64,000 bases of DNA from Methanobrevibacter sp. TLL-48-HuF1 (GTDB lineage: Archaea > Methanobacteriota > Methanobacteria > Methanobacteriales > Methanobacteriaceae). Positions 1-64,000 of the stretch are shown here, in pieces. The number at the start of each line of letters is the position of its first letter. The stretch's first letter is position 1. The position numbers were made by a program, and so were the translations under genes. The notes beneath the pieces are model-generated. The model saw nothing but the letters and a program-made list of their open reading frames with translations, was not told the origin of the DNA and ran no database searches. The stretch lies in contig NZ_CP081485.1 of assembly GCF_023617305.1 (NCBI RefSeq), positions 124,001-188,000 of the forward strand. Direction: 5' to 3'.

Positions 1-217
1 CATCAATATTGACTTCTTTATAATCTTCAGGTGTTTTCATAATAATATCGTCAAAAGAAGAAATCTTTCCAGACAATACATAAGGAATAGCACATGGAGA
101 ATATGCCACATTTTCATCACGAGTTATAACAGTAATTTCTGCATCTTTATCTAAACGCCTAATATTTGAGGCAGTAGACATTCCGCCTGCTCCCCCACCA
201 ACAATAACAACTTTCAT
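1..217 (-). CDS. FAD-dependent pyridine nucleotide-disulfide oxidoreductase, N-terminal part (window edge)
   Basis: Only the first 72 codons lie inside the window; the gene runs off the left edge. The protein begins MKVVIVGGGAGGMSTASNIR, a classic Rossmann GxGxxG FAD-binding start, followed by a stretch ending in AYSPCAIPYVLSG. A cysteine at this place, after an (A/I)SPCG-like motif, is typical of the NADH oxidase / CoA-disulfide reductase group, where it is the redox-active cysteine. The start is the ATG at 217. The rest of the protein, including the NAD domain, cannot be seen, so the substrate (oxygen, CoA-disulfide or polysulfide) is open. The family assignment is from motif recognition. 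Confidence 0.8.
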   Translation of the reverse strand, partial: MKVVIVGGGAGGMSTASNIRRLDKDAEITVITRDENVAYSPCAIPYVLSGKISSFDDIIMKTPEDYKEVNID

Positions 218-342
218 CGTTAAAACAACCTTTTTTTAAACAAATTAACAAAATATTTATGAATTTAACATTAATATTTATTAAAATATAAGTATAAAAA
301 AGTAACTATCAAAAAAAGTTCAATTTAAAAGGTGAAATAAAT

Positions 343-969
343 ATGAAAGAAATTGATTTTAATTTAAATGAAAATCCTTTTATTAATTTCCAGTCATCAA
401 GATATTCAATGACTGCCAGAATCAACGTTGAAAAAATGTGGAAATATTCAAAAGAAAATAACTATTCATTTTTTGTATTGTCTTTAGGGTGTTTAATGGA
501 AGCTGTAAACTCCATACCTCAGCTTAAAAGAAGAATAGTTAACGATAAAGTAATTGAGCATGATTATTTAGATGGAGTCTGCCCAATAATGGATGAAAAC
601 AATGAAATCTATAAAGAAATGAGAGTAAAACCACCTGAAACATTTAATGACTTTGAAAACTGGCATAATTATGTTAAAAAAACATCAGCTGATGTGTTAT
701 CCGGCAAAATAGATGAATTCAATGTTAAAATGGAAAAACGAGACTGTGAAAATATAGCTAATTACTCCTGTATCCCATGGGTTGATTTTGAATCAATAAC
801 AAGTGGAATATTAACTGGAAATCAAATACAACCATTAATAACCTGGGGAAAAGTAAATAAAAACTATGAAATGAGTGTAGCTATTACTGTAAGCCATATT
901 TTTGTTAATGGAAAAGAATTAGGATTATTTTACAAAAAAGCACAGGAAAATTTTAATCATCTGAAGTAG
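343..969 (+). CDS. Chloramphenicol acetyltransferase-like protein with altered active-site motif
   Basis: 208 residues, the usual length of a type A chloramphenicol acetyltransferase (about 215). The overall pattern fits the CAT fold: an early FxxFxxSRYSMTARI strand, the SFFVLSLGCLMEAVNSIPQLKRRI helix region and a C-terminal VAITVSHIFVNGKELGLFY segment. Real CAT enzymes have HHxxxDG here, where the second His is the catalytic base and the Asp holds an Arg. In this protein the His is kept (SHIFVNG) but the first His is Ser and the Asp is Asn, so acetylation of chloramphenicol is doubtful. Such CAT-like proteins are common in methanogens and gut bacteria with no known substrate. A GGTGAA ribosome site precedes the ATG. 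The 3' end overlaps the convergent TIGR04076 gene by 17 bases. Confidence 0.8.
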   Translation: MKEIDFNLNENPFINFQSSRYSMTARINVEKMWKYSKENNYSFFVLSLGCLMEAVNSIPQLKRRIVNDKVIEHDYLDGVCPIMDENNEIYKEMRVKPPETFNDFENWHNYVKKTSADVLSGKIDEFNVKMEKRDCENIANYSCIPWVDFESITSGILTGNQIQPLITWGKVNKNYEMSVAITVSHIFVNGKELGLFYKKAQENFNHLK

Positions 970-1282
970 ATTCAATATCAGTAGTTTCCAATTTAAATAT
1001 AACTGGCCTTAACCCATCATTACAACTGACAATAGCTATACCTGGTTTTTTAATCCAATCCCCATAATAAAATAAATCATCAACACCGTGAGACAATGCA
1101 AATACATACTGATATATTGCTTTCCATGCTTCATCACAAAAGCCTTCAGGCTTTGCCCAATCCCCATAATAAACTTCACCTTCATTTAGAATCGGACATA
1201 CTCCCAAATCATCAATACCATATTCTTTAGCCAAATCCTCTTGGAATGTTGTTTTTAAAACTGTTATTTTTACTTTTTTCAT
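953..1282 (-). CDS. TIGR04076 family small protein
   Basis: 109 residues, matching the normal size of the TIGR04076 family. Recognisable family blocks are MKKVKITVLKTTF at the start, LGVCPILNEGEVYY in the middle, GFCDEAWKAIYQYVFAL, and the end block GIAIVSCNDGLRPVIFKLE. Three cysteines (CPI, FCDE, SCND) are conserved in the family and could bind a metal or act in redox chemistry, but no function is established. The gene lies just downstream of the F420H2:NADP oxidoreductase gene (29-base gap) and is probably cotranscribed with it. Family identification is by sequence memory; function unknown. Confidence 0.8.
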   Translation of the reverse strand: MKKVKITVLKTTFQEDLAKEYGIDDLGVCPILNEGEVYYGDWAKPEGFCDEAWKAIYQYVFALSHGVDDLFYYGDWIKKPGIAIVSCNDGLRPVIFKLETTDIESTSDD

Positions 1283-1311
1283 TGTAATTCAAAAAAAATA
1301 AGGTAAAGATT

Positions 1312-1992
1312 TTATTCAAAATCAATACCAGTTATTCTAAATCCGCCATAATGAGATTTGAATTTAATGTTCATACCAATTAGCAATGGGGTAATAGATT
1401 CAATTAAATGAGCTTTATTTAAAGGCCCAATATCAATAGATCTTAAACCAGGTATTTTTTCAATAATATCACTAGCTATCTCTTTAGCTTCCTTATCATC
1501 ACCACAAATCAAACAGTCACATTCAATTGGGTCTGGAATATTTGCCAAATGAGAGTTACTGATATTGTTAAATGCTGCAACGACTTTAACATCTGCATCT
1601 TTTAAGATTTTTGCCGCCCTTTCTGCTGCTGAACCCGGATTTATATGTAAAGGATTACTTACCGGTCCGCCAATAGCTGTTTCCAATGGTACAGTTGCAT
1701 CTAAAAGTACTTTTCCTTTTGCATTTTCTTTAATAGTCTTTAAAGTTGCACTTTGAGCCTGTAAAGGTACGGTTAAAATTAACACATCAGCTGCAGCTGC
1801 TGCATCTTCATTAGCCATACCAACTAACTCTTTAGGATTGTGCTCTTTAATTTCCTCATTAGCTTCACCAACAACAGTTAAAGCTTTTTCTTCTTTACGA
1901 GATCCCACAATTACATCTTCACCTGCAATAGCTAAACGTTTTGCAATTCCAAGACCTTGAGGTCCTGTTCCACCAATTATACCAATTTTCAT
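1312..1992 (-). CDS. fno: F420H2:NADP+ oxidoreductase (NADPH-dependent F420 reductase)
   Basis: 226 residues. It transfers hydride between reduced coenzyme F420 and NADP, supplying NADPH for biosynthesis in methanogens; cytosolic. The N-terminus MKIGIIGGTGPQGLGIAKRL is the dinucleotide-binding start typical of Fno, followed by VIVGSRKEEKAL, whose Ser-Arg recognises the NADP phosphate. Further family blocks are ADVLILTVPLQAQ, VLLDATVPLE, VVAAFNNIS and DCLICGDD. I start it at the ATG at 1992 rather than at a TTG five codons upstream, because a strong GGAGG ribosome site sits inside those extra codons at the right distance. It is followed by the TIGR04076 gene and preceded by the DUF2284 gene only 21 bases upstream, so the three may form one transcription unit. 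Confidence 0.92.
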   Translation of the reverse strand: MKIGIIGGTGPQGLGIAKRLAIAGEDVIVGSRKEEKALTVVGEANEEIKEHNPKELVGMANEDAAAAADVLILTVPLQAQSATLKTIKENAKGKVLLDATVPLETAIGGPVSNPLHINPGSAAERAAKILKDADVKVVAAFNNISNSHLANIPDPIECDCLICGDDKEAKEIASDIIEKIPGLRSIDIGPLNKAHLIESITPLLIGMNIKFKSHYGGFRITGIDFE

Positions 1993-2013
1993 TTTTTTAT
2001 CCTCCAAGGAAAG

Positions 2014-2562
2014 TTATTTTTTGTCATAGAGTAAACCACCGACAAAAATCATATATTCAGGTAATTTCCCATCTTTTGCATAGATGATTTTATAACCAAA
2101 AGTATCTTCAATTGTTCTGTCAACATCCCCACCAAGTGATTCAATAGAATATCTTAACTTAAATGGCATCTTACAAGGCATACCAATTGTTTTAGTGCAT
2201 TTCATACATAAATTACAGTGCCCAATAAATAAACCTAAAGAATCTTCACTTTCCAATGCATATATGTCATTCATTAATTTGACTTTCATTCGCTCAAGTC
2301 TTTTTATAATAAAATTCAATTCATTAGGGGTATATGTTCTGTCTAACTCCTCTTGTGAAAAATCAAATTTAAAAGCAATTATTTTAAGTTTATTATATGA
2401 ATTCCAGATTTCATCAGGGTCAAAATCAAAAGGAGGGCAACCCCAATTGTTGTCATACTGATCACATTCTTTACAGATTTCTAAAAATTTTTCTATGTCA
2501 ACATATTTATCATAATATTCAGACACGTTAACATCTGCTGTGAGTTTACTTATGTTAACCAT
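2014..2562 (-). CDS. DUF2284 predicted metal-binding protein
   Basis: 182 residues with a cysteine pattern of the DUF2284 family: CKECDQYDNNWGCPPF near residue 30, then CNLCMKCTKTIGMPCKMP around residues 117-130. The first group (CxxC..WGCPP) and second group (CxxCxxC....C) are typical of this family of small, probably iron-sulfur or other metal-binding proteins that are frequent in methanogens and other anaerobes. The end block RYSIESLGGDVDRT is also typical. No function is known for the family. The gene lies upstream of fno on the same strand. Confidence 0.85.
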   Translation of the reverse strand: MVNISKLTADVNVSEYYDKYVDIEKFLEICKECDQYDNNWGCPPFDFDPDEIWNSYNKLKIIAFKFDFSQEELDRTYTPNELNFIIKRLERMKVKLMNDIYALESEDSLGLFIGHCNLCMKCTKTIGMPCKMPFKLRYSIESLGGDVDRTIEDTFGYKIIYAKDGKLPEYMIFVGGLLYDKK

Positions 2563-2615
2563 AATATTATTTAAATAAAACAGTATAATAAAAGTTTCTA
2601 AAAAAAGAAAAAGAT

Positions 2616-2637
2616 AAGAGATTAGTTAAAATCTCTT
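2616..2637 (-). terminator. Hairpin terminator of first adhesin-like gene
   Basis: A 7-base-pair stem (2616-2622 with 2631-2637) with an 8-base loop overlaps the stop codon of the adhesin-like gene at 2636; read on the minus strand it is followed by a T-rich tract (complement of 2598-2611). Confidence 0.6.
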
Positions 2638-5629
2638 AAGCAATTGTTATAGTTCTTCCAACTTGGTATTCGTTCCAGATAGATGTGATAATATATTTAC
2701 CTGGATTTAATCTAATTAGTAAGTTAGCCATACCATTTTCATCAGTTGTTCTGTTGTAGAATACACCGTTTACATTAAATGTTATGTTTTGATTAGCTAA
2801 TGGTTTACCTTGACCATCTAAAGTTTTTGCAGTGAAATTGCTGCCGTCTTGGAATTTCATGTCTAAATCTTTTGTAATTAAAGTTGGCAATACAGTAACA
2901 TTATTTCCAACTGCATATTTACCATACATAGTTGTAATGATATAATCACCAGGATATAAATTAATATTTAATGTAGCAGTACCATTAATAACCTCTTTAG
3001 TGTAGAATACACCATTAATATTGAAGGTTACATTTGTACCATTAGCTGGTGTTCCATCACCATTTAATACTTTAACAACAAATTGTGATTCATTTTTGTA
3101 GTATTTTACTAAGTTTTCAGTTATTACAGTTGATAATACAGTAACATTAAATCCTAATTCTTCACCTGTTACAGAATTGAATGCAGTTAAAACATATTTT
3201 CCAGGGTTTAACCAAATACGTAATGTAGCAGTACCATTAGTAATATTTGCTTTATAGAATACACCATTAATATTGAATTTAACAGTAGTATTATCTTTTA
3301 ATGCTGTACCATTGCTGTCAGTGAATTTTGCAACAAAATGAGTATCATTACGATAGAATTTAACAATATCATTAGCTAATATAGTTGGAGTTACAATTAT
3401 GCTAGATTCTACAGTAGTATTTTCATAAGTAGCAGTTACTTTGTAAGATCCTGATACTAAATTAATATCCATAGATGCAACACCAGTTCCATTAGTAAGT
3501 TTTGTATAATTTCTACCATTAATATTAAATGTAATATTAGCATTTGCTATAGGATTATGACTTGAATCAGTCAAAATAGCAATAAGTTTATCAGCACTGC
3601 CATAAATTTTAACAAGTTCTGGAACATCAATTAAGAATTTAGGACCATTATTTGCTACAATAGTATTATTATTAGCCTGAACAGTTTTATCTCCTAAACC
3701 AACATTTGAAACTAAAGAATTATAAGTTACAGATCCTGCACCAGTAGTATTAACTGTGTATTCACCAGTAGTTTTAACAGTACAGTTAGTTACAGTTGCA
3801 TTACCATAAGCAATTTTAACACCGGTAGTTTCAGCAATGATAGAGTCACCGCATTTGCTTGCATTACCTATATTATTACCATTAGTGATAATATCATTTT
3901 TATTTAGGGTTACAGTACTTGCACTAGATGCAACACCTGTAGTAAAGTTACCAACAAGAGTTATTTCGTTTCCAATTAAAGTTTCATTATTTCCACTTAC
4001 ATAAATACCATAAATGTAACTGGAGTTACCTACAACATTATTGTTGTTGTATGTAATGTTATTGGCTTTGTCACCCCAATTACTTGAGTAAATACCATAT
4101 GCAACAACTGGAGATTCAACAAACACTTCATTGTCTTTTAAAATACCATTTGAATTGTCATATATTTGAATACCATCAGCATAATAGTTATCAGAATCAG
4201 AGTAAAAAGCATTTGATGCTATTGTAAAGTTTTTACCACTAATAGTAATACCGTAAACATAGGTATGACCTTTGGTACTTATATTGTTGTTTTCTATAAT
4301 TGCATTATTTCCACCTTCAATGTATAAATTATGAATAGTATCATAAGCTCCACTAGCATTGTTATATTCGATAGCAATATTGTTTGAAGCTATATTTAAA
4401 TTAGCAGATCCTTCAACATAAATACCTGCAGACATTACAGTAGCAGCCCAAGTAGGAGGCATATAATTTACAGGAACTGAAGGGATTTCAGCAAAAATAT
4501 AATTATTTAAAATATTCACATTATCAGAATCAATTATTCTAATAATATTATTAATGCCATTGCCATTAGTTTTACCGGAATAAACAATAGTGTTGTTGTT
4601 AATAGTTAAATTAACTGCATTTTCAGCATTAATTACAAAACTGTTTTTATCAAAAGCACTATTAACTGAAAATATGTTGGCATCTATATTTGCATTAGCT
4701 CCTCTTACATCAATTGCTGATTCAACACCACTAGTGTTAGTTAAAACAATGGCAAAATTAGAAACAGAAATATTATCTGCTTTAATTACAAGGGAAATAT
4801 CCTTTAAAATAGCTTTTTCACCAATTAAATTGATTTTTTTATCAATAGTAAGGGTACTTAAATTAAGTCCACTGAAATTACCTGCAAATATTAAATCAGA
4901 AAATGTAATATCATTATTTAAAACACCATCTTTCCCAAAGTAAGTGAAAAAGGTATCATTTGTAACAGTGTTACCAGTTACAGTGAAAGTAGTGTTAATA
5001 GTTTTATTAGCATATTTTTTATCACCAAAGTAAACTACAGTAGCATTAGTATTTCCTGTAGCTAAATTTGGTATAGCAATAGTAGTTTTACCACTAACAA
5101 GTTTTCCATTGTAAGTTTTATTGCCAATAGTTATATTTACATCACCAGTTGCATCTTCAGGTAAAGTTATAACTGCAGAAACATTATTTCCATAGAATAC
5201 AGCAGGTGCATCTATAGTCATGTTATACACAGAAATTTTATTTACATTAAATACAAATGGGGTGGAATTAGTTCCATTATAACTTGCAATTATACTATGT
5301 TTACCAATTTCTAAGTTTGTAAAAATTACACTTGCACTACCATTAGCAATAACTCCAGATTGATTGATTTTATTATCTAAACTGAATTTAATATTACCAG
5401 TAGTAGTATTTGGAATTATTTTAGCTTCGACAGTTGCATTTTCACCATAAGTGATATCTTTAGCTGTAACATCTATAGATATATCATTAGTTGCTTCACT
5501 TACAACTGCATTATCATCATAAGATGATAATACACTAACATCATCAGTTGTGTTATCAGCAGCAGAAACTGCTGAAAGTGAAAGAGCAACTATAGCAACA
5601 AGAAGAAAAACAAGTATCTTTTTATTCAT
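2636..5629 (-). CDS. Adhesin-like surface protein A (beta-helix plus Ig-like repeats)
   Basis: 997 residues from the chosen ATG at 5629, which follows a GGAGAG ribosome site and opens a clear signal peptide (MNKKILVFLLVAIVALSLSAVSA, residues 1-23). An upstream in-frame start 42 codons earlier would bury the signal peptide and is rejected. Order of domains: two Ig-like modules (about residues 40-220; each ends in a YNGT/YFGD type strand), a right-handed beta-helix of Asn-rich turns (about 230-640; pattern IxNNxI, NISxSNF), then tandem bacterial-Ig-like modules of about 80 residues to the C-terminus, each with FNINGVFY and a LNPGKYIIT-like end. There is no C-terminal membrane anchor. This is the adhesin-like protein family that is greatly expanded in Methanobrevibacter; it is thought to act in binding to cell walls, bacteria or glycans. 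Many N-x-T/S sequons suggest N-glycosylation. Confidence 0.88.
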   Translation of the reverse strand: MNKKILVFLLVAIVALSLSAVSAADNTTDDVSVLSSYDDNAVVSEATNDISIDVTAKDITYGENATVEAKIIPNTTTGNIKFSLDNKINQSGVIANGSASVIFTNLEIGKHSIIASYNGTNSTPFVFNVNKISVYNMTIDAPAVFYGNNVSAVITLPEDATGDVNITIGNKTYNGKLVSGKTTIAIPNLATGNTNATVVYFGDKKYANKTINTTFTVTGNTVTNDTFFTYFGKDGVLNNDITFSDLIFAGNFSGLNLSTLTIDKKINLIGEKAILKDISLVIKADNISVSNFAIVLTNTSGVESAIDVRGANANIDANIFSVNSAFDKNSFVINAENAVNLTINNNTIVYSGKTNGNGINNIIRIIDSDNVNILNNYIFAEIPSVPVNYMPPTWAATVMSAGIYVEGSANLNIASNNIAIEYNNASGAYDTIHNLYIEGGNNAIIENNNISTKGHTYVYGITISGKNFTIASNAFYSDSDNYYADGIQIYDNSNGILKDNEVFVESPVVAYGIYSSNWGDKANNITYNNNNVVGNSSYIYGIYVSGNNETLIGNEITLVGNFTTGVASSASTVTLNKNDIITNGNNIGNASKCGDSIIAETTGVKIAYGNATVTNCTVKTTGEYTVNTTGAGSVTYNSLVSNVGLGDKTVQANNNTIVANNGPKFLIDVPELVKIYGSADKLIAILTDSSHNPIANANITFNINGRNYTKLTNGTGVASMDINLVSGSYKVTATYENTTVESSIIVTPTILANDIVKFYRNDTHFVAKFTDSNGTALKDNTTVKFNINGVFYKANITNGTATLRIWLNPGKYVLTAFNSVTGEELGFNVTVLSTVITENLVKYYKNESQFVVKVLNGDGTPANGTNVTFNINGVFYTKEVINGTATLNINLYPGDYIITTMYGKYAVGNNVTVLPTLITKDLDMKFQDGSNFTAKTLDGQGKPLANQNITFNVNGVFYNRTTDENGMANLLIRLNPGKYIITSIWNEYQVGRTITIA

Positions 5630-5703
5630 AATTAATCTCTCCATTATATATAAGAATATTCTTAGCATCCATATTATGCCATTTATCCAACTATATGAAT
5701 GCA

Positions 5704-5716
5704 TATAATATATATT
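5704..5716 (-). promoter_or_regulatory. Probable TATA box of adhesin-like gene A
   Basis: An AT-only stretch with alternating TA, read on the minus strand as AAATATATATTA, lies about 75-87 bases upstream of the ATG at 5629. A start of transcription about 25 bases downstream would give a leader of roughly 50 bases containing the GGAGAG ribosome site. Inference from position and composition only. Confidence 0.35.
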
Positions 5717-5795
5717 TGCTCTAATACAATATAATCCTTTTGAAGATAAAAACAAATAATATCACCTATACTTCAATATAACAGTATTATTAAAG

Positions 5796-7591
5796 TTAAG
5801 GGTGTCCGCCAAAATTGATTTTTGATTTTTCGTCAAAAAAATTTTTGGGCTTAATTTTTATTATTTTTAATATATTTCAATTAATTTTTGTTTATTTTAT
5901 TTTATTTGGTTTAATTATTTTTTAAATTATTGTTTAGTTTTATTTTATTCTTATTTTTGATTTTTAATGGTTTTAAGACAGTTAAGTTTATATACTTTGT
6001 TGTACATATTTTATATTAGATATAAGTTGTTTTGGTGTTGTTATTTATGGTTAAAAGAAAGTTTGATAGGAATCAGGCAAAATTGGGCATTAATACTCTT
6101 GATTGGAATGTTCCGGAGAATCATATTTCTCGTTTTGTTGTTGAATTTGTTGAAGAAGTTTTTCCACTTTTAAATATCAAAGAACCCAAGAAAAAGAAAG
6201 GAAGAGACTCCCTTCCAGTGGATTCCATGTTAAAATTGCTTATTTATGCCAAAATCCAACATATTGATAGAACATCAATAATTGCAGATATGGCGCGATA
6301 CCATGATATATTTAAATACGTGTGCGATGATATTAGACCTTCTGAAAGATCAATCCAAAGATATCGAAGAGAATATGGCCATTATTTTGAAGTATTGCTG
6401 CAAATGACATTAAAAAAGGCCTTTGATGAAGGATTCACTGAATTTAATCACGTTGCCATTGATGGAACCATCAAAAAAGCATACAATTCCAACAACAACA
6501 CCATTACAAAAAAAGAAACTCAAATATTGATCGATTACTACGAAGGACGACCTATTGACCCTGAATGTCTTGAAAAACTTCACAAACCTGCTCAAAGATT
6601 ATTGGAAAAGAAAGACATAGATGATGAAGATAAATTAGAACTATTATATGGAATAAAAACACAATTTACATTCACAGGACAGGATAAAATTCCAGTAAAT
6701 GATATAGAAGCAAGATTTATGAAAGGAAAGAAAGGAAACTTCATGGTTGCTTATAATATCCAATCTGCAGTCGATTATGATACCAAATTAATCTGTGCAA
6801 TAAACGTCACACAAAACCCGACAGACCACTACGAACTACCAATAATCGCAGAAAGAGCAATAAGAAACATTAACACCACACCAAAGTATATAAGTGCCGA
6901 TACAATATACTTAAACCAAATATCACTATCATACTTAGCAGATAAAAAAATAGATGGTTTAATACCAAATAGAAAGCAAAGTAAAGAAAAAATAGGAAAA
7001 TTAAATCCAAATCCATACCATAAAGACCATTTTGAATATGATTATGAATTAGATGCATTCAAATGCCCAAAAAATCAATATATGCACTTTTTCGCAAAAT
7101 ACATCGAACCACACAAAGATCCAGAAAAACCAGACAAAATAAAAAGACTCTACAACAATTATGAAGCCTGTAAAAACTGCAAAGCACGAAACAAATGCTT
7201 AACAGGCAAACAAACACACAAAACCATCACAGAATACGGATCAGAAATGCAAAAAGCAATGAACGAAAAAATGGAAAAACAGGAATATAAAGACGAATAT
7301 AGCAAAAGATCAAGCGTTGAAGGACCATTTGGAATATTCAAAGAACAATTCCAAATAGAAAAAGAAGTAGTCATCGGAATGGTAAAAACAGAAGAAAGAA
7401 TAAACTTAGATGCATTAGCATATAATTTAATACGACTACACAACATAAAACAAGAAATAAAAAACACAACAGAAGATTTAGAAGATTTCTGCGAAAGCAC
7501 ATCCATTAAAAACCAATTAAAACTTGATGTAACAATATTTTAAAAAAAATCAACAAGTCAGCCAAAATTCAATTTTGGCGGACACCCTTAA
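5796..7591 (+). mobile_element. IS1182-like insertion sequence with TTAA duplication
   Basis: A complete element. The ends are perfect inverted repeats GGGTGTCCGCCAAAATTGA at 5800-5818 and, inverted, at 7569-7587. Each end is flanked by TTAA (5796-5799 and 7588-7591), which I read as a 4-base target-site duplication. The single transposase gene is intact. A further palindrome at 7561-7579 (9-base arms, 1-base centre) sits at the inner edge of the right end, just after the transposase stop. The element lies between the 3' end of adhesin gene B and the 5' flank of adhesin gene A, about 167 bases from the start of A. Intact ends and ORF suggest a recent or still active insertion. Confidence 0.88.
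6047..7543 (+). CDS. IS1182-family DDE transposase
   Basis: 498 residues from the ATG at 6047; a TTG five codons upstream is also possible. Domains: N-terminal DUF772-like DNA-binding part (VDSMLKLLIYAKIQ, RSIQRYRREYG, about residues 50-110), then the RNase H-like DDE core. Likely catalytic residues are Asp in HVAIDGT (about 139), Asp in YISADTIY (about 284) and Glu in SSVEGPFG (about 425). A zinc-ribbon-like insertion with CKNCKARNKC (about 375) precedes the last catalytic residue, as in IS1182/IS5-type transposases of this group. The frame is open throughout, so the protein should be functional. A TATA-like sequence near 5985-5995 could serve as its own promoter. Confidence 0.9.
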   Translation: MVKRKFDRNQAKLGINTLDWNVPENHISRFVVEFVEEVFPLLNIKEPKKKKGRDSLPVDSMLKLLIYAKIQHIDRTSIIADMARYHDIFKYVCDDIRPSERSIQRYRREYGHYFEVLLQMTLKKAFDEGFTEFNHVAIDGTIKKAYNSNNNTITKKETQILIDYYEGRPIDPECLEKLHKPAQRLLEKKDIDDEDKLELLYGIKTQFTFTGQDKIPVNDIEARFMKGKKGNFMVAYNIQSAVDYDTKLICAINVTQNPTDHYELPIIAERAIRNINTTPKYISADTIYLNQISLSYLADKKIDGLIPNRKQSKEKIGKLNPNPYHKDHFEYDYELDAFKCPKNQYMHFFAKYIEPHKDPEKPDKIKRLYNNYEACKNCKARNKCLTGKQTHKTITEYGSEMQKAMNEKMEKQEYKDEYSKRSSVEGPFGIFKEQFQIEKEVVIGMVKTEERINLDALAYNLIRLHNIKQEIKNTTEDLEDFCESTSIKNQLKLDVTIF

Positions 7592-7605
7592 AAAGAAAAA
7601 AAAGT

Positions 7606-7629
7606 AAAGAAGAATTTAAAATCTTCTTT
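7606..7629 (-). terminator. Hairpin terminator of adhesin-like gene B
   Basis: An 8-base-pair stem (7606-7613 with 7622-7629) and an 8-base loop lies directly after the stop codon of gene B, and on the minus strand is followed by a T-rich tract (complement of 7591-7603). The right end of the insertion sequence begins immediately beyond it. Confidence 0.6.
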
Positions 7630-7630
7630 T

Positions 7631-10600
7631 TTAAGCAATTGTAATATTGTTTCCAACTTGGTATTCGTTCCAGATAGAAGTAATGATATATTTACCTGGG
7701 TTTAAGCGTATATTCAAGTTAGCTATACCGTTTTCATCAGTTGTTTTATGGTAGAATACACCGTTTACGTTAAATGATATGTTCTGCTTAGATAATGGCT
7801 TGCCTTGACCGTCTAATGTTTGTGCAGTGAAGTTGCTGCCGTCTAAGTATTTCATGTCAAGATCTTTGGTAATTAAAGTTGGCAATACTGTAATGTTGTT
7901 AGATACCCAGCAGCCTTCGTATTCAGCTGTTACGATGTAGGTGCCCGGACGTAACTTAATACCTAAACTGACAATTCCATCATCATTAGATACTCTGTGG
8001 TAAAATACTCCGTTGATGTTGAAGGTTACTTCCTGACCAGCTGCTACTTTACCGTCTTTACCAATTACTTTAAGAGTATAGCTGGATTCATTTAAGTAGT
8101 ATTTAATCAAATCAGAGTTATCAACAAGTAATGATTTGACAGTTACTTTATTTGAGTTTTCCTCACCGGTAACAAGATTATAATTGGTTATAATGTATTC
8201 CTTAGGAATCAGTTGGATGTTTAAAGTAGCTATACCTTTATTATTGGTAGATTTAGTATAGAAAACACCGTTAATGTTAAACTTAACAGTAGTGTTTACT
8301 AAAGCATTACCGTTGCTGTCTAAGAATAGTGCAGAATACTGAGTTGCATTTCTAAACATTTTAACAATATCATAGCCAATAACAGTAGATTTAATTGTTA
8401 CTGTTGAGCTAACTGTTGTGCTATTGTAAGTAGCTGATGCATTATAAACTCCGGCTTTTAAATTAATGCCCATTGAAGCAACACCACTCTTATTAGTGTA
8501 TTTAGTATAATTCACACCATTGACAGTAAAAACAATTGATGCGTTAATAATTGGATTTCCTTGACCATCAATTAAAGTAGCTATAAGCTTGTCTGTTCCT
8601 CCATGGAATTTAATAAGTTCATTAATACTTAACTTAAATTCTACAGGAATTACTGTTATGTTTCTAATCAAAGTAGCAGAAGCATATTTATCATCACCAC
8701 TATAATTAATTTCAACACTATGATTTCCACTAGTTAAATTATTAATAACCACTTTAGCACTACCATTGTTTACAGCAACACTTTCTTTTTTACCATCTAC
8801 ACTAACAATTACATTTCCAGTAGCATCTTCAGGTAAAACAATACTTACACTTAAATCATTGCCACTAACATTTGTATCAGCTTTAATATCAGATGAATAT
8901 TTATTTATTTTAAAAGTTGTATTAGCTGATGCAGAACCATATAAATCATTACCAGCATATTTAGCTATAACATCATATGTTCCACTACTTAAATTAGCTA
9001 TAGATAAAATAGCTTTATTGTCTTTTATTAAAACAGGATATTCCTTATTATTAACAATAAATATTATTTCTCCAGTTACACCATCAGTAACTTCCGCTTT
9101 AATAGTTACATCAGATCCAACATAAACATCTTCAGAAGTTAAATTTATAACAGACGGGAATTTGTTAACTGTTAAATTGTTTAGTGTTTTTGACGGAGCA
9201 TAATATCCGCTACCTTCAAAGACTACTTCAATCAAATGAGTTCCAACACCTAAACTAGCTATTGGTATTGAAACATTACCAAATTCATCAGTAACTTCCT
9301 TCCAAACTTTATCTCCACATTTAATTATAATATTCATTCCAGACAATTCTTTTCCATGAATATCAGTTAATGAGATTGTATAATTCTCATTTATAAATAA
9401 TTCATCATCTTTAACTACAATTACTGTTGGGAATGCATCAGGAGTGTTATTATAAACTTTATTTAATTGTGAAGCATTAACAGATTTATCTCCAAGGAAT
9501 TTGCCAGATACCAAATAATTGCCTGTAACTGTATTTACCTGAGTATTGCGTTTATCAATCATTACTGTATAATCACCATTAGCAATTATTGTATTGTTAT
9601 AAGCTTCTAATTTAGAGTATTTTACACTGTTTTTATCTCCAGTAATTATAATTCCAGTATTTGCTCCTCCAAGAACATCACCACCAGTAATAGGTCCAAT
9701 TCCACTTCCTAAAGATTTAATTGTATTATTAAATACTTTAAGATTTTTAGAAGAAGACATTATACCCATTGTAATATTACCTTTTGAGATTATTGTATTT
9801 CCAGTGACCTTTTCATCATTTCCCATAAGCTCCATAGCATAAGCTGTATGAGCATTAGCTAATATTGTATTGTTTATATAATCAACATTAACCGCCCCAT
9901 TTATTGCTTGTGAATATATTCCATAAACAACATCTAAAGCTTCAACACTAACAGAATTATTAAATAATTTACCTGTGATAGGGCCATCTACTTCAATAGC
10001 ATTTGCATAGTAATAATCACATTTTGAAGTGATGATATTGTCTGCAACATTTATGTTTAAACATCCGACAACATTATAATCACTGTCCATTACACTGACA
10101 AATTTTAAAGCATAGGTATAATTATGTCCTGTTACATCAATTATATTTAATTTAACAACAGGATTTTTAGAAGCTCTTATTAAAATTCCTTCAATAGTAT
10201 CAAACATTCCGCCGAAAGTAGTATATGCATTTGTAACTCTATTATTTATGACTTTAACATTATCACTATTGTCTATAAAGACTGCTGCACTGTAAGTTAT
10301 AGCTGCATAAGTAATTTTATCGTAATCAATTGCAAGAGAAGGCATTTTAGCATTGATAGTGTTATTTTCAATTACAGCACCTTTACAATCATCAATATGA
10401 ACTGGATGATTAAGAGTTTTGCCTTTACTTTGACCAGAATATATGATTGTGTTATTAACTAACTGTAAATTACTTACTCCATTTGCATAAATAGCCATTG
10501 CATCAGATGTACCAACATCATTAAAATTAATTAATGAATTTTTAACAATAACCTTATCTACATTTGTTATATAAATACCATAATTCTGTTTATTTATATT

Positions 10601-13600
10601 TATTGTAAAGTTATCAACAGATATGCCATTACCGATTAACTCTAAAAAGATATTATCTAAAGTAGTTGAATTAGTGCCTTTAAGCTTAATAGCTCTGTCA
10701 ATAGTAATTGTATTTACTCCAAGGCCACTAAATAAACCTGAAAATATTAATTCATTTGCATCAATACTTTCTTTAAGCATACCATCATTATCAAAGAAGT
10801 TGAAAAATGTTGAATTTGTTACAATTAAAGAAGTTGAAATGACTTTAAGGACTGCTTTATCCATACTCTGATTATAAACACCATTAACATCTCCATATTT
10901 TGCAACTATATTATAACTGCCTTCTGCATAATTATTTGATAGAACTAAAGTAGCTACACCATTTTTAACATCAGCACTACCTACCAGTTTATCATTAATA
11001 TAAAACTCAACAGCACCCATAGGAATATTATTTCCAATTGCATCTTTTATGACAGCAGTTAAATTTATATTTCTACCTAAATTAACAGTAGTATCATTTA
11101 TATTAAGTGTTGTGTTTGTTTTAGCTGAATATAAGTAAATAGATTGATTATCTATAGTAGCTGAAATAATAGTTACTTTTTCAGGGATTGTGTACTCAAC
11201 ATTATACTGATTACTGAATGTTTCTGTAGGTGTTACAATTGTTACAGGACGTGCAAATTCTAATGCTTTATCTAATTTGGATCCGTCATTTAAAGTATCT
11301 AAAGCTACAGTTAATAAAACTTTATTTCCTTGAGTAAGGGGAGTATCATTAGTAAATGTCATTACAATCCATTTTGAAACAATTTCACCATTGACAAATG
11401 CAGACGGATTGTTATTAGTTCCCCACCAATTATTATCTGCTGTTATTTTGGTAATGACATAGCTGCTAACTCCTTTGTATATAGCTGTGTTTCCATTATT
11501 GATTAAAGCAGAGTATGATATATCTAAAGTTGAACCTCTGATATAGATTGCTCCAGCTACATTATCTTTATTGTCTTCAAATACTGAATCAGAAATATCT
11601 AATTTGCCCATTCTTTCAGTGTTTCCACCAATAAAACAAATTGCTCCCCCACCATAATTTTCAGGTGAATTTGCAGTGTTATTGATGAATTTGGAATTTG
11701 TAATTTTTATTCCATCAATAAGCTGAAGGGCATGAATAGCTCCACCAGCAAAGTTTTTAGAAACTGAATTTGAAATAAATGAACAGTTATCGATTAATAT
11801 TTGCCCTCCAACAGCTTGAGCATAAATAGCTCCACCTGCATGATTATTCTCACCTGAAGCTTCATTATCTTTAAATACAACATTTTGGAATTTGATATTG
11901 TAATTGTAATCATTGAATTTATCAATAAATATAGCTCCACCAATTGTTGCTTTGTTATTAGCTATTGTAGCATTAATTACTGTTAAATTACCTGCATTAT
12001 AAATAGCTCCTCCATTCTTACTTGACTTTGAATTGGATAATGTAGTATTGATTAATGTTAAGTCACCAGCATTTCCAATTAAAGCTCCGCTTTCACTTAA
12101 AGTTCTTCCATTTGTAAAGTTAATATTTTTAATTATTACTTTTCCTTCAAGAATATATAAAACACGCTCAACATCTGCACCGCTAAGGGTTACACTGCCT
12201 TCACCAGCAATATTGTAATTTCCATCGATTTTTACATTTCTGACAATATAAGTTCCATTAAGAATTATAATATTACCATTTTTATTAATAGACAATGCCT
12301 TTTCAAGAGAAGCTACAGGAGAATCTATAGATCCGTCATTTGTATCTTTACCATCGGTAGAAACATAAGTTGTTCCATTATAATAATTTGCATTTAAATC
12401 TATAGTAATTGTCTGATTATCAAATTTAACAACAATAATATTTGCTGTTTGAGTTAAAACACTGTATTTTGAAACAGCCATTCCATTAGAAATAATTGCT
12501 TTATTTTTAGTTAAATAACCGGTTGTTGTATCAAAATTAACAACTAAACCATCAAATATATGATTATTTAAAACAGTTCCATTTTTACCGTCTTTTGTAA
12601 CATAGTAATTTAAATTAGCTTCAATGTCAAATTGGTCGTAAAGAACAGGAATTCCCCTGTCATCATAAGTTACCTGTAAAATAATCCAGTTATCAATATT
12701 AACTCCATCGCCGGCAATATCTGCAGGATTTTTATTAGAACCCCACCAGTTAGTATTTGCAGTTATATAAATACCGCTAGATTTAGTTCCATGCTGAATA
12801 ACAGGATTGTCTCCATTATTAAAAATAGCACAGTTATTTATATCTAATGTAATGTTTGAATTATCTGAATATTTATCATTATAAACTGCACCATTAGTAT
12901 TATTATAAATTCTTGAATTGATTATAATTAAACTAGTACTAACACTGGATAAATCCTGATTTATAATAGCTGCTTTAGTACCAGTATTATTAGCTATTGT
13001 AGTGTTATCAATTGTAATTTTACTTCCATAATTCTGAATTGCACTTGGATAATTAATTGCTTTGTTAAAACGAATGAAAGAGTTGGTAATGTTTACAGTG
13101 GATGTTCTTGCATAAATAACTGCATTATTAGCAGTATTATTGTAGAAGTTACAGTTATCTACAATTATATTTGCATTTTCACCATAAAATGCTCCTCCCC
13201 ATTTAGCAGTGTTATTGAAGAATTTTGAATTTTTGATTATTAAATCAGAATTATATGACTGAATTGTTCCGTCACTAAGAGCATTATTTGAGTAAATTTC
13301 ACAATTTTCAATAGTTACTTTTGATGAAGCAGTATTGTAAATAGCTGATCCTCCTTTATTCCATCCGAATTTAGCTGTGTTATTGTTATTATGTAATTTA
13401 GAATTAGTAATTACAATAGTTCCTTTGTTAGTATTGTAAATAGCTCCACCATTTCCTGCTATATTTTCATATAAATTAACAGAATCCAAATAAAGATTAG
13501 CTCCATTATTGTAAATAGCCCCACCATCTTTAGCATTAACTGCATTTTTAACATTTAAATTTTTTAAATAAACTGTATTTCCGGAATTAATAGTGAAAAC

Positions 13601-15292
13601 TACTCCTGAAGCATTACCGTCAACAACAACATTTCCTTCACCAGTTATATTTACATTTTTATTTACAATAACATTGTTTTCAACATAGTTTCCCTGAAGA
13701 AGAACTATTTTACCAGTATTTGCAAGTTCAATTGCTTTAGCTATTGTTTTAACCGGACTTAATTTAGATCCTTCATTAGAGTCATCACCATCTGGAGATA
13801 CATAAATAGTATCTAAATCTTTAGTTACAATTGTAATATTTGTTTTTTGATTATTCAATGTTGCCCAGACAATGTTTTCTCCACTTTTAACTACATAATC
13901 TATTTTAGCCAGTCCATTTTCAATAGGTACCACTTTTTTAGTTCCATCCTGGAATTCAAAAGTAACATTTCCATAATCTGGAAGTTTATCATTTAATATA
14001 TGTATATTTCCGTCAACATCAGTATATTTGGTTAAACCAGCTGCAACTGTAATTGTGTTTCCAGGTTTTATATTAGTTGAAGGAGTATAATCCATATCTA
14101 AAATAGCCCATTTATTAACTGGATTTTTTGTATCTTTAACTAATGTAGTAAAATCAGGATTATCACTTCCCCACCAGTTATAATCATAAAGGCTTGTTCC
14201 TCTTGAACCGCCATTTACAATAGTATTTCCATAGTAATCTGTATTATTTACAAAAACAGAATGAGTTACATTAATATAAGAGTTAACTTGCTGAATAACA
14301 CCAATTGCTCCATTAATACCTTTATTATTTGCAAAAACACAATTTGTAATGTTAAATAATACATCTGTTGTAATACCAACACGTATAACTACACCGTATT
14401 TATCAGATGTTGGTGTAAACATTCCTTTTGCATCTAAAGTATTGTTAATAAAACTGCAGTTGTTAATTCTAAAATCTGCTCCAATAGTACTTACTCCAAT
14501 AATTCCACCAGTATTAGCAGTAGAATAAAAATTTTCAAAAGTACAGTTTTCAATTAGTGTAGGGAACTTATTTCTAGAAAATGACAAAATAGAATTACCA
14601 TATTTACCATTGATAAATTTGGAATTTGTAACAGTTGTTGTTCTAGAATCTTCATCAGCATTAACAACACAACCTAAACTATTGAAGAAACTGGAATTAT
14701 CAATCAATAAATCTCCATTATTATAAAATACTAATTTATTATTAATAAAAGTAGAATTTATTACATTTAATTTGTTTTTATTGTTAAAAGCTGCACTATC
14801 AATCATATCTCCTTTACAATTTACAATATTGATATTTTTAAGAGTTAATTCCCCTTCATTTGTAATGAATGTAGAATATGAGCTTAAACCTGTTAAATTA
14901 ACATTTCCTTCACCTTCAATTGTAACAATTTTAGAAGAAGGAATAGAAATAGAACTATATGAATATGCTCCATCAAGCATTATAATATTTCCACCATTTG
15001 GAACAACATTTAAAGCATAAGGCAAACTAGCTAATGCTTTGTCTTTTGTTGAACCGTCATTTGAATCACTACCAGTTTTAGAAACATAAACAGTTCCTGA
15101 AGTTGGTGATTCCAAACTAGAATCAGTATCACCAGCAGTAATTTCCGGAGAAGAATCAATACTACTTAATTGATAAGTAGTCGAATTATCACTCTCCTCA
15201 AATTCTATTGCACTTACCATGTTAATACTAAAAATCATTAATATTAACAGAACCAGTATAAAAATCCCCTTTGATTTGTTCAATTTTATCAC
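7631..15292 (-). CDS. Giant adhesin-like surface protein B (2553 residues)
   Basis: Starts with a signal peptide (about residues 1-28, MIKLNKSKGIFILVLLILMI onward, ending MVSA). It contains four beta-helix sections. Three open with a DUF1565-like strand of the type YVSxxGxDxNDGS followed by PVxxxxKAL and NIIxLxGxY (about residues 67, 497 and 976). The fourth opens with FFNFFDNDG (about 1497). Within them GGAIYN and FxNN motifs recur, like the GGA(I/L/V) and FxxN repeats of chlamydial polymorphic outer-membrane proteins. From about 1940 to 2553 follow tandem Ig-like modules with FNINGVFY and the end block PGKYIITSIWNEYQVGNN. No membrane anchor or LPXTG tail is visible, so attachment must use another route. 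Expected role: cell-surface adhesion to bacteria, host or pseudomurein; inference from family. The last 255 or so residues are nearly identical to those of gene C. Confidence 0.88.
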   Translation of the reverse strand: MIKLNKSKGIFILVLLILMIFSINMVSAIEFEESDNSTTYQLSSIDSSPEITAGDTDSSLESPTSGTVYVSKTGSDSNDGSTKDKALASLPYALNVVPNGGNIIMLDGAYSYSSISIPSSKIVTIEGEGNVNLTGLSSYSTFITNEGELTLKNINIVNCKGDMIDSAAFNNKNKLNVINSTFINNKLVFYNNGDLLIDNSSFFNSLGCVVNADEDSRTTTVTNSKFINGKYGNSILSFSRNKFPTLIENCTFENFYSTANTGGIIGVSTIGADFRINNCSFINNTLDAKGMFTPTSDKYGVVIRVGITTDVLFNITNCVFANNKGINGAIGVIQQVNSYINVTHSVFVNNTDYYGNTIVNGGSRGTSLYDYNWWGSDNPDFTTLVKDTKNPVNKWAILDMDYTPSTNIKPGNTITVAAGLTKYTDVDGNIHILNDKLPDYGNVTFEFQDGTKKVVPIENGLAKIDYVVKSGENIVWATLNNQKTNITIVTKDLDTIYVSPDGDDSNEGSKLSPVKTIAKAIELANTGKIVLLQGNYVENNVIVNKNVNITGEGNVVVDGNASGVVFTINSGNTVYLKNLNVKNAVNAKDGGAIYNNGANLYLDSVNLYENIAGNGGAIYNTNKGTIVITNSKLHNNNNTAKFGWNKGGSAIYNTASSKVTIENCEIYSNNALSDGTIQSYNSDLIIKNSKFFNNTAKWGGAFYGENANIIVDNCNFYNNTANNAVIYARTSTVNITNSFIRFNKAINYPSAIQNYGSKITIDNTTIANNTGTKAAIINQDLSSVSTSLIIINSRIYNNTNGAVYNDKYSDNSNITLDINNCAIFNNGDNPVIQHGTKSSGIYITANTNWWGSNKNPADIAGDGVNIDNWIILQVTYDDRGIPVLYDQFDIEANLNYYVTKDGKNGTVLNNHIFDGLVVNFDTTTGYLTKNKAIISNGMAVSKYSVLTQTANIIVVKFDNQTITIDLNANYYNGTTYVSTDGKDTNDGSIDSPVASLEKALSINKNGNIIILNGTYIVRNVKIDGNYNIAGEGSVTLSGADVERVLYILEGKVIIKNINFTNGRTLSESGALIGNAGDLTLINTTLSNSKSSKNGGAIYNAGNLTVINATIANNKATIGGAIFIDKFNDYNYNIKFQNVVFKDNEASGENNHAGGAIYAQAVGGQILIDNCSFISNSVSKNFAGGAIHALQLIDGIKITNSKFINNTANSPENYGGGAICFIGGNTERMGKLDISDSVFEDNKDNVAGAIYIRGSTLDISYSALINNGNTAIYKGVSSYVITKITADNNWWGTNNNPSAFVNGEIVSKWIVMTFTNDTPLTQGNKVLLTVALDTLNDGSKLDKALEFARPVTIVTPTETFSNQYNVEYTIPEKVTIISATIDNQSIYLYSAKTNTTLNINDTTVNLGRNINLTAVIKDAIGNNIPMGAVEFYINDKLVGSADVKNGVATLVLSNNYAEGSYNIVAKYGDVNGVYNQSMDKAVLKVISTSLIVTNSTFFNFFDNDGMLKESIDANELIFSGLFSGLGVNTITIDRAIKLKGTNSTTLDNIFLELIGNGISVDNFTININKQNYGIYITNVDKVIVKNSLINFNDVGTSDAMAIYANGVSNLQLVNNTIIYSGQSKGKTLNHPVHIDDCKGAVIENNTINAKMPSLAIDYDKITYAAITYSAAVFIDNSDNVKVINNRVTNAYTTFGGMFDTIEGILIRASKNPVVKLNIIDVTGHNYTYALKFVSVMDSDYNVVGCLNINVADNIITSKCDYYYANAIEVDGPITGKLFNNSVSVEALDVVYGIYSQAINGAVNVDYINNTILANAHTAYAMELMGNDEKVTGNTIISKGNITMGIMSSSKNLKVFNNTIKSLGSGIGPITGGDVLGGANTGIIITGDKNSVKYSKLEAYNNTIIANGDYTVMIDKRNTQVNTVTGNYLVSGKFLGDKSVNASQLNKVYNNTPDAFPTVIVVKDDELFINENYTISLTDIHGKELSGMNIIIKCGDKVWKEVTDEFGNVSIPIASLGVGTHLIEVVFEGSGYYAPSKTLNNLTVNKFPSVINLTSEDVYVGSDVTIKAEVTDGVTGEIIFIVNNKEYPVLIKDNKAILSIANLSSGTYDVIAKYAGNDLYGSASANTTFKINKYSSDIKADTNVSGNDLSVSIVLPEDATGNVIVSVDGKKESVAVNNGSAKVVINNLTSGNHSVEINYSGDDKYASATLIRNITVIPVEFKLSINELIKFHGGTDKLIATLIDGQGNPIINASIVFTVNGVNYTKYTNKSGVASMGINLKAGVYNASATYNSTTVSSTVTIKSTVIGYDIVKMFRNATQYSALFLDSNGNALVNTTVKFNINGVFYTKSTNNKGIATLNIQLIPKEYIITNYNLVTGEENSNKVTVKSLLVDNSDLIKYYLNESSYTLKVIGKDGKVAAGQEVTFNINGVFYHRVSNDDGIVSLGIKLRPGTYIVTAEYEGCWVSNNITVLPTLITKDLDMKYLDGSNFTAQTLDGQGKPLSKQNISFNVNGVFYHKTTDENGIANLNIRLNPGKYIITSIWNEYQVGNNITIA
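7640..8400 (-). repeat. Near-identical 3' cassette shared by adhesin genes B and C (copy 1)
   Basis: About 760 bases encoding the last three Ig-like modules of gene B match 15451-16210 of gene C almost base for base, while the upstream parts of the two genes differ strongly. The pattern suggests gene conversion or duplication of the C-terminal cassette. Confidence 0.75.
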
Positions 15293-15414
15293 TTTTCAAT
15301 TAATTAGTTAATAAAGTAAAAAATACTTTAACATTAATTAATTATGTTTTATTTGCTAATAATAATTTCTAATTGACTTTAAATTATAGTGATAAAATTT
15401 TTAAAAAAAAGAAA

Positions 15415-15442
15415 TTAAGAAGTTTAGAATAAAACTTCTTAA
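15415..15442 (-). terminator. Hairpin terminator of adhesin-like gene C
   Basis: A perfect 11-base-pair stem (15415-15425 with 15432-15442) with a 6-base loop overlaps the stop codon at 15439-15441 and is followed on the minus strand by a T-run (complement of 15402-15410). Confidence 0.7.
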
Positions 15443-18400
15443 GATTTAATTGTAATATTGTTTCCAACCTGGTATTCATTCCAGATAGAAGTAATGATAT
15501 ATTTACCTGGATTTAAACGTATATTCAAGTTAGCTATACCGTTTTCATCTGTTGTTTTATGGTAGAATACACCATTTACATTAAATGATATGTTCTGCTT
15601 AGCTAATGCTTTGCCTTGACCGTCTAATGTTTGTGCAGTGAAATTGCTACCGTCTAAGTATTTCATGTCAAGATCTTTAGTAATTAAAGTTGGCAATACT
15701 GTAATGTTGTTAGATACCCAGCAGCCTTCATATTCAGCAGTTACAATGTAGGTACACGGACGTAACTTAATACCTAAACTGACAACTCCATCATCATTAG
15801 ATACTCTTTGATAGAATACTCCGTTGATGTTGAAGGTTACTTCCTGACCAGCTGCTACTTTACCGTCTTTACCAATTACTTTAAGAGTATAGCTGGATTC
15901 ATTTAAGTAATATTTAACCAGATTATGGTTATCTACAAGTAACGATTTGACAGTTACTTTATTTGAGTTTTCCTCACCGGTAACAAGGTTATAGTTGGTT
16001 ATGATATATTCTTTAGGAAGCAGTTGGATGTTTAAAGTAGCTATACCTTTATCATTGGTAGATTTAGTATAGAAAACACCATTAATGTTAAACTTAACAG
16101 TAGTGTTTACTAAAGCATTACCGTTGCCATCTAAAAATAGTGCAGAATATTGAGTTCCATTTCTAAACATTTTAACAATATCATGACCAATAACAGTTGA
16201 TTTGACAGTTACAGTAGCATTAACAGCAGCAGAATTATAATCTTTGGTTCCGTTGAACTTAACAGATACATTATAGATACCTGTTTTTAAACCAATATTC
16301 ATAAATGCACTACCATTCTCATTAGTATATTTAACATAGTCTTTACCATTAATAGTAAATATAACTGTTCCATTAACAATAGCCTTGCCATTAACATCAA
16401 GTAAGATAGCTTCTAATTTTTCACTGCCTCCCATATATTTTTCCAAATCTGCAACAATGAAATTAACATTATTTTTATTAACATTTACAGTTTTATTAAT
16501 AGTATTTTTAGTGTATTTACCGTCACCATTATAAGTTATAGCAATATTATAATTACCAGTACTTAATCCGGAAATAGTTATATTAGCACTACCATCAACT
16601 GCTTTAGCTGTGTAATTTTTATCATTTACAATAGCTACAACATCACCAGTTGCATCGACAGGTAATTCTACATTAACAGTTACATCCTCACCTATTTTAA
16701 CATCATTTACACTAGCATTAAATTTATAGTTACTTACTTTATTTACAGTAAATGAAGTGACATTTTCACATCCTAAATATCCTTTGAATTTATCATATTT
16801 TGCAGTTACATTATATACACCGTTAGCTAAATTATTTAATCTTAAAGTAGCTATACCATCAGTTACATTTACATACTGGGTAGCTCCATTTACATTAAAT
16901 AATACAATACCTTCAGTTACATTTAATTTTGCTGTAATAACTGCTTCATCACCAACAAAAATGTCAGATGCAGATACAGTCATTGAAGTAGCTACCGGTT
17001 TAACTGAAATAGTGTTATTAACAGAAGATCCGTAAGAATATCTGTTTCCTTCAAATACAGAAGTTATATTATACAAACCGTCCAGCAGTTTTATGTTTAA
17101 GCTGGCAGTACCGTTTGCATCAGTAATCCTTTCATAAGTTACACCATTAATTATGAATTTAACAGTTGCATCAGCTATTGGAGTACCGTTAACATCTACT
17201 AATTTAGCTATGAATTTAGAACCATCTAAATAATACATTACAAGATTATCAGCAGTTAAAGTGGAATTGGTCCTGTCAATGTGTTTTTCTACATCAAAGG
17301 AATAAACATAAACTACTTTATTATTGACATCAGTAAAGTTTATTTTTTCTAATCCCTCTTTAGCAGCTGTATAATTAGTTTTAGCTACATTATCAACAAT
17401 AGTTACAGCTGCAGGATTTACATTATTTAAACTAGGAGTTAAATCAACATTAAAGTCATGTACACTTCCATTTAAATCAAAAATACCCTCCTGAGATTTA
17501 CCTTTAAATTCAACAGTTATCACAGCATTATCTCCAACTTCAATAAGGGAATCATCAGTGCTAGCCTGGATAATTACCCAATTATGGATAGGTTCATTAG
17601 ACCTTCCTTTTGAGTTACTTCCCCAATAATTACCGTCAATATCTACATAATATTCATCAGCATATCCGGATAATGAAATTTGATAAAGATATGAATTTTT
17701 AGGGATGAATACACTGTAAGTTACATTTAAAAAAACAGGATATGTCTGATCAGAACCAATATCTGTAGCTTTTGCAGTACCATCATTTTTAACCATATTA
17801 TTTTCAAAGTATGATTTGGTAATGGTCATATTTGAGCCATCAAGGAAAATTGCACCTGCATTTAAGTCAGCGTAATTATTTACAAATGTAGAATTGTCTA
17901 TTGTAATATCTACCTGAGAAGTTGCATAAATAGCTCCCCCACCACCTATAGTAAGAGTGGTTTTATATGCAGTATTGTTGTCAAAGGTTGTATTTACAAT
18001 ACGGGAAAGAGAACCATGGCCAAAGTATATTGCTCCTCCGTCACATGCAGTATTATTGTAGAATAATGAATTATAAACATTTAAAGTAGCTTCATATACC
18101 CATATTGCTCCACCTTCAGAAGTTATCAGAATAGCTTTGTTATTTTCAAATATTGAATTATTAATATTTGCAATAGCTCCCTGAGATACTGCTATAGCTC
18201 CACCACTAAGACAAGTATTATTCCTGAAGATACAGTTATCAATATTAACTACAGAATTATATCTTATTGTAAGTAAGGAATAAGGATTAGGTGTTGTGTA
18301 TCCATTAATAAATGTAATATTGGTAAAATTAGCTCTGGTTCCTTGATCAATCATGAACATACCCATTTTACCCATAGTTTGTCTAAATACAGTTTTATTA

Positions 18401-20279
18401 TATTGTCCGATAACTGTTACATTATCATAAAGAGTGTAAATGGAAATATCATAAATTCCTTCTTTTACAAAAATGGTTTTATTACCACCTAACTGACCAT
18501 TAACATATAATGCCATCTGAACAGTAGCTAATGGATTAGATTCTCTACCGGTACCTGTTACATCACTACCGTTTTTAGCAACATAGATAACATCAATATC
18601 TTCAGGTACAGGCGGCATGATTTTAGACATATCCACTTCTACAGTAGCATTGAAATCTCCGTAGTCATCAGTTGTTACTACAAATGTTACATAATATAAT
18701 TCATCCTGACTGCTTAAATGACAATCAGACAAATCAAATACAATTTTACCATCTTCTACAAACATTCCACCACGTATAGAATGAGTAGATCCAGTGTGTG
18801 TTTTCCAAATTACATAGAATTCACTGCCATCAAATGCATTGGAAGGTTCCCAGTAATAATCAACCATATAACCGGTTATAATAACAGAGTCACCTTCAGA
18901 CATTACAACATGAGTTTTATCTAAAATAAGAGACATGTCTTCTTTAGACATGATTTTAATAGAATTTGTTATATCGATTGCAGTGTATTTTCCACTTCCT
19001 TCAAATTTTGAAACAACAGAATATCTTCCAGGATGTTGGTTTTTAAGTGATAAAATAGCTTGACCCTGACTATTGGTTTTAACCATAAAAGTAGTTACAT
19101 TTTTGTAATAATCAGTTAAAGTTATAATAATTTGTTGAGCAGCTAAAGGATTACCTTCACTGTCAGTTAAAGTAACTGTAAAGTTTTTATCATCACCATA
19201 ATCCATATCAATATTATCTGCATTTATTCTGGTAGTACCGTCTAAATCAACAAAATTAACTTTACCTTCAGTATGAATAGTGTTGTTTGCCGGAGAGTTA
19301 TTAATATAAATGTTATTTCCTACACTTAAAGTTAAATATTTTGGATTTACTTGGTTATCGTAAATACAGCTTCCTTTGTTATCTGATGCAGTGTTATTTT
19401 CAAAAATAGAATTTGTAACAATAATATCGCCAGCACAATAAGCTCCAATAGCTCCACCGCTACCTCCTGAATTGTTAATAAATTTACAATTATCAAAAAT
19501 AGCTAATTTACTGTTTCCAGCAAGATAAACAGCTCCACCATTACCAAAACTTGAATTAACAAAATTATTTTTAAAAGTAGTATTTGCTACATTTAAAATA
19601 CCCGGACCAAAGAAATAAATAGCACCACCATGACCTGGTTTTCCCCATAAAGTTCCTTTGTTATTTTCAAAAATAGAATTTATAATTGTTACAACAGTTT
19701 CAGTAAAAGAAGAATAATAAGACAATTATCTATAAATCTGCAGTTATCTACATTAAGAGCATTAGCATAAGACAAATAAATTGCTCCTGCAGGATAATCA
19801 GAGTATGAACTACTTTTATCAGTAGAATTACCATTCATCAAAGTTAAATTACTTAAATATACAGTTGCTTTATTATTAACTTTAAAAAGATAATTCTGAT
19901 GATTTCCATTTAAAATAACACCAGTTGAAGATTCACCAGTGATATTAATTGTTTTGTTTAAAATTACAGTATCAGTAAATGAATAATTTCCATTTTTAAT
20001 GAAAATATTTGAATTTACTGAAGAATTATATTTTTCAACAGCCTTTGAGACAGATACATATGGATTGGATTGGGATCCGTTACCATTATCATCATCACCT
20101 TCAGTTGAAACATATATATTATTATCTAAATCAGCATCTGTAATTACCTGAACATCTTCATTGCTATTGGCAATTACTTGAGTATCGTTTAAATCCTCTG
20201 CAAAAGATGCAGGAATTAAAATTAAAACAAGAGATGCAATTAATAATAAAAATATATGTTTATTTAACTTATCTAACAT
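15439..20279 (-). pseudogene. Adhesin-like surface protein C, broken by a frameshift
   Basis: Two reading frames form one gene. The 5' part (20279 down to about 19689) has a GGGAGATG ribosome site, a signal peptide (MLDKLNKHIFLLLIASLVLI, ending SFA) and a DUF1565-like start (NIYVSTEGDDDNGNGS). In the middle of a beta-helix turn, after NVDNCRFIDN, it runs into LIILLLLKLL and stops. The 3' part (19725 to 15439, 1428 residues) resumes in another frame with INSIFENNKG, which completes the interrupted turn and has no signal peptide or ribosome site of its own. Then come beta-helix with GGAIYF motifs, an Ig-like module, a second DUF1565-like start (IYVAKNGSDVTGTG), more beta-helix, and tandem Ig-like modules to the end. 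The switch lies in a low-complexity TTATTATTCTTCTTTT run, so a slippage mutation, phase variation or a sequencing error are all possible. The intact product would be about 1620 residues. Confidence 0.85.
15451..16210 (-). repeat. Near-identical 3' cassette shared by adhesin genes B and C (copy 2)
   Basis: Second copy of the cassette at 7640-8400. It encodes modules from VIGHDIVKMFRNGTQYSALF to NEYQVGNNITI. Only scattered substitutions separate the copies, among them a Gly to Cys change in the block LRPCTYIVTAEYEG. Confidence 0.75.
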
Positions 20280-20376
20280 TTTTCATCTCCCAATATTAAT
20301 AAATAACCTTCATAATAATAAAGATTATTGATTGAAATGAATTAAATTCATAACGGTTAAATTTATGTTTTGTAAA

Positions 20377-20386
20377 TTATATAATC
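20377..20386 (-). promoter_or_regulatory. Probable TATA box of adhesin-like gene C
   Basis: On the minus strand GATTATATAA lies about 100 bases upstream of the start codon at 20279, implying a leader of some 70 bases with the GGGAGATG ribosome site at its end. Position-based inference. Confidence 0.35.
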
Positions 20387-20470
20387 ATTTCCTTTTTAAT
20401 ATTGTTATAAAAACAGAATTAAAATAGCTGAAACAGTTAAATAAATAATAAAAAAGTAAACAAAAAAAAG

Positions 20471-21841
20471 TTATCTGAATAAATATTTGTTGGGATTTAA
20501 AAAATCATCTAAAAAAGTCACGAAACTTTCATTATTTAAGTCCAGCTCATCTAATGAAAGCAGTTCATAGCTATCAATTATATTATCTAAAAGATTTTTA
20601 CCTACTTTTATTAAAGAAATATTCTCATAAGTTAAAACATAATTAATAAAATCAGAAGCTGTTATAAATTCCCTAGGGATTTTAGAAACTACAAAATCAT
20701 TTAAAATATAGCAGTTTTCAATTCCATGTTTATTTATAAAGTTTTGTGAGCCTTTTTTAACAAAAACCTTTGGACCATAATGGATTTTTGTATTGTTTAA
20801 CCTGGACACACTCATTTCAAAAAATAAAACTGCTGTATTTTCCTCATCACTCCAGTAATCAGATTGGTAAACAGAAAAATCTTCATCATTTAATTTCTCA
20901 GCTAAAGACTCAGTTGTTTTTCTAAGCTGAGGATGAAGGGTATCTAAAGGAATGTCAGGAATATTAAATTTAACAGCTATTACATCACTGCCTCTTTTTT
21001 GGAATTCATCTAAAATTTCATCCTTAGTGAATTTATTAGCTACCGGGAAAAAATAGTCTTTTTTATTATTGCTGGCCAAATAATTTCTTGCAGACTGGAT
21101 AAATTCAGCCATTTTATCTAATCTTAATGCAGCCCCAACATTACGATTCATGTCAGTTGGATCTATTACAATTAACGGGTCATTAAACAAATCTGCAGTA
21201 TTATAACCTTCCAAATCAATAGTATGACCATATCTCCATTTTGAAGCTTCTTTTAAAGTGTTTTCAAAGGTTTCATATTTTAAAATCAGCAGTTCACACA
21301 GATAACCTGCAAAGCCACCTACTTTAAATTCAGAGCCGTATGTTCCAGTCATGTCCATAAATCTTTTTAAAAGAAGAACTTCCTCGTTTTGATTGTGTTT
21401 TAAATGAGATTTAATATATTTGGTATGTAAAATTGTCCTGTCAACTGCAGATTTCAGCTGACTTCCGTCTTCAATTTCATAACATGGAACAAAATCCACT
21501 TCAAAACCATTAATCTGACTAGTTACATATGGATGAGATGCATAATGTTCACTAGCTTTTCCATTAAAATAATCACTGCATTTATATCCTAAATATAAAC
21601 CTGTTTCCTTAAGCTGTAAAACATCTACATCTAAAGGAAAGGAAATAAAAATATCAATGTCTGATTTTCCACTTAAATAAGTTTTTTTAGCTACAGAACC
21701 TACAAGTGAAGCACGGGCATTGATTCCTTCATCTTTACAAACTTCATTTAAATAAGTGATTAATTTATCTGAAGTCTTAAGAATTTCCCTACTTTCCTCT
21801 TTTGAAGGTTTAATTTCATTTAAAATATGTTTATAATCCAT
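20471..21841 (-). CDS. cca: CCA-adding tRNA nucleotidyltransferase (archaeal class I)
   Basis: 456 residues, the usual length for archaeal CCA-adding enzymes. It adds or repairs the 3' CCA end of tRNA using CTP and ATP. The nucleotidyltransferase signature GSVAKKTYLSGKSDIDIFIS (about residues 47-66) contains the GS and the DxD metal-binding pair; a third acidic residue follows in NGFEVDFVPCYEI. The class I central and tail domains follow, with VGGFAGYLCELLIL and RNVGAALRLDKMAEF as family blocks. The start at 21841 lies 4 bases beyond the stop of thpR and is preceded by GTGAT, so translation is probably coupled. Both genes act on RNA ends, and the pairing thpR-cca is a sensible tRNA-maturation unit. 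Confidence 0.95.
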   Translation of the reverse strand: MDYKHILNEIKPSKEESREILKTSDKLITYLNEVCKDEGINARASLVGSVAKKTYLSGKSDIDIFISFPLDVDVLQLKETGLYLGYKCSDYFNGKASEHYASHPYVTSQINGFEVDFVPCYEIEDGSQLKSAVDRTILHTKYIKSHLKHNQNEEVLLLKRFMDMTGTYGSEFKVGGFAGYLCELLILKYETFENTLKEASKWRYGHTIDLEGYNTADLFNDPLIVIDPTDMNRNVGAALRLDKMAEFIQSARNYLASNNKKDYFFPVANKFTKDEILDEFQKRGSDVIAVKFNIPDIPLDTLHPQLRKTTESLAEKLNDEDFSVYQSDYWSDEENTAVLFFEMSVSRLNNTKIHYGPKVFVKKGSQNFINKHGIENCYILNDFVVSKIPREFITASDFINYVLTYENISLIKVGKNLLDNIIDSYELLSLDELDLNNESFVTFLDDFLNPNKYLFR

Positions 21842-21845
21842 TAAA

Positions 21846-22403
21846 TCACAAATCGTAAGTTTTTAAATTTTCATAAACTGGGCCGGAAGGTTTTAAAGTA
21901 CTTTTCTTAAAAGCAATATCTGAAACATTCATTTCTCCAATTTCAACATTTTCAAACTCTTCAATAACATCCTTAACCTGATTCTTTCCTTTAGCTGATT
22001 TCATACGACCAATAGTAAGATGTGTTGAGAATTTTTTATCCTTATCAAAACCAATAGCTGCAAATTCTTTATCTAATTTATCATGCAACTGGACTAAAAG
22101 TTCATCACTTTCAACTCCAATCCAGATAACTTTTATATGATTGTTATTAGGAAAAGCACCGCAGCCAGTTATTTTAATATTAAAAGGCTCAAAATCATTA
22201 ACTACCTTTTCAATCCTGTCAGAAATTAAATCTATACCTTCTGTATCTATATCTCCAAAGAATTTTAAAGTAAAATGCAAATTATTTAAATCAACAAATT
22301 TAATGTTTGCATCAATTTTTTTAAATTCTTTTATGATTTTATTTATTTTAGGTTTAAAATCATCATCTAAACCAATAGCTAAAAAAGACCTGATCTGAGA
22401 CAT
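21846..22403 (-). CDS. thpR: RNA 2',3'-cyclic phosphodiesterase / 2'-5' RNA ligase
   Basis: 185 residues from the ATG at 22403, which has a GGTGG ribosome site; a TTG seven codons upstream would swallow that site. The two HxT motifs of the 2H phosphoesterase family are present as HFTLKFFGD (about residue 42) and HLTIGRMK (about 127). The enzyme opens 2',3'-cyclic phosphates at RNA ends or ligates tRNA halves with 2'-5' bonds in vitro; its cellular role in archaea is not settled. The gene follows aroB' (stop at 22414) and precedes cca, forming the tail of an aroA'-aroB'-thpR-cca run on the minus strand. Confidence 0.93.
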   Translation of the reverse strand: MSQIRSFLAIGLDDDFKPKINKIIKEFKKIDANIKFVDLNNLHFTLKFFGDIDTEGIDLISDRIEKVVNDFEPFNIKITGCGAFPNNNHIKVIWIGVESDELLVQLHDKLDKEFAAIGFDKDKKFSTHLTIGRMKSAKGKNQVKDVIEEFENVEIGEMNVSDIAFKKSTLKPSGPVYENLKTYDL

Positions 22404-22413
22404 TAAACCACCT

Positions 22414-23544
22414 TTATTGTTCAATTATTGTTTCATCAATAGCTATACCAAAATGTCGGGCATTTGATTCAACATATACTTTAACTTCATCCCCTACTTT
22501 TATATCAGCTACTGATAGAGGATTATCATCAGCATCAACTATTCTAATTGTTTCTGCATTCTGAAGAAGTGTTCTGATTGTTTTACCTTCATATTCTGCT
22601 TCAATTAATATTAAAGGTCTTCTTTCAATTTTACTTCTTCCGACATAGGCAGTTCTTGTTTCCCCTTTTGTATTAACAATTAAAACTTCATCTCCAGCAA
22701 CAAGTTCTGATAAGTATCTTGTTTTATTGCCTGGAACCATTACATATGCCTGAACAGGACCTGCATTTACTCTGAATGGTCTTGATGCTACATATTCACT
22801 TTCAAGTGACTCACTATGTACTAAAAATAATGATTTGGAATATGATCCAATTAACATACCTTCTCCAGGTTTCATCATGTCAGTAGTGTCAACACAGACT
22901 CTATCACCGGAACCTAATGGTTTAACATTAGTAACAGTAGCTACTTTTAAATCATATTTTATTTTAGAAGCATCTACAACTAACTGTGCTATTTTTTTAA
23001 TCTGATTAAAATCATTTGCTTCAAATATTACTCCATCAGTACCATGCTCTAAAGTTTCAACAGCTAATTTAGCACCGTCTTCATCTGCTACTGCAGCTAT
23101 TATTTCCACATCCTCTTTTTGCAAGTCTGCAATAATATTTTCCAATGGAATAACTGTCCAGTCAGTACTTATTAAAATAATGTAATCAGCAACAGAACCT
23201 AAACTGACAGCTAATTGCTCATGATTTTTATCTGTGATTTCCACATAAGCACAAACAGTTTTGCCTTCTCTTTTAGCTTTTTTTGCTTCCTGTAAATCTT
23301 GTGATTGATTCAAATCTTCACTAAGGATTAAAGATCCGTCACCTTCACCATTTATTCCAACAAGATAAATGTCTGCATCATCACTGTTAGCTACTGTTTT
23401 TACATTACCTAATTTTTGGATTTTATCACAGTCTTCCAAATCCAAGACATAGCTGATGCCTGATTCCAATGCAGTTGTAATCATTTCTTTTTTATCATCC
23501 CATGGTTTATTTGGAGTCATTATCCAAGCGAATTTATTTTCCAC
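22414..23544 (-). CDS. aroB': 3-dehydroquinate synthase II (archaeal shikimate pathway)
   Basis: 376 residues. It carries out the NAD-dependent oxidative deamination and cyclisation of 2-amino-3,7-dideoxy-D-threo-hept-6-ulosonate to 3-dehydroquinate, the archaeal route into aromatic amino acids. Family blocks: MENKFAWIMTPNKPWDDKK at the start, SYVLDLEDCDKI, VADYIILISTDWTVIPLENI, GDRVCVDTTDMMKPGEGMLI, and RPFRVNAGPVQAYVMVPG. The start codon is GTG at 23544, chosen because an AAGGTGAT ribosome site lies just before it and it matches the conserved N-terminus. It lies 9 bases downstream of aroA', the enzyme that makes its substrate. Confidence 0.95.
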   Translation of the reverse strand: MENKFAWIMTPNKPWDDKKEMITTALESGISYVLDLEDCDKIQKLGNVKTVANSDDADIYLVGINGEGDGSLILSEDLNQSQDLQEAKKAKREGKTVCAYVEITDKNHEQLAVSLGSVADYIILISTDWTVIPLENIIADLQKEDVEIIAAVADEDGAKLAVETLEHGTDGVIFEANDFNQIKKIAQLVVDASKIKYDLKVATVTNVKPLGSGDRVCVDTTDMMKPGEGMLIGSYSKSLFLVHSESLESEYVASRPFRVNAGPVQAYVMVPGNKTRYLSELVAGDEVLIVNTKGETRTAYVGRSKIERRPLILIEAEYEGKTIRTLLQNAETIRIVDADDNPLSVADIKVGDEVKVYVESNARHFGIAIDETIIEQ

Positions 23545-23553
23545 AAAATCACC

Positions 23554-24348
23554 TTATTTCAAGAATTTTAAAGCTTCATCTACTTCTAAATTATTATGTA
23601 CCACTTCTGAAATAGCTCTGGTTATTTTACCCGGATTTTCAGCCTGGAAAAGATTACGTCCAAATGCTACACCTGCTCCACCAACTTCAATAGAATCCTT
23701 TACCATCTGCAATAATTCTTCATCAGTGTCGACTTTTGGACCTCCTGCTATTACTACAGGTACTAATGCTCCTTCAACTACTTCTTTAAATGAATCAGGA
23801 TCACCAGTATAATTAGTTTTTACAATATCTACACCAAGTTCTGAACCTACACGTGCAGCATGTTTAACTAACTCTACATCATGTTCATTTTCCACTTTCT
23901 GACCTCTTGGGTACATCATAGCTAAAAGAGGAATTCCCCAGTAGCTGCAGGTTTCAGAAATTTCCCCTAATTCCTGTAACATTTCACTTTCTGTTTCACT
24001 GCCTAAATTAACATGAACAGATACTGCATCTGCACCTAACTGAATAGCTTTTTCAACAGAAGTAACTATTACTTTATTATTTGGATTTGGTGCTAAGGAA
24101 GTACTTGCAGATAAATGTACAATAAGACCAATATCTTTACCGTATCCTCTGTGGCCCTGTTCTACAATACCTTTATGCATAAGTATTGCATCTGCTCCAC
24201 CTTGGGAAATGCTTTCAACAGTTTTGTCTATATCTATAATACCCTTCATTGGGCCATCAGAAACTCCATGGTCCATTGGAGCTATTACAGTTCTACCGGT
24301 ATGTCTGTTAATGATTCTTTCTAAACGAATCTTTTTACCAATCATCAT
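23554..24348 (-). CDS. aroA': 2-amino-3,7-dideoxy-D-threo-hept-6-ulosonate synthase
   Basis: 264 residues. A class I (Schiff-base) aldolase that condenses L-aspartate semialdehyde with 6-deoxy-5-ketofructose 1-phosphate to give the substrate of aroB'. Visible blocks: [35 protein letters not shown] with the Asp-His pair near the active site, [32 protein letters not shown], and [11 protein letters not shown], where the Lys is the Schiff-base residue. The end [13 protein letters not shown] binds phosphate. The ATG at 24348 has a GAGGT site. It is the first gene of the aroA'-aroB'-thpR-cca run. Confidence 0.94.
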
Positions 24349-24475
24349 ATTTAATACCTCATTTATAACTATGAGTAATATTATCTTTAATGCACTATAT
24401 AAACATTAATACATCATATAAAAAAAGCTAATTTTAGGTTAAAAATATAAAAAACATTAGTTAAAAAAAGTTAAA

Positions 24476-24499
24476 AAAGTATCAAATTAATGATACTTT
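24476..24499 (-). terminator. Hairpin terminator after the sequon-rich surface protein
   Basis: A perfect 9-base-pair stem (24476-24484 with 24491-24499) with a 6-base loop begins 4 bases after the stop codon and is followed on the minus strand by runs of T (complement of 24462-24477). Confidence 0.7.
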
Positions 24500-24503
24500 C
24501 TAT

Positions 24504-25259
24504 TTATTCTCTTTTAAATGATACACCAATAATAGAGAATAATGCTAATATAAGAATAGCTACTGGAATACCGGTTTTTGCTAAATCAGATGAAGAAGTA
24601 GTAGCTTGACTATCATTAAATACTACATCATCAGCACCATCACCAGTAACATGAACACTATTTGAATCAGGAGTATTCACAACTGTATCTTTTGAATTAT
24701 CATCATTATCTACAGTAGTGTTTGTTGAATTATCTCCAGTGTCTACTGTAGTATTGGTTGTATTTGTATTGTTAACAGTTGTATTAGTTGAATTTGTAGT
24801 GTTAACAGTAGTATTTGTAGTATTAGTACCATTTACAGTAGTATTAGTTGAATTTGTAGTGTTAACAGTTACATTTGAGGAATTGGTAGTGTTAACAGTT
24901 ACATTTGAGGAATTTGTAATATTTACAGTGACATTACTTTGATTTGTAATATTTACTGTACCATTAGTTCCATTAGTAACATTTAAAGTACCATTAGTAG
25001 TTACATTTGTTGTATTTCCAGTTGTTATATTAGTGGAATTTACATTATCAGTACTGTTTGATGAATTAGTAGTATTATTTACAGTACTTGCATTTTTATC
25101 AGTTACAACAGATTCATTTCCATGATCTGGAATAACTGGAGTATTATTATCATTATCGCTTATAATTGCATCATTTACAGCATCAATATCAACTGCACCT
25201 ACAGTACTTAATGAAAGTAAAGCTACAATTAAAGCAGTTATTAAATATTTCATATTCAT
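24504..25259 (-). CDS. Thr/Asn-rich surface protein with LPXTG-like C-terminal signal
   Basis: 251 residues. Signal peptide at residues 1-23 (MNMKYLITALIVALLSLSTV, ending GAVD). Residues 50-200 are almost entirely N-T-T-N-x-T repeats (for example NVTVNTTNSSNVTVNTT), giving dozens of N-glycosylation sequons and an extended rod-like stalk. The C-terminus is DLAKTG, then a hydrophobic segment (IPVAILILALFSIIGV), then SFKRE. This is the three-part pattern of a sortase signal, with LAKTG in place of LPxTG. A GGAGA ribosome site precedes the ATG. Likely a heavily glycosylated, wall- or membrane-anchored surface stalk; substrate and partner unknown. The repeats are coded by near-repeated DNA and may vary in number between strains. 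Confidence 0.75.
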   Translation of the reverse strand: MNMKYLITALIVALLSLSTVGAVDIDAVNDAIISDNDNNTPVIPDHGNESVVTDKNASTVNNTTNSSNSTDNVNSTNITTGNTTNVTTNGTLNVTNGTNGTVNITNQSNVTVNITNSSNVTVNTTNSSNVTVNTTNSTNTTVNGTNTTNTTVNTTNSTNTTVNNTNTTNTTVDTGDNSTNTTVDNDDNSKDTVVNTPDSNSVHVTGDGADDVVFNDSQATTSSSDLAKTGIPVAILILALFSIIGVSFKRE

Positions 25260-25619
25260 TTTTTAAAATCTCCTAAAAATTAAAATACACATAAAGTATA
25301 CATAATTTATATTAGTCAAAATAATATATAAAGATTATGGTTAATTTATTTTAAAATTATCAAAGTGTAATCAGATAAATCTTTAAAAAATTTTTATACA
25401 AACACCCCATTAACAATATAAATAGCATATAATATCCAAACTAATATTTTAAAAGAAATAAAGCAAAATAAATGAAAAAATATTCAAAGTTAAACACAAT
25501 ATAAATAAAAGTTAAAAATAATATATGCAACTATGAAAATGATATTAATTCATTCAATGAAGATTACAATTTCTACAAAGCCAAAAAAATAAAAAGAAAT
25601 CCAAATTAATGAATTTCCT
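25260..25619. other. AT-rich intergenic region between the surface stalk gene and the helicase-nuclease gene
   Basis: 360 bases without a convincing gene. The left end holds the leader and probable TATA box of the stalk gene. Near 25525-25607 a plus-strand frame reads NYENDINSFNEDYNFYKAKK and then stops; it has no start or ribosome site and may be the eroded end of a lost gene. The rest is AT-rich and shows no structure I can support. Confidence 0.5.
25323..25332 (-). promoter_or_regulatory. TATA box of the surface stalk gene
   Basis: Minus strand CTTTATATATTA is a good match to the archaeal TATA box TTTATATA. With a start about 25 bases downstream the leader would be about 40 bases and contain the GGAGA ribosome site before 25259. 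Confidence 0.5.
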
Positions 25620-28600
25620 TTAATTTACATAATCTATTCCACAAATTCTTTTAAACGCACATTTATTACAATGTTGATCTTTTTGACGAGGATATTTATT
25701 TTCATCAATATTCTTTGCCACAGTATCCATTTCTTGCATAATCTCATTAATCTTATCATAATCCACAGGAATGCCCACTAATTTCCTTGATTTAATTGCA
25801 TAAACTTTTAGTTCACTAATTTCTTTATTTTTCCATTCCTCTAATGATTTTAAAACACCAACATAAACATACAACTGTTTTTTATGCCATTTCATATATT
25901 TAGCTTCAGAACTAGTATATTTATAATCCAATAAACCAATTTTACCATCATCAGTTTCATATATTAAATCAATAGCTCCGGTTATACCATAATCTTTATT
26001 TTTTACATTAAATTGAACTTCAGAATCAATTACTTTTATTTTATTTCCAAATGTATGATAATAATGAATAACATTATCAACAATATCATCTAATTTATCT
26101 GTTTTTAATTTCTGTTTTCTATCATAAGCAATGTTGGGATTTGTGTAGAACAAGTTTTCAACAATGTTTTTGACCTCATCATCACCCAAATATTCACCAG
26201 TAGCTTTTATGCGTTTATTAATTACTTCTAAAGCTTTATGAATTACTTTACCATAAGTAATTTGAGTTTTATCAGAAATTTTAAAATGAAAATGATTTAA
26301 TAATTTGTTTCTAAACGGACATTGAAGATATGATTTTAAAGAAGTGAAACTTAACTCTAATAATTCCTCTTCAAAATCTGGTTTTTTACAAACGGTTTTT
26401 GGAATTTCAATTTCTTTTGCTTGAAGAGACATAGCATAATTCTTATTTATAAGTAAATCTTCAACTAAAGAAGAACCTTTATAAGTAATTTCATTTTCTT
26501 TATCTGATGGAGGAACAAGTGAAGATAAAACTAAAATGTCTTGAGCTCTTGTCATTGCAACATAAATTATCCTATTTTCTTCTTCTTCATGAATTAAAAC
26601 TTCTTCTGACTCATTTTCAAAATCTTTATATTTTAAAAACTCATATGGAGTAAAAAAAGCAGGTTTTCCATGAATATAACCATTATCAGGATTTGGACTT
26701 ATAAATTTAGATGGGAATTTTTTATCAGAAAATGAAGCTACAATAACAACTGGAAACTCCAATCCTTTAGCTTTATGAACAGTCATTAATTGAACACCAT
26801 TAGGATCCACATTTGAAGATCCATAATCCTCAATATTAGTATATAAAAACCAAAAAGCACCACGAATAGCTTTATTATAATACATTTGCTCATAATTATA
26901 TAATGTATTTGATATAAAAGCTAAATTACTAATTTCATCTTGATTATTAGGATTATTGATGAAATCTGCATTAAAATAATCATTTATCTCTAATAATCGC
27001 ATATAAATTTCCAAAATAGTTAATTTGTTTTTATATTCAATATCTTCAGATAAAATATTTTCACGAATTTCAAATAATTTATCAAAAAAAGCCAAATCAT
27101 CTTTATTCTTAATTCCCCACTTTTCTAAGTTTTGAACATTTAAATAAGGAAAACTGACTTTATTTACAATATCTTTTAATATTTCTTGACCATTTTCAAA
27201 TTCAGGTTTATTATATTTTTTAAATACTCCACCAAAACTTCTAACTCTACTTTTTTTACCAGTGACTTCAATACTCACATCTTTTTCAGCTGCAACAACA
27301 TCATTTTCATACTGTTCCTGAATATTAAAAAGAATTTCTTTTGTTTCATCAGACAAATTACAGAGCTTCATTTTAAAATCAGTGTCAGTAAATGCCTTTA
27401 AGTTAAGCCATTTCTTTTCCCAGGAGTTCATTATATGATGATCTTTATCTTCTGAAATAACATAATAAATCAATGTTAAAATAGATTTAATTTCATCTTT
27501 ATCCAGTAAATCTTTATTTCCTTTAATAGCATAAGGAATATTATTTTCATTAAGTAAATTCATTAATGGTTTAATACAATTACCATTACTAGTAACAGAC
27601 CTTGTTAAAACAGCTATTTCATTATAATTATCAATTTTACCAGTTTCTTTTAAATATTTAATAAATTCGCAGATATTTTCTGCTTCATTATCTTTATCTT
27701 CATTAGAAATATAATAAATCGGGAAATCAATGTCCCTATTACCTTTTAAATCCTTTTCAGAATGAACATCTCTTTGAGGTTTAATAAGTGCTTCAGACAC
27801 ATCAATTATCTGATTAGTTGAACGATAATTTGTATTTAAACTTATTCTTTTAACATCATATTCATTAGATAACTGTTCAAAGTAATTGTCATAAGAACCT
27901 CTAAAACCATAAATACTTTGATCAATATCTCCTACAAAAGTAGCACTATCACAATTTTTCATTAAAATTTTAAAAATTTCCATTTGAATAGGATCAGTAT
28001 CCTGGAATTCATCAATTAAAATATTTTTAAAAACAGAATCTGGATTTTCTCTAAGATATTCCAGTGCTTTTAGTTGCATATGACCAAAATCAATAACATT
28101 TTCTTTTTCCATTAATTCTTTATAAATTGGATAAGATTTAGCTACTTGTAAATACAAGGCATTGTAATAAGATTGTTTAAATTCCTTATTTTCCTTAACT
28201 TCCATTTTAGGAAATTTACCTTCATTTTCTTCCATATATTGTTCTACAAAATCAATGTAATCTTGACTAATTGGATAATTATCTTGAATATATTTTATAA
28301 GATTTTGTGAATCAACACCAAAAGTACAATATTCCTCATATTTATTAATAATGTTTTTAGCATCCCTTTTAGAAGCATAAGCTATTCCAGTGAATCCTAA
28401 CTCTTCAAGATGTTTTCTAACAAACATATTAATTTTTTCACCTAAATCATCACCAATAATACTTAAATTAACATACCCTGCTTTTTCTAAAATTTTAGCA
28501 CAAAAACCATGAATAGTAGATATCTGCATTTTTTGAACATCTAATTCTGATATATTATCTGTTTCTTCACTTAATCTTGTTTTTAATTCATTAGCTGCTT

Positions 28601-30137
28601 TTTTTGTAAAAGTAATAACAAGTAAACTTTCAGGATCAATACCTTTATTATTTAAAAGATATTTTACCCTTTCAATTAAAACTGTAGTTTTACCAGAACC
28701 TGGGCCTGCTTCAATTAAAAGAGGTTTTTTACCATCATACATAACAGCTGCTTCTTGATCTTCATTTAATTTTTTAGGTTTTATTTTTTGTTTTTTAGGT
28801 TTAGATGGAACAAATTTAGGTTGATTTTCAATTAAAATTTCTTCAGGAGGACTGTAAATTTCACTAATTTCTATATTATGAGTTTTTGCAAATTCTTTAA
28901 TTGCTAAATCAATATGCTTTTTTAAATCACTTTTAGGAACATAATCCTTAATAATTAAATTTTCAAGCTCTTTATTACTTTTATCCGATGTTTGCTCGTT
29001 AATACTATTTAATTTAGATTCAAAATCTTTTCTCATTAATTCATTTTCCTCATTAATAATTAACATCATTTTTTCTAAATTAAGTTTATCCTCATCTGAT
29101 TCTTTTTTTAAATTTTCAATTTCATTAGAAACTATCTTATAAATTTCATCTTTTGGAGCATAATTATCTGTAACAAACTTGCTTAAATCAGCATTAGAAT
29201 ATTCCATTGTTAAATTGTCAATTTTATCTTCAAGATTTTTTCTTGAAGAATCATATTTTTTTGAAAGATTAAGTAGTTCTTTTTTAAAATTAGCTTTATC
29301 TTCACTAGATTGTATCATAGCCAAATTCACAGCATCATTAACTATTTTACCGACATCTTCTTTAGAATAATAATTATCTGCAATAAAATTTACCAATTCT
29401 TCTTTATTATTTTCAGAATAATTGATTTTAAGATCATTAAATTTAGATTCAAAACCTCTTTTTAATTCTTCGTTTTCTTTTGAAAGATTAAGTATTTTAT
29501 TTTCAAGACTAGCTTTATCTTCACTAGATTGTATCATAGCCAAATTCACAGCATCATTAACTATTTTACCGACATCCTCCTTAAGAATATAATTATCTTC
29601 AACAAGATTAACTACCTCTTCTTTTTTACGATTTATTTGTTCCATCTTAAATTCTAACATATTCAACAATTTATTTTCAAATTTTTCTATGTCTTCTTTA
29701 GATACTTGACTTTCTTTTTCAATCTGGGTTAAAATATTTGTATCAAAATCAGAATTATGAATAATTTCATTATTATAATCCTCCATAAACCATACAGATA
29801 TATTAAATATAACTTTTAAAAAAGCTAATGCCACTCTTTCATTTGACGAAGAATCACTATGTCTATCATCATTACGGTATTTTCTTGCTTTTTGAAGCAA
29901 TTTCTCTGATTTGGAATCAATGACTTTCTTATTTTTTAAATCAATTATTTTTTCAACATATGTTTCTTTAGGATGAATTCTGGCATTTTCAAGTAATATA
30001 TTTAAAATTCTTTCAAAAAATTTAGAACCTGAATTAATAGCTCCATTAGGGTCTTGTTTAACTTTTTTTTCCATGTCATGAGCCCAATCAAATAAATCAG
30101 GATAGTCTTCTTTTAAAAATTCAAAATTTGTTGGCAT
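25620..30137 (-). CDS. UvrD/RecB-type helicase-nuclease with HEPN-like N-terminus and coiled-coil repeats
   Basis: 1505 residues. Residues 1-125 look like a DUF4145/HEPN-type helical domain; ARKYRNDDRHSDS contains an R-x4-H motif. Residues about 150-450 are charged coiled coil with 4-5 repeats of about 73 residues, each starting (I/V)xDNYxxKEDVGKIV. SF1A helicase motifs follow: Walker A EAGPGSGKTTVLIERV (about 474), TFTKKAANEL, IDEFQDTDPIQ, GDIDQSIYGFRGS, LNTNYRSTNQ, LMTVHKAKGLEFP and YVAMTRAQDILVL (about 1190). The C-terminus is a RecB/Cas4-like PD-(D/E)xK nuclease: YGKVIHKALE, GAIDLIYE, LLDYKY (about 1400). Four cysteines (LQCPF and the last-20-residue CNKCAFKRIC) form an iron-sulfur staple as in AddB/Cas4. 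Start has an AGGTG site. It could serve end resection or act as a solitary antiviral enzyme; no partner gene is adjacent. Confidence 0.88.
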   Translation of the reverse strand: MPTNFEFLKEDYPDLFDWAHDMEKKVKQDPNGAINSGSKFFERILNILLENARIHPKETYVEKIIDLKNKKVIDSKSEKLLQKARKYRNDDRHSDSSSNERVALAFLKVIFNISVWFMEDYNNEIIHNSDFDTNILTQIEKESQVSKEDIEKFENKLLNMLEFKMEQINRKKEEVVNLVEDNYILKEDVGKIVNDAVNLAMIQSSEDKASLENKILNLSKENEELKRGFESKFNDLKINYSENNKEELVNFIADNYYSKEDVGKIVNDAVNLAMIQSSEDKANFKKELLNLSKKYDSSRKNLEDKIDNLTMEYSNADLSKFVTDNYAPKDEIYKIVSNEIENLKKESDEDKLNLEKMMLIINEENELMRKDFESKLNSINEQTSDKSNKELENLIIKDYVPKSDLKKHIDLAIKEFAKTHNIEISEIYSPPEEILIENQPKFVPSKPKKQKIKPKKLNEDQEAAVMYDGKKPLLIEAGPGSGKTTVLIERVKYLLNNKGIDPESLLVITFTKKAANELKTRLSEETDNISELDVQKMQISTIHGFCAKILEKAGYVNLSIIGDDLGEKINMFVRKHLEELGFTGIAYASKRDAKNIINKYEEYCTFGVDSQNLIKYIQDNYPISQDYIDFVEQYMEENEGKFPKMEVKENKEFKQSYYNALYLQVAKSYPIYKELMEKENVIDFGHMQLKALEYLRENPDSVFKNILIDEFQDTDPIQMEIFKILMKNCDSATFVGDIDQSIYGFRGSYDNYFEQLSNEYDVKRISLNTNYRSTNQIIDVSEALIKPQRDVHSEKDLKGNRDIDFPIYYISNEDKDNEAENICEFIKYLKETGKIDNYNEIAVLTRSVTSNGNCIKPLMNLLNENNIPYAIKGNKDLLDKDEIKSILTLIYYVISEDKDHHIMNSWEKKWLNLKAFTDTDFKMKLCNLSDETKEILFNIQEQYENDVVAAEKDVSIEVTGKKSRVRSFGGVFKKYNKPEFENGQEILKDIVNKVSFPYLNVQNLEKWGIKNKDDLAFFDKLFEIRENILSEDIEYKNKLTILEIYMRLLEINDYFNADFINNPNNQDEISNLAFISNTLYNYEQMYYNKAIRGAFWFLYTNIEDYGSSNVDPNGVQLMTVHKAKGLEFPVVIVASFSDKKFPSKFISPNPDNGYIHGKPAFFTPYEFLKYKDFENESEEVLIHEEEENRIIYVAMTRAQDILVLSSLVPPSDKENEITYKGSSLVEDLLINKNYAMSLQAKEIEIPKTVCKKPDFEEELLELSFTSLKSYLQCPFRNKLLNHFHFKISDKTQITYGKVIHKALEVINKRIKATGEYLGDDEVKNIVENLFYTNPNIAYDRKQKLKTDKLDDIVDNVIHYYHTFGNKIKVIDSEVQFNVKNKDYGITGAIDLIYETDDGKIGLLDYKYTSSEAKYMKWHKKQLYVYVGVLKSLEEWKNKEISELKVYAIKSRKLVGIPVDYDKINEIMQEMDTVAKNIDENKYPRQKDQHCNKCAFKRICGIDYVN
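29291..29576 (-). repeat. Exact 67-base direct repeat inside the helicase-nuclease gene
   Basis: Positions 29291-29357 and 29510-29576 are identical over 67 bases, 219 bases (73 codons) apart, and both encode the coiled-coil segment VGKIVNDAVNLAMIQSSEDK. Identity at DNA level means a recent in-frame duplication or gene conversion. Confidence 0.85.
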
Positions 30138-30230
30138 ACTGCACCTATAAATAACCTATTTAAAAAATCAAGTAAAAATTTACTTATTAATCAATAAATA
30201 TACTTTTGTTAATAAATTATTTATAATTAG

Positions 30231-30770
30231 CTATTTTTTCCTTAAAGAAGGTGTCCATAATTCAAATTCTTTAATTTGAGGAGGAATTCCTTCATCAATG
30301 TAAGATTCCAGATGGCCTTCATGAGATTTAAAATCTTCATAGCCTACAACAGCGGAATTACAAAAATCAACTAATCCCTTATTTCTAATTATTGAATGAA
30401 CTGGTTTGAATGTTGATGACCAAATGTAAAATACTTTAAAAACAGTGTCAGGATGATATCCTCCACCTAAATCAACAGATAAAACATCACACTTTTGAGT
30501 TAACCTAAAAGCTTCCAGAAGAATCTCATGGCGTCTTACATCACCAGATATAAATGTTAAATTGGAATAATCATCAGCAAGTTTTTCCATTTTCCCTACA
30601 GCTTCAGGACTATTATCAATAGCTATTATGTTAACATTGTCAAATTTATCCAAAATTAGTTTTGTAGTGTTTCCTACATGACATCCCAGCTCAACAATAA
30701 CATTTCCGTCATTGACTATGTCAAATAGCTGTTTTCTATATTCTTTTATATCATAGCTAATGTTTATCAT
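30231..30770 (-). CDS. SAM-dependent methyltransferase-like protein
   Basis: 179 residues with a class I Rossmann methyltransferase core: NVIVELGCHVGNTTKLIL (motif I, about residues 23-40), IIAIDNSPEAV (motif II acidic residue), TFISGDVRRHE (motif III) and CDVLSVDLGGGYHPDTVF (motif IV). It is short for a methyltransferase and has no obvious substrate-binding addition. Its start overlaps the end of the pantoate kinase gene by 14 bases, so the two are co-translated. Conserved in methanogens by my recollection, but the substrate is not known. Confidence 0.75.
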   Translation of the reverse strand: MINISYDIKEYRKQLFDIVNDGNVIVELGCHVGNTTKLILDKFDNVNIIAIDNSPEAVGKMEKLADDYSNLTFISGDVRRHEILLEAFRLTQKCDVLSVDLGGGYHPDTVFKVFYIWSSTFKPVHSIIRNKGLVDFCNSAVVGYEDFKSHEGHLESYIDEGIPPQIKEFELWTPSLRKK

Positions 30771-31611
30771 ATTTTATACCAATATTATCCAGTTCATATA
30801 TATCTAAACCTTCAATGTTTAAGTTTTTGAAAACATCTTCATTATATGCAAAGGCAAAAACTGTATTTCCAAGCATTGCCATTGAAGAACCTAAAATATC
30901 ATCCAAAGAATTAAAATAATCAATAAGTTCACTTACTTCATCAGACATCAGATTTGTCTTTTTTGAAAATTCAAAAGAAAAGTCTAAAAAATTCCCAATT
31001 GACGGATTTTCTACAAATCTGTTTTTTAACTCCAAACCTGCATCTGAAATTATTTTTTTATATTCTGGATTCTGAATAACAGATGCAGTGTCAATTTCAC
31101 CAAATGTTTTAGTAGCTATTATGATTTCTTCATCAGGAAAAGATTTTATTTCACCAATCCCCGGAGCTCCAGCCTTTGTTCTTAAAACTATGCCTTTACC
31201 CATTTGAGCTATTACATCACCTAACCCGGAACCTAAATTAATTTCTGCCCTGTGAGCTATCTGACCGCATTCCTCTAAAGTATATCCTAAACTGAAAAAT
31301 TCATTTAAAGCAATAGCCAGACCTAATGCAGATGCAGCTGATGTTCCAAATCCCGCTCCAATTGGAAGCTGAATATCCTGAGTGATTTTAACCGGTTTTT
31401 CAATCTTTAAAATCTTCAAAACTTCATTAATAACTGTATAATCTCCCTGATTAACTTCAATTTCCAAAGTATCACAAGAAGAAATATCTGTTAAAACACC
31501 TCTGTTTACTAAAAAACCAGCTCCACAGGACCCATTTTTTAAAGGATTTGCATTATTTTCAATGCTAAAAAAACCGGTAATGTGACCTGGAACAAAAACT
31601 GAAATATCCAT
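30757..31611 (-). CDS. Pantoate kinase (archaeal CoA biosynthesis)
   Basis: 284 residues, GHMP kinase superfamily. It phosphorylates pantoate to 4-phosphopantoate, the archaeal replacement for the bacterial pantothenate kinase route. The N-terminus MDISVFVPGHITGFFSI and the glycine-rich phosphate loop PIGAGFGTSAASALGLAIAL (about residues 84-103) are characteristic of the pantoate kinase branch (COG1829), as is NLGSGLGDVIAQMGKGIVLR. No clear ribosome site precedes the ATG, and the AT-rich sequence in the 27-base gap to the upstream gene suggests a near-leaderless transcript. Phosphopantothenate synthetase is not in the window. Confidence 0.9.
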   Translation of the reverse strand: MDISVFVPGHITGFFSIENNANPLKNGSCGAGFLVNRGVLTDISSCDTLEIEVNQGDYTVINEVLKILKIEKPVKITQDIQLPIGAGFGTSAASALGLAIALNEFFSLGYTLEECGQIAHRAEINLGSGLGDVIAQMGKGIVLRTKAGAPGIGEIKSFPDEEIIIATKTFGEIDTASVIQNPEYKKIISDAGLELKNRFVENPSIGNFLDFSFEFSKKTNLMSDEVSELIDYFNSLDDILGSSMAMLGNTVFAFAYNEDVFKNLNIEGLDIYELDNIGIKYDKH

Positions 31612-31637
31612 ACTATAAAATTACTTTTTAATATTAT

Positions 31638-32825
31638 TTAAATCTCATTACCTGTTAAAAAATTTATAATATTAAGATGTTTAACTCCCATATAAGACAT
31701 ATCAAAATCATCTAATGAAAGAACATATTTTGGATAATTGTCATTTACCTTTAAAAGTGGATCAAATTCTCTTTTATGAATTTCTTCATTAGCTAGAATA
31801 TAAGTTACCTGAATATAAATTTTTTCAGAACCTTTTCTGCAAATAAAATCAATTTCTTTAGTATTGTATTTACCAATATTAACTTCATATCCTCTTCTAA
31901 GTAACTCAAAATAAACAATATTTTCTAAAGACTGACCTATATCCAAATCTTTTTTTAAAATAGATTCTCTAAAACCTAAATCCACAACATAATATTTTTC
32001 CAAATGATTTAATATTTTTTTACCAATTAAATCCTCTCTTTTCACCTTATATATCAAACAAGCCTCTTCAAGATAAGAAATATAATTATAAACAGTATTT
32101 ACAGAAACATTTATCCTATCTTTTTTAAGATATTTAACAATACTATTAGCTGAAACCAACTGACCTATATTTGATACTAAAAAATGAGTTAATCTAATTA
32201 ACAAATCAACATTTTTAATATCAAACCTTTTTATAATATCATTAAATACAATTGAATCAAATAAATCCTTTAAATATTGGATTTTATTATTCAATTCAAA
32301 TGATGCTGGAAATCCCCCAAATGTTAAATATTCCATGAATAATTCTTTTTCGGACAAATTAGAATCTTTGTTATATTCCAAATATTCAACAAATGAAAAA
32401 GGAAATATTTTAATATTAATATAACGTCCTGTCAAATATGTTGCAAATTCACCACTTAATAATTTAGAATTTGATCCTGTAACATAAACATCAAAATTAT
32501 CTAATGAAAAATATGCATTTACAAGTCTTTGCCAACCTTCAATTCTTTGAATTTCATCAAAAAACAAGTAATATTTATCTGTTTTATTAGATTTGCTTTT
32601 TATATATTCATTTAAGTCATTTATTGTTGAATAACTAAGAAAGTCTGGTGATTCTAAATCAATGAAAATAATATTTTTCTCTTTTATTCCATTATTTTTT
32701 AAATGATTAACAACCTGTTGTAACAATACAGATTTGCCAGAACGCCTAACTCCTGTTAAAATCTTAATAATATCCTTATCAATTAAATCAATTATTTGAT
32801 TTAAATAATGTTCTCTTTTAATCAT
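31638..32825 (-). CDS. AAA+ ATPase of the AAA_14/DUF4143 type
   Basis: 395 residues. N-terminal ATPase with Walker A LTGVRRSGKSVLLQQV (about 23-38), Walker B YYLFFDEIQRIEGW (about 87-100) and sensor YVTGSNSKLLSGE. A winged-helix section (SVNTVYNYISYLEEACLIY) follows, then a C-terminal DUF4143 domain that resembles a Holliday-junction-resolvase/PD-(D/E)xK fold, with the motif NIGKYNTKEIDFICRKGSEK (E-x-D...K). These proteins are abundant in methanogens and in gut bacteria; roles proposed include toxin-antitoxin or mobile-element functions, none proven. A GGTGGT site precedes the ATG. It stands alone, with 225 bases of AT-rich upstream DNA. Confidence 0.88.
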   Translation of the reverse strand: MIKREHYLNQIIDLIDKDIIKILTGVRRSGKSVLLQQVVNHLKNNGIKEKNIIFIDLESPDFLSYSTINDLNEYIKSKSNKTDKYYLFFDEIQRIEGWQRLVNAYFSLDNFDVYVTGSNSKLLSGEFATYLTGRYINIKIFPFSFVEYLEYNKDSNLSEKELFMEYLTFGGFPASFELNNKIQYLKDLFDSIVFNDIIKRFDIKNVDLLIRLTHFLVSNIGQLVSANSIVKYLKKDRINVSVNTVYNYISYLEEACLIYKVKREDLIGKKILNHLEKYYVVDLGFRESILKKDLDIGQSLENIVYFELLRRGYEVNIGKYNTKEIDFICRKGSEKIYIQVTYILANEEIHKREFDPLLKVNDNYPKYVLSLDDFDMSYMGVKHLNIINFLTGNEI

Positions 32826-33049
32826 ATTTTACCACCATTTCTAATAAAAAAAATCTTACCTATAGAAAAAATATTTAATTAAATGAAATTTTTTCTTTAT
32901 ACTGAAAAAATTATTAAATAATTTCTTTTTTTTCATTAGACAATATAAATTTTATAATTAAAAGTAGTATTTTAAAATATTTAAAATTATTTAAATTATA
33001 AAAAAATATTACATAAAACAGCAATAAATAAAAAAAACTTTAAAAAAAA

Positions 33050-33556
33050 TTATAAATTATCATTAATCCAGTATTTGACTTTGTTTTTTGAACCTAAAAC
33101 ATCACTGCCCTTAATTTCAAGACCATTTCTAATATCTGCACCTTTACATAGCTTTTTTAATTGTTTTTTAGATTTTCCAAAACCTGAACCCTCATGAGTA
33201 ACAAAAGGTTTTACAACTTTACCTTTAAAATCCAATTTATCTAACTGAGATTCAAAAACAATCGGCATTTTTCCCCACCAAATGGGAAATCCTATATAAA
33301 CCCCTTCGTAATCTCCAACATCTTCAAGGGTTTCCTTTAATACTCTGCCATTTTTCTCATTTTTAGTTACTTCAGTACATTCCATATAATCTTCAGGATA
33401 GGGGATTTCCGGTTCTACCTTAAAAACATCTCCATTAGTTATCTCTTTAATATAATCGGCAATGACTTCAGTATTTCCTTTTTCAACTACTTTCAAATCC
33501 CCCTCATAATAATTTTCACCTGCACGGGAAAAATATAAAATCAAATCTCCAGACAT
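33050..33556 (-). CDS. Flavodoxin family protein
   Basis: 168 residues. The N-terminus DLILYFSRAGENYY and a later KGNTEVIADYIKEIT form the FMN phosphate loop of a flavodoxin_4 type protein, although an insertion lies between strand and loop. GVYIGFPIWWGKMPIVFESQ is the aromatic FMN-stacking region, and VVKPFVTHEGSGFGKSKKQL is typical of this subfamily. It probably binds FMN and carries electrons or reduces quinone-like substrates in the cytosol. The upstream region is shared with the divergent PHP gene. Confidence 0.88.
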   Translation of the reverse strand: MSGDLILYFSRAGENYYEGDLKVVEKGNTEVIADYIKEITNGDVFKVEPEIPYPEDYMECTEVTKNEKNGRVLKETLEDVGDYEGVYIGFPIWWGKMPIVFESQLDKLDFKGKVVKPFVTHEGSGFGKSKKQLKKLCKGADIRNGLEIKGSDVLGSKNKVKYWINDNL

Positions 33557-33699
33557 AAATATCTCCTTATTATCTAAATATAATTTATATAAAAAACAGT
33601 TATTAAGTATATTCCATTTTAAAAAAAATACTGGGCAATATTTATTTATTATATTTGATATAACTCAATAATATAACAATTATACTGGGGAGAAAAACT

Positions 33700-34365
33700 T
33701 TGAATAAAAGAATAGATTTACATATGCACAGTTTATTTAGTGACGGAGAATTATTGCCTTCAGAATTGGCCCGAAGAGCTGCTAATTTAAATCACGAAGT
33801 GATAGCTATTACCGACCATGTTGATTACTCCAATGTTGAGCAGATACCACAAATACAAAAAGCTATTGACGATATTAATGCCAACTGGAACATCAAGGTT
33901 GTTTTAGGTGCTGAAGTAACTCATGTTCCTACAGAATCTATTGACGGAGTAGCTAAAAAAGCAAAAGATTTAGGTGCACAAATTGTTGTTGTTCATGGTG
34001 AAACATTAAATGAACCTGTAATTGAAGGAACCAATTATGCTGCAGTCAACAGCGAATATGTAGACATTCTAGGCCATCCCGGTTTGATTACTTATGAAGA
34101 AGCTCAAATTGCAAAAGAAAATGGAATCTATCTGGAAATAAGTGCAAGAAGTGGCCATTGTCTTGGAAACGGTCATGTAGCCAACATAGCCAGTGAAGTA
34201 GGTAATAAATTACTTGTAAATACAGATACACATTCACCGGATAATCTAATTACCTTTGAAAAATCTTATGAAATAGCTCTTGGAGCAGGATTAAGTAAAA
34301 AAGAAGCTATGGCAGCTATTGTTGATAATCCTCGGGAATTACTTAAATCTAAAGGGATTTTATGA
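33700..34365 (+). CDS. PHP-domain metal-dependent phosphoesterase
   Basis: 221 residues. The polymerase-and-histidinol-phosphatase fold is shown by [20 protein letters not shown] (HxH plus D), [37 protein letters not shown] and the end motif [10 protein letters not shown], which together supply the metal-binding His, Asp and Glu residues. Histidinol phosphatase or another phosphoesterase activity is possible. The start is TTG at 33700 with GGGGAG seven bases before it. It overlaps the next gene by 4 bases (ATGA). Confidence 0.88.
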
Positions 34366-34829
34366 AAGCATCAAAATTACTTAATGAAATAAGAGAAAAC
34401 CTAAAGGATTATCCGATTGATTATCTGAAAAACAAGGTAACTGATGATAGATATAAAGATCCCCTTACCAAATCACTGGCCAAATATAATTCTGGAGTTT
34501 ATGATGAAATCTATGAAAAAGAGCTTGAAAATGATTTCAAAATAAACGATGGAGTCATTCAAAAAATAAAAGGAGACATTAACTTTTATTTTGACAAATA
34601 TGCTCCAAACGACAATGAAACTAAAGAATTTACAAAATACATCTCCCTGTATCTGGCACTAATAGCTAAAAAGCCTCTGCATCCTTATGGAAATGATCCT
34701 AAAGAAGATGAAGTTTACATGAAAAATAACAGCTATTACTGTAAAGGAAGAGCACAATTTATAAAAGACAGAAGATCCCTTTGCAAATACTGCATCTGTA
34801 AAAATCCGCCATTTGCATTTATATTTTAA
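34362..34829 (+). CDS. UPF0305 (DUF2115) family protein
   Basis: 155 residues, overlapping the PHP gene by 4 bases and so translationally coupled to it. The sequence is mostly helical and charged; the C-terminus has [20 protein letters not shown] followed by ICK, a cysteine-rich end typical of the UPF0305 family of methanogens and probably metal-binding. Function is unknown. Assignment is by recollection of the family ending. Confidence 0.7.
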
Positions 34830-34854
34830 AAAAAAAGAGAATAAATGAAAAAAA

Positions 34855-35526
34855 TCACTTATTTAAAACTTTATACTGCAGGATTAAATCATCCCCTAAT
34901 TTAAAAGAATCAAAAAGCTCCAATCTTACTCCTTCATCCATTGTGTCAAATCCTTCACCATCAAATAAAGTATGTGAATCCTTACCGCCAACAACAAAAG
35001 GAGCGACACAAATTCTCATTTCATCAATTAATCCTTCCTTAATCATTGAAAAGTTTAGAGTTGAACCTCCCTCAAGCATCAATGTTTTAATACCTTTTTC
35101 ATAAAGATAATTCATTAAAGCTTTTAGGTCAACTCTTTTATTTCCGCTGAAAAAGAAGTCAATTCCCCTTTTAGTGAAATTAGCATATCTGTCATTTACA
35201 ATAAAATCAAATTTATAGTCATTAGCTCCGGCTATTATGGTTTTTGCGTCTTTATTTGTTATACGTGCAGCTATTGGAGTTCTGCATTTGCTGTCTACCA
35301 CTACACGAACAGGATTGTCTTCAGGATTTGCATCGATTTTATGAACTGTCAGTCTGGGATTATCTGCAATAACCGTATTGATCCCAACCATTATTCCATC
35401 AACTTCACGTCTAAGTTCATGAACTCTTTTCAAATCTTTTTCACCTGAAATATTGGAACTTCCAGTTTTAGTAGCTATTTTTCCATCTAATGTCATAGCT
35501 GCATTTAAAATAACATAAGGTTTCAT
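34855..35526 (-). CDS. 2,5-diamino-6-(ribosylamino)-pyrimidinone 5'-phosphate reductase (riboflavin/F420 pathway)
   Basis: 223 residues, the size of archaeal RIB7/ArfC-type reductases. It reduces the ribosyl group of the GTP-derived pyrimidine to the ribityl form with NAD(P)H, a step shared by riboflavin and the F420 chromophore. Blocks: PYVILNAAMTLDGKIATKTG, ELRREVDGIMVGINTVIADN, DNPVRVVVDSKCRTP, IKTLMLEGGSTLNFSMI (NADPH-binding). Only the RibD C-terminal reductase domain is present, as expected in archaea. cofH, which uses the resulting ribityl-pyrimidine, lies about 16 kb away in this window. The AglH-like gene is 6-12 bases upstream. Confidence 0.92.
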   Translation of the reverse strand: MKPYVILNAAMTLDGKIATKTGSSNISGEKDLKRVHELRREVDGIMVGINTVIADNPRLTVHKIDANPEDNPVRVVVDSKCRTPIAARITNKDAKTIIAGANDYKFDFIVNDRYANFTKRGIDFFFSGNKRVDLKALMNYLYEKGIKTLMLEGGSTLNFSMIKEGLIDEMRICVAPFVVGGKDSHTLFDGEGFDTMDEGVRLELFDSFKLGDDLILQYKVLNK

Positions 35527-35531
35527 TCAAA

Positions 35532-36548
35532 TCATCCTAACTGATAAAAGAATTCCTTAATCTGCATGAAATTAGCCAATGTCTGGTTTTGAAGTACACC
35601 CGGCATTACTATTGCAACAATTATACCTATTAATCCGCAAACAATTCCAATAGCCCAAATTATTTTAACTGCCTGCTTTTCAGGAATCGGTTTTCGCAGT
35701 ACAAGCCTGATTAAAGATTTGAATCCTACTTCTGGCCTTACCAGATTTCCATTTTCATCCAGTTGAGTTGGTTTAAACTGTTGCCTTTCCATAACTCCTG
35801 CACTGTAAAATTTAAGGGCCGCATCAATAATATTCGGTAAAAGCACGATTAAAGCAATTAATTTTACACGACCTATAAAAGCTATTGAAACAATTGTTGC
35901 TCCAATAATTAAGGTTCCTGTATCTCCCGGGAAAATCTTTGCAGGATATTTGTTAAAGTACAGGAAAGCTATTAAAGCTCCAAGCATACTCATACTGATA
36001 ATTGTAACATCATATTTTCCTAAGATAATACAAGATATTGTTAAAGAGGTAAGTGCAATTATTCCAAGCCCTGATTCAATTCCATTTAAACCTGCCAACA
36101 TATTGGTTAAATTGGATCCGATTGAAATAGCTATCGGAATACAGATCAGATATACAATTCCAACATTTGGAGGTGCTGCCCATATTAAAGGAATACCTGC
36201 CAGGAACAATAAGAATAACTTTTCTTTTGATGAAAGTACAAGTAAATCATCTGCAATACCTATAATTCCTACAAGAAGAATTACAATTAAAACAATACAT
36301 AATGGGAATGTAAGAATGTCATGCATACATATTCCTGAAAAAATACCTATTATAAATCCAAATAGGATACCGAATCCACCCATTTCAGCTACAATAGGCT
36401 TCCATGATTTATGCAAATCCTTACCTACAATATCTGCCTTTTCTAATTTTCTAATAATTCTGGGCATTGATAATCTTGTTACTAAAAAAGATAAAATGCC
36501 GCAAATTATTGCTATTGCGTACAACGGAAGTTGTGGGAATAACATCAT
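35532..36548 (-). CDS. Glycosyltransferase family 4: UDP-sugar:(poly)prenyl-phosphate sugar-1-phosphate transferase
   Basis: About 338 residues with some ten membrane segments. It belongs to the MraY/WecA/Alg7 superfamily, which transfers a sugar-1-phosphate to a lipid phosphate. Key family marks: WKPIVAEMGGFGILFGFIIG, IADDLLVLSSKEKLFLL (DD pair), SNLTNMLAGLNGIESGLGII (NxxN..D-like loop) and IFPGDTGTLIIGAT. The arrangement resembles archaeal AglH, the first enzyme of N-glycan lipid assembly; a pseudomurein precursor role is the alternative. I use the ATG at 36548 because AAGTGAT lies just before it; a GTG three codons upstream is possible. Confidence 0.88.
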   Translation of the reverse strand: MMLFPQLPLYAIAIICGILSFLVTRLSMPRIIRKLEKADIVGKDLHKSWKPIVAEMGGFGILFGFIIGIFSGICMHDILTFPLCIVLIVILLVGIIGIADDLLVLSSKEKLFLLFLAGIPLIWAAPPNVGIVYLICIPIAISIGSNLTNMLAGLNGIESGLGIIALTSLTISCIILGKYDVTIISMSMLGALIAFLYFNKYPAKIFPGDTGTLIIGATIVSIAFIGRVKLIALIVLLPNIIDAALKFYSAGVMERQQFKPTQLDENGNLVRPEVGFKSLIRLVLRKPIPEKQAVKIIWAIGIVCGLIGIIVAIVMPGVLQNQTLANFMQIKEFFYQLG

Positions 36549-36763
36549 AATAATCACTTAAGAGATATTTTTATCACTTATAGAATAATAAATTTATGAT
36601 AAAACTAGCTAAAGTTCACTTCTCAACTAAGTCAATAAATCACATACATCTCTCCAAATAATTTAACATCCTTTATTTTTATATTGTAATCATAATATTT
36701 ATTTGACTTTAAAATTTTATATTAAGACCTAAAAATTGTTATTTTTAAAAACTAACTATTTTA

Positions 36764-36791
36764 AATACTGGATAGTTCATAATACTGGATA
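36764..36791. repeat. Direct repeat AATACTGGATA upstream of the Rpn-type gene
   Basis: Two perfect copies, 36764-36774 and 36781-36791, 17 bases apart, lie about 30-55 bases upstream of the start at 36819. Spacing close to 1.6 helical turns and position near the start suggest an operator, but this is only inference. Confidence 0.4.
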
Positions 36792-36818
36792 TAACTAATA
36801 AAAATAAGAGGTGAAAAA

Positions 36819-37694
36819 ATGGTTCATCAAAGTGAAGATCAATTATTCAAGTATGCTACAAAAGAAGATGGCTTTGGATTATTGAAACTTCTTAAAGAAT
36901 CAAATGCAAATATAAAAGAAATAGACTTTGAATCCGAAAATTTAACATATAATCCTACAGAATTAGTAGAATTAGATCCTAAAATATACAAAACAGACAT
37001 GATACTGGAATTAGATCATTTAATTGTATTAACTGAATTCCAGTCAACAATTGTAAAAACAATAGATGAAAAACGATACAGGTTATACACGGCACTTGTG
37101 GATTATGCAAAAAGAAACAATAAACCACTAATACTAATAGTCATCAGCACTGCTGAGAAAACAAAAATAAAGGAATATAAAATAAACAAAGACTGTGTTT
37201 TTACAATTCCAATCGTATCACTAAAAGACTTTGATGGTGATAAAATTATAAATAATATAGAAAATAAAATAAAAAACAATCAAAAAATAACCAGACATGA
37301 AATGCTAAATTTAGCTCTAGCTCCATTTATGAGCTCAAAAAAACCATTAGACAAACAAATAGAAAAAACCGTAAAAACACTAGATGAAGTAAGAAAATCA
37401 ATGAAATGCAGCAGTGATTTTGTATTTGGAATAGAATTATTAATAGTAGAAAAATTCATCAAAAATGAAAGACAACACAAAAAATTAACAAACATACTGA
37501 GGGATACTATGAAAATAATAGATGAATGGAGACAAGAAGACTACGAAAACGGAAAACAAGAAGGAAAAGAAGAAGAAAAAATAAATACTGCAAAAAACAT
37601 GCTAAAAGAAAATTACACCATAAAACAAATAGCAAAAATAACACAATTAAACATTGAATCAATTAAACAAATAAAAGCAGAATCCGGAAAATAA
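36819..37694 (+). CDS. Rpn family recombination-promoting nuclease / PD-(D/E)xK protein
   Basis: 291 residues. The N-terminal half resembles the Rpn (RpnA-E, transposase_31-like) nuclease fold: the block KTDMILELDHLIVLTEFQST has the D...(x)n...E-x-Q order of a PD-(D/E)xK site, followed by YRLYTALVDYAKRNNKPLIL. The C-terminal tail has EDYENGKQEGKEEEK and then a small helix-turn-helix (NYTIKQIAKITQLNIESIKQ), a standard ending of this family. Bacterial Rpn proteins stimulate recA-independent recombination and cut DNA; the archaeal versions are uncharacterised. An AGAGGTGA ribosome site precedes the ATG. Such genes are often variable between strains. Confidence 0.78.
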   Translation: MVHQSEDQLFKYATKEDGFGLLKLLKESNANIKEIDFESENLTYNPTELVELDPKIYKTDMILELDHLIVLTEFQSTIVKTIDEKRYRLYTALVDYAKRNNKPLILIVISTAEKTKIKEYKINKDCVFTIPIVSLKDFDGDKIINNIENKIKNNQKITRHEMLNLALAPFMSSKKPLDKQIEKTVKTLDEVRKSMKCSSDFVFGIELLIVEKFIKNERQHKKLTNILRDTMKIIDEWRQEDYENGKQEGKEEEKINTAKNMLKENYTIKQIAKITQLNIESIKQIKAESGK

Positions 37695-37974
37695 AATAAA
37701 AAACTTTTAAATCCACAAATAATCAAATTAAATTAATTTAAAGGGAGATTTTATTTTCCTAAAACTTTTTTTAATAACTAAAAAAAACCTATTATACTAT
37801 TTTACCAAATATTTACACCAAAAAAATATTCATTTACCCTACTTTCGTAAAATGAAAATCTAAATATTTTTTAATTTAATTATTAAATTTCTCTATGAAT
37901 TACGTATATCTCATTCATACCCATTGCTGAAAAAATTCAGACTCTCAAAATAATTTTATATACTTATGAATCAC

Positions 37975-38103
37975 TTAATCAAAATCATCACTGTCATCAA
38001 AGTCATTCCCCCAATCCAGACTATCTGATAAGTCAGATCCACATTCTTCACATATTGCTCTTGATGAATCATTCAGATGGCCACAAACATTACATGTAAT
38101 CAT
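37975..38103 (-). CDS. Tiny zinc-ribbon protein with acidic tail (42 residues)
   Basis: A small gene with a strong GGAGGT ribosome site. From the second of two adjacent ATGs (best spacing) it encodes MITCNVCGHLNDSSRAICEE followed by CGSDL and an acidic end rich in Asp (DWGNDFDDSDDFD). The CxxC...CxxC arrangement is a complete zinc ribbon. The acidic tail could mimic nucleic acid or bind basic partners. It lies alone between an Rpn-type gene and an HTH gene, with AT-rich flanks. Coding is supported by the ribosome site, the paired CxxC motifs and an in-frame stop; function unknown. Confidence 0.75.
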   Translation of the reverse strand: MITCNVCGHLNDSSRAICEECGSDLSDSLDWGNDFDDSDDFD

Positions 38104-38362
38104 CATAATACCTCCATTAAAGTAGTTTAAAAACTATTTCAGGATATTTATCTATTAAAATAGCTGTGAACTAATCAATTAAATAACCTTTCATTTCCCC
38201 ATAATTATCAAAATATAAAATAATCATAACTGATATTTATAATATTATATATGGAAGAACAAGTTTATATTTATTAAGTTATTGTTGTCCTATTGATTTT
38301 AAGATAATTTAAACATTATTTATCTTCATCAAGTCCTTTCCGATTATTAAAAAATAAAATAG

Positions 38363-38833
38363 CTATTTATTATTTAAAATATAATAAACTGTTCTAAGAG
38401 GAATATCTAATTTTGAAGCTATATCCTTTGGTTTTAAACCTTCTTCTTTTAAAGATTTGACTTCCTCATAATCATGTTTTTTAGAATAATTACTGAATTT
38501 AATTCCCTGTTTATTTTTTCTAAGGAGATAATAAACTTTATTTTGAGAAATATTCAATAAACCTGCAATCTCCTTTGCCTTTTTACCTTTTTTAGCTAAA
38601 TCCAATACATCTTTTTCCAATGATGAGTATTTAGGTTTAGCTCCCCAGTTATACTTTTTAGAAACAGTAATATCAAGCTGGTCCAAAGCATCAATATAAT
38701 TCTTGGAAATCCTATTAAAAATACTGGGACAACAGGTAATCTCTTCCAGATTGGGATATTCTTCAATTAAATCCAAAATAGTTGAAGAAGTTAATCCTTT
38801 TGTTATATGTACAGAAGTAACATCCTCATCCAT
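38363..38833 (-). CDS. Protein with C-terminal double helix-turn-helix, DUF1699-like N-terminus
   Basis: 156 residues from the ATG at 38833 (GTGAT ribosome site inside the end of the upstream gene; a GTG and another ATG two or three codons earlier are alternatives). The N-terminal 60 residues (TSVHITKGLTSSTILDLIEE, YPNLEEITCCPSIFNRIS) resemble the DUF1699 type. Two similar HTH units follow: KKAKEIAGLLNISQNKVYYL and LKPKDIASKLDIPLRTVYYI. It is probably a DNA-binding regulator. Its start overlaps the end of the DUF530-like gene, so the two are coupled. Target unknown. Confidence 0.65.
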   Translation of the reverse strand: MDEDVTSVHITKGLTSSTILDLIEEYPNLEEITCCPSIFNRISKNYIDALDQLDITVSKKYNWGAKPKYSSLEKDVLDLAKKGKKAKEIAGLLNISQNKVYYLLRKNKQGIKFSNYSKKHDYEEVKSLKEEGLKPKDIASKLDIPLRTVYYILNNK

Positions 38834-38838
38834 AAACA

Positions 38839-40416
38839 TCACTTCTTAATTAAATCTAAAAATTTCTTGGATTTTGCACTTTTTGGTTTTCTGATATGAT
38901 TAATATTTTTAAGTTCCTTTTTAATTTTAGAATCATTAATATTTAATACATTTCCAATAGTTTCTATTTCTATATTACCATGTTCATGTATTAAACCAGC
39001 ACCTAAAGCAGGATAGTTAAATAAAATATTTGAGTTTTTGGACTGTTTTTCAAACTTGAATTTTTCATATAAAATAAGATCCATATCAGGAATTGAAATT
39101 ATTTTCAAGTCTGTAAACTCATTTAAAACCTTGATAACCTTTTTAAAAGTAGTCTGGAACACTTTACGTTGTTGACGGTCAAGTTCTGCTCTAATATATG
39201 GAAATGGACCATTGCTAATCTTACGGTTATTGTGTGATGTTGTTAAGTAATATCTGAAAATATCCCACATCATTAAAGTAGGAGCCATATTTTCAAATAT
39301 GGTTTTTTCAATATTTTCCCTTATTTTTAAATCTCTTTTTAAAGAACGGTTGTAATTGCCAAATTCATCAATGAAATGAAGCTTTTCAAATTCTTCTGTA
39401 ATCTTTGACTGTCTCCAGGATTCTAACTCTCCAATATCATATTCTTCAATAAACCCTGGAATTTCATTTTCATATTTATATCGAATGGCATCATATTTGT
39501 TAATTCTTTTAAAATCAGACAGTTTCCTTTTTAAAATAGAGTCTTTAATGCTGGAAATAATGTCTTCACTATATTTAACATAACTGATAGCCAGTGCATT
39601 TCTGACATATTTATCGTCAATAATAGCTGGTTTGGTTCTGTGAAATCTTAAAACTTCAATTCTGACGTCTTTTCCGTATCTGTTCCTAACTTCCTCTTCA
39701 TAATTATTGATATATTCTGAATCCAGAGTTACGTTCTTACGAATCCAACGTCCATTTTCATCTCTAAAACGGATAACTAAAGAAATAGTTTTTACAAGAC
39801 CTTTACGTTCCTGTTTAAGAATATTTAATACTTTTTTAAATGAATTTCTTCCATAACCGGATAATTCACTCATTAACACTAAATAATTGCCAGACAAAGG
39901 CAAATATGGAATAATTTCCAACCTGTAGGTTGCATCCCTGTTTATTTTAAAAGAGAAATTTTCATGACTGCAGCTGCATTTTTCACCTTTAAGTCTGAAC
40001 TCGCTTAGAGAATATTTCTTATAACATGAATCACATTTAAGATAACCGCATTGTTCCAAATGTCCAATTGCAATTTTATGAGCATCAATAGCTGATTTTA
40101 CTCTGTCTAGAACATTTTTTTTAGCATTAGCTTTCATTCTAAACATCTGATTATGTCTACTATTTTCACTCATTTCCTCAAGTGAAACTTCAGCTATTGC
40201 TTTTGTACCATATTTATTTAAGGATGTAAAAGGAGTGGTGTATCCTTGTGCATCCATACTTTCTTTTAATTCCTGTAGATTGTTTAATCTGTCATCTAGT
40301 TTATAGTATAATCTTTTGAAATTTTCAAACTCTTCAATATTATTCAAACTAATACGGTCATTTGAAATCTCTTTGAGATATTTTTCAGCCTTTGCAACTA
40401 GAGCAGATTCTTCCAT
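38839..40416 (-). CDS. DUF530-like protein of methanogens with zinc-ribbon
   Basis: 525 residues from the ATG at 40416 (GTGAT site). The N-terminus is helical and charged. A zinc ribbon occurs at about residues 143-170 (YLKCDSCYKKYSLSEF, then KCSCSH). The middle contains IIPYLPLSGNYLVLMSELSG and basic stretches (HRTKPAIIDDKYVRNALAIS), and the C-terminal third is again helical, with basic NHIRKPKSAKSKKF at the end. I think this is the DUF530 family, found only in methanogens and relatives; nothing is known of its function. The zinc ribbon and the basic tail suggest nucleic acid binding. It is cotranscribed with the HTH gene and lies 15-25 bases downstream of metG. Confidence 0.6.
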   Translation of the reverse strand: MEESALVAKAEKYLKEISNDRISLNNIEEFENFKRLYYKLDDRLNNLQELKESMDAQGYTTPFTSLNKYGTKAIAEVSLEEMSENSRHNQMFRMKANAKKNVLDRVKSAIDAHKIAIGHLEQCGYLKCDSCYKKYSLSEFRLKGEKCSCSHENFSFKINRDATYRLEIIPYLPLSGNYLVLMSELSGYGRNSFKKVLNILKQERKGLVKTISLVIRFRDENGRWIRKNVTLDSEYINNYEEEVRNRYGKDVRIEVLRFHRTKPAIIDDKYVRNALAISYVKYSEDIISSIKDSILKRKLSDFKRINKYDAIRYKYENEIPGFIEEYDIGELESWRQSKITEEFEKLHFIDEFGNYNRSLKRDLKIRENIEKTIFENMAPTLMMWDIFRYYLTTSHNNRKISNGPFPYIRAELDRQQRKVFQTTFKKVIKVLNEFTDLKIISIPDMDLILYEKFKFEKQSKNSNILFNYPALGAGLIHEHGNIEIETIGNVLNINDSKIKKELKNINHIRKPKSAKSKKFLDLIKK

Positions 40417-40440
40417 TAAAATCACTGAATTAAATTAAGA

Positions 40441-42423
40441 TTATTGTATTCTTTCACCGACTTCACATTCATCTGGAGACAATAATGCTGCACTTTCTCC
40501 AGTTGCAAGAATCATTCCTTCAGATAAGGTTCCGAATAATTTTGCAGGTTGTAAGTTAACAACAACAGCCACTTTTCTGTCAATTAATTCTTCAGGAGCA
40601 TACTGTTTTGCAAGACCTGCTACAATTTGTCTTGTTTCATCTCCAATATCTACCTGTAATTTTAATAATTTATCAGATTTTTCTATTTTTTCAGCTTCTT
40701 TTACCTGTCCAATTTTAATAACTACTTTGTCAAAATCATCAATACTAATTAAATCACTCATATTTTCATCCTCACTTTCTTTTAAGTTTTTCTGCAATTC
40801 TTCTTTTTGTTTGTTAATTACATCATCTTCAATTTTTGTAAATAACGGTTTAGCTTTATTTATTTTGTGTCCTTCAGCTAATGGGACTTTTGCATCTTTC
40901 CACTCATCAGGAGTAGACAGATTAATAATTTTAGCTATAGCATCAGCTTTATTTGGAATATAAGGTTTAAGTACATAAGCTAATGTTTTAGCCAGTTGAT
41001 TTGATAAATATAAACAGTTAGCTGCTTTTTGCATGTCTTCTTTAACAGCTTTCCATGGTTCCTGATCATTGAAATATTTATTACCTATTTTAGCTACCCT
41101 ATAAATCTCAAGCAATCCGTCTCTAAATTCAAAATCTGAAATATACTCTCCGACAGTATCTGGAAGTTTTTCAATAGTTTCTTTGAATTTAATATCTTCT
41201 GCAGAGGGATTTTTATATTCAGGTATTTCGCCGTCAAAGAATTTATGAGTAAATGTAAAGGTTCTATGTAAAAAGTTACCAATAACATCTGCCAATTCAT
41301 CATTATTTCTTCTCTGGAAATCATCCCATGAGAAATCAGTATCTTTGTTTAAAGGTGCATTTATAGTTAAGTAATATCTAAGTAAATCAGGGTCAAATTT
41401 ATCAACAAAATCTGCTATCCAAACAACCCAATTTTTACTGGTAGACATTTTTTCCCCTTCCAAAGATAAAAATTCTCCAGCATATATGTTATCCGGCAAT
41501 TTACAGCCATATGCCTTAAGAAGTCCCGGCCAAAAGATTGAATGATGATAAATAATATCCTTACCAATGAAATGGATTACAGTATCATTCCAATAATCTT
41601 CCCATTTAATGCCAGTTTCCCTTGACCATTGTGCAGCTGATGAGATATAACCTAAAAATGCTTCAACCCAAACATAAAGTACTTTGCCTTTAGCTTCATC
41701 AAGAGGTATATGTATTCCCCAATCCATATCTCTTGTTAAAACCCAGTCATTTAATCCTTCTTTAAGCCAGTTTCTGGCATAATTTCTAACATTAGCCGGA
41801 AGATTTTCATTATTGTTAATATAATCTTTCAAATCATCTTCAAACTCGCTTAACTTAAAGAAATATTGGTAAGTATCCTTAATAACTGGAGTGGAACCGC
41901 AGGTTAAACATCTAGGTTCATCAAGTTCAGTAGGTTCCAAAGCCCTTCCGCATTTTTCACAGTGATCACCACGTGCTTCAGATCCGCAAACAGGACATAT
42001 ACCTTCAACATAACGGTCAGGCAAAAACTTATTACACTTTTCACAGTACAGCTGCTGAATATCCTTTTTATAAATTAACCCCTTATTATATAATTCTAAA
42101 AAGAAATTCTGAGCAATTTCATAATGTAAATCATCAGTAGTTCTTGTAAAGTTATCTAGGGAAATATTCATTGACTCTACATCACGAACAATCATATCAT
42201 GATATCTTTTAGCAATTTCAATCGGTTTTTTGTTTTCGTTATCAGCTTTAACAGCAATTGGAGTACCGTGTTCATCAGTAGCACAAACTAATAGAACATC
42301 ATTATCAATCATACGATTATATCTTGCATAAATATCAGCAGGCAAGTAAGTAGAACGAATATGACCTAAATGACAGGGTCCATTTGCATAAGGAAGCGCA
42401 CATGAAATAAAAATTTTAGACAT
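40441..42423 (-). CDS. metG: Methionyl-tRNA synthetase
   Basis: 660 residues. Charges tRNA-Met. The class I signature HLGH (HIGH-type) is in [13 protein letters not shown] (about residue 18) and the KMSKS-type loop is [12 protein letters not shown] (about 325). A four-knuckle zinc insertion ([20 protein letters not shown] and then [16 protein letters not shown], about 127-175) is of the archaeal type. The C-terminal 110 residues ([20 protein letters not shown] to the end) are the EMAP/Trbp111-like tRNA-binding dimerisation domain fused in one chain. GGAGA ribosome site before the ATG. The DUF530-like and HTH genes follow on the same strand. Confidence 0.97.
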
Positions 42424-42705
42424 TAATCTTTTCTCCTAACTTTTTTAAGCATTAATAATTTTGTCATTCATATAATATAAAATTAATATATACAAAGTCA
42501 ATTTATAAATGTTTTAAAATAAGTTGAGATTAAAAATAAGATAAAATTAAGCAAAATTATGTAATTAAGTTTAAATTATTGTTACTTATGAAAAATAAAG
42601 TACTAGGTTAAGTTAACTTTTTTAAAAGAATAAAGAAACTATTTAATTAAATTAAGACATACATTATAATATTTATAAAGAAAGAATCTGTAAAGAGGTT
42701 AAAAA

Positions 42706-43269
42706 ATGATTAAATGTCCTAAATGTGGCAATGAAGTAGATTCAGATGATGAATACTGTAAACATTGCTCATATAAATTGAAAAAGAAACCCATAACAGA
42801 TAAGAAAAATATAATCATAATAGCTTTAATTATAATAATTATAGCTATAATTGGTGTTATTTGTTATTCAATGTTCACTACAGAACCTGTAAAAGTAGTG
42901 GATGTTGGAGTGGGAACTTTTAATTGCAGTAATGAATTGAATTTCACTTTAAACCAGACTGACGGCCCTTTTAAAGAATATATAGCAGATAATGGAAGAT
43001 ATACTGTAAAGGTATTCAATCTTTCTCAGGGAAGCTATTATTATAATTACGGATTAAGTTTAGCTAATAATGAAATTAAAACATATCCATCATCAGTTAT
43101 TGATAATGTATTAATATACAATTCAACAGCTAATGTGGGAGAATATGTCGGAGAACCACGATTTATTGCAATAATTGACAATAATGATAAAAACCTGCAA
43201 ATTCAAATTGTAACTCCTGAAGTGGAAGATACTGTACAAATAGCTAACAGCTTTCAATTTAAGAATTAA
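42706..43269 (+). CDS. Zinc-ribbon, single-membrane-segment protein
   Basis: 187 residues. MIKCPKCGNEVDSDDEYCKH with the following CSYKL is a zinc ribbon at the N-terminus (residues 4-22), followed by a basic linker, a hydrophobic membrane segment (IIIIALIIIIIAIIGVICYS, about 37-58) and an external domain of about 130 residues with no cysteine cluster. This zinc ribbon plus membrane segment plus outside domain plan is very common among Methanobrevibacter proteins of unknown function. The outside part (NCSNELNFTLNQTDG, YTVKVFNLSQGSYYYN) has several sequons. It is convergent with the next gene and overlaps it by 4 bases. Confidence 0.7.
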   Translation: MIKCPKCGNEVDSDDEYCKHCSYKLKKKPITDKKNIIIIALIIIIIAIIGVICYSMFTTEPVKVVDVGVGTFNCSNELNFTLNQTDGPFKEYIADNGRYTVKVFNLSQGSYYYNYGLSLANNEIKTYPSSVIDNVLIYNSTANVGEYVGEPRFIAIIDNNDKNLQIQIVTPEVEDTVQIANSFQFKN

Positions 43270-44894
43270 AAATCAAATAATGATTTTTGAGTACTCTTAA
43301 ACTCAATAATTTTTCCTTTTTTTATTTTATCAATATTTTCATCCATAATAGCTACTGCTTTAGATCTAAGTTCATAATCTGTTTTTTTAACACCGACCAT
43401 TTTAGAAAACCCTGGAAATTTTATATTAGCCTCTTCATTAAACCACATTTTCCTAAAAAAGTACCAGAAATGACCATCTTCATCTATAAAACACCATTTT
43501 CTGTAAGTTTTTGGATTAACATTTCTAGAATTTTTAGTTAAAGCTTTTTTATTCTCCATATAATCAAAAAATGGACATATTCTCATTGTTTTAGCTAATT
43601 CATAAAATTTATTTTCAAGAGCATCTTTATTGAATTCCCATATCCCCTTATTCGTAATTTGACCAAAATTATCTTCACAAGTAAATGCACAATTAAATTC
43701 TTCCATTACATATCTGCATGGAAAATCAGTTGATTTGAAATTTTCATAATTACAACAGTAATCTTTTGACAAACAGTTTTCTTCTTTTTCTAAAGTACAT
43801 AAAAATACATCATAAATATCTTCAAAGTTTACTTCTTCACCATTAACTTTAATTAATAAGTTTTCATTATCTTCCTGGCTTAATATCTCCATTTCATCTT
43901 TTAACTGATTAAAATCATCAATGGTGAATTTGTCCACTTTTTTAAATTTAGGAAATTCCTGGTCGTCCAATACTTCATCATCAAAATCAAATAATTCTAA
44001 TTTTATAGTATTTTCCTTAAATTTATTTATAAATCTTGATAAAATTGTATTTGGCTGATTAAAAGCAAATATTTCTACATTACAGCCCATGGATAATAAA
44101 AAATCAATCCATAACCTTTCTTCATTATTCCATTTATTAAATTCCGGCCATTTAAAAACAAAAAGAATTTCTTCACCATTATACGCTAAATATGGTCTAA
44201 ATGAATCAAAACATTCATTGTTTGAATTTAATCTGTGCAATATGGAACATGTTTGTTTTGAAGACAATTCAGCAAAGATAAATAAAAGAATATTTATTTC
44301 AAAAAATTCTTTAATAATTCCATGCTTTTCCAATTCTACAGTCATAAATTTAATAAAATCTTCATCAAAGTATTCTACAAAAATATCTAAACAAAGATAT
44401 TTATTGAAATCGAATAAATTCCTATCAAATTCACATTCTTCTAAAAATGATTCTTTAACTTTTTCATCTTGTTTATCTAAAAAAACCTTTAAAAAATCAT
44501 CAAACATATTTAAATGAAACAAATTCAAAAGATTGAATAAACTCTGATTACTATAATCATATTCATCATCAATTATCTCTAAAACATCTAAAAACCTATC
44601 TTTTATTTTAGCTTTATTAAAAGAAAAAGGCAAATCAAAATCATCTGAAAAAAATGACACCAAATCAAAATATTCTTCATTTGGTTCTTCCCCAACTATA
44701 TCCTCCAAAAAAAGATATTTAAATAATTCCCTCCAGAAAAAAGAATCTAAAAATACAAAATAATCAGAAGAGATATAATAATCTCTTAAAATTTTATCAG
44801 AAGTTTTGATATCATCTCCAACATTATATGCTTCAAAAATTTCATCATACTCATATTCTACAGATTTAACTGTAATATTTCCCCTATGTGTCAT
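43266..44894 (-). CDS. Uncharacterised cysteine-conserved protein, tandem paralogue 1, with PIP-like C-terminus
   Basis: 542 residues from the ATG at 44894, chosen because it aligns with the start of its paralogue (MTHRGNITVKS versus MVCRGNLTFQS). I do not recognise a named family. The N-terminal 250 residues are acidic and helical. The C-terminal third is most conserved between the two copies and has cysteines in LSKDYCC, FPCRYV, MRICPFFDYM and KWCFIDEDGH, an order that could bind a [4Fe-4S] cluster or zinc. The protein ends in QKSLFDF, which resembles the Q-x-x-(L/I)-F-x-F archaeal PCNA-interacting motif. With its twin it lies next to the primase genes, hinting at DNA replication or repair. 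Confidence 0.65.
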   Translation of the reverse strand: MTHRGNITVKSVEYEYDEIFEAYNVGDDIKTSDKILRDYYISSDYFVFLDSFFWRELFKYLFLEDIVGEEPNEEYFDLVSFFSDDFDLPFSFNKAKIKDRFLDVLEIIDDEYDYSNQSLFNLLNLFHLNMFDDFLKVFLDKQDEKVKESFLEECEFDRNLFDFNKYLCLDIFVEYFDEDFIKFMTVELEKHGIIKEFFEINILLFIFAELSSKQTCSILHRLNSNNECFDSFRPYLAYNGEEILFVFKWPEFNKWNNEERLWIDFLLSMGCNVEIFAFNQPNTILSRFINKFKENTIKLELFDFDDEVLDDQEFPKFKKVDKFTIDDFNQLKDEMEILSQEDNENLLIKVNGEEVNFEDIYDVFLCTLEKEENCLSKDYCCNYENFKSTDFPCRYVMEEFNCAFTCEDNFGQITNKGIWEFNKDALENKFYELAKTMRICPFFDYMENKKALTKNSRNVNPKTYRKWCFIDEDGHFWYFFRKMWFNEEANIKFPGFSKMVGVKKTDYELRSKAVAIMDENIDKIKKGKIIEFKSTQKSLFDF

Positions 44895-44989
44895 TATACT
44901 CACTGTAAATTATTAATTTTTTTAAACAGAAATGTTAAATCAAATATAAACTTTTTAAAAAATGAAAAATAATATTTTCAATTTAAAAA

Positions 44990-46606
44990 TTAAAAATCAA
45001 ACCTCATCTGTTCAGTATCATCCTTTTTCATACTTTTTTTCTGTTTTTTAAGTTTATCATCTAAAATAGCTACAGCTTTAGATTTAACATTTTCATCTGT
45101 TTTTTTAACACCTGCCATTTTAGAAAATCCTGGAAAATCCAAATCAGCTTCATCACTAAACCAGACTTTCCTTAAAAAGTACCATGAATGACCATAATCA
45201 TCTACAAAACACCACTGATGCATAGTTTTAGGATTGATGTTTTTAAGATACTTGGTTAAAGATTTTTTATTTGACATATAATCAAAAAACGGACATATTT
45301 TCATTGTTTTGGATAAATCCTTAAGCTTACCCCTAACTTTATCTTTATCGAATTTCCATATTCCATCATCAGTAATATGGCCAAATCCGTCAGTTACATT
45401 AAAAATAGAACTGAAATATTCCTCAACATACTTACATGGAAATTTGCTGGGATTTGAATCCCCATATCTGCAGCAGTAATCTTTAGATAATCCTTTATTT
45501 TCTTTTTCTGAAGTACATAAAAATACATCATAAATATCTTCAAAGATTACTTCTTCTTCATCAAGTTTAATTACTATATTTTCATTATTTAAATTGTTTA
45601 TTTCATTTTTCAGTTGTCTGAAATCATCAATCATTAATTTATCTGATTTTTCTAATTTAAAGTTCTCCTGTCCATTTTCATCCAGATTAAATAACTCCAA
45701 TTTAATTTTATTTTCTTTAAATTTATTTACAAATCTGGACAATGAGTTATTGGATTTGTTAAAAGCAAAAATTTCAACATCAAAACCTGAATTTAATAAA
45801 AAATCAATCCAAAGTACTTCCAAATCATCAAAGTGTTTTTTAGATTCATCCCACATGAAAACAAAAATCATATCATGGCCATTGAAAGCTAAATATGGGT
45901 TAAAAGAGTTAAAACTTTCCTTATTTAAATTTAATCTGTTAATAATTGACAATAGTTGATCTTTGGAAATTTTGGAAAAAATTGAGTTTACTACATTCAT
46001 TGCAGAAAACTTTTCATTAATTCCATATTTTTCCAGTTCATCATCAATGAATTTAGAAAATTTATCACCAAAATATTTCTTGAACATGGTAAAATAATCA
46101 TAGCGTCTTCCTTCATTATAATATTCATCAAGATATTTAAAACCGTGAGAATGGAGAAAAGATTTTCTGACTTTTTTATTTTGTTTATTGAAAAAAACTT
46201 CCATAAAATCTTCAAATAAACTTAATTCCTTTACATTCACCATATTAAACAAAGCATGCTCATTAAGATTTGCTTGAACAGTTATTATTTGAGAAAAAAT
46301 ATCAATTCTTTCCTGAATATCTTTAATATTACATGAGAATGGAATCATATCTTCATAAAATCTAGAATAAAGGTTTTCAAAATCAGTTTTGGAAAATTCC
46401 CTGCCAGTTATATCCTCCCAATAAATACAATCAAACAGACTTTTCCAAAAAGAGCTATTTAAAAAAGTATAATAACCAGAATAAGTATAATAATCAGCTA
46501 AAATCTGAACATCATTTTTAATGTCGCCATCAACATCATAAGCCTCATAAACTTCATCATATTCACATTCAAATGACTGAAATGTTAAATTACCTCTACA
46601 TACCAT
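44990..46606 (-). CDS. Uncharacterised cysteine-conserved protein, tandem paralogue 2, with PIP-like C-terminus
   Basis: 538 residues; clear full-length paralogue of the gene just downstream (shared starts RGN(L/I)T, FECEYDEVYEAYDVDGD, the acidic middle with LWIDFLL and the cysteine-rich end). Conserved cysteines: LSKDYCC, FPCKYV, MKICPFFDYM, QWCFVDDYGH. The C-terminus is EQMRFDF, again a possible PCNA-interacting tail, preceded by a Lys-rich linker. An AAGGGT ribosome site precedes the ATG. It is divergent from priL, with 129 bases between the starts. The two copies arose by tandem duplication and have since diverged to roughly half identity by eye. Confidence 0.65.
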   Translation of the reverse strand: MVCRGNLTFQSFECEYDEVYEAYDVDGDIKNDVQILADYYTYSGYYTFLNSSFWKSLFDCIYWEDITGREFSKTDFENLYSRFYEDMIPFSCNIKDIQERIDIFSQIITVQANLNEHALFNMVNVKELSLFEDFMEVFFNKQNKKVRKSFLHSHGFKYLDEYYNEGRRYDYFTMFKKYFGDKFSKFIDDELEKYGINEKFSAMNVVNSIFSKISKDQLLSIINRLNLNKESFNSFNPYLAFNGHDMIFVFMWDESKKHFDDLEVLWIDFLLNSGFDVEIFAFNKSNNSLSRFVNKFKENKIKLELFNLDENGQENFKLEKSDKLMIDDFRQLKNEINNLNNENIVIKLDEEEVIFEDIYDVFLCTSEKENKGLSKDYCCRYGDSNPSKFPCKYVEEYFSSIFNVTDGFGHITDDGIWKFDKDKVRGKLKDLSKTMKICPFFDYMSNKKSLTKYLKNINPKTMHQWCFVDDYGHSWYFLRKVWFSDEADLDFPGFSKMAGVKKTDENVKSKAVAILDDKLKKQKKSMKKDDTEQMRFDF

Positions 46607-46735
46607 ATATACTACCCTTAAAAATCTTAATTATTATTTTAATAATCAGTAATATTAACAATTTTCTATTAAAAAAGCAATAATGACCTTAAAAATAAGA
46701 TAATTTTTTAAAACATGAAATAAAATATAAAAAAC

Positions 46736-48061
46736 ATGGTTGAAGTTTCATTTATTAATCCATTGTCCAGTGAAGGAAGACAAATTGTTAAAGAGTACGG
46801 AGACTTAAATAAACTCTTTGATGAAGACGAAACACTCGTAAATGAAATAATACATACTGCAAATCAGAAAATATCCGACGATTCCTTAATTCCTAAATCA
46901 TATAAAGATTTAGCTATAAAAAGAATACAATGGGCAATTGAGAAAAAAAACAATAAAAATTATGCTCAAAGTGAATTTGAGTACTTAACAAATAGTAATT
47001 TATACAGACAGGATGTTGTAACATTCCATATATTATGTCAGGCTATAGCTATTCAGTTTAATGTAACTTCAAGAGAAACCAGACTTTTTATTGAATCTCA
47101 AGGAAAAATAATTGAAGAAAGACTTGCTAAAATTCCTCCAGGAAGCAGAAGTGAAATCATCGATGACATCTTAAGAGATATCAAAACTGACGGATCAATT
47201 CAATGGAAAGCCCTAAAAGATGTAATAGCTTCTAAAAGATTATCCTTAACTGATTTACTAATTAATCATGGAAATATTATTCTAGAAGAAGATGAATTTT
47301 TAGAGGAATATTCTGATGAATTTACTGATAGAAACCCCGACAGGATGTATAATATACTAGTTGGAAATAATATTAAGGAATTAATTCTCTCCAGACTTAT
47401 TATGCAAAAAACAGAGGAATACATCAAAAGAATCAAAGAAATGTCTTCCAGAATTGAACTCCATCCAGCCATTACTGAAATCGGAGAGGAATTAAAAGAA
47501 TTTATTCCAGAAGAAATCAGCAAATACAACACTTTCTATGCAGGCAGCGGCGGTATTTACGGTACTGTTAAAGGTGGAAAATTACTTAGAGAAGCATTTC
47601 CCCCATGTATCAGAAATACTATTGAAGGAGTTTCCTCTGGCGGACGTAATGATGCTATTGTATTATTATTAACTTCCTTTGCATCATATGCCAGATTATA
47701 TCCAAGAATATTTGCAAGTGATGAAAGCATTAAAGTATCTGATATTGATCCTGATTTATCAATAACAGAAAATGAAATATTGCCATTGATTTATGAAGCT
47801 GCAGATAACTGTTCACCACCGTTATTTGATGATCAGCCTCAAGAAAAAATCAACATCATATCAAAATTAGGCTTTGGTATGCACAGTGAAGTTGACATCA
47901 GTCATGAAGGGGAAACCAAATGGTACACTCCAATGAGCTGTGAAAAAATTAAAATTCATTTACCTCAGTTATGTAAACCTGACAGCTCATGTAAAGGAAT
48001 TAATAATCCCCTATCATGTTATGGGCGTAAAAAATATCAAATTGATAATAAAAAAGATTAA
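46736..48061 (+). CDS. priL: DNA primase large (regulatory) subunit PriL
   Basis: 441 residues. Partner of PriS in making RNA/DNA primers for replication. The N-terminal part is helical (VEVSFINPLSSEGRQIVKEY). The C-terminal iron-sulfur domain has FPPCIRNTIEGVSSGGRNDA (about residue 290), NCSPPLFDDQ, YTPMSCEKIKIHLPQLC and the last SSCKGINNPLSCYGRK, giving the dispersed cysteines that hold the [4Fe-4S] cluster of primase large subunits. No ribosome site is seen upstream, and the AT-rich sequence before the ATG suggests a short or absent leader. priS lies about 600 bases downstream, separated by one convergent gene. Confidence 0.93.
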   Translation: MVEVSFINPLSSEGRQIVKEYGDLNKLFDEDETLVNEIIHTANQKISDDSLIPKSYKDLAIKRIQWAIEKKNNKNYAQSEFEYLTNSNLYRQDVVTFHILCQAIAIQFNVTSRETRLFIESQGKIIEERLAKIPPGSRSEIIDDILRDIKTDGSIQWKALKDVIASKRLSLTDLLINHGNIILEEDEFLEEYSDEFTDRNPDRMYNILVGNNIKELILSRLIMQKTEEYIKRIKEMSSRIELHPAITEIGEELKEFIPEEISKYNTFYAGSGGIYGTVKGGKLLREAFPPCIRNTIEGVSSGGRNDAIVLLLTSFASYARLYPRIFASDESIKVSDIDPDLSITENEILPLIYEAADNCSPPLFDDQPQEKINIISKLGFGMHSEVDISHEGETKWYTPMSCEKIKIHLPQLCKPDSSCKGINNPLSCYGRKKYQIDNKKD

Positions 48062-48576
48062 AAATCATTATCCATCTGTTTAAACGGATTATAATCATCC
48101 ATAATAACATCATAATATTTATTTAAAATTTTTGATTCCCATTGATTGTAGTTGCTCTGTTCATTTTTTTCAAATTTATAAGCTAAAAGACCAATTTTAC
48201 GTTCATTTTCATCAATACCCTTTTTTTGACAAAAATCAGAAACAATATCCGGAGTGTATTCACAAACTTCATCATCTTTAAATTCTAGGTATTCTTCATA
48301 CTCCTGAGGTGAAAACAACTCTTCAACTTCAATGGGATCTTCTTCCCAATCAATAGAATACAGTTCTATATAAACAGTATCAACAAGAGGCAACTGATTT
48401 AATTCTATCCCCAAACCATATATTTTTCCATTTTCAAGGTTTAAAATAGTATGCCCTGTTCTTTGGCAAGGATACCATTCTTTATAAGCATGTTTAACAA
48501 TATCTTCAGGGGTTAAAGTGGATAAAACTGTTTTTAAATGTTCAACACCAATTACTTCTCTTACTTCATCACTCAT
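48058..48576 (-). CDS. Hypothetical acidic protein between the two primase genes
   Basis: 172 residues, strongly acidic. N-terminal MSDEVREVIGVEHLKTVLST, then a conserved-looking core (AYKEWYPCQRTGHTILNLEN, YGLGIELNQLPLVDTVYIEL). I do not recognise a family. It overlaps priL by 4 bases at its 3' end and is divergent from priS. Three cysteines are scattered, without a clear metal motif. A role near the primase is only suggested by place. Confidence 0.6.
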   Translation of the reverse strand: MSDEVREVIGVEHLKTVLSTLTPEDIVKHAYKEWYPCQRTGHTILNLENGKIYGLGIELNQLPLVDTVYIELYSIDWEEDPIEVEELFSPQEYEEYLEFKDDEVCEYTPDIVSDFCQKKGIDENERKIGLLAYKFEKNEQSNYNQWESKILNKYYDVIMDDYNPFKQMDNDF

Positions 48577-48677
48577 AATATGAATTATAGTTAAATTTAT
48601 TATATAATACTGTGCATTTGCACACCATAACTATTATTAAATACTTTAAAATAATAATCATAATATATCTGATTATT

Positions 48678-49652
48678 ATGTTTTCTAAAGCTACACTTAA
48701 AGAAAGAAGGCAGTATTACCGTGAGGAATGGTCCACTAAAGACTTGCCTGACTTTATTCTTAAAGATTTAAAGAAAAGAGAGTTTGGTTTTGACCATAAT
48801 GGAAAAGGACCTAATGATAGATATAAAGTATTTAGAGGAAGAGAGTCTTTAAAGAAATTTTTAAGATATAAAGCTCCCTTTGCAGCTTATATCTCTGTAG
48901 CTTTCTATAATAATCCAAGAAGACGGGAAGACTGGCAGAAAGCAGAATATATTTTTGATGTTGATGCTAAAGATATTCCAATCAGAACCTGTCAGTGTGA
49001 CGGTGTTTGTGAAGTCTGTTTGGGACAGGCTTTAGAAATTGTCAATTCATTAATTGATACACTTCAAGACGATTTAGGTTTAAATAATATTCATTTAGTT
49101 TACTCCGGAAGAGGATATCATATTAGAATTCTTGATGAAGAAATGATGACTTCCGGAAGCGAATTACGATCAGAAGTTTTAAAATATGCAGCCGGTGCAG
49201 AAGTTCCTAAATCCAACTTTTTTAATCCTGACATATCCAATAAAAGCTTTAATTTTGAACATTTCAGCATTCCTATCGGATACTCAAAAATTTTTACTGA
49301 TAAATTAAAATATAATATTCAGCATTTAGTAGGTAATGAGGAATTAGATGAAATCAATCCCAAACTAATGAAAGACATTATAAAATACAGACATCATTTA
49401 GATAATGATAACTGGGGATATTTTAAAAGAGATATCGGCCCTAGAAGATATAAAAATTTAACAGAAGCTATGGCAAGAGTTAATTTATCTACAATTGATG
49501 CTAAAGTATCTATTGATTTAAAAAGAATATTAAGGCTCCCATCATCACTTCATTCTAAAGTAAGTATGAAATGTATGGAAGTTAAAAATAGGGAAACATT
49601 TGACCCACTGCAAGATGCTGTTCCTAAATTTGTTGAAGAAAGAGGAGAATAA
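48678..49652 (+). CDS. priS: DNA primase small (catalytic) subunit PriS
   Basis: 324 residues from the ATG at 48678. An earlier in-frame start would add a hydrophobic, isoleucine-rich stretch of 22 residues not found in primases and is rejected. Catalytic acidic residues lie in EYIFDVDAKDIP (DxD, about residue 97), and the zinc-binding motif is RTCQCDGVCEVCLGQ (about 110). VYSGRGYHIRIL is the Ser-Gly-Arg-Gly-x-His nucleotide-binding block of archaeo-eukaryotic primases, and LRLPSSLHSKVSM is the C-terminal motif. It is followed 6 bases later by a small gene likely in the same operon. Confidence 0.95.
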   Translation: MFSKATLKERRQYYREEWSTKDLPDFILKDLKKREFGFDHNGKGPNDRYKVFRGRESLKKFLRYKAPFAAYISVAFYNNPRRREDWQKAEYIFDVDAKDIPIRTCQCDGVCEVCLGQALEIVNSLIDTLQDDLGLNNIHLVYSGRGYHIRILDEEMMTSGSELRSEVLKYAAGAEVPKSNFFNPDISNKSFNFEHFSIPIGYSKIFTDKLKYNIQHLVGNEELDEINPKLMKDIIKYRHHLDNDNWGYFKRDIGPRRYKNLTEAMARVNLSTIDAKVSIDLKRILRLPSSLHSKVSMKCMEVKNRETFDPLQDAVPKFVEERGE

Positions 49653-49657
49653 GTTTT

Positions 49658-49915
49658 ATGGATAAAGTATTAAAAGATATCTTTCGTAAAAATCCTTATT
49701 TTAAGGAAATAAATGAAAATAGTTTTATACCACAATACAGCGAATTAATAATCAATGGAGTGGTACTTCATAAAGTAAATTGGATTATATTTATGGATAA
49801 AGAGCTTTTATTTATGAATGAAGACAATCAAAATATTCCTATCAGTTCAATTAACTTGGAAAACCTTAATTCTATAATGATTCACACCATTGAAGGAATA
49901 AAAGAAGTATTATAG
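49658..49915 (+). CDS. Small uncharacterised protein downstream of priS
   Basis: 85 residues (MDKVLKDIFRKNPYFKEINE and so on), starting 5 bases after the priS stop and so in the same transcript. It has a helical N-terminus and a beta-rich middle (NGVVLHKVNWIIFMDKELLF), no cysteines and no membrane segment. It overlaps the convergent kinase gene by 6 bases. Function unknown; position suggests a primase-linked role. Confidence 0.65.
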   Translation: MDKVLKDIFRKNPYFKEINENSFIPQYSELIINGVVLHKVNWIIFMDKELLFMNEDNQNIPISSINLENLNSIMIHTIEGIKEVL

Positions 49916-50470
49916 TTTTTCTTTTATTTCATTATTAACTTCAGCTACACTATTGTCTGCATTTATAATATTCCATTCATAAGTAACTTTTTTTGACTTA
50001 AATCTGGCTTTTTTAAGTTCTTCCATATTTTCAAACATTTCAGTATCTTCACTACGATTATCAATTCTTTTTAAAGATTCTTCAGGACTTACATCCAGGA
50101 AAAACATATACTCTGATGTTGGAAGAATAAATGAAACAAATTTATAAATAATTACATTAATAACATTTGGAAGATAAACAACTGCCATAATATATCTTGA
50201 AAAGATTAAAACATCAATATTATCATTATAATAATATTTGCGAAGAGATCTGATTGCATCTAATCCAAAATAAACTGTAGCTTTTAAATGATTAATTTTA
50301 CCAGTTTTTAAAAGTGCTTCCTTTGATTTTATACCATATTTATTATCCTTACATGGGTGAGAACGTACAACAACATTTTTTCCCTGTTTTTCATACATTT
50401 CAGCCAGCAATTTAACCTGTGTGTCTTTTCCGGCACCGTCCAAACCGTCTATAACTATGAATTTGTCCAT
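49910..50470 (-). CDS. Thymidylate kinase-like protein
   Basis: 186 residues. P-loop IDGLDGAGKDTQVKLLAEMY at residues 7-26, the layout of dTMP kinases, and a lid region with KRIDNRSEDTEMFENMEELK. The normal (D/E)RY/F/H motif of thymidylate kinases is here FSRYIMAVVYLPN (Ser in place of Asp), and the sequence after it differs from bacterial Tmk, so it may act on another nucleotide or lipid-linked substrate. It is followed by a dolichol-kinase-like membrane protein (3-base gap) and cofH on the same strand. Confidence 0.78.
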   Translation of the reverse strand: MDKFIVIDGLDGAGKDTQVKLLAEMYEKQGKNVVVRSHPCKDNKYGIKSKEALLKTGKINHLKATVYFGLDAIRSLRKYYYNDNIDVLIFSRYIMAVVYLPNVINVIIYKFVSFILPTSEYMFFLDVSPEESLKRIDNRSEDTEMFENMEELKKARFKSKKVTYEWNIINADNSVAEVNNEIKEKL

Positions 50471-50473
50471 AAA

Positions 50474-51142
50474 TCACACCATTAAAATATAATATAAAAC
50501 AGCACTAACAGATGAAACACTTAAATTATCCAAACCTTTTGGAGTAACAGCTTCACAAACGGTAGCTATTAAACTTATGAATACCACAAATGCAAAATTA
50601 TAATTTGGAATGTTATAGCCAATTGCACCATAAACTAAAAATACAGCACTGCACATTATACAAACCATTATAAACATGGTAATTGAGCCTTCCACAGATT
50701 TTACATCACCTGTTAAGTTAAAATGATGTTTTCCATATTTTTGACCTATTAAAGATGCAAAACCGTCTCCATAAACCATAGCTCCAATAGCTACTCCTAC
50801 TATCCATAATTTATCAGGAAGTAAAAATATTAAAAATGTCCATATTCCTGCATAGTAAACTAAACCTAAATCATGACCTGCATCTGTAACTCCGCTTTTA
50901 ATTTTAATTGGAGAATATTTAGTCAATAAAAATGCAGCTATTGTAATCGGAAGTGTTAAAAACCATACCAACGTATAAGGGTCATTGAAAAAAGGCATTA
51001 CGAAAATGCAATTTCCTACCATAATATGAACAAAACGGCGGGAAAATGAAGGTTTATCTTTTAAAAACTTCTCTGAAATAACAAAAATTATGATAACATA
51101 AATATATACTAAAACCAATAATCCTATATCTGTCATATTCAT
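50474..51142 (-). CDS. Dolichol/phytol kinase-type membrane protein
   Basis: 222 residues with about seven membrane segments. Family blocks of the CTP-dependent polyprenol kinase / CDP-DAG synthase superfamily: SRRFVHIMVGNCIFVMPFF, GAMVYGDGFASLIGQKYGKH, GDVKSVEGSITMFIM (the K-x-x-E-G-S motif) and CEAVTPKGLDNLSVSS. It probably phosphorylates an isoprenoid alcohol, supplying or recycling polyprenyl phosphate for glycan lipid carriers or archaeal lipids. GGGATAA ribosome site before the ATG. Together with the glycosyltransferase family 4 gene at 35.5 kb it points to lipid-linked sugar assembly. Confidence 0.82.
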   Translation of the reverse strand: MNMTDIGLLVLVYIYVIIIFVISEKFLKDKPSFSRRFVHIMVGNCIFVMPFFNDPYTLVWFLTLPITIAAFLLTKYSPIKIKSGVTDAGHDLGLVYYAGIWTFLIFLLPDKLWIVGVAIGAMVYGDGFASLIGQKYGKHHFNLTGDVKSVEGSITMFIMVCIMCSAVFLVYGAIGYNIPNYNFAFVVFISLIATVCEAVTPKGLDNLSVSSVSAVLYYILMV

Positions 51143-51160
51143 GTTATCCCTTTTAAAACT

Positions 51161-52312
51161 TTATTTTGATACTATTTTCACATCAGAACTTTTAGATTCA
51201 ATTGGATAAAATTCTGTGTATTTTGAATTTCTCTCGATAGGATTCCTACCTAAATCCTTAACCATATTACTTAAAGTATCAATAGATGCTTCAACTCCAT
51301 CTGGCGCTCCAGAAGCTTCAGACAATTCATCTCCCCCTAAAGTTCCACCTAAATCATTTGCTCCAGCTGTTAAAGATACCTGTGCAAATCTGAAACCCAT
51401 TTTTACCCAGGATACCTGAATATTTGGAATTAAATCTTTAAGCATTAATCTAGCTACTGCATATAATTTTAAATCTTCAGTACCTGTAGCTCCTAAGTTT
51501 TGCTGACCTTCTAAAAAGATTGGAGAGTACTCATGCATAAATGTCATTGGAATAAATTCTGTAAAACCATGAGTTTCCTGTTGAATCTTTCTGATAATGT
51601 CAATATGTTCTACACGTTCTTCAGGAGTTTCTACATGCCCATACATAATTGTAGCTGAACCTGAAATTCCAACTTCATGAGCTGTTTTTACAATATCAAT
51701 CCATTCCTGTGTTGTTACCTTTTCAGGACAAATCAATTCTCTGGATCTGTCAGTTAAGATTTCTGCAGCAGTTCCAGGTAATGTATCCAAACCTGCACTT
51801 TTAAGCCTTTCAAATGCTTCTGCAACACTTATGCCTGATACAACACTTGCATCTTTAATCATAGTTGGTGAAAAACCATGAATTAAAGTATTCGGAAATT
51901 CCCCTTTTAATAATTGAAGCAAATGTTCATAATATTCAACATCTGCATCAGGTAAAACTCCTCCCATGACACAAAACTCATGTGCTCCTTTGTCAACAGC
52001 ACCCTGAGCCTTTTTTAATATAGCTTCATCATCTAAAATATAGGCATCAGGGTCATCTGCATCTTTACCAAATGCACAGAAACCACATCTTACAGTACAG
52101 ATATTTGTGAAGTTAATATTACAATTATTAATAAATGTAACGTTGTTTCCAACAATTTCTTGCCTGAGATAATCAGCAGTTGCAAGTAAAGGATACAAGT
52201 CAGACCCTTTAATATTTATTAAATAGTTTGCATCTTCAACAGAAATTGGTTCATCAAGAGAATTAGTTAAAATCTTTTCTGTTTTAGAAGATATAGATAG
52301 TTTATCAAACAT
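51161..52312 (-). CDS. cofH: FO synthase subunit 2 (5-amino-6-(D-ribitylamino)uracil-tyrosine 4-hydroxyphenyl transferase)
   Basis: 383 residues from the ATG at 52312; a frame extending 38 codons further upstream is hydrophobic and not part of the family. CofH is a radical SAM enzyme that joins the tyrosine-derived hydroxybenzyl group to the ribityl pyrimidine in building the F420 chromophore. The radical SAM motif is CTVRCGFCAF (C-x3-C-x2-C, about residue 72). Other blocks are FCVMGGVLPDADVEYYEHLL, LDTLPGTAAEILTDRSR, ISGSATIMYGHVETPEERVE and GANDLGGTLGGDELSEASG. cofG is not in this window. No ribosome site is visible, so the transcript may be near-leaderless. It is divergent from comD. Confidence 0.94.
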   Translation of the reverse strand: MFDKLSISSKTEKILTNSLDEPISVEDANYLINIKGSDLYPLLATADYLRQEIVGNNVTFINNCNINFTNICTVRCGFCAFGKDADDPDAYILDDEAILKKAQGAVDKGAHEFCVMGGVLPDADVEYYEHLLQLLKGEFPNTLIHGFSPTMIKDASVVSGISVAEAFERLKSAGLDTLPGTAAEILTDRSRELICPEKVTTQEWIDIVKTAHEVGISGSATIMYGHVETPEERVEHIDIIRKIQQETHGFTEFIPMTFMHEYSPIFLEGQQNLGATGTEDLKLYAVARLMLKDLIPNIQVSWVKMGFRFAQVSLTAGANDLGGTLGGDELSEASGAPDGVEASIDTLSNMVKDLGRNPIERNSKYTEFYPIESKSSDVKIVSK

Positions 52313-52401
52313 AAAATAATATAATAACTTAATTAAATAAATATCTTTCCATATGAAAATTAAACATAATAAAAATATAGTAAGTTCATTCAATATTTTA
52401 T

Positions 52402-52418
52402 CCAAAATAATTATATAA
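52402..52418 (+). promoter_or_regulatory. Probable BRE/TATA element of comDE
   Basis: CCAAAATAATTATATAA lies about 47-63 bases upstream of the comD start. A purine/A-rich BRE followed by a TATA box fits an archaeal promoter; the leader would then be about 25-30 bases and contain the GAGG site. Confidence 0.45.
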
Positions 52419-52464
52419 TTGAACAATACAACATTACATATTAAAAACTATAAAGAGGATGAAT

Positions 52465-52956
52465 ATGAATAGTACTGAAGCTATTTATAACGGATTAAAA
52501 GATGCTGAAATTGATTTTGTTGTTAGTGTTCCTTGTGTTAACTTAAGTAAACTATTGGAAATGGTTGATGAAGATGAAGAAATCATGCATGTTCCAGTTA
52601 CAAGAGAAGAAGAAGGAATAGGCATTTGTGCAGGAGCATATATGGGCGGTCGCAAACCTGCCATATTAATGCAAAATTCAGGACTTGGAAACTCTATTAA
52701 TGCACTTAAATCATTAACAGAGTTATATAAATTTCCATTAGTAATAATCATTAGCCATAGAGGAACTGAAGGTGAAACTATCTGTGGACAAATACCAATG
52801 GGAGAATCCACACCAAGATTATTAAATGCTATGGATTTCCATTTCTTTGAACCAACCAATCCTGAAACAGCATATGAAGATGTTAAAAATGCATGGAAAT
52901 TGTCTATTGAAGAAGGCAAACCTGTATCTGTATTATTAGAAATTAAATATTGGTGA
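52465..52956 (+). CDS. comD: Sulfopyruvate decarboxylase alpha subunit
   Basis: 163 residues from the ATG at 52465, which has GAGG at the right distance (the ATG six bases upstream touches it). With ComE it decarboxylates sulfopyruvate to sulfoacetaldehyde, the last known intermediate before coenzyme M. Typical thiamine-diphosphate PYR-domain sequence: [40 protein letters not shown] with the cofactor-activating Glu, and [20 protein letters not shown]. Two-subunit ComDE is the methanogen arrangement. comE starts 4 bases after the stop. Convergent with the hdr-type operon. Confidence 0.94.
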
Positions 52957-52960
52957 TTTG

Positions 52961-53497
52961 ATGAAAAGAAGAAATGCAATTGCAAAAATAATGGGTGCAA
53001 TCGATAATGAATTAGTATTATGCAATATCGGATTTCCTTCAAGAGAATTATACGACATAGATGATAGAAATGAAAACTTTTACATGATTGGTTCTATGGG
53101 ACTTGTTTCCTCAATAGGTCTCGGTCTTGCACTGGCTAAACCTAATAAAAAGATTGTTATTATAGACGGTGACGGATCATTTTTAATGAATTTAGGATCA
53201 GTAATTACTATTTTTGCTCAAAATCCGTGTAATTTAACATGGATTGTTATTAATAATGAAGCATATGGTTCAACAGGAAATCAGGAAACTTATGCAAAAC
53301 ATTTAGACCTAAAAGAAATGGCTAAAAGTGTTGGTATCAAAAACTGTTACAATTATGAAGAAATAGACTTAAAAGAAATAATAAACAACAATGAATGTAA
53401 CTTTATCTGCTTCAATACAGAACCTGGAAATTCATCAGCACCAATTATCGATTTAACACCAATAGAAATTAAAAAAAGGTTTATGAAAAGTATATAA
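52961..53497 (+). CDS. comE: Sulfopyruvate decarboxylase beta subunit
   Basis: 178 residues from the ATG at 52961; a perfect GGTGAT ribosome site overlaps the comD stop. Carries the ThDP-binding half of the enzyme: IGFPSRELYDIDDRNENFYM, GSMGLVSSIGLGLALAKPNK, and IIDGDGSFLMNLGSVITIFA as the GDG..N-type metal/diphosphate motif, with NNEAYGSTGNQ ending it. Partner of comD in coenzyme M synthesis. A 9-base-pair hairpin after the stop separates it from the convergent hdrA-like gene. Confidence 0.94.
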   Translation: MKRRNAIAKIMGAIDNELVLCNIGFPSRELYDIDDRNENFYMIGSMGLVSSIGLGLALAKPNKKIVIIDGDGSFLMNLGSVITIFAQNPCNLTWIVINNEAYGSTGNQETYAKHLDLKEMAKSVGIKNCYNYEEIDLKEIINNNECNFICFNTEPGNSSAPIIDLTPIEIKKRFMKSI

Positions 53498-53527
53498 ATT
53501 AAATGAATCTATTCAGACTCATTTAAT
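53498..53527. terminator. Bidirectional hairpin between comE and the hdrA-like gene
   Basis: A perfect 9-base-pair stem (53498-53506 with 53519-53527) and 12-base loop lies across the junction of the two convergent genes, starting just after the comE stop and overlapping the last codons of the hdrA-like gene. Confidence 0.5.
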
Positions 53528-55815
53528 TCCTTAATTTTCTTATCAAAATCATTTAACTTATTCGCCAATCCTGAATAATATGGAATATAAACTTTTGAGA
53601 ATGTTATTCTATCCGGATTTTGATTAACTTCACTAATTCTTTCTTTGACTTTTTCTATTTTCCTTTCAACTTCATCATACATTAAATCTCCTGGGAATTC
53701 GCCAATAAATATTCCGTCAGCTCCATTTTCAAGAGCATGCTTAATATGACGAGGCCTTACACGGTTTACAGAAAGTACTTTAATAATATGAATAGATTCA
53801 GGATAGGATAACCTGTTAACTCCAATATTATCTGCTGCAGTATAACCTATATTATCAAGGAAAACTAAAATCATACGTTCTCCAGGTGCTTTTTTAGCTA
53901 ATACCCCATCAATTGTAGCTTTTATCTTTTCATCAATATTACCATTAACTGTAATCGCAAACTGCTTACATCCGACTAAACATTTTCCACATCCAGTACA
54001 GCTCATTGGGTCAATGTAGATTTTATCATCCTGAATGCTCATTGATTTGAATTTACAGCGTTCAACACATTCACCGCAAACAATACATTTTTCTTCGTCA
54101 ATTTCTGCAATGAAGGGTTCAATTTCTATTCCACCATAGTTATATTCAGCTACTTTAGATGCAGCTGCAGTAGCTTGCATAATTGATTCTGTAATATCTT
54201 TTGGGTCCTGTGCAGTTCCACAAACAAAAGTTCCCTGAATATCAGTTGTTACAGGTTTGATTTTTGGATGTGCCTCTTTAATGAATTCATCTTCAGTAGT
54301 TCCGACATTCAGGATTTTTGCAATCTCCTTAGTACCTTCAGAAGGTTCCATAGCTGTAGATAATACAACCATATCTGCTTCAATTTCTGAAAATTCCCTT
54401 TTGAGAGTGTCTTCAACACGAACAATAAAGTTACCATTTCTTTTAACAACTTCTCCAGGTCTTCCACGTATGAATCTTACTCCATTGGCCTGAGTATGTT
54501 TATAATACTTTTCATACATACTTGGAGTTCTCATATCTGTATAACAGATAACAACATCTGTTTCAGGATGTTTGTGTTTTATAATATTTGCATTTTTCAA
54601 AGCAACACTGCAGCATACTTTGGAACAATACAAATGTCCGTCCGGTTTTTCATCTCTGGATCCAACACACTGTATCATGACCACTCTTTTTGGAACCTCC
54701 CCATTTGATTTTACTAATTTACCTTTAGTCGGACCGTTTACTCCTGTAATACGGCCTAATTCACTTTGAGTTATAACATCGTCGTATCTTGAATATCCAT
54801 ATTCTGGTCTTAAGTCCGGATCAAAGAGTTTGTGTCCAGTAGCTATAATAATAGAACCTACAGAAACAGGAATCTTTTCAGGTTTTACTTTAAAACGAAT
54901 AGCATTCATACTGCATTGTCTTTTACAATCTCCACATCTGTCACAATGTTCCATATCTACAACATATGCTTCAGGATAGGACTGTCCAAAAGGACGATAA
55001 ATAGCTTTTCTATTAGATAATCCGTCATTCCAATCATCGGGAACTTCCACTTCACAAACTTCCGCACAGTTTCCGCATGCTATACATTTTTCTGTATCTA
55101 CATATCTTGGAGATTTCTCAACAATCAGATTATAAGTTCCTGCTCTTCTTTCTGCTTCAACGACCTTTGCATTTGTTATAATCTCAATATTTTCATTCCA
55201 AACAACTTCATTCAATATAGGATTTAACAGACACATTCCACATTCTTCAGCTATTTTTACAGGAGAGAAAACTTTTCCTATTTTAGCCATGTGTCCTCCG
55301 ATAGATGGAGACTGCTCTATAATAGTTACTTTTGTTCCCTGTTTAGCCAGTGATAAAGCTGCATTCATACCCGCTATTCCACCACCAATCACTGCTACTT
55401 CACTTGGTGTTTGACAGTAAATCGGATTAACGGCATCTGATTTTTTTACTTTTTCTATAGAAGCATTAATAAGAGTTATAGCTTTTTTAGTTGCTTTATC
55501 ATTATCTTTATGAACCCATGAACATTGTTCACGAATATTTGCCATGTCCATCAAATAAGGATTTAACGGTTGAACATAATCCTGAAAAGTTTTTTCATGA
55601 CTTATTGGAGAACATGCTGCAATTACAACACGGTCCAAATGATGTTCAAAAATTGCATCCCTAATGATTTTTCTTCCATTTAAAGAACATAAATTTACAA
55701 ACTGTTCTACAACTTCCACATTTAGCGAATCTTTAACTTTTTGAATATCTACAGTATCTGAAATATTTCCTCCGCATTCACAGATGAAAACTCCCACTTT
55801 TAAATCTTCAGACAT
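53509..55815 (-). CDS. HdrA-type flavin iron-sulfur subunit with fused, cysteine-less MvhD-like domain
   Basis: 768 residues, about 110 longer than ordinary HdrA. Order: N-terminal VGVFICECGGNISDTVDI, FAD-binding VAVIGGGIAGMNAALSLA (about 140), HdrA-specific cysteines (AEECGMCLLN), a dicluster ferredoxin insert CIACGNCAEVC / CDRCGDCKRQC (about 243-305), MIQCVGSRDEK with YCSKVCCSVALKNA, and a second ferredoxin CIVCGECVERC / CTGCGKCLVGC (about 577-620). Residues about 640-765 match MvhD, the hydrogenase delta subunit (ILVFLDNIGYTAADNIGVNR, IIKVLSVNRVRPRHIKHALE, FIGEFPGDLMY), but every MvhD cluster cysteine is replaced. GGAGGT site before the ATG at 55815. Last gene of the comA-marker16-hdrCBA run. 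Probably an electron-bifurcating or electron-transfer subunit for another acceptor than CoM-S-S-CoB. Confidence 0.88.
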   Translation of the reverse strand: MSEDLKVGVFICECGGNISDTVDIQKVKDSLNVEVVEQFVNLCSLNGRKIIRDAIFEHHLDRVVIAACSPISHEKTFQDYVQPLNPYLMDMANIREQCSWVHKDNDKATKKAITLINASIEKVKKSDAVNPIYCQTPSEVAVIGGGIAGMNAALSLAKQGTKVTIIEQSPSIGGHMAKIGKVFSPVKIAEECGMCLLNPILNEVVWNENIEIITNAKVVEAERRAGTYNLIVEKSPRYVDTEKCIACGNCAEVCEVEVPDDWNDGLSNRKAIYRPFGQSYPEAYVVDMEHCDRCGDCKRQCSMNAIRFKVKPEKIPVSVGSIIIATGHKLFDPDLRPEYGYSRYDDVITQSELGRITGVNGPTKGKLVKSNGEVPKRVVMIQCVGSRDEKPDGHLYCSKVCCSVALKNANIIKHKHPETDVVICYTDMRTPSMYEKYYKHTQANGVRFIRGRPGEVVKRNGNFIVRVEDTLKREFSEIEADMVVLSTAMEPSEGTKEIAKILNVGTTEDEFIKEAHPKIKPVTTDIQGTFVCGTAQDPKDITESIMQATAAASKVAEYNYGGIEIEPFIAEIDEEKCIVCGECVERCKFKSMSIQDDKIYIDPMSCTGCGKCLVGCKQFAITVNGNIDEKIKATIDGVLAKKAPGERMILVFLDNIGYTAADNIGVNRLSYPESIHIIKVLSVNRVRPRHIKHALENGADGIFIGEFPGDLMYDEVERKIEKVKERISEVNQNPDRITFSKVYIPYYSGLANKLNDFDKKIKELNESE

Positions 55816-56753
55816 TAGTCAACCTCCCTTAAATCCTTAATGACTGAATCTACTGGTACAGTATGTGCTTTTACACCTATAACCTTATTAAAGTCACCAC
55901 CCATTGCAATAGCCACAAACTGAGCTATATTTAAATGAATAGTATTAAATTCTTCACCACATTTTTCAGATATTAAGTTCTGATATCTGTCAAACTGAAC
56001 ATGACAATTAGGACATAAATGAACTAAAATTTCCACTCCGTCATCTTTTATTGAGTGCAATTTATCTTCAGTTACCTCCATAGAAATGTCTTTATTGGAG
56101 TATCTCTGTCTAAATCCGCTTCCACAGGTTTGACGTTTATGATCATACCATCCAATTGTTTTACATCCGCATGCTTCTATTATGTCATCAATGATATTAG
56201 GATCCCTAACTCCACCTATTGTATCATCATAATGAACTTTACAATAATGGCAGCCATGATGAGTAGCTATTGTATAATCACTTAAGTCATATTTAATATT
56301 TTTAGAGATTTCATCACGTTTGCTATATAAGATATCCACTACATGAAAAATATTTTTAGATGAATCAACATCACCCTTTTCATATTTTAGATTTTTCAAA
56401 TCTGATTTATCAAAAACGTCATTTACCTTATCTCTAACATTATCTTTTTTATTTAAAATATTAGCTACTTTTTTATTAATTGCATAGCATGTTGCACACA
56501 TCATTACTAAATTTGGCCTATCTAAATTACCGGCTACTTTAAAGTTACGTGCTCCAATAGCTGTTGTTGTAAACTGGTCAAAAACATCAGAGTAATGTCC
56601 AAGACCTGTACAGCAGGTTTGTTTATCTGAAATCTCATAATCTATGCCAATTTTATCAAAAACAAATTTGGTAGATGATTCTATTCCAGGATATTCAACA
56701 CTTACAAGACAACTTTTAAACAAAAGAATATTTTTATCAGGAACCTGTTTCAT
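55815..56753 (-). CDS. HdrB-type subunit, divergent second CCG motif
   Basis: 312 residues from the second of two ATGs (GGAGGG ribosome site). HdrB holds two noncubane [4Fe-4S] clusters that split disulfides in heterodisulfide reductase. First motif is standard: a single Cys in FKSCLVSVEYPG, then QTCCTGLGHYSD, then CATCYAINKK. In the second, GCHYCKVHYDD and LCPNCHVQFD are present, but the central CCGxG is QTCGSGFRQRY: Thr replaces the first Cys of the pair. GCHYC also has an extra cysteine. So cluster 2 must be bound differently or lost. The gene overlaps hdrC by about 17 bases and is overlapped by one base at the hdrA junction, a tightly coupled operon. Confidence 0.88.
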   Translation of the reverse strand: MKQVPDKNILLFKSCLVSVEYPGIESSTKFVFDKIGIDYEISDKQTCCTGLGHYSDVFDQFTTTAIGARNFKVAGNLDRPNLVMMCATCYAINKKVANILNKKDNVRDKVNDVFDKSDLKNLKYEKGDVDSSKNIFHVVDILYSKRDEISKNIKYDLSDYTIATHHGCHYCKVHYDDTIGGVRDPNIIDDIIEACGCKTIGWYDHKRQTCGSGFRQRYSNKDISMEVTEDKLHSIKDDGVEILVHLCPNCHVQFDRYQNLISEKCGEEFNTIHLNIAQFVAIAMGGDFNKVIGVKAHTVPVDSVIKDLREVD

Positions 56754-57345
56754 CATTACCCTCCTTTGATTTTCTTATTTTATCCATTCTATCTTTAAAG
56801 CCTGTGTTAGTTAAAATTAAAGAAACTTCATCAACAACTTCCTGAGGTGGTGAAACAGGACCTAAACCTAATTCATCTCTAATTTCATTTAAATGCTGTC
56901 TAAAGTCCCACCAGCCTTCTACATCTTCGCTGATTTCTTCATAAAAATTAGATGGGATTGCACCAATAGCTGCATTAAAGTAGCTATCTGCAAATCCTAA
57001 ATAATCATATAACTGTTCATATGCAATTCCTTTTGATATGGCAAATTGCTTAATAATCTGATTAACTTCACAGACACTGTTTCCAACAGGACATGTGCTA
57101 TGACATGTATAACAATAAAAGCATTTCCATAAATCTTCATCTTCCAGAAGCGTTTCATCTCCTTCAAAGACTCTCTCCATTATTTCACGAGGATTATAAT
57201 TAGAATGACGTGCTGCAGGACATGTTGAGGTACACATTCCACACTGAACACATTTTAAAACACCTTCATCTTTTGAACTTTTAATATCTTCTTTTATAGC
57301 TTCAGCAAAATCAAGAGGTGTTTCATTGATTTTTTGAGTATGCAT
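56737..57345 (-). CDS. HdrC-type two-[4Fe-4S] ferredoxin subunit
   Basis: 202 residues. Two classical cluster motifs CVQCGMCTSTCPAARHSN (about 35-52) and CFYCYTCHSTCPVGN (about 79-93) lie in the order of HdrC, which passes electrons from HdrA to HdrB. The NPREIMERVFEGDE block between them is typical. The C-terminus (GPVSPPQEVVDEVSLILTNT) is longer than needed for the ferredoxin. GAGGTTA site before the ATG; it starts 15 bases after the marker 16 gene stops and overlaps hdrB. Confidence 0.9.
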   Translation of the reverse strand: MHTQKINETPLDFAEAIKEDIKSSKDEGVLKCVQCGMCTSTCPAARHSNYNPREIMERVFEGDETLLEDEDLWKCFYCYTCHSTCPVGNSVCEVNQIIKQFAISKGIAYEQLYDYLGFADSYFNAAIGAIPSNFYEEISEDVEGWWDFRQHLNEIRDELGLGPVSPPQEVVDEVSLILTNTGFKDRMDKIRKSKEGNDETGS

Positions 57346-57360
57346 ATTTCATAACCTCAA

Positions 57361-58608
57361 TTATAATTTAAATTCCTGATTTTTAATCATTTTCTTCAAT
57401 TTTAAAGATAATTTATTAGCTCTTAAGGCATCTGACTGCCTGCAAATAATTGGAACATTATGTTTTTTGCCTTCTATTTCCAAATCAACATTACCCGCAT
57501 CCATTGTAAAGCTATTGTTTTTACAATAATGTACACACATTCCACAACCAAAACACTTAGATAAATCCAGTTTTTTATTTTTAAAAGCATTTGTCGGACA
57601 TACTTCCTCAACTGTACAAATATCACAATTACAGTTATCTGAGACATATTTTGGTCTTAGCTCATGGTTATCCCACATTGCACCATAGTTAGTTTGTGTT
57701 AAAGGTAAATGACGGCCTTTAATATCAGCTACAGTTAACGGAATATCACTATTTTTAATTAATAAATTATTGTATATTTCTTCGTTTAAAACTGGAATTG
57801 GAATAGCCAGTGTATCATAAACTTCTCCGCCTTCACCTGTTTTAAATCCTCCAACATAATTTGCTTCCATATCTTTAAGATTTCCTGAAACCATTAAATT
57901 TGGTTTTTCAGGTGAACTTCTTGTTCCTTGCCCTAAAACAATAGCTTCAGCACCATTTAATAATACTCTAGTTCCATTCCCAATTATTAAATTATTTGGA
58001 TCATTTTGAAGTGGATTTAAATCTCCACATCCTGAAAATGTCAATCCTTTCAAGTTTCCTTCCAGAGGAATAGCTGAAAATATTGATGAAACAGGTTCAG
58101 CAGATGGATTTACAAATGCAGTGTAATTCTTAAACGCCATACGTGTTCCAATCATTTGTGCCCTTGTAATTTCATCAATGTTTGTTGTTGATTCTATAAT
58201 ATCTCCATTAATTGCTTCAACTTTAACATCAATATCTTTTCCTTCAAGAATATCTTTCAGTAAGAATCCTCCACCATATGATGGGTCTTCTAGTGATTTT
58301 GAAGTTCCATGAAGAATTAAATCTACAGAACCTAACCATTCATTAGGACATGGGCCGATATTTGCAGGAACACCATTTAAATAAATGTTTTTTGCCCTCA
58401 TAAATACTCCTGGCTTTGATACTGTAAAGTTAAAGATAGCTGCAGTACCGCTCATAACTCCACATGTTCCAGTAGTTACTACATCCACTTCTTCAAAGTC
58501 TGGAGCATTGTCTTCTTTTATAAGTTTTTTAAACTCTTCTGCTGTGTATATGTTGGCTTCATTATTTTCAATTTTTTTATTAATCTGGTCAATTGTTCTC
58601 TCTTTCAA
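57361..58608 (-). CDS. Methanogenesis marker 16 metalloprotein (DUF39 plus ferredoxin)
   Basis: 415 residues. Residues 1-330 are a DUF39/COG1900 domain; cysteines in VVTTGTCGVMSGTAAIFNFT, NIGPCPNEWLGSVDL and LTFSGCGDLNPLQNDP are candidates for a persulfide or cluster. Residues about 335-385 are a ferredoxin (CNCDICTVEEVCP and CFGCGMCVHYC). DUF39 proteins of Methanosarcina make homocysteine from aspartate semialdehyde and sulfide; marker 16 is the methanogen-wide branch. A role in adding sulfur to an aldehyde, either for homocysteine or, by its place here, sulfoacetaldehyde to coenzyme M, is inference. Start is TTG at 58608 with GAAGGT before it; comA lies 32 bases upstream. Confidence 0.88.
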   Translation of the reverse strand: MKERTIDQINKKIENNEANIYTAEEFKKLIKEDNAPDFEEVDVVTTGTCGVMSGTAAIFNFTVSKPGVFMRAKNIYLNGVPANIGPCPNEWLGSVDLILHGTSKSLEDPSYGGGFLLKDILEGKDIDVKVEAINGDIIESTTNIDEITRAQMIGTRMAFKNYTAFVNPSAEPVSSIFSAIPLEGNLKGLTFSGCGDLNPLQNDPNNLIIGNGTRVLLNGAEAIVLGQGTRSSPEKPNLMVSGNLKDMEANYVGGFKTGEGGEVYDTLAIPIPVLNEEIYNNLLIKNSDIPLTVADIKGRHLPLTQTNYGAMWDNHELRPKYVSDNCNCDICTVEEVCPTNAFKNKKLDLSKCFGCGMCVHYCKNNSFTMDAGNVDLEIEGKKHNVPIICRQSDALRANKLSLKLKKMIKNQEFKL

Positions 58609-58623
58609 ATTAAATACCTTCTT

Positions 58624-58658
58624 TTAAACTTTCCTACGGTTTAAATTTTTCCTACGGT
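58624..58658 (-). repeat. Duplicated tail of comA
   Basis: The last codons and stop of comA (58641-58658) are repeated almost exactly as 58624-58640 (both with the core ACCGTAGGAAA and then TTTAA), a 17-18 base tandem duplication just before the marker 16 gene. Confidence 0.6.
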
Positions 58659-59411
58659 ATCTCCTCTCAAACCTCTTCTTAAGGTTTCAAGGGAAGTAAT
58701 ATCATCAGTTGACACATTACCTAAATTAACATCATTTCCAAGTTTTAAAATGAAAAATACTTGCTGGTCTTTGTTTGGAGCTTCCCAAAGGATTTTATTT
58801 CCATCGAAATTATCTAAAATATAATCTATTTCATCTTCTTTTGCATTTCCTGATTTATCATAAATTCCAATGTTTTTTCCACCTTCTCTTGCTTCTACAA
58901 TGATTAATGATGACCCAGATTCCAATTCATTTTGCATATAATCTATTCTTTCATCTAAAGACAGTTCCTTATCTAATCCAGGATCTTTTTTACCCACTTC
59001 AGACAATACTTCAAAACCGTCTTTTTTAGCTGATTCTATACATTCTAATTTTTTATCATGAGATATTGTTGTTGACCCGTCAGATACTTCAATAGCCTCA
59101 AAACCTAAGTCATGAGCTTCCTGAAAAAATTCTTCTAATTTATCATTCATATATGCTAATTCAAAAAGAGTTCCGCCAGTATATGGAGTTATGTTATGAG
59201 ATTTATACATAGCAACCTTATCTTTGATTATATCCTGTTCATGTACAATTGATGTTCCCCATCCAAATTTTAAGTAATCTACATAATCTCCAGAGATATT
59301 CATTAAACTTTCAGCAGTTTCCAATCCTAAACCTTTGTCTAGAACCATTGTTATACCTTTTTTTCTTGGTTTTTCTTCTCTTTTTTTAAGTAAAAAATTA
59401 AAAGATTTCAA
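58641..59411 (-). CDS. comA: Phosphosulfolactate synthase, first step of coenzyme M synthesis
   Basis: 256 residues. Adds sulfite to phosphoenolpyruvate to give phosphosulfolactate. A TIM-barrel enzyme; blocks are RKKGITMVLDKGLGLETAES (about 16-35), DYVDYLKFGWGTS, ITPYTGGTLFELAYM, FEAIEVSDGSTTI, LSEVGKKDPGLDKEL and LIIVEAREGGKNIGIYDK. The start is TTG at 59411 with GTGAT before it, matching the conserved N-terminus. It heads the operon comA - marker 16 - hdrC - hdrB - hdrA and is divergent from the UPF0280 gene; comB and comC are not in the window. Confidence 0.95.
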   Translation of the reverse strand: MKSFNFLLKKREEKPRKKGITMVLDKGLGLETAESLMNISGDYVDYLKFGWGTSIVHEQDIIKDKVAMYKSHNITPYTGGTLFELAYMNDKLEEFFQEAHDLGFEAIEVSDGSTTISHDKKLECIESAKKDGFEVLSEVGKKDPGLDKELSLDERIDYMQNELESGSSLIIVEAREGGKNIGIYDKSGNAKEDEIDYILDNFDGNKILWEAPNKDQQVFFILKLGNDVNLGNVSTDDITSLETLRRGLRGDTVGKI

Positions 59412-59494
59412 TATATCACATCTGTTATAATTTTTATTTATTAGTTTAATAGTATATTAACTTACATACTTTTTAACTTATTCACTAACAATAG

Positions 59495-59502
59495 TTATAA
59501 AA
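59495..59502 (+). promoter_or_regulatory. TATA box of the UPF0280 gene; near-leaderless start
   Basis: TTATAAAA lies 26-33 bases before the ATG at 59528 and there is no ribosome site between them, so transcription would begin within a few bases of the start codon. Confidence 0.45.
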
Positions 59503-59527
59503 GAAAATAATTAAATAAAATACTATT

Positions 59528-60244
59528 ATGGAATTCCAACATATTGATTTAAATCAGACCCATATCAGATTAACAACTGATTTAAAAAACAGTAACCTGA
59601 AAAATTACATATTAAAACTAAGAAAAGAACTGGAACATCATATAGCTAAAAATAAAGATTTTCAATTATCTCTAGAACCTGTCAGTCCTGGTGAAGAGAA
59701 TTTAAGTGAAATAATAAAAAGAATGTATACTGCTTCCAGTTACTGTGATGTAGGTCCTATGGCCTGTGTTGCAGGATGCATATCTGAAATGTCTCTTGAT
59801 TATTTAATTTCCAAAAAATCAGAATATTCTATTGTTGAAAATGGAGGAGACATAGCTATTATAAACAGTAAACAAGCAGTATGTGGCATTTACTCAAATA
59901 ACCCCATATTAGGAAATAAAATTGGATTTAAATTAAAAGCAAGAAAAACACCTCTTGGAATCTGCACATCATCAGGTAAAATTGGACACTCAATAAGCTT
60001 TGGTCAATCAGACAGTGTTACAGTACTAAGTAAAAAGGCATCAATAGCTGACGGACTGGCTACCAGAATAGCTAATGAAGTTGTTGGACAAAATAGTGAA
60101 GATAAAGTATCAAATGCTCTTGAAGCTAGTGAAAACTATAAAGAGTTATTTGATGGAGTTTTAATTATTTCTCAGGATAATGTAGGAACTGTTGGAAAAC
60201 TGCCAAAAATTGTTGAAACTGAAGAATTTAATGTTAAGATGTGA
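59528..60244 (+). CDS. UPF0280 / COG2122 (ApbE-superfamily) protein
   Basis: 238 residues. Blocks of the family: [12 protein letters not shown] near the start, [20 protein letters not shown] (about 75-93), [38 protein letters not shown] and [20 protein letters not shown]. The fold is that of the FAD:protein FMN transferase ApbE. In Methanosarcina acetivorans a COG2122 protein (MA1715) is needed for efficient use of sulfide in homocysteine formation together with DUF39 proteins. Here it sits divergent from comA and marker 16 with 116 bases between, so both sides can share regulation. It is followed by a ProC-like gene in the same transcript. Confidence 0.85.
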
Positions 60245-60249
60245 AATAT

Positions 60250-61029
60250 ATGAACCTCGGAATTATTGGATATGGAAATATTGGAGAGCTTATCAGTCAA
60301 AACATAATCAATCATGATTTTTATAATTTAAATAAACTCTACATTGCAAATAGAACACTTTCTAAAATAAATCACCTGAAAGATACTGACCCCCACATAT
60401 CAGTTACAGATGATAATACAGAAGTTGCAAGAAACTGCGAAAAAATAATAATTTCAGTAAAAACCTCCGATTTGATAAATGTTTTAGAGCAAATAAAACC
60501 ACACCTAAATAAAGATACTCAAATTATACATACCTGTGCAGGAATAGATTTAAAATTTGAAGATAACGGTTTAAGCTGTGTCATTCCAACAATATCATCA
60601 ACATACGATAAAAACAATCCCAAAAAAGGTGTTTCCATTATTATGCATGATGAAAATGTTTCTGCGGAAAATAAAGATTTTGTTGAAGACCTATTTTCAA
60701 AATTCAGCCATATAAAAGTTGTTGACAATACTCTTGATTTGGAAATAGCTACAATAGCTGCCAGCTGTATGCCTGCATTTATAGCTCTTAGTTTAGACCT
60801 TTTTGCAAACAAACTTGAAGAGAGATGCAATCTGTCAAAAGAAGAAACGTTTAAAATACTTGCGGAAACATTAAACAGTACAACATACATATTAAATGAG
60901 GATATTTACTCACCTGATGAATTAATTAACAAAGTTGCAACAAAAAACGGAATAACACAAAAAGGATTGGATGTTTTAGATGAAGACTTACCTGCCATTT
61001 ATAAAAGGTTAATATGTAACTTATTATAG
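60250..61029 (+). CDS. Pyrroline-5-carboxylate reductase-like NAD(P) oxidoreductase
   Basis: 259 residues from the ATG at 60250; a GTG three codons earlier is possible. N-terminal NAD(P) fold MNLGIIGYGNIGELISQNII, then KIIISVKTSDLINVLEQI and HTCAGIDLKF. The C-terminal helical dimerisation domain is of ProC type: ASCMPAFIALSLDLFANKLE and INKVATKNGITQKGLDVLDE (the P5CR GGxT-like motif is NGIT here). True proline synthesis is possible, but the placement after UPF0280 and next to coenzyme M genes, and the divergence from ProC, suggest another substrate. It is translationally coupled to the UPF0280 gene. Confidence 0.75.
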   Translation: MNLGIIGYGNIGELISQNIINHDFYNLNKLYIANRTLSKINHLKDTDPHISVTDDNTEVARNCEKIIISVKTSDLINVLEQIKPHLNKDTQIIHTCAGIDLKFEDNGLSCVIPTISSTYDKNNPKKGVSIIMHDENVSAENKDFVEDLFSKFSHIKVVDNTLDLEIATIAASCMPAFIALSLDLFANKLEERCNLSKEETFKILAETLNSTTYILNEDIYSPDELINKVATKNGITQKGLDVLDEDLPAIYKRLICNLL

Positions 61030-61160
61030 TCAATGCAATATTTAAATAAGATTAATGATAATATAATATAAATAATTAAAAACTAATTATTTATTTCATT
61101 TAAATAATTTACTTAAACTCTTAATTAATTATATAATTATAGATAATAGGTCAGATACAT

Positions 61161-61448
61161 ATGTACAAAGATGAAATGATACAATTACATCAATTTTTAG
61201 TTTATATTTTAAAATATTTAGCAGAAAACGATCAAATAAAAAACGATTGTAGCGAATACATATCCCTTAAAATAAGCCCTCACCACATCCATAAAACAAA
61301 AGCAGAACACAAACATGCTATTTTTGTTCTCTGTAAAATAATTGCACAGGTAATAAACGAAAAAGATAAAAATTCAATACCGGACAATGTATGTAACTCT
61401 TTAGCAGATCTTGTTAAAAGGTCTCAAAATGATATAAAAATGGATTAA
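61161..61448 (+). CDS. UPF0058 family protein
   Basis: 95 residues. The sequence MYKDEMIQLHQFLVYILKYL at the start and the YISLKISPHHIHKTKAEHKH block are characteristic of UPF0058, a small, all-helical protein family of methanogens and haloarchaea of unknown function. A TATA-like sequence (about 61130-61137) is upstream, and a hairpin with a T-tract overlaps the stop codon, so this is a single-gene unit. Confidence 0.85.
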   Translation: MYKDEMIQLHQFLVYILKYLAENDQIKNDCSEYISLKISPHHIHKTKAEHKHAIFVLCKIIAQVINEKDKNSIPDNVCNSLADLVKRSQNDIKMD

Positions 61449-61458
61449 ATCCCATTTT
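61437..61458 (+). terminator. Hairpin terminator of the UPF0058 gene
   Basis: A 7-base-pair stem (61437-61443 with 61452-61458) with an 8-base loop overlaps the stop codon and is followed by a T-rich run to 61471. Confidence 0.55.
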
Positions 61459-61539
61459 CTTCTTTTTTTAAATTCAAATATTTTTAATACTATTACTTAC
61501 CATAATACTAATTAATCAAAAAAATCCAAAGTGATTAAT

Positions 61540-62916
61540 ATGAAAAGTACTAGTAAAATGCTCTGTTTAGTTGACGGAGAACATTACCTTCCTGTCACCC
61601 AAGAATCAATCGATGTTTTAAATAACTTAGAACATATCGACATAGTAGCTGCTGTTTTCATTGGAGGAACTGAAAAATTAAGAGATGACTCTGAAGAATC
61701 ATATTCTGAAGTTTTAGGTGTTCCAGTGCAATTTGCAAAAAATGATGATATTCCCTATGACATTATTGTAGAAATGATTAAAAAATATGATGTAGATGCT
61801 GTGATGGATTTAAGTGATGAACCTATCCTGGATTATCCTAAACGATTTAAAATAGCTTGTAAAACACTTGCACAAGGGGTAAGTTATCAGGGTCCTGATT
61901 TTAAATTTGATCCAGTTACACAATATGAAATAATGGAAAAACCTTCAATAAAAATAATCGGAACTGGAAAAAGAATAGGAAAAACAGCAGTTTCAGGATT
62001 TGTATCCAGATTAATTGATAAAAACGGATATGAACCATGTGTAATAGCCATGGGAAGAGGCGGACCTCAAGAACCGGAAATAGTTCACGGAGAACAGCTT
62101 GAAATAACCCCTGAATTTTTATTGGAACAGTCTGAAAAAGGAGTTCATGCAGCTAGTGATCACTGGGAAGATGCTTTAATGAGCAGAATCTTAACAATAG
62201 GCTGCAGACGTTGTGGAGGTGGAATGGCAGGTGAAGTCTTTTTAACCAATATGAAAAAAGGAGCGAAATTAGCTAATCAGGTAGATTCTAAATTTGCTAT
62301 ATTTGAAGGTAGTGGAGCAGCAATTCCTCCAATTAAAACAGATAAAAATATTGTACTTATCGGTGCAAATCAACCATTAAACAATATTATAGATTATTTT
62401 GGACCTTATAGAATTGGTCTTGGTGATTTAATTATTTTAACAATGTGTGAAGAACCAATGTGCAATGAAGAAAAAAGAGAATACATTGAACACTTTATAA
62501 AAGAAATAAATCCAAAAGCAAAAGTAATCTCAACTGTATTTAGACCAAAACCGTTAGCAGATATTTCCGGTAAAAAAGTGCTGTTTGCTACAACTGCTCC
62601 AAAAAGTATTGAACATGAATTAGTTGACTATCTGGAAACCAATTATAACTGTGAAATCGTTGGAACCACCCCACACTTATCCAACAGACCTCTTTTGAAA
62701 AAAGACATAGAAAAACACATGGATGAAGCAGATATAATGCTTACTGAACTTAAAGCAGCTGCTGTTGATGTAGCTACTAAAGACTCAATAAAAGCTGGTT
62801 TAGATGTGGTATACTGTGACAATATACCAGTTCCAATAAATTACAAATATCCTGATTTATCCAAATCTGTTTTAGAAATAGTTGATGAAGCTATCAAAGA
62901 TTTTAATAAAGATTAA
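61540..62916 (+). CDS. cpgS: Cyclic 2,3-diphosphoglycerate synthetase
   Basis: 458 residues from the ATG at 61540 (AGTGAT ribosome site). Makes cyclic 2,3-diphosphoglycerate from 2,3-diphosphoglycerate and ATP, a storage or protective solute in Methanobacteriales. N-terminal [19 protein letters not shown], then a P-loop [19 protein letters not shown] (about 143-161), [38 protein letters not shown] (about 225-242) and [15 protein letters not shown]. Length and order match the family. The upstream UPF0058 gene ends in a terminator, so cpgS has its own promoter. Confidence 0.92.
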
Positions 62917-63001
62917 TTTCTTTATTTTTTACTTTTTTTACAACTAAATTTATAACCTCTTTAATACAATATATTAATACTAAAATAATTGAGGAAATGA
63001 A

Positions 63002-63613
63002 ATGAAAAAAGATAAGAAGAAACTTATCGTCATACTGTTAATAATTGTTGTTATCCTACTTTTAACACTAATAACATTAATGACTAATTTTGGAAAGGAA
63101 TCCAGTGAAATAAATATTATAAGCAAGGATACTTTAAAAAATGGAGACACAATTTCAATTACACTAAAAGATTCAAATGGAAATCCCATATCTGATCAAA
63201 AAGTAGATATAATAATTGAAAATGAAAAGAATCAACAAGTAACAACTGATGAAATGGGCAATGGCGTGCTACAACTTAACAGAATCAGTGACGGACAATA
63301 CACTGTAAAAGTCATTTACAACGGAAACGACAAATATTCCAAAAGTGAAACTACACAATCATTAACAATATCTGACCAAACCACATCATTAAGTAATAGT
63401 GAAAGTAGTTCCAGCGATAAAACTGAAAACATAATGAGTGAAGACGGATATTCGTATAAAACTGGATATGGACCTGATTATGATTGTTTAGGAGTTAGTC
63501 GTGAAGAAGCAGCTGCTAAAGGATGGCACTATATTCCAGGTATGGATGATGAAGGAAATGATATGGGAGCATATGTTCCATATGATTATAATGCAGGATG
63601 TTACCATACATAA
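63002..63613 (+). CDS. Membrane-anchored protein with one Ig-like module
   Basis: 203 residues. An N-terminal basic head and membrane segment (LIVILLIIVVILLLTLITLM, residues 9-28) anchor it, with the rest outside. Residues about 40-125 are a single Ig-like module similar to those of the adhesin-like proteins (DTISITLKDSNGNPISDQKV, YTVKVIYNGNDKYSKSE). A Ser-rich linker follows and then a compact C-terminal domain with two cysteines (GYGPDYDCLGVSREEAAAKG and NAGCYHT). Function unknown; cell-surface location is inferred. AGGAAATG-type ribosome site before the ATG. Confidence 0.7.
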   Translation: MKKDKKKLIVILLIIVVILLLTLITLMTNFGKESSEINIISKDTLKNGDTISITLKDSNGNPISDQKVDIIIENEKNQQVTTDEMGNGVLQLNRISDGQYTVKVIYNGNDKYSKSETTQSLTISDQTTSLSNSESSSSDKTENIMSEDGYSYKTGYGPDYDCLGVSREEAAAKGWHYIPGMDDEGNDMGAYVPYDYNAGCYHT

Positions 63614-63639
63614 AAATTTAAGATTTAAAAAAAATAAAG

Positions 63640-63663
63640 CTCAGGAATTAGAATAATCCTGAG
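63640..63663 (-). terminator. Hairpin terminator of the YhgE/Pip-type gene
   Basis: A 7-base-pair stem (63640-63646 with 63657-63663) overlaps the stop codon; on the minus strand it is followed by a T-run (complement of 63625-63637). Confidence 0.55.
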
Positions 63664-64000
63664 TCTTTTAATGCTTGTTCAAATTTATTAGCTACTTTAT
63701 CGAATTTTTCTTTAATAATAATTGTTACAATCAATGTTCCAATAATCATTCCAATCATTGCATAAACACCAGTGAAAAATGTTGGCCAATAAACACCAAG
63801 TAATGCATTTCTAAGTAAAGCTATAGCATGAGTCATAGGTAAATATGGACTTAATGCTTGGAAAAAGTCATTCATTACATATACCGGATAAATACCATTT
63901 GTTGTAGATATTTGAAGTACCAATATAATAATAGCTAATGCTTTACCACCATTACCAAATAATGACAGCAATGAATAAATAAATGTCATAAATGCTAATG
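63648..64000 (-). CDS. YhgE/Pip-type membrane protein, C-terminal part (window edge)
   Basis: The frame is open to the right edge of the window, so only the last 117 or so residues are seen. They contain three membrane segments with the signature LLSLFGNGGKALAIIILVLQ, then YVMNDFFQALSPYLPMTHAI and ALLRNALLGVYWPTFFTGVY, characteristic of the C-terminal ABC-2-like half of the YhgE/Pip (phage infection protein) family. The C-terminus is a charged cytosolic tail. In Gram-positives Pip is a phage receptor and YhgE-like proteins take part in secretion; the archaeal role is unknown. Confidence 0.85.
   Translation of the reverse strand, partial: LAFMTFIYSLLSLFGNGGKALAIIILVLQISTTNGIYPVYVMNDFFQALSPYLPMTHAIALLRNALLGVYWPTFFTGVYAMIGMIIGTLIVTIIIKEKFDKVANKFEQALKDSGLF

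Follow-up and report, generated by a model that had tools for sequence, protein, structure and literature searches.

A predicted catalytically dead FAN1-like tandem pair at a variable metG-priL junction of Methanobrevibacter, with a likely PCNA-binding tail on one member

Two large tandem genes lie between metG and the primase gene priL of Methanobrevibacter sp. TLL-48-HuF1. The initial annotation assigned their products to an unknown family and proposed for them a role as replication or repair factor. This raises the questions to which family the two proteins belong, whether they can still be enzymes, and whether the proximity to a primase gene is of functional relevance. The window, i.e. the whole stretch of DNA analysed here, comprises 64,000 nucleotides of the closed, 1.95 Mb host genome; coordinates of the locus refer to this stretch:

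42706..43269, forward strand: 187-residue protein with zinc ribbon and transmembrane segment, convergent with A (4-bp overlap)
43266..44903, reverse strand: protein A, 545 residues from GTG; predicted degenerate FAN1-type VRR-NUC, Cys4 domain and PIP-like tail
44990..46606, reverse strand: protein B, 538 residues; paralogue of A, layout as in A, degenerate tail
46736..48061, forward strand: priL (DNA primase large subunit), a neighbour that borders the variable insert and does not belong to the A/B system

Both frames are intact at these coordinates, and the estimate that the proteins are about half identical was borne out by an identity of 51% across 521 residues (E = 5e-167). For A, the ATG at 44894 (542 residues) is a more likely start than the GTG at 44903, because Met 4 of A aligns with Met 1 of B. 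The cysteine sites DYCC, FPC, ICPFFDYM and WCF listed in the initial annotation were all found in A and B, as were the C-terminal ends QKSLFDF (A) and QMRFDF (B).

The family, however, is a known one. A Pfam scan of A and B gave no family at E < 1, VRR_NUC included, and no usable match was obtained with NCBIfam, PADLOC and PHROGs; a TenA assignment by NCBIfam scored 15 bits versus a cut-off of 130 and was rejected as noise. A family search detected L004, a single distant relative from a different genus, to which A and B align over about 340 residues with E-values of 6e-27 and 1e-19, respectively. L004 and two further intact relatives, L008 and L034, match the Pfam VRR_NUC family with E-values of 2e-15, 5e-17 and 7e-15. 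The alignment of A and B to L004 and L008 spans N-terminal FAN1-like helices, the nuclease core, and a C-terminal domain with four cysteines (Cys4). The core was located as follows:

44058..44318, reverse strand: VRR-NUC core of A, residues 196-282, by alignment to L004/L008 and hhalign (E = 2.7e-23)
45758..46009, reverse strand: VRR-NUC core of B, residues 200-283, by alignment to L004/L008 and hhalign

The hhalign value stems from the comparison of the degenerate proteins with intact relatives that share their layout (L034, L035, L004, L008); against VRR-NUC proteins of other layout, E was 3.4e-6, and the alignment covered the FAN1-like N-terminal helices. Searches of the PDB point to the same family: L004 retrieved FAN1 at about 1e-8, with the PD and EVK motifs aligned and the preceding helices aligned weakly, and a profile of the degenerate plus intact proteins retrieved FAN1 alone, at E = 5e-4. 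An AlphaFold model of A computed from four sequences reached a pLDDT of 41; its Foldseek matches were therefore set aside. The model of L034 had a pLDDT of 53, with higher values in the core, and served for the FAN1 region only; all 21 structures matching at E < 1e-3 were FAN1, superimposed over about 200 residues with 3.6-5.2 Å. Sequence and profile alignments firmly support homology of A and B to FAN1-type VRR-NUC proteins of the PD-(D/E)xK class.

A comparison with characterized and predicted family members delineates what was kept. The nuclease core and the preceding helices (ALxxYxxxGY...LFWxIIF) are common to A, B, and the FAN1 enzymes of human and Pseudomonas; A and B differ by their C-terminal Cys4 domain, by having no catalytic residue, and by the absence of a SAP domain from their Pfam results. 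The VRR-NUC proteins (PF08774) of Methanobacteriota (L004, L008, L009, L097, L101) possess a homologous core and, unlike A and B, have kept the active site. L004 and L008 have the Cys4 domain in common with A and B; several of the Methanobacteriota proteins carry TPR-like regions or zinc ribbons in its place.

The VRR-NUC signature consists of the E-PD-ExK residues and a conserved glutamine (PMC4103454). With L004 as reference (Glu 50, Asp 196, Glu 209, Lys 211, Gln 221), A has Asp 53 in place of the first glutamate, Pro 237 with the aspartate of the PD motif deleted, and Phe 250, Trp 252, and Glu 262 in place of glutamate, lysine, and glutamine. The corresponding positions of B are Asn 50, Pro 237 (again with the aspartate deleted), Phe 250, Trp 252, and Glu 263; the ExK strand now reads F-M-W or F-K-W. 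The orthologue of B in the sister species G041 displays the same losses, and none of the signature residues is kept in any of the three proteins. A and B are thus homologues of FAN1-type proteins but are predicted not to be active members, a loss of catalysis for which the alignments argue firmly. At the Pfam threshold, no other VRR-NUC gene was found in the host genome. A 279-residue frame of genome G001 (L010; IPSTIVYDDNKAKLVEIIDNKD) encodes another, independent VRR-NUC-like protein whose active site is degraded, which suggests that catalytic loss in VRR-NUC-like proteins may have arisen more than once.

The Cys4 domain comprises:

43389..43841, reverse strand: Cys4 domain of A, residues about 355-505 (Cys 369, Cys 383, Cys 396, Cys 443)
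45107..45559, reverse strand: Cys4 domain of B, residues about 350-500 (Cys 364, Cys 378, Cys 391, Cys 438)

A further shared cysteine had been missed initially, namely that of the FLC site (Cys 369 in A, Cys 364 in B), and the WCF cysteine is not kept in relatives, where L004 and L008 read W-A-F. Common to A, B, and the relatives are the cysteines of FLC, DYC, FPC, and ICP, with a spacing (by eye) of C-x13/14-C-x11/13-C-x46/50-C-P and additional invariant W, F, K, and G residues. These four cysteines are invariant across seven aligned archaeal and bacterial domains (A, B, L004, L008, L034, L036, and a TerB/zinc-ribbon protein of a Leptospira plasmid). A search of the PDB with the Cys4 profile gave no credible relative; the domain may plausibly bind zinc or an iron-sulfur cluster. 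The bacterial locus L036 (1374-4141) encodes in a row a NotI-type restriction enzyme, a methylase that by eye resembles Dam, and a protein combining a double zinc ribbon with the Cys4 domain; the domain possibly belongs to a restriction setting.

Both proteins had been described as carrying PIP-like tails:

43269..43289, reverse strand: tail of A, QKSLFDF (protein end STQKSLFDF), PIP-like, compared with RFC-L tails
44993..45010, reverse strand: tail of B, QMRFDF (protein end DTEQMRFDF), non-canonical, off-register by one residue

For A, this description is supported. Its tail fits the PIP pattern Qxxhxxaa, with the eighth position missing as in the host clamp loader RFC-L, which ends TDKQVSLFNF; RFC-L of the congener G038 ends KQTSLFDF, and the host FEN1 ends SSQKNLEDWF. 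With about 0.8 per genome, generic Qxxhxxa tails are too common to count; the evidence is the close likeness of the A tail to that of the host RFC-L. From composition, about 0.0035 exact C-terminal QxxhF[DN]F motifs are expected per 1800 proteins. Among those host matches that were translated or recognised, the only real proteins were A and RFC-L; a third was a 24-residue reading frame. The likeness to RFC-L and this low chance expectation are good evidence that the tail is a PCNA-binding motif, and A is likely to dock on PCNA.

The tail of B, in contrast, does not fit Qxxhxxaa and is out of register with Qxxhxxa. The initial annotation had held that a tail not kept in orthologues would count against its proposal, and this is partly the case: in G041, which possesses the sole orthologue of B, the tail is lost by a premature stop at LDDTLKK, and remnants of the tail DNA are recognisable past this stop. 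Because the tail of B is improper and that of its orthologue is lost, clamp docking is not a family-wide requirement. Of the PCNA-docked repair factor envisaged initially, the part concerning A stays plausible, given its RFC-L-like tail and FAN1-like relatives; a PIP motif in B is not supported.

Known clamp-binding proteins offer several points of comparison. A PIP box and binding to PCNA are documented for human FAN1 (PMC6213728), and complexes of FAN1 with PCNA, or with PCNA and DNA, are among the structures matched by the L034 model (9cl7, 9eoa, 9gy0); the PIP-like tail of A is located at the extreme C-terminus. With archaeal RFC-L, A shares the last-residue tail (QVSLFNF versus QKSLFDF), which is a short linear motif only, the rest not being homologous; likewise, EndoQ, a clamp-stimulated archaeal nuclease (PMC4858679), has the C-terminal PIP type in common with A and is otherwise not homologous. 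A canonical C-terminal PIP, QADLSSYF, occurs together with a kept active site in the intact VRR-NUC protein L097 of G049 (8919-10487, reverse strand), which has an N-terminal zinc ribbon and a near-identical copy in G046 (L098 region). Its surroundings look phage-like, with a portal-like neighbour by eye; PHROGs gave no match. RFC-L-like tails were also seen in two proteins of congeners, a 329-residue protein with a weak SAP match (L168:1040-2026, ending QKTLFDF) and a DUF1848 protein (L169:396-1358, ending QTTLFDF). Moreover, QLKLFDF is found near the N-terminus of a repeated 408-residue frame, presumably an IS transposase (L104, L110, L114, L120; G000 C1:243215, 888963, 1260495, 1607486). 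This motif fits both bacterial clamp and PCNA motifs, and clamp-binding transposases are available for comparison (PMC4549789).

Selection was assessed for B only, in one pairwise comparison with its orthologue in G041, the nearest relative among the genomes compared, by the crude Nei-Gojobori method. With dS = 0.44 and dN = 0.080, dN/dS was 0.18, with a minimum of 0.10 in the dead nuclease core. The values of priL, priS, metG, and most neighbours were 0.02-0.07 (0.02-0.05 for priL, priS, and metG themselves), that of a nearby tmk-like gene was 0.16; B therefore looks functional and under purifying selection, yet evolves faster than the core genes. In the tree, B groups with its orthologue (support 99/97), and A is placed outside. 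The duplication is therefore older than the split of the two sister species, and G041 must have lost A together with the adjacent gene of the 187-residue zinc-ribbon protein, which belongs to the same variable insert and is missing there too. Among the 67 congeners searched, no orthologue of A was found; proteins of the degenerate type occur in two of them, and the whole homologous set in 12 of 152 genomes of the phylum. Restriction to a few strains, without linkage to replication genes, had been named initially as a finding that would speak against a replication role, and this holds in part, the degenerate proteins being so far confined to two sister species.

The location of the pair was reported correctly: B starts 130 bp from the divergent priL, priS follows two genes further, and both primase genes were confirmed by Pfam. 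A conserved linkage to priL, which had been proposed as a check, was not found. priL is present in 65 of 67 congeners as opposed to two for the degenerate family. In G046, G048, and G038, nothing separates metG from priL; in G042 and G036, the space between them is occupied by unrelated genes. Across the genus, the metG-priL junction (42423-46736 in the window) takes up variable insertions: it is empty, contains a gene that by eye resembles inositol-phosphate synthase, or carries other cargo. Given this variable cargo, the link to primase is a coincidence of location, and we firmly conclude that there is no conserved primase link.

We consider it probable that A and B constitute a lineage-specific, catalytically dead FAN1-like tandem pair which works by binding or recruitment, with A tethered to PCNA. 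The ancestor would have been a FAN1-type VRR-NUC nuclease to which a Cys4 domain was joined at the C-terminus. Its gene would have been duplicated prior to the divergence of the two sister species, and A and B would have shed every metal-binding and catalytic residue but kept the Cys4 domain and the elements of the fold. PCNA would bring A to replication or repair sites, where its FAN1-like fold could bind flap or branched DNA without cutting and the Cys4 domain might recruit or shield; B may be a partner of A or a copy that has diverged and lacks a proper clamp tail. The function would then be accessory, lineage-specific, and outside the core primase machinery; it would consist in binding DNA structures without cutting them, or in recruitment there, for repair or defence. 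More tentatively, and with somewhat less than even confidence, the pair can be read as a clamp-tethered pseudo-FAN1, which lost the nuclease, kept or gained a PCNA tail, and binds or competes at flaps and forks without cleaving them; the tail-less paralogue would be its partner. To our knowledge, no dead FAN1-family protein has been described, and we found no paper linking VRR-NUC with M. smithii.

Alternatively, A and B could be accessory proteins of defence or anti-defence, i.e. DNA-binding pseudo-nucleases in a variable insert which act on invading or mobile DNA and not in chromosomal replication. This would agree with the patchy spread within the phylum, the variability of the insert, and the dN/dS value of B, which exceeds that of most neighbours. 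Furthermore, Cys4-domain relatives adjoin a NotI-type restriction enzyme (L036) or sit on plasmids, and intact VRR-NUC relatives are located in a phage-like stretch (L097) or next to DprA and a UvrD-nuclease (L101). We nevertheless regard such a role as unlikely: PADLOC gave no match, IMG/VR scans with four query sequences found no viral-contig relative, the A/B locus has no defence neighbours in the window, and a PCNA tail fits a housekeeping function equally well. Phage records contained no relative of B and, for L004, only an unrelated C-terminal CFI-box. The row at L101 (973-8462) encodes a UvrD helicase-PDDEXK fusion, an unknown protein of 441 residues, a DprA ending QVSLF, and the intact VRR-NUC protein, and is possibly a mobile repair or defence set; the DprA of G081 (L028) ends QQTLF.

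The loss of catalytic residues in both proteins, the absence of A from the sister species, and the truncated tail of its B could also signify decaying relics which have forfeited their activity and are being lost. This is improbable in view of two open frames of about 540 codons each, the retained Cys4 residues, and a dN/dS of B that is lowest in the dead core. Some PD-(D/E)xK enzymes shift their catalytic residues, and conserved acidic residues persist near the core (Asp 268 and Glu 278 in B), as a still-active nuclease with relocated residues would have them; since five positions (E, D, E, K, Q) were lost together, with F-M-W or F-K-W as ExK strand and the aspartate of PD deleted, we deem this very improbable. 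The coupling to primase favoured by the initial annotation, to which adjacency to priL in two species and the PIP-like tail of A would correspond, is largely refuted by the distribution described above, including the empty gap in the three congeners inspected, and we give it hardly any credence.

FAN1 has a role in cross-link repair and is a modifier of Huntington's disease, and structures of its contact with PCNA have become available recently. If the proposal is correct, a natural FAN1-like protein that has abandoned cutting yet carries a clamp tail would reveal what in the activity amounts to scaffolding. FAN1-type proteins occur in methanogenic archaea, among them the intact L097 with a canonical PIP of its own, and two genes of common human-gut archaea, left unannotated by every library searched, are given a name.
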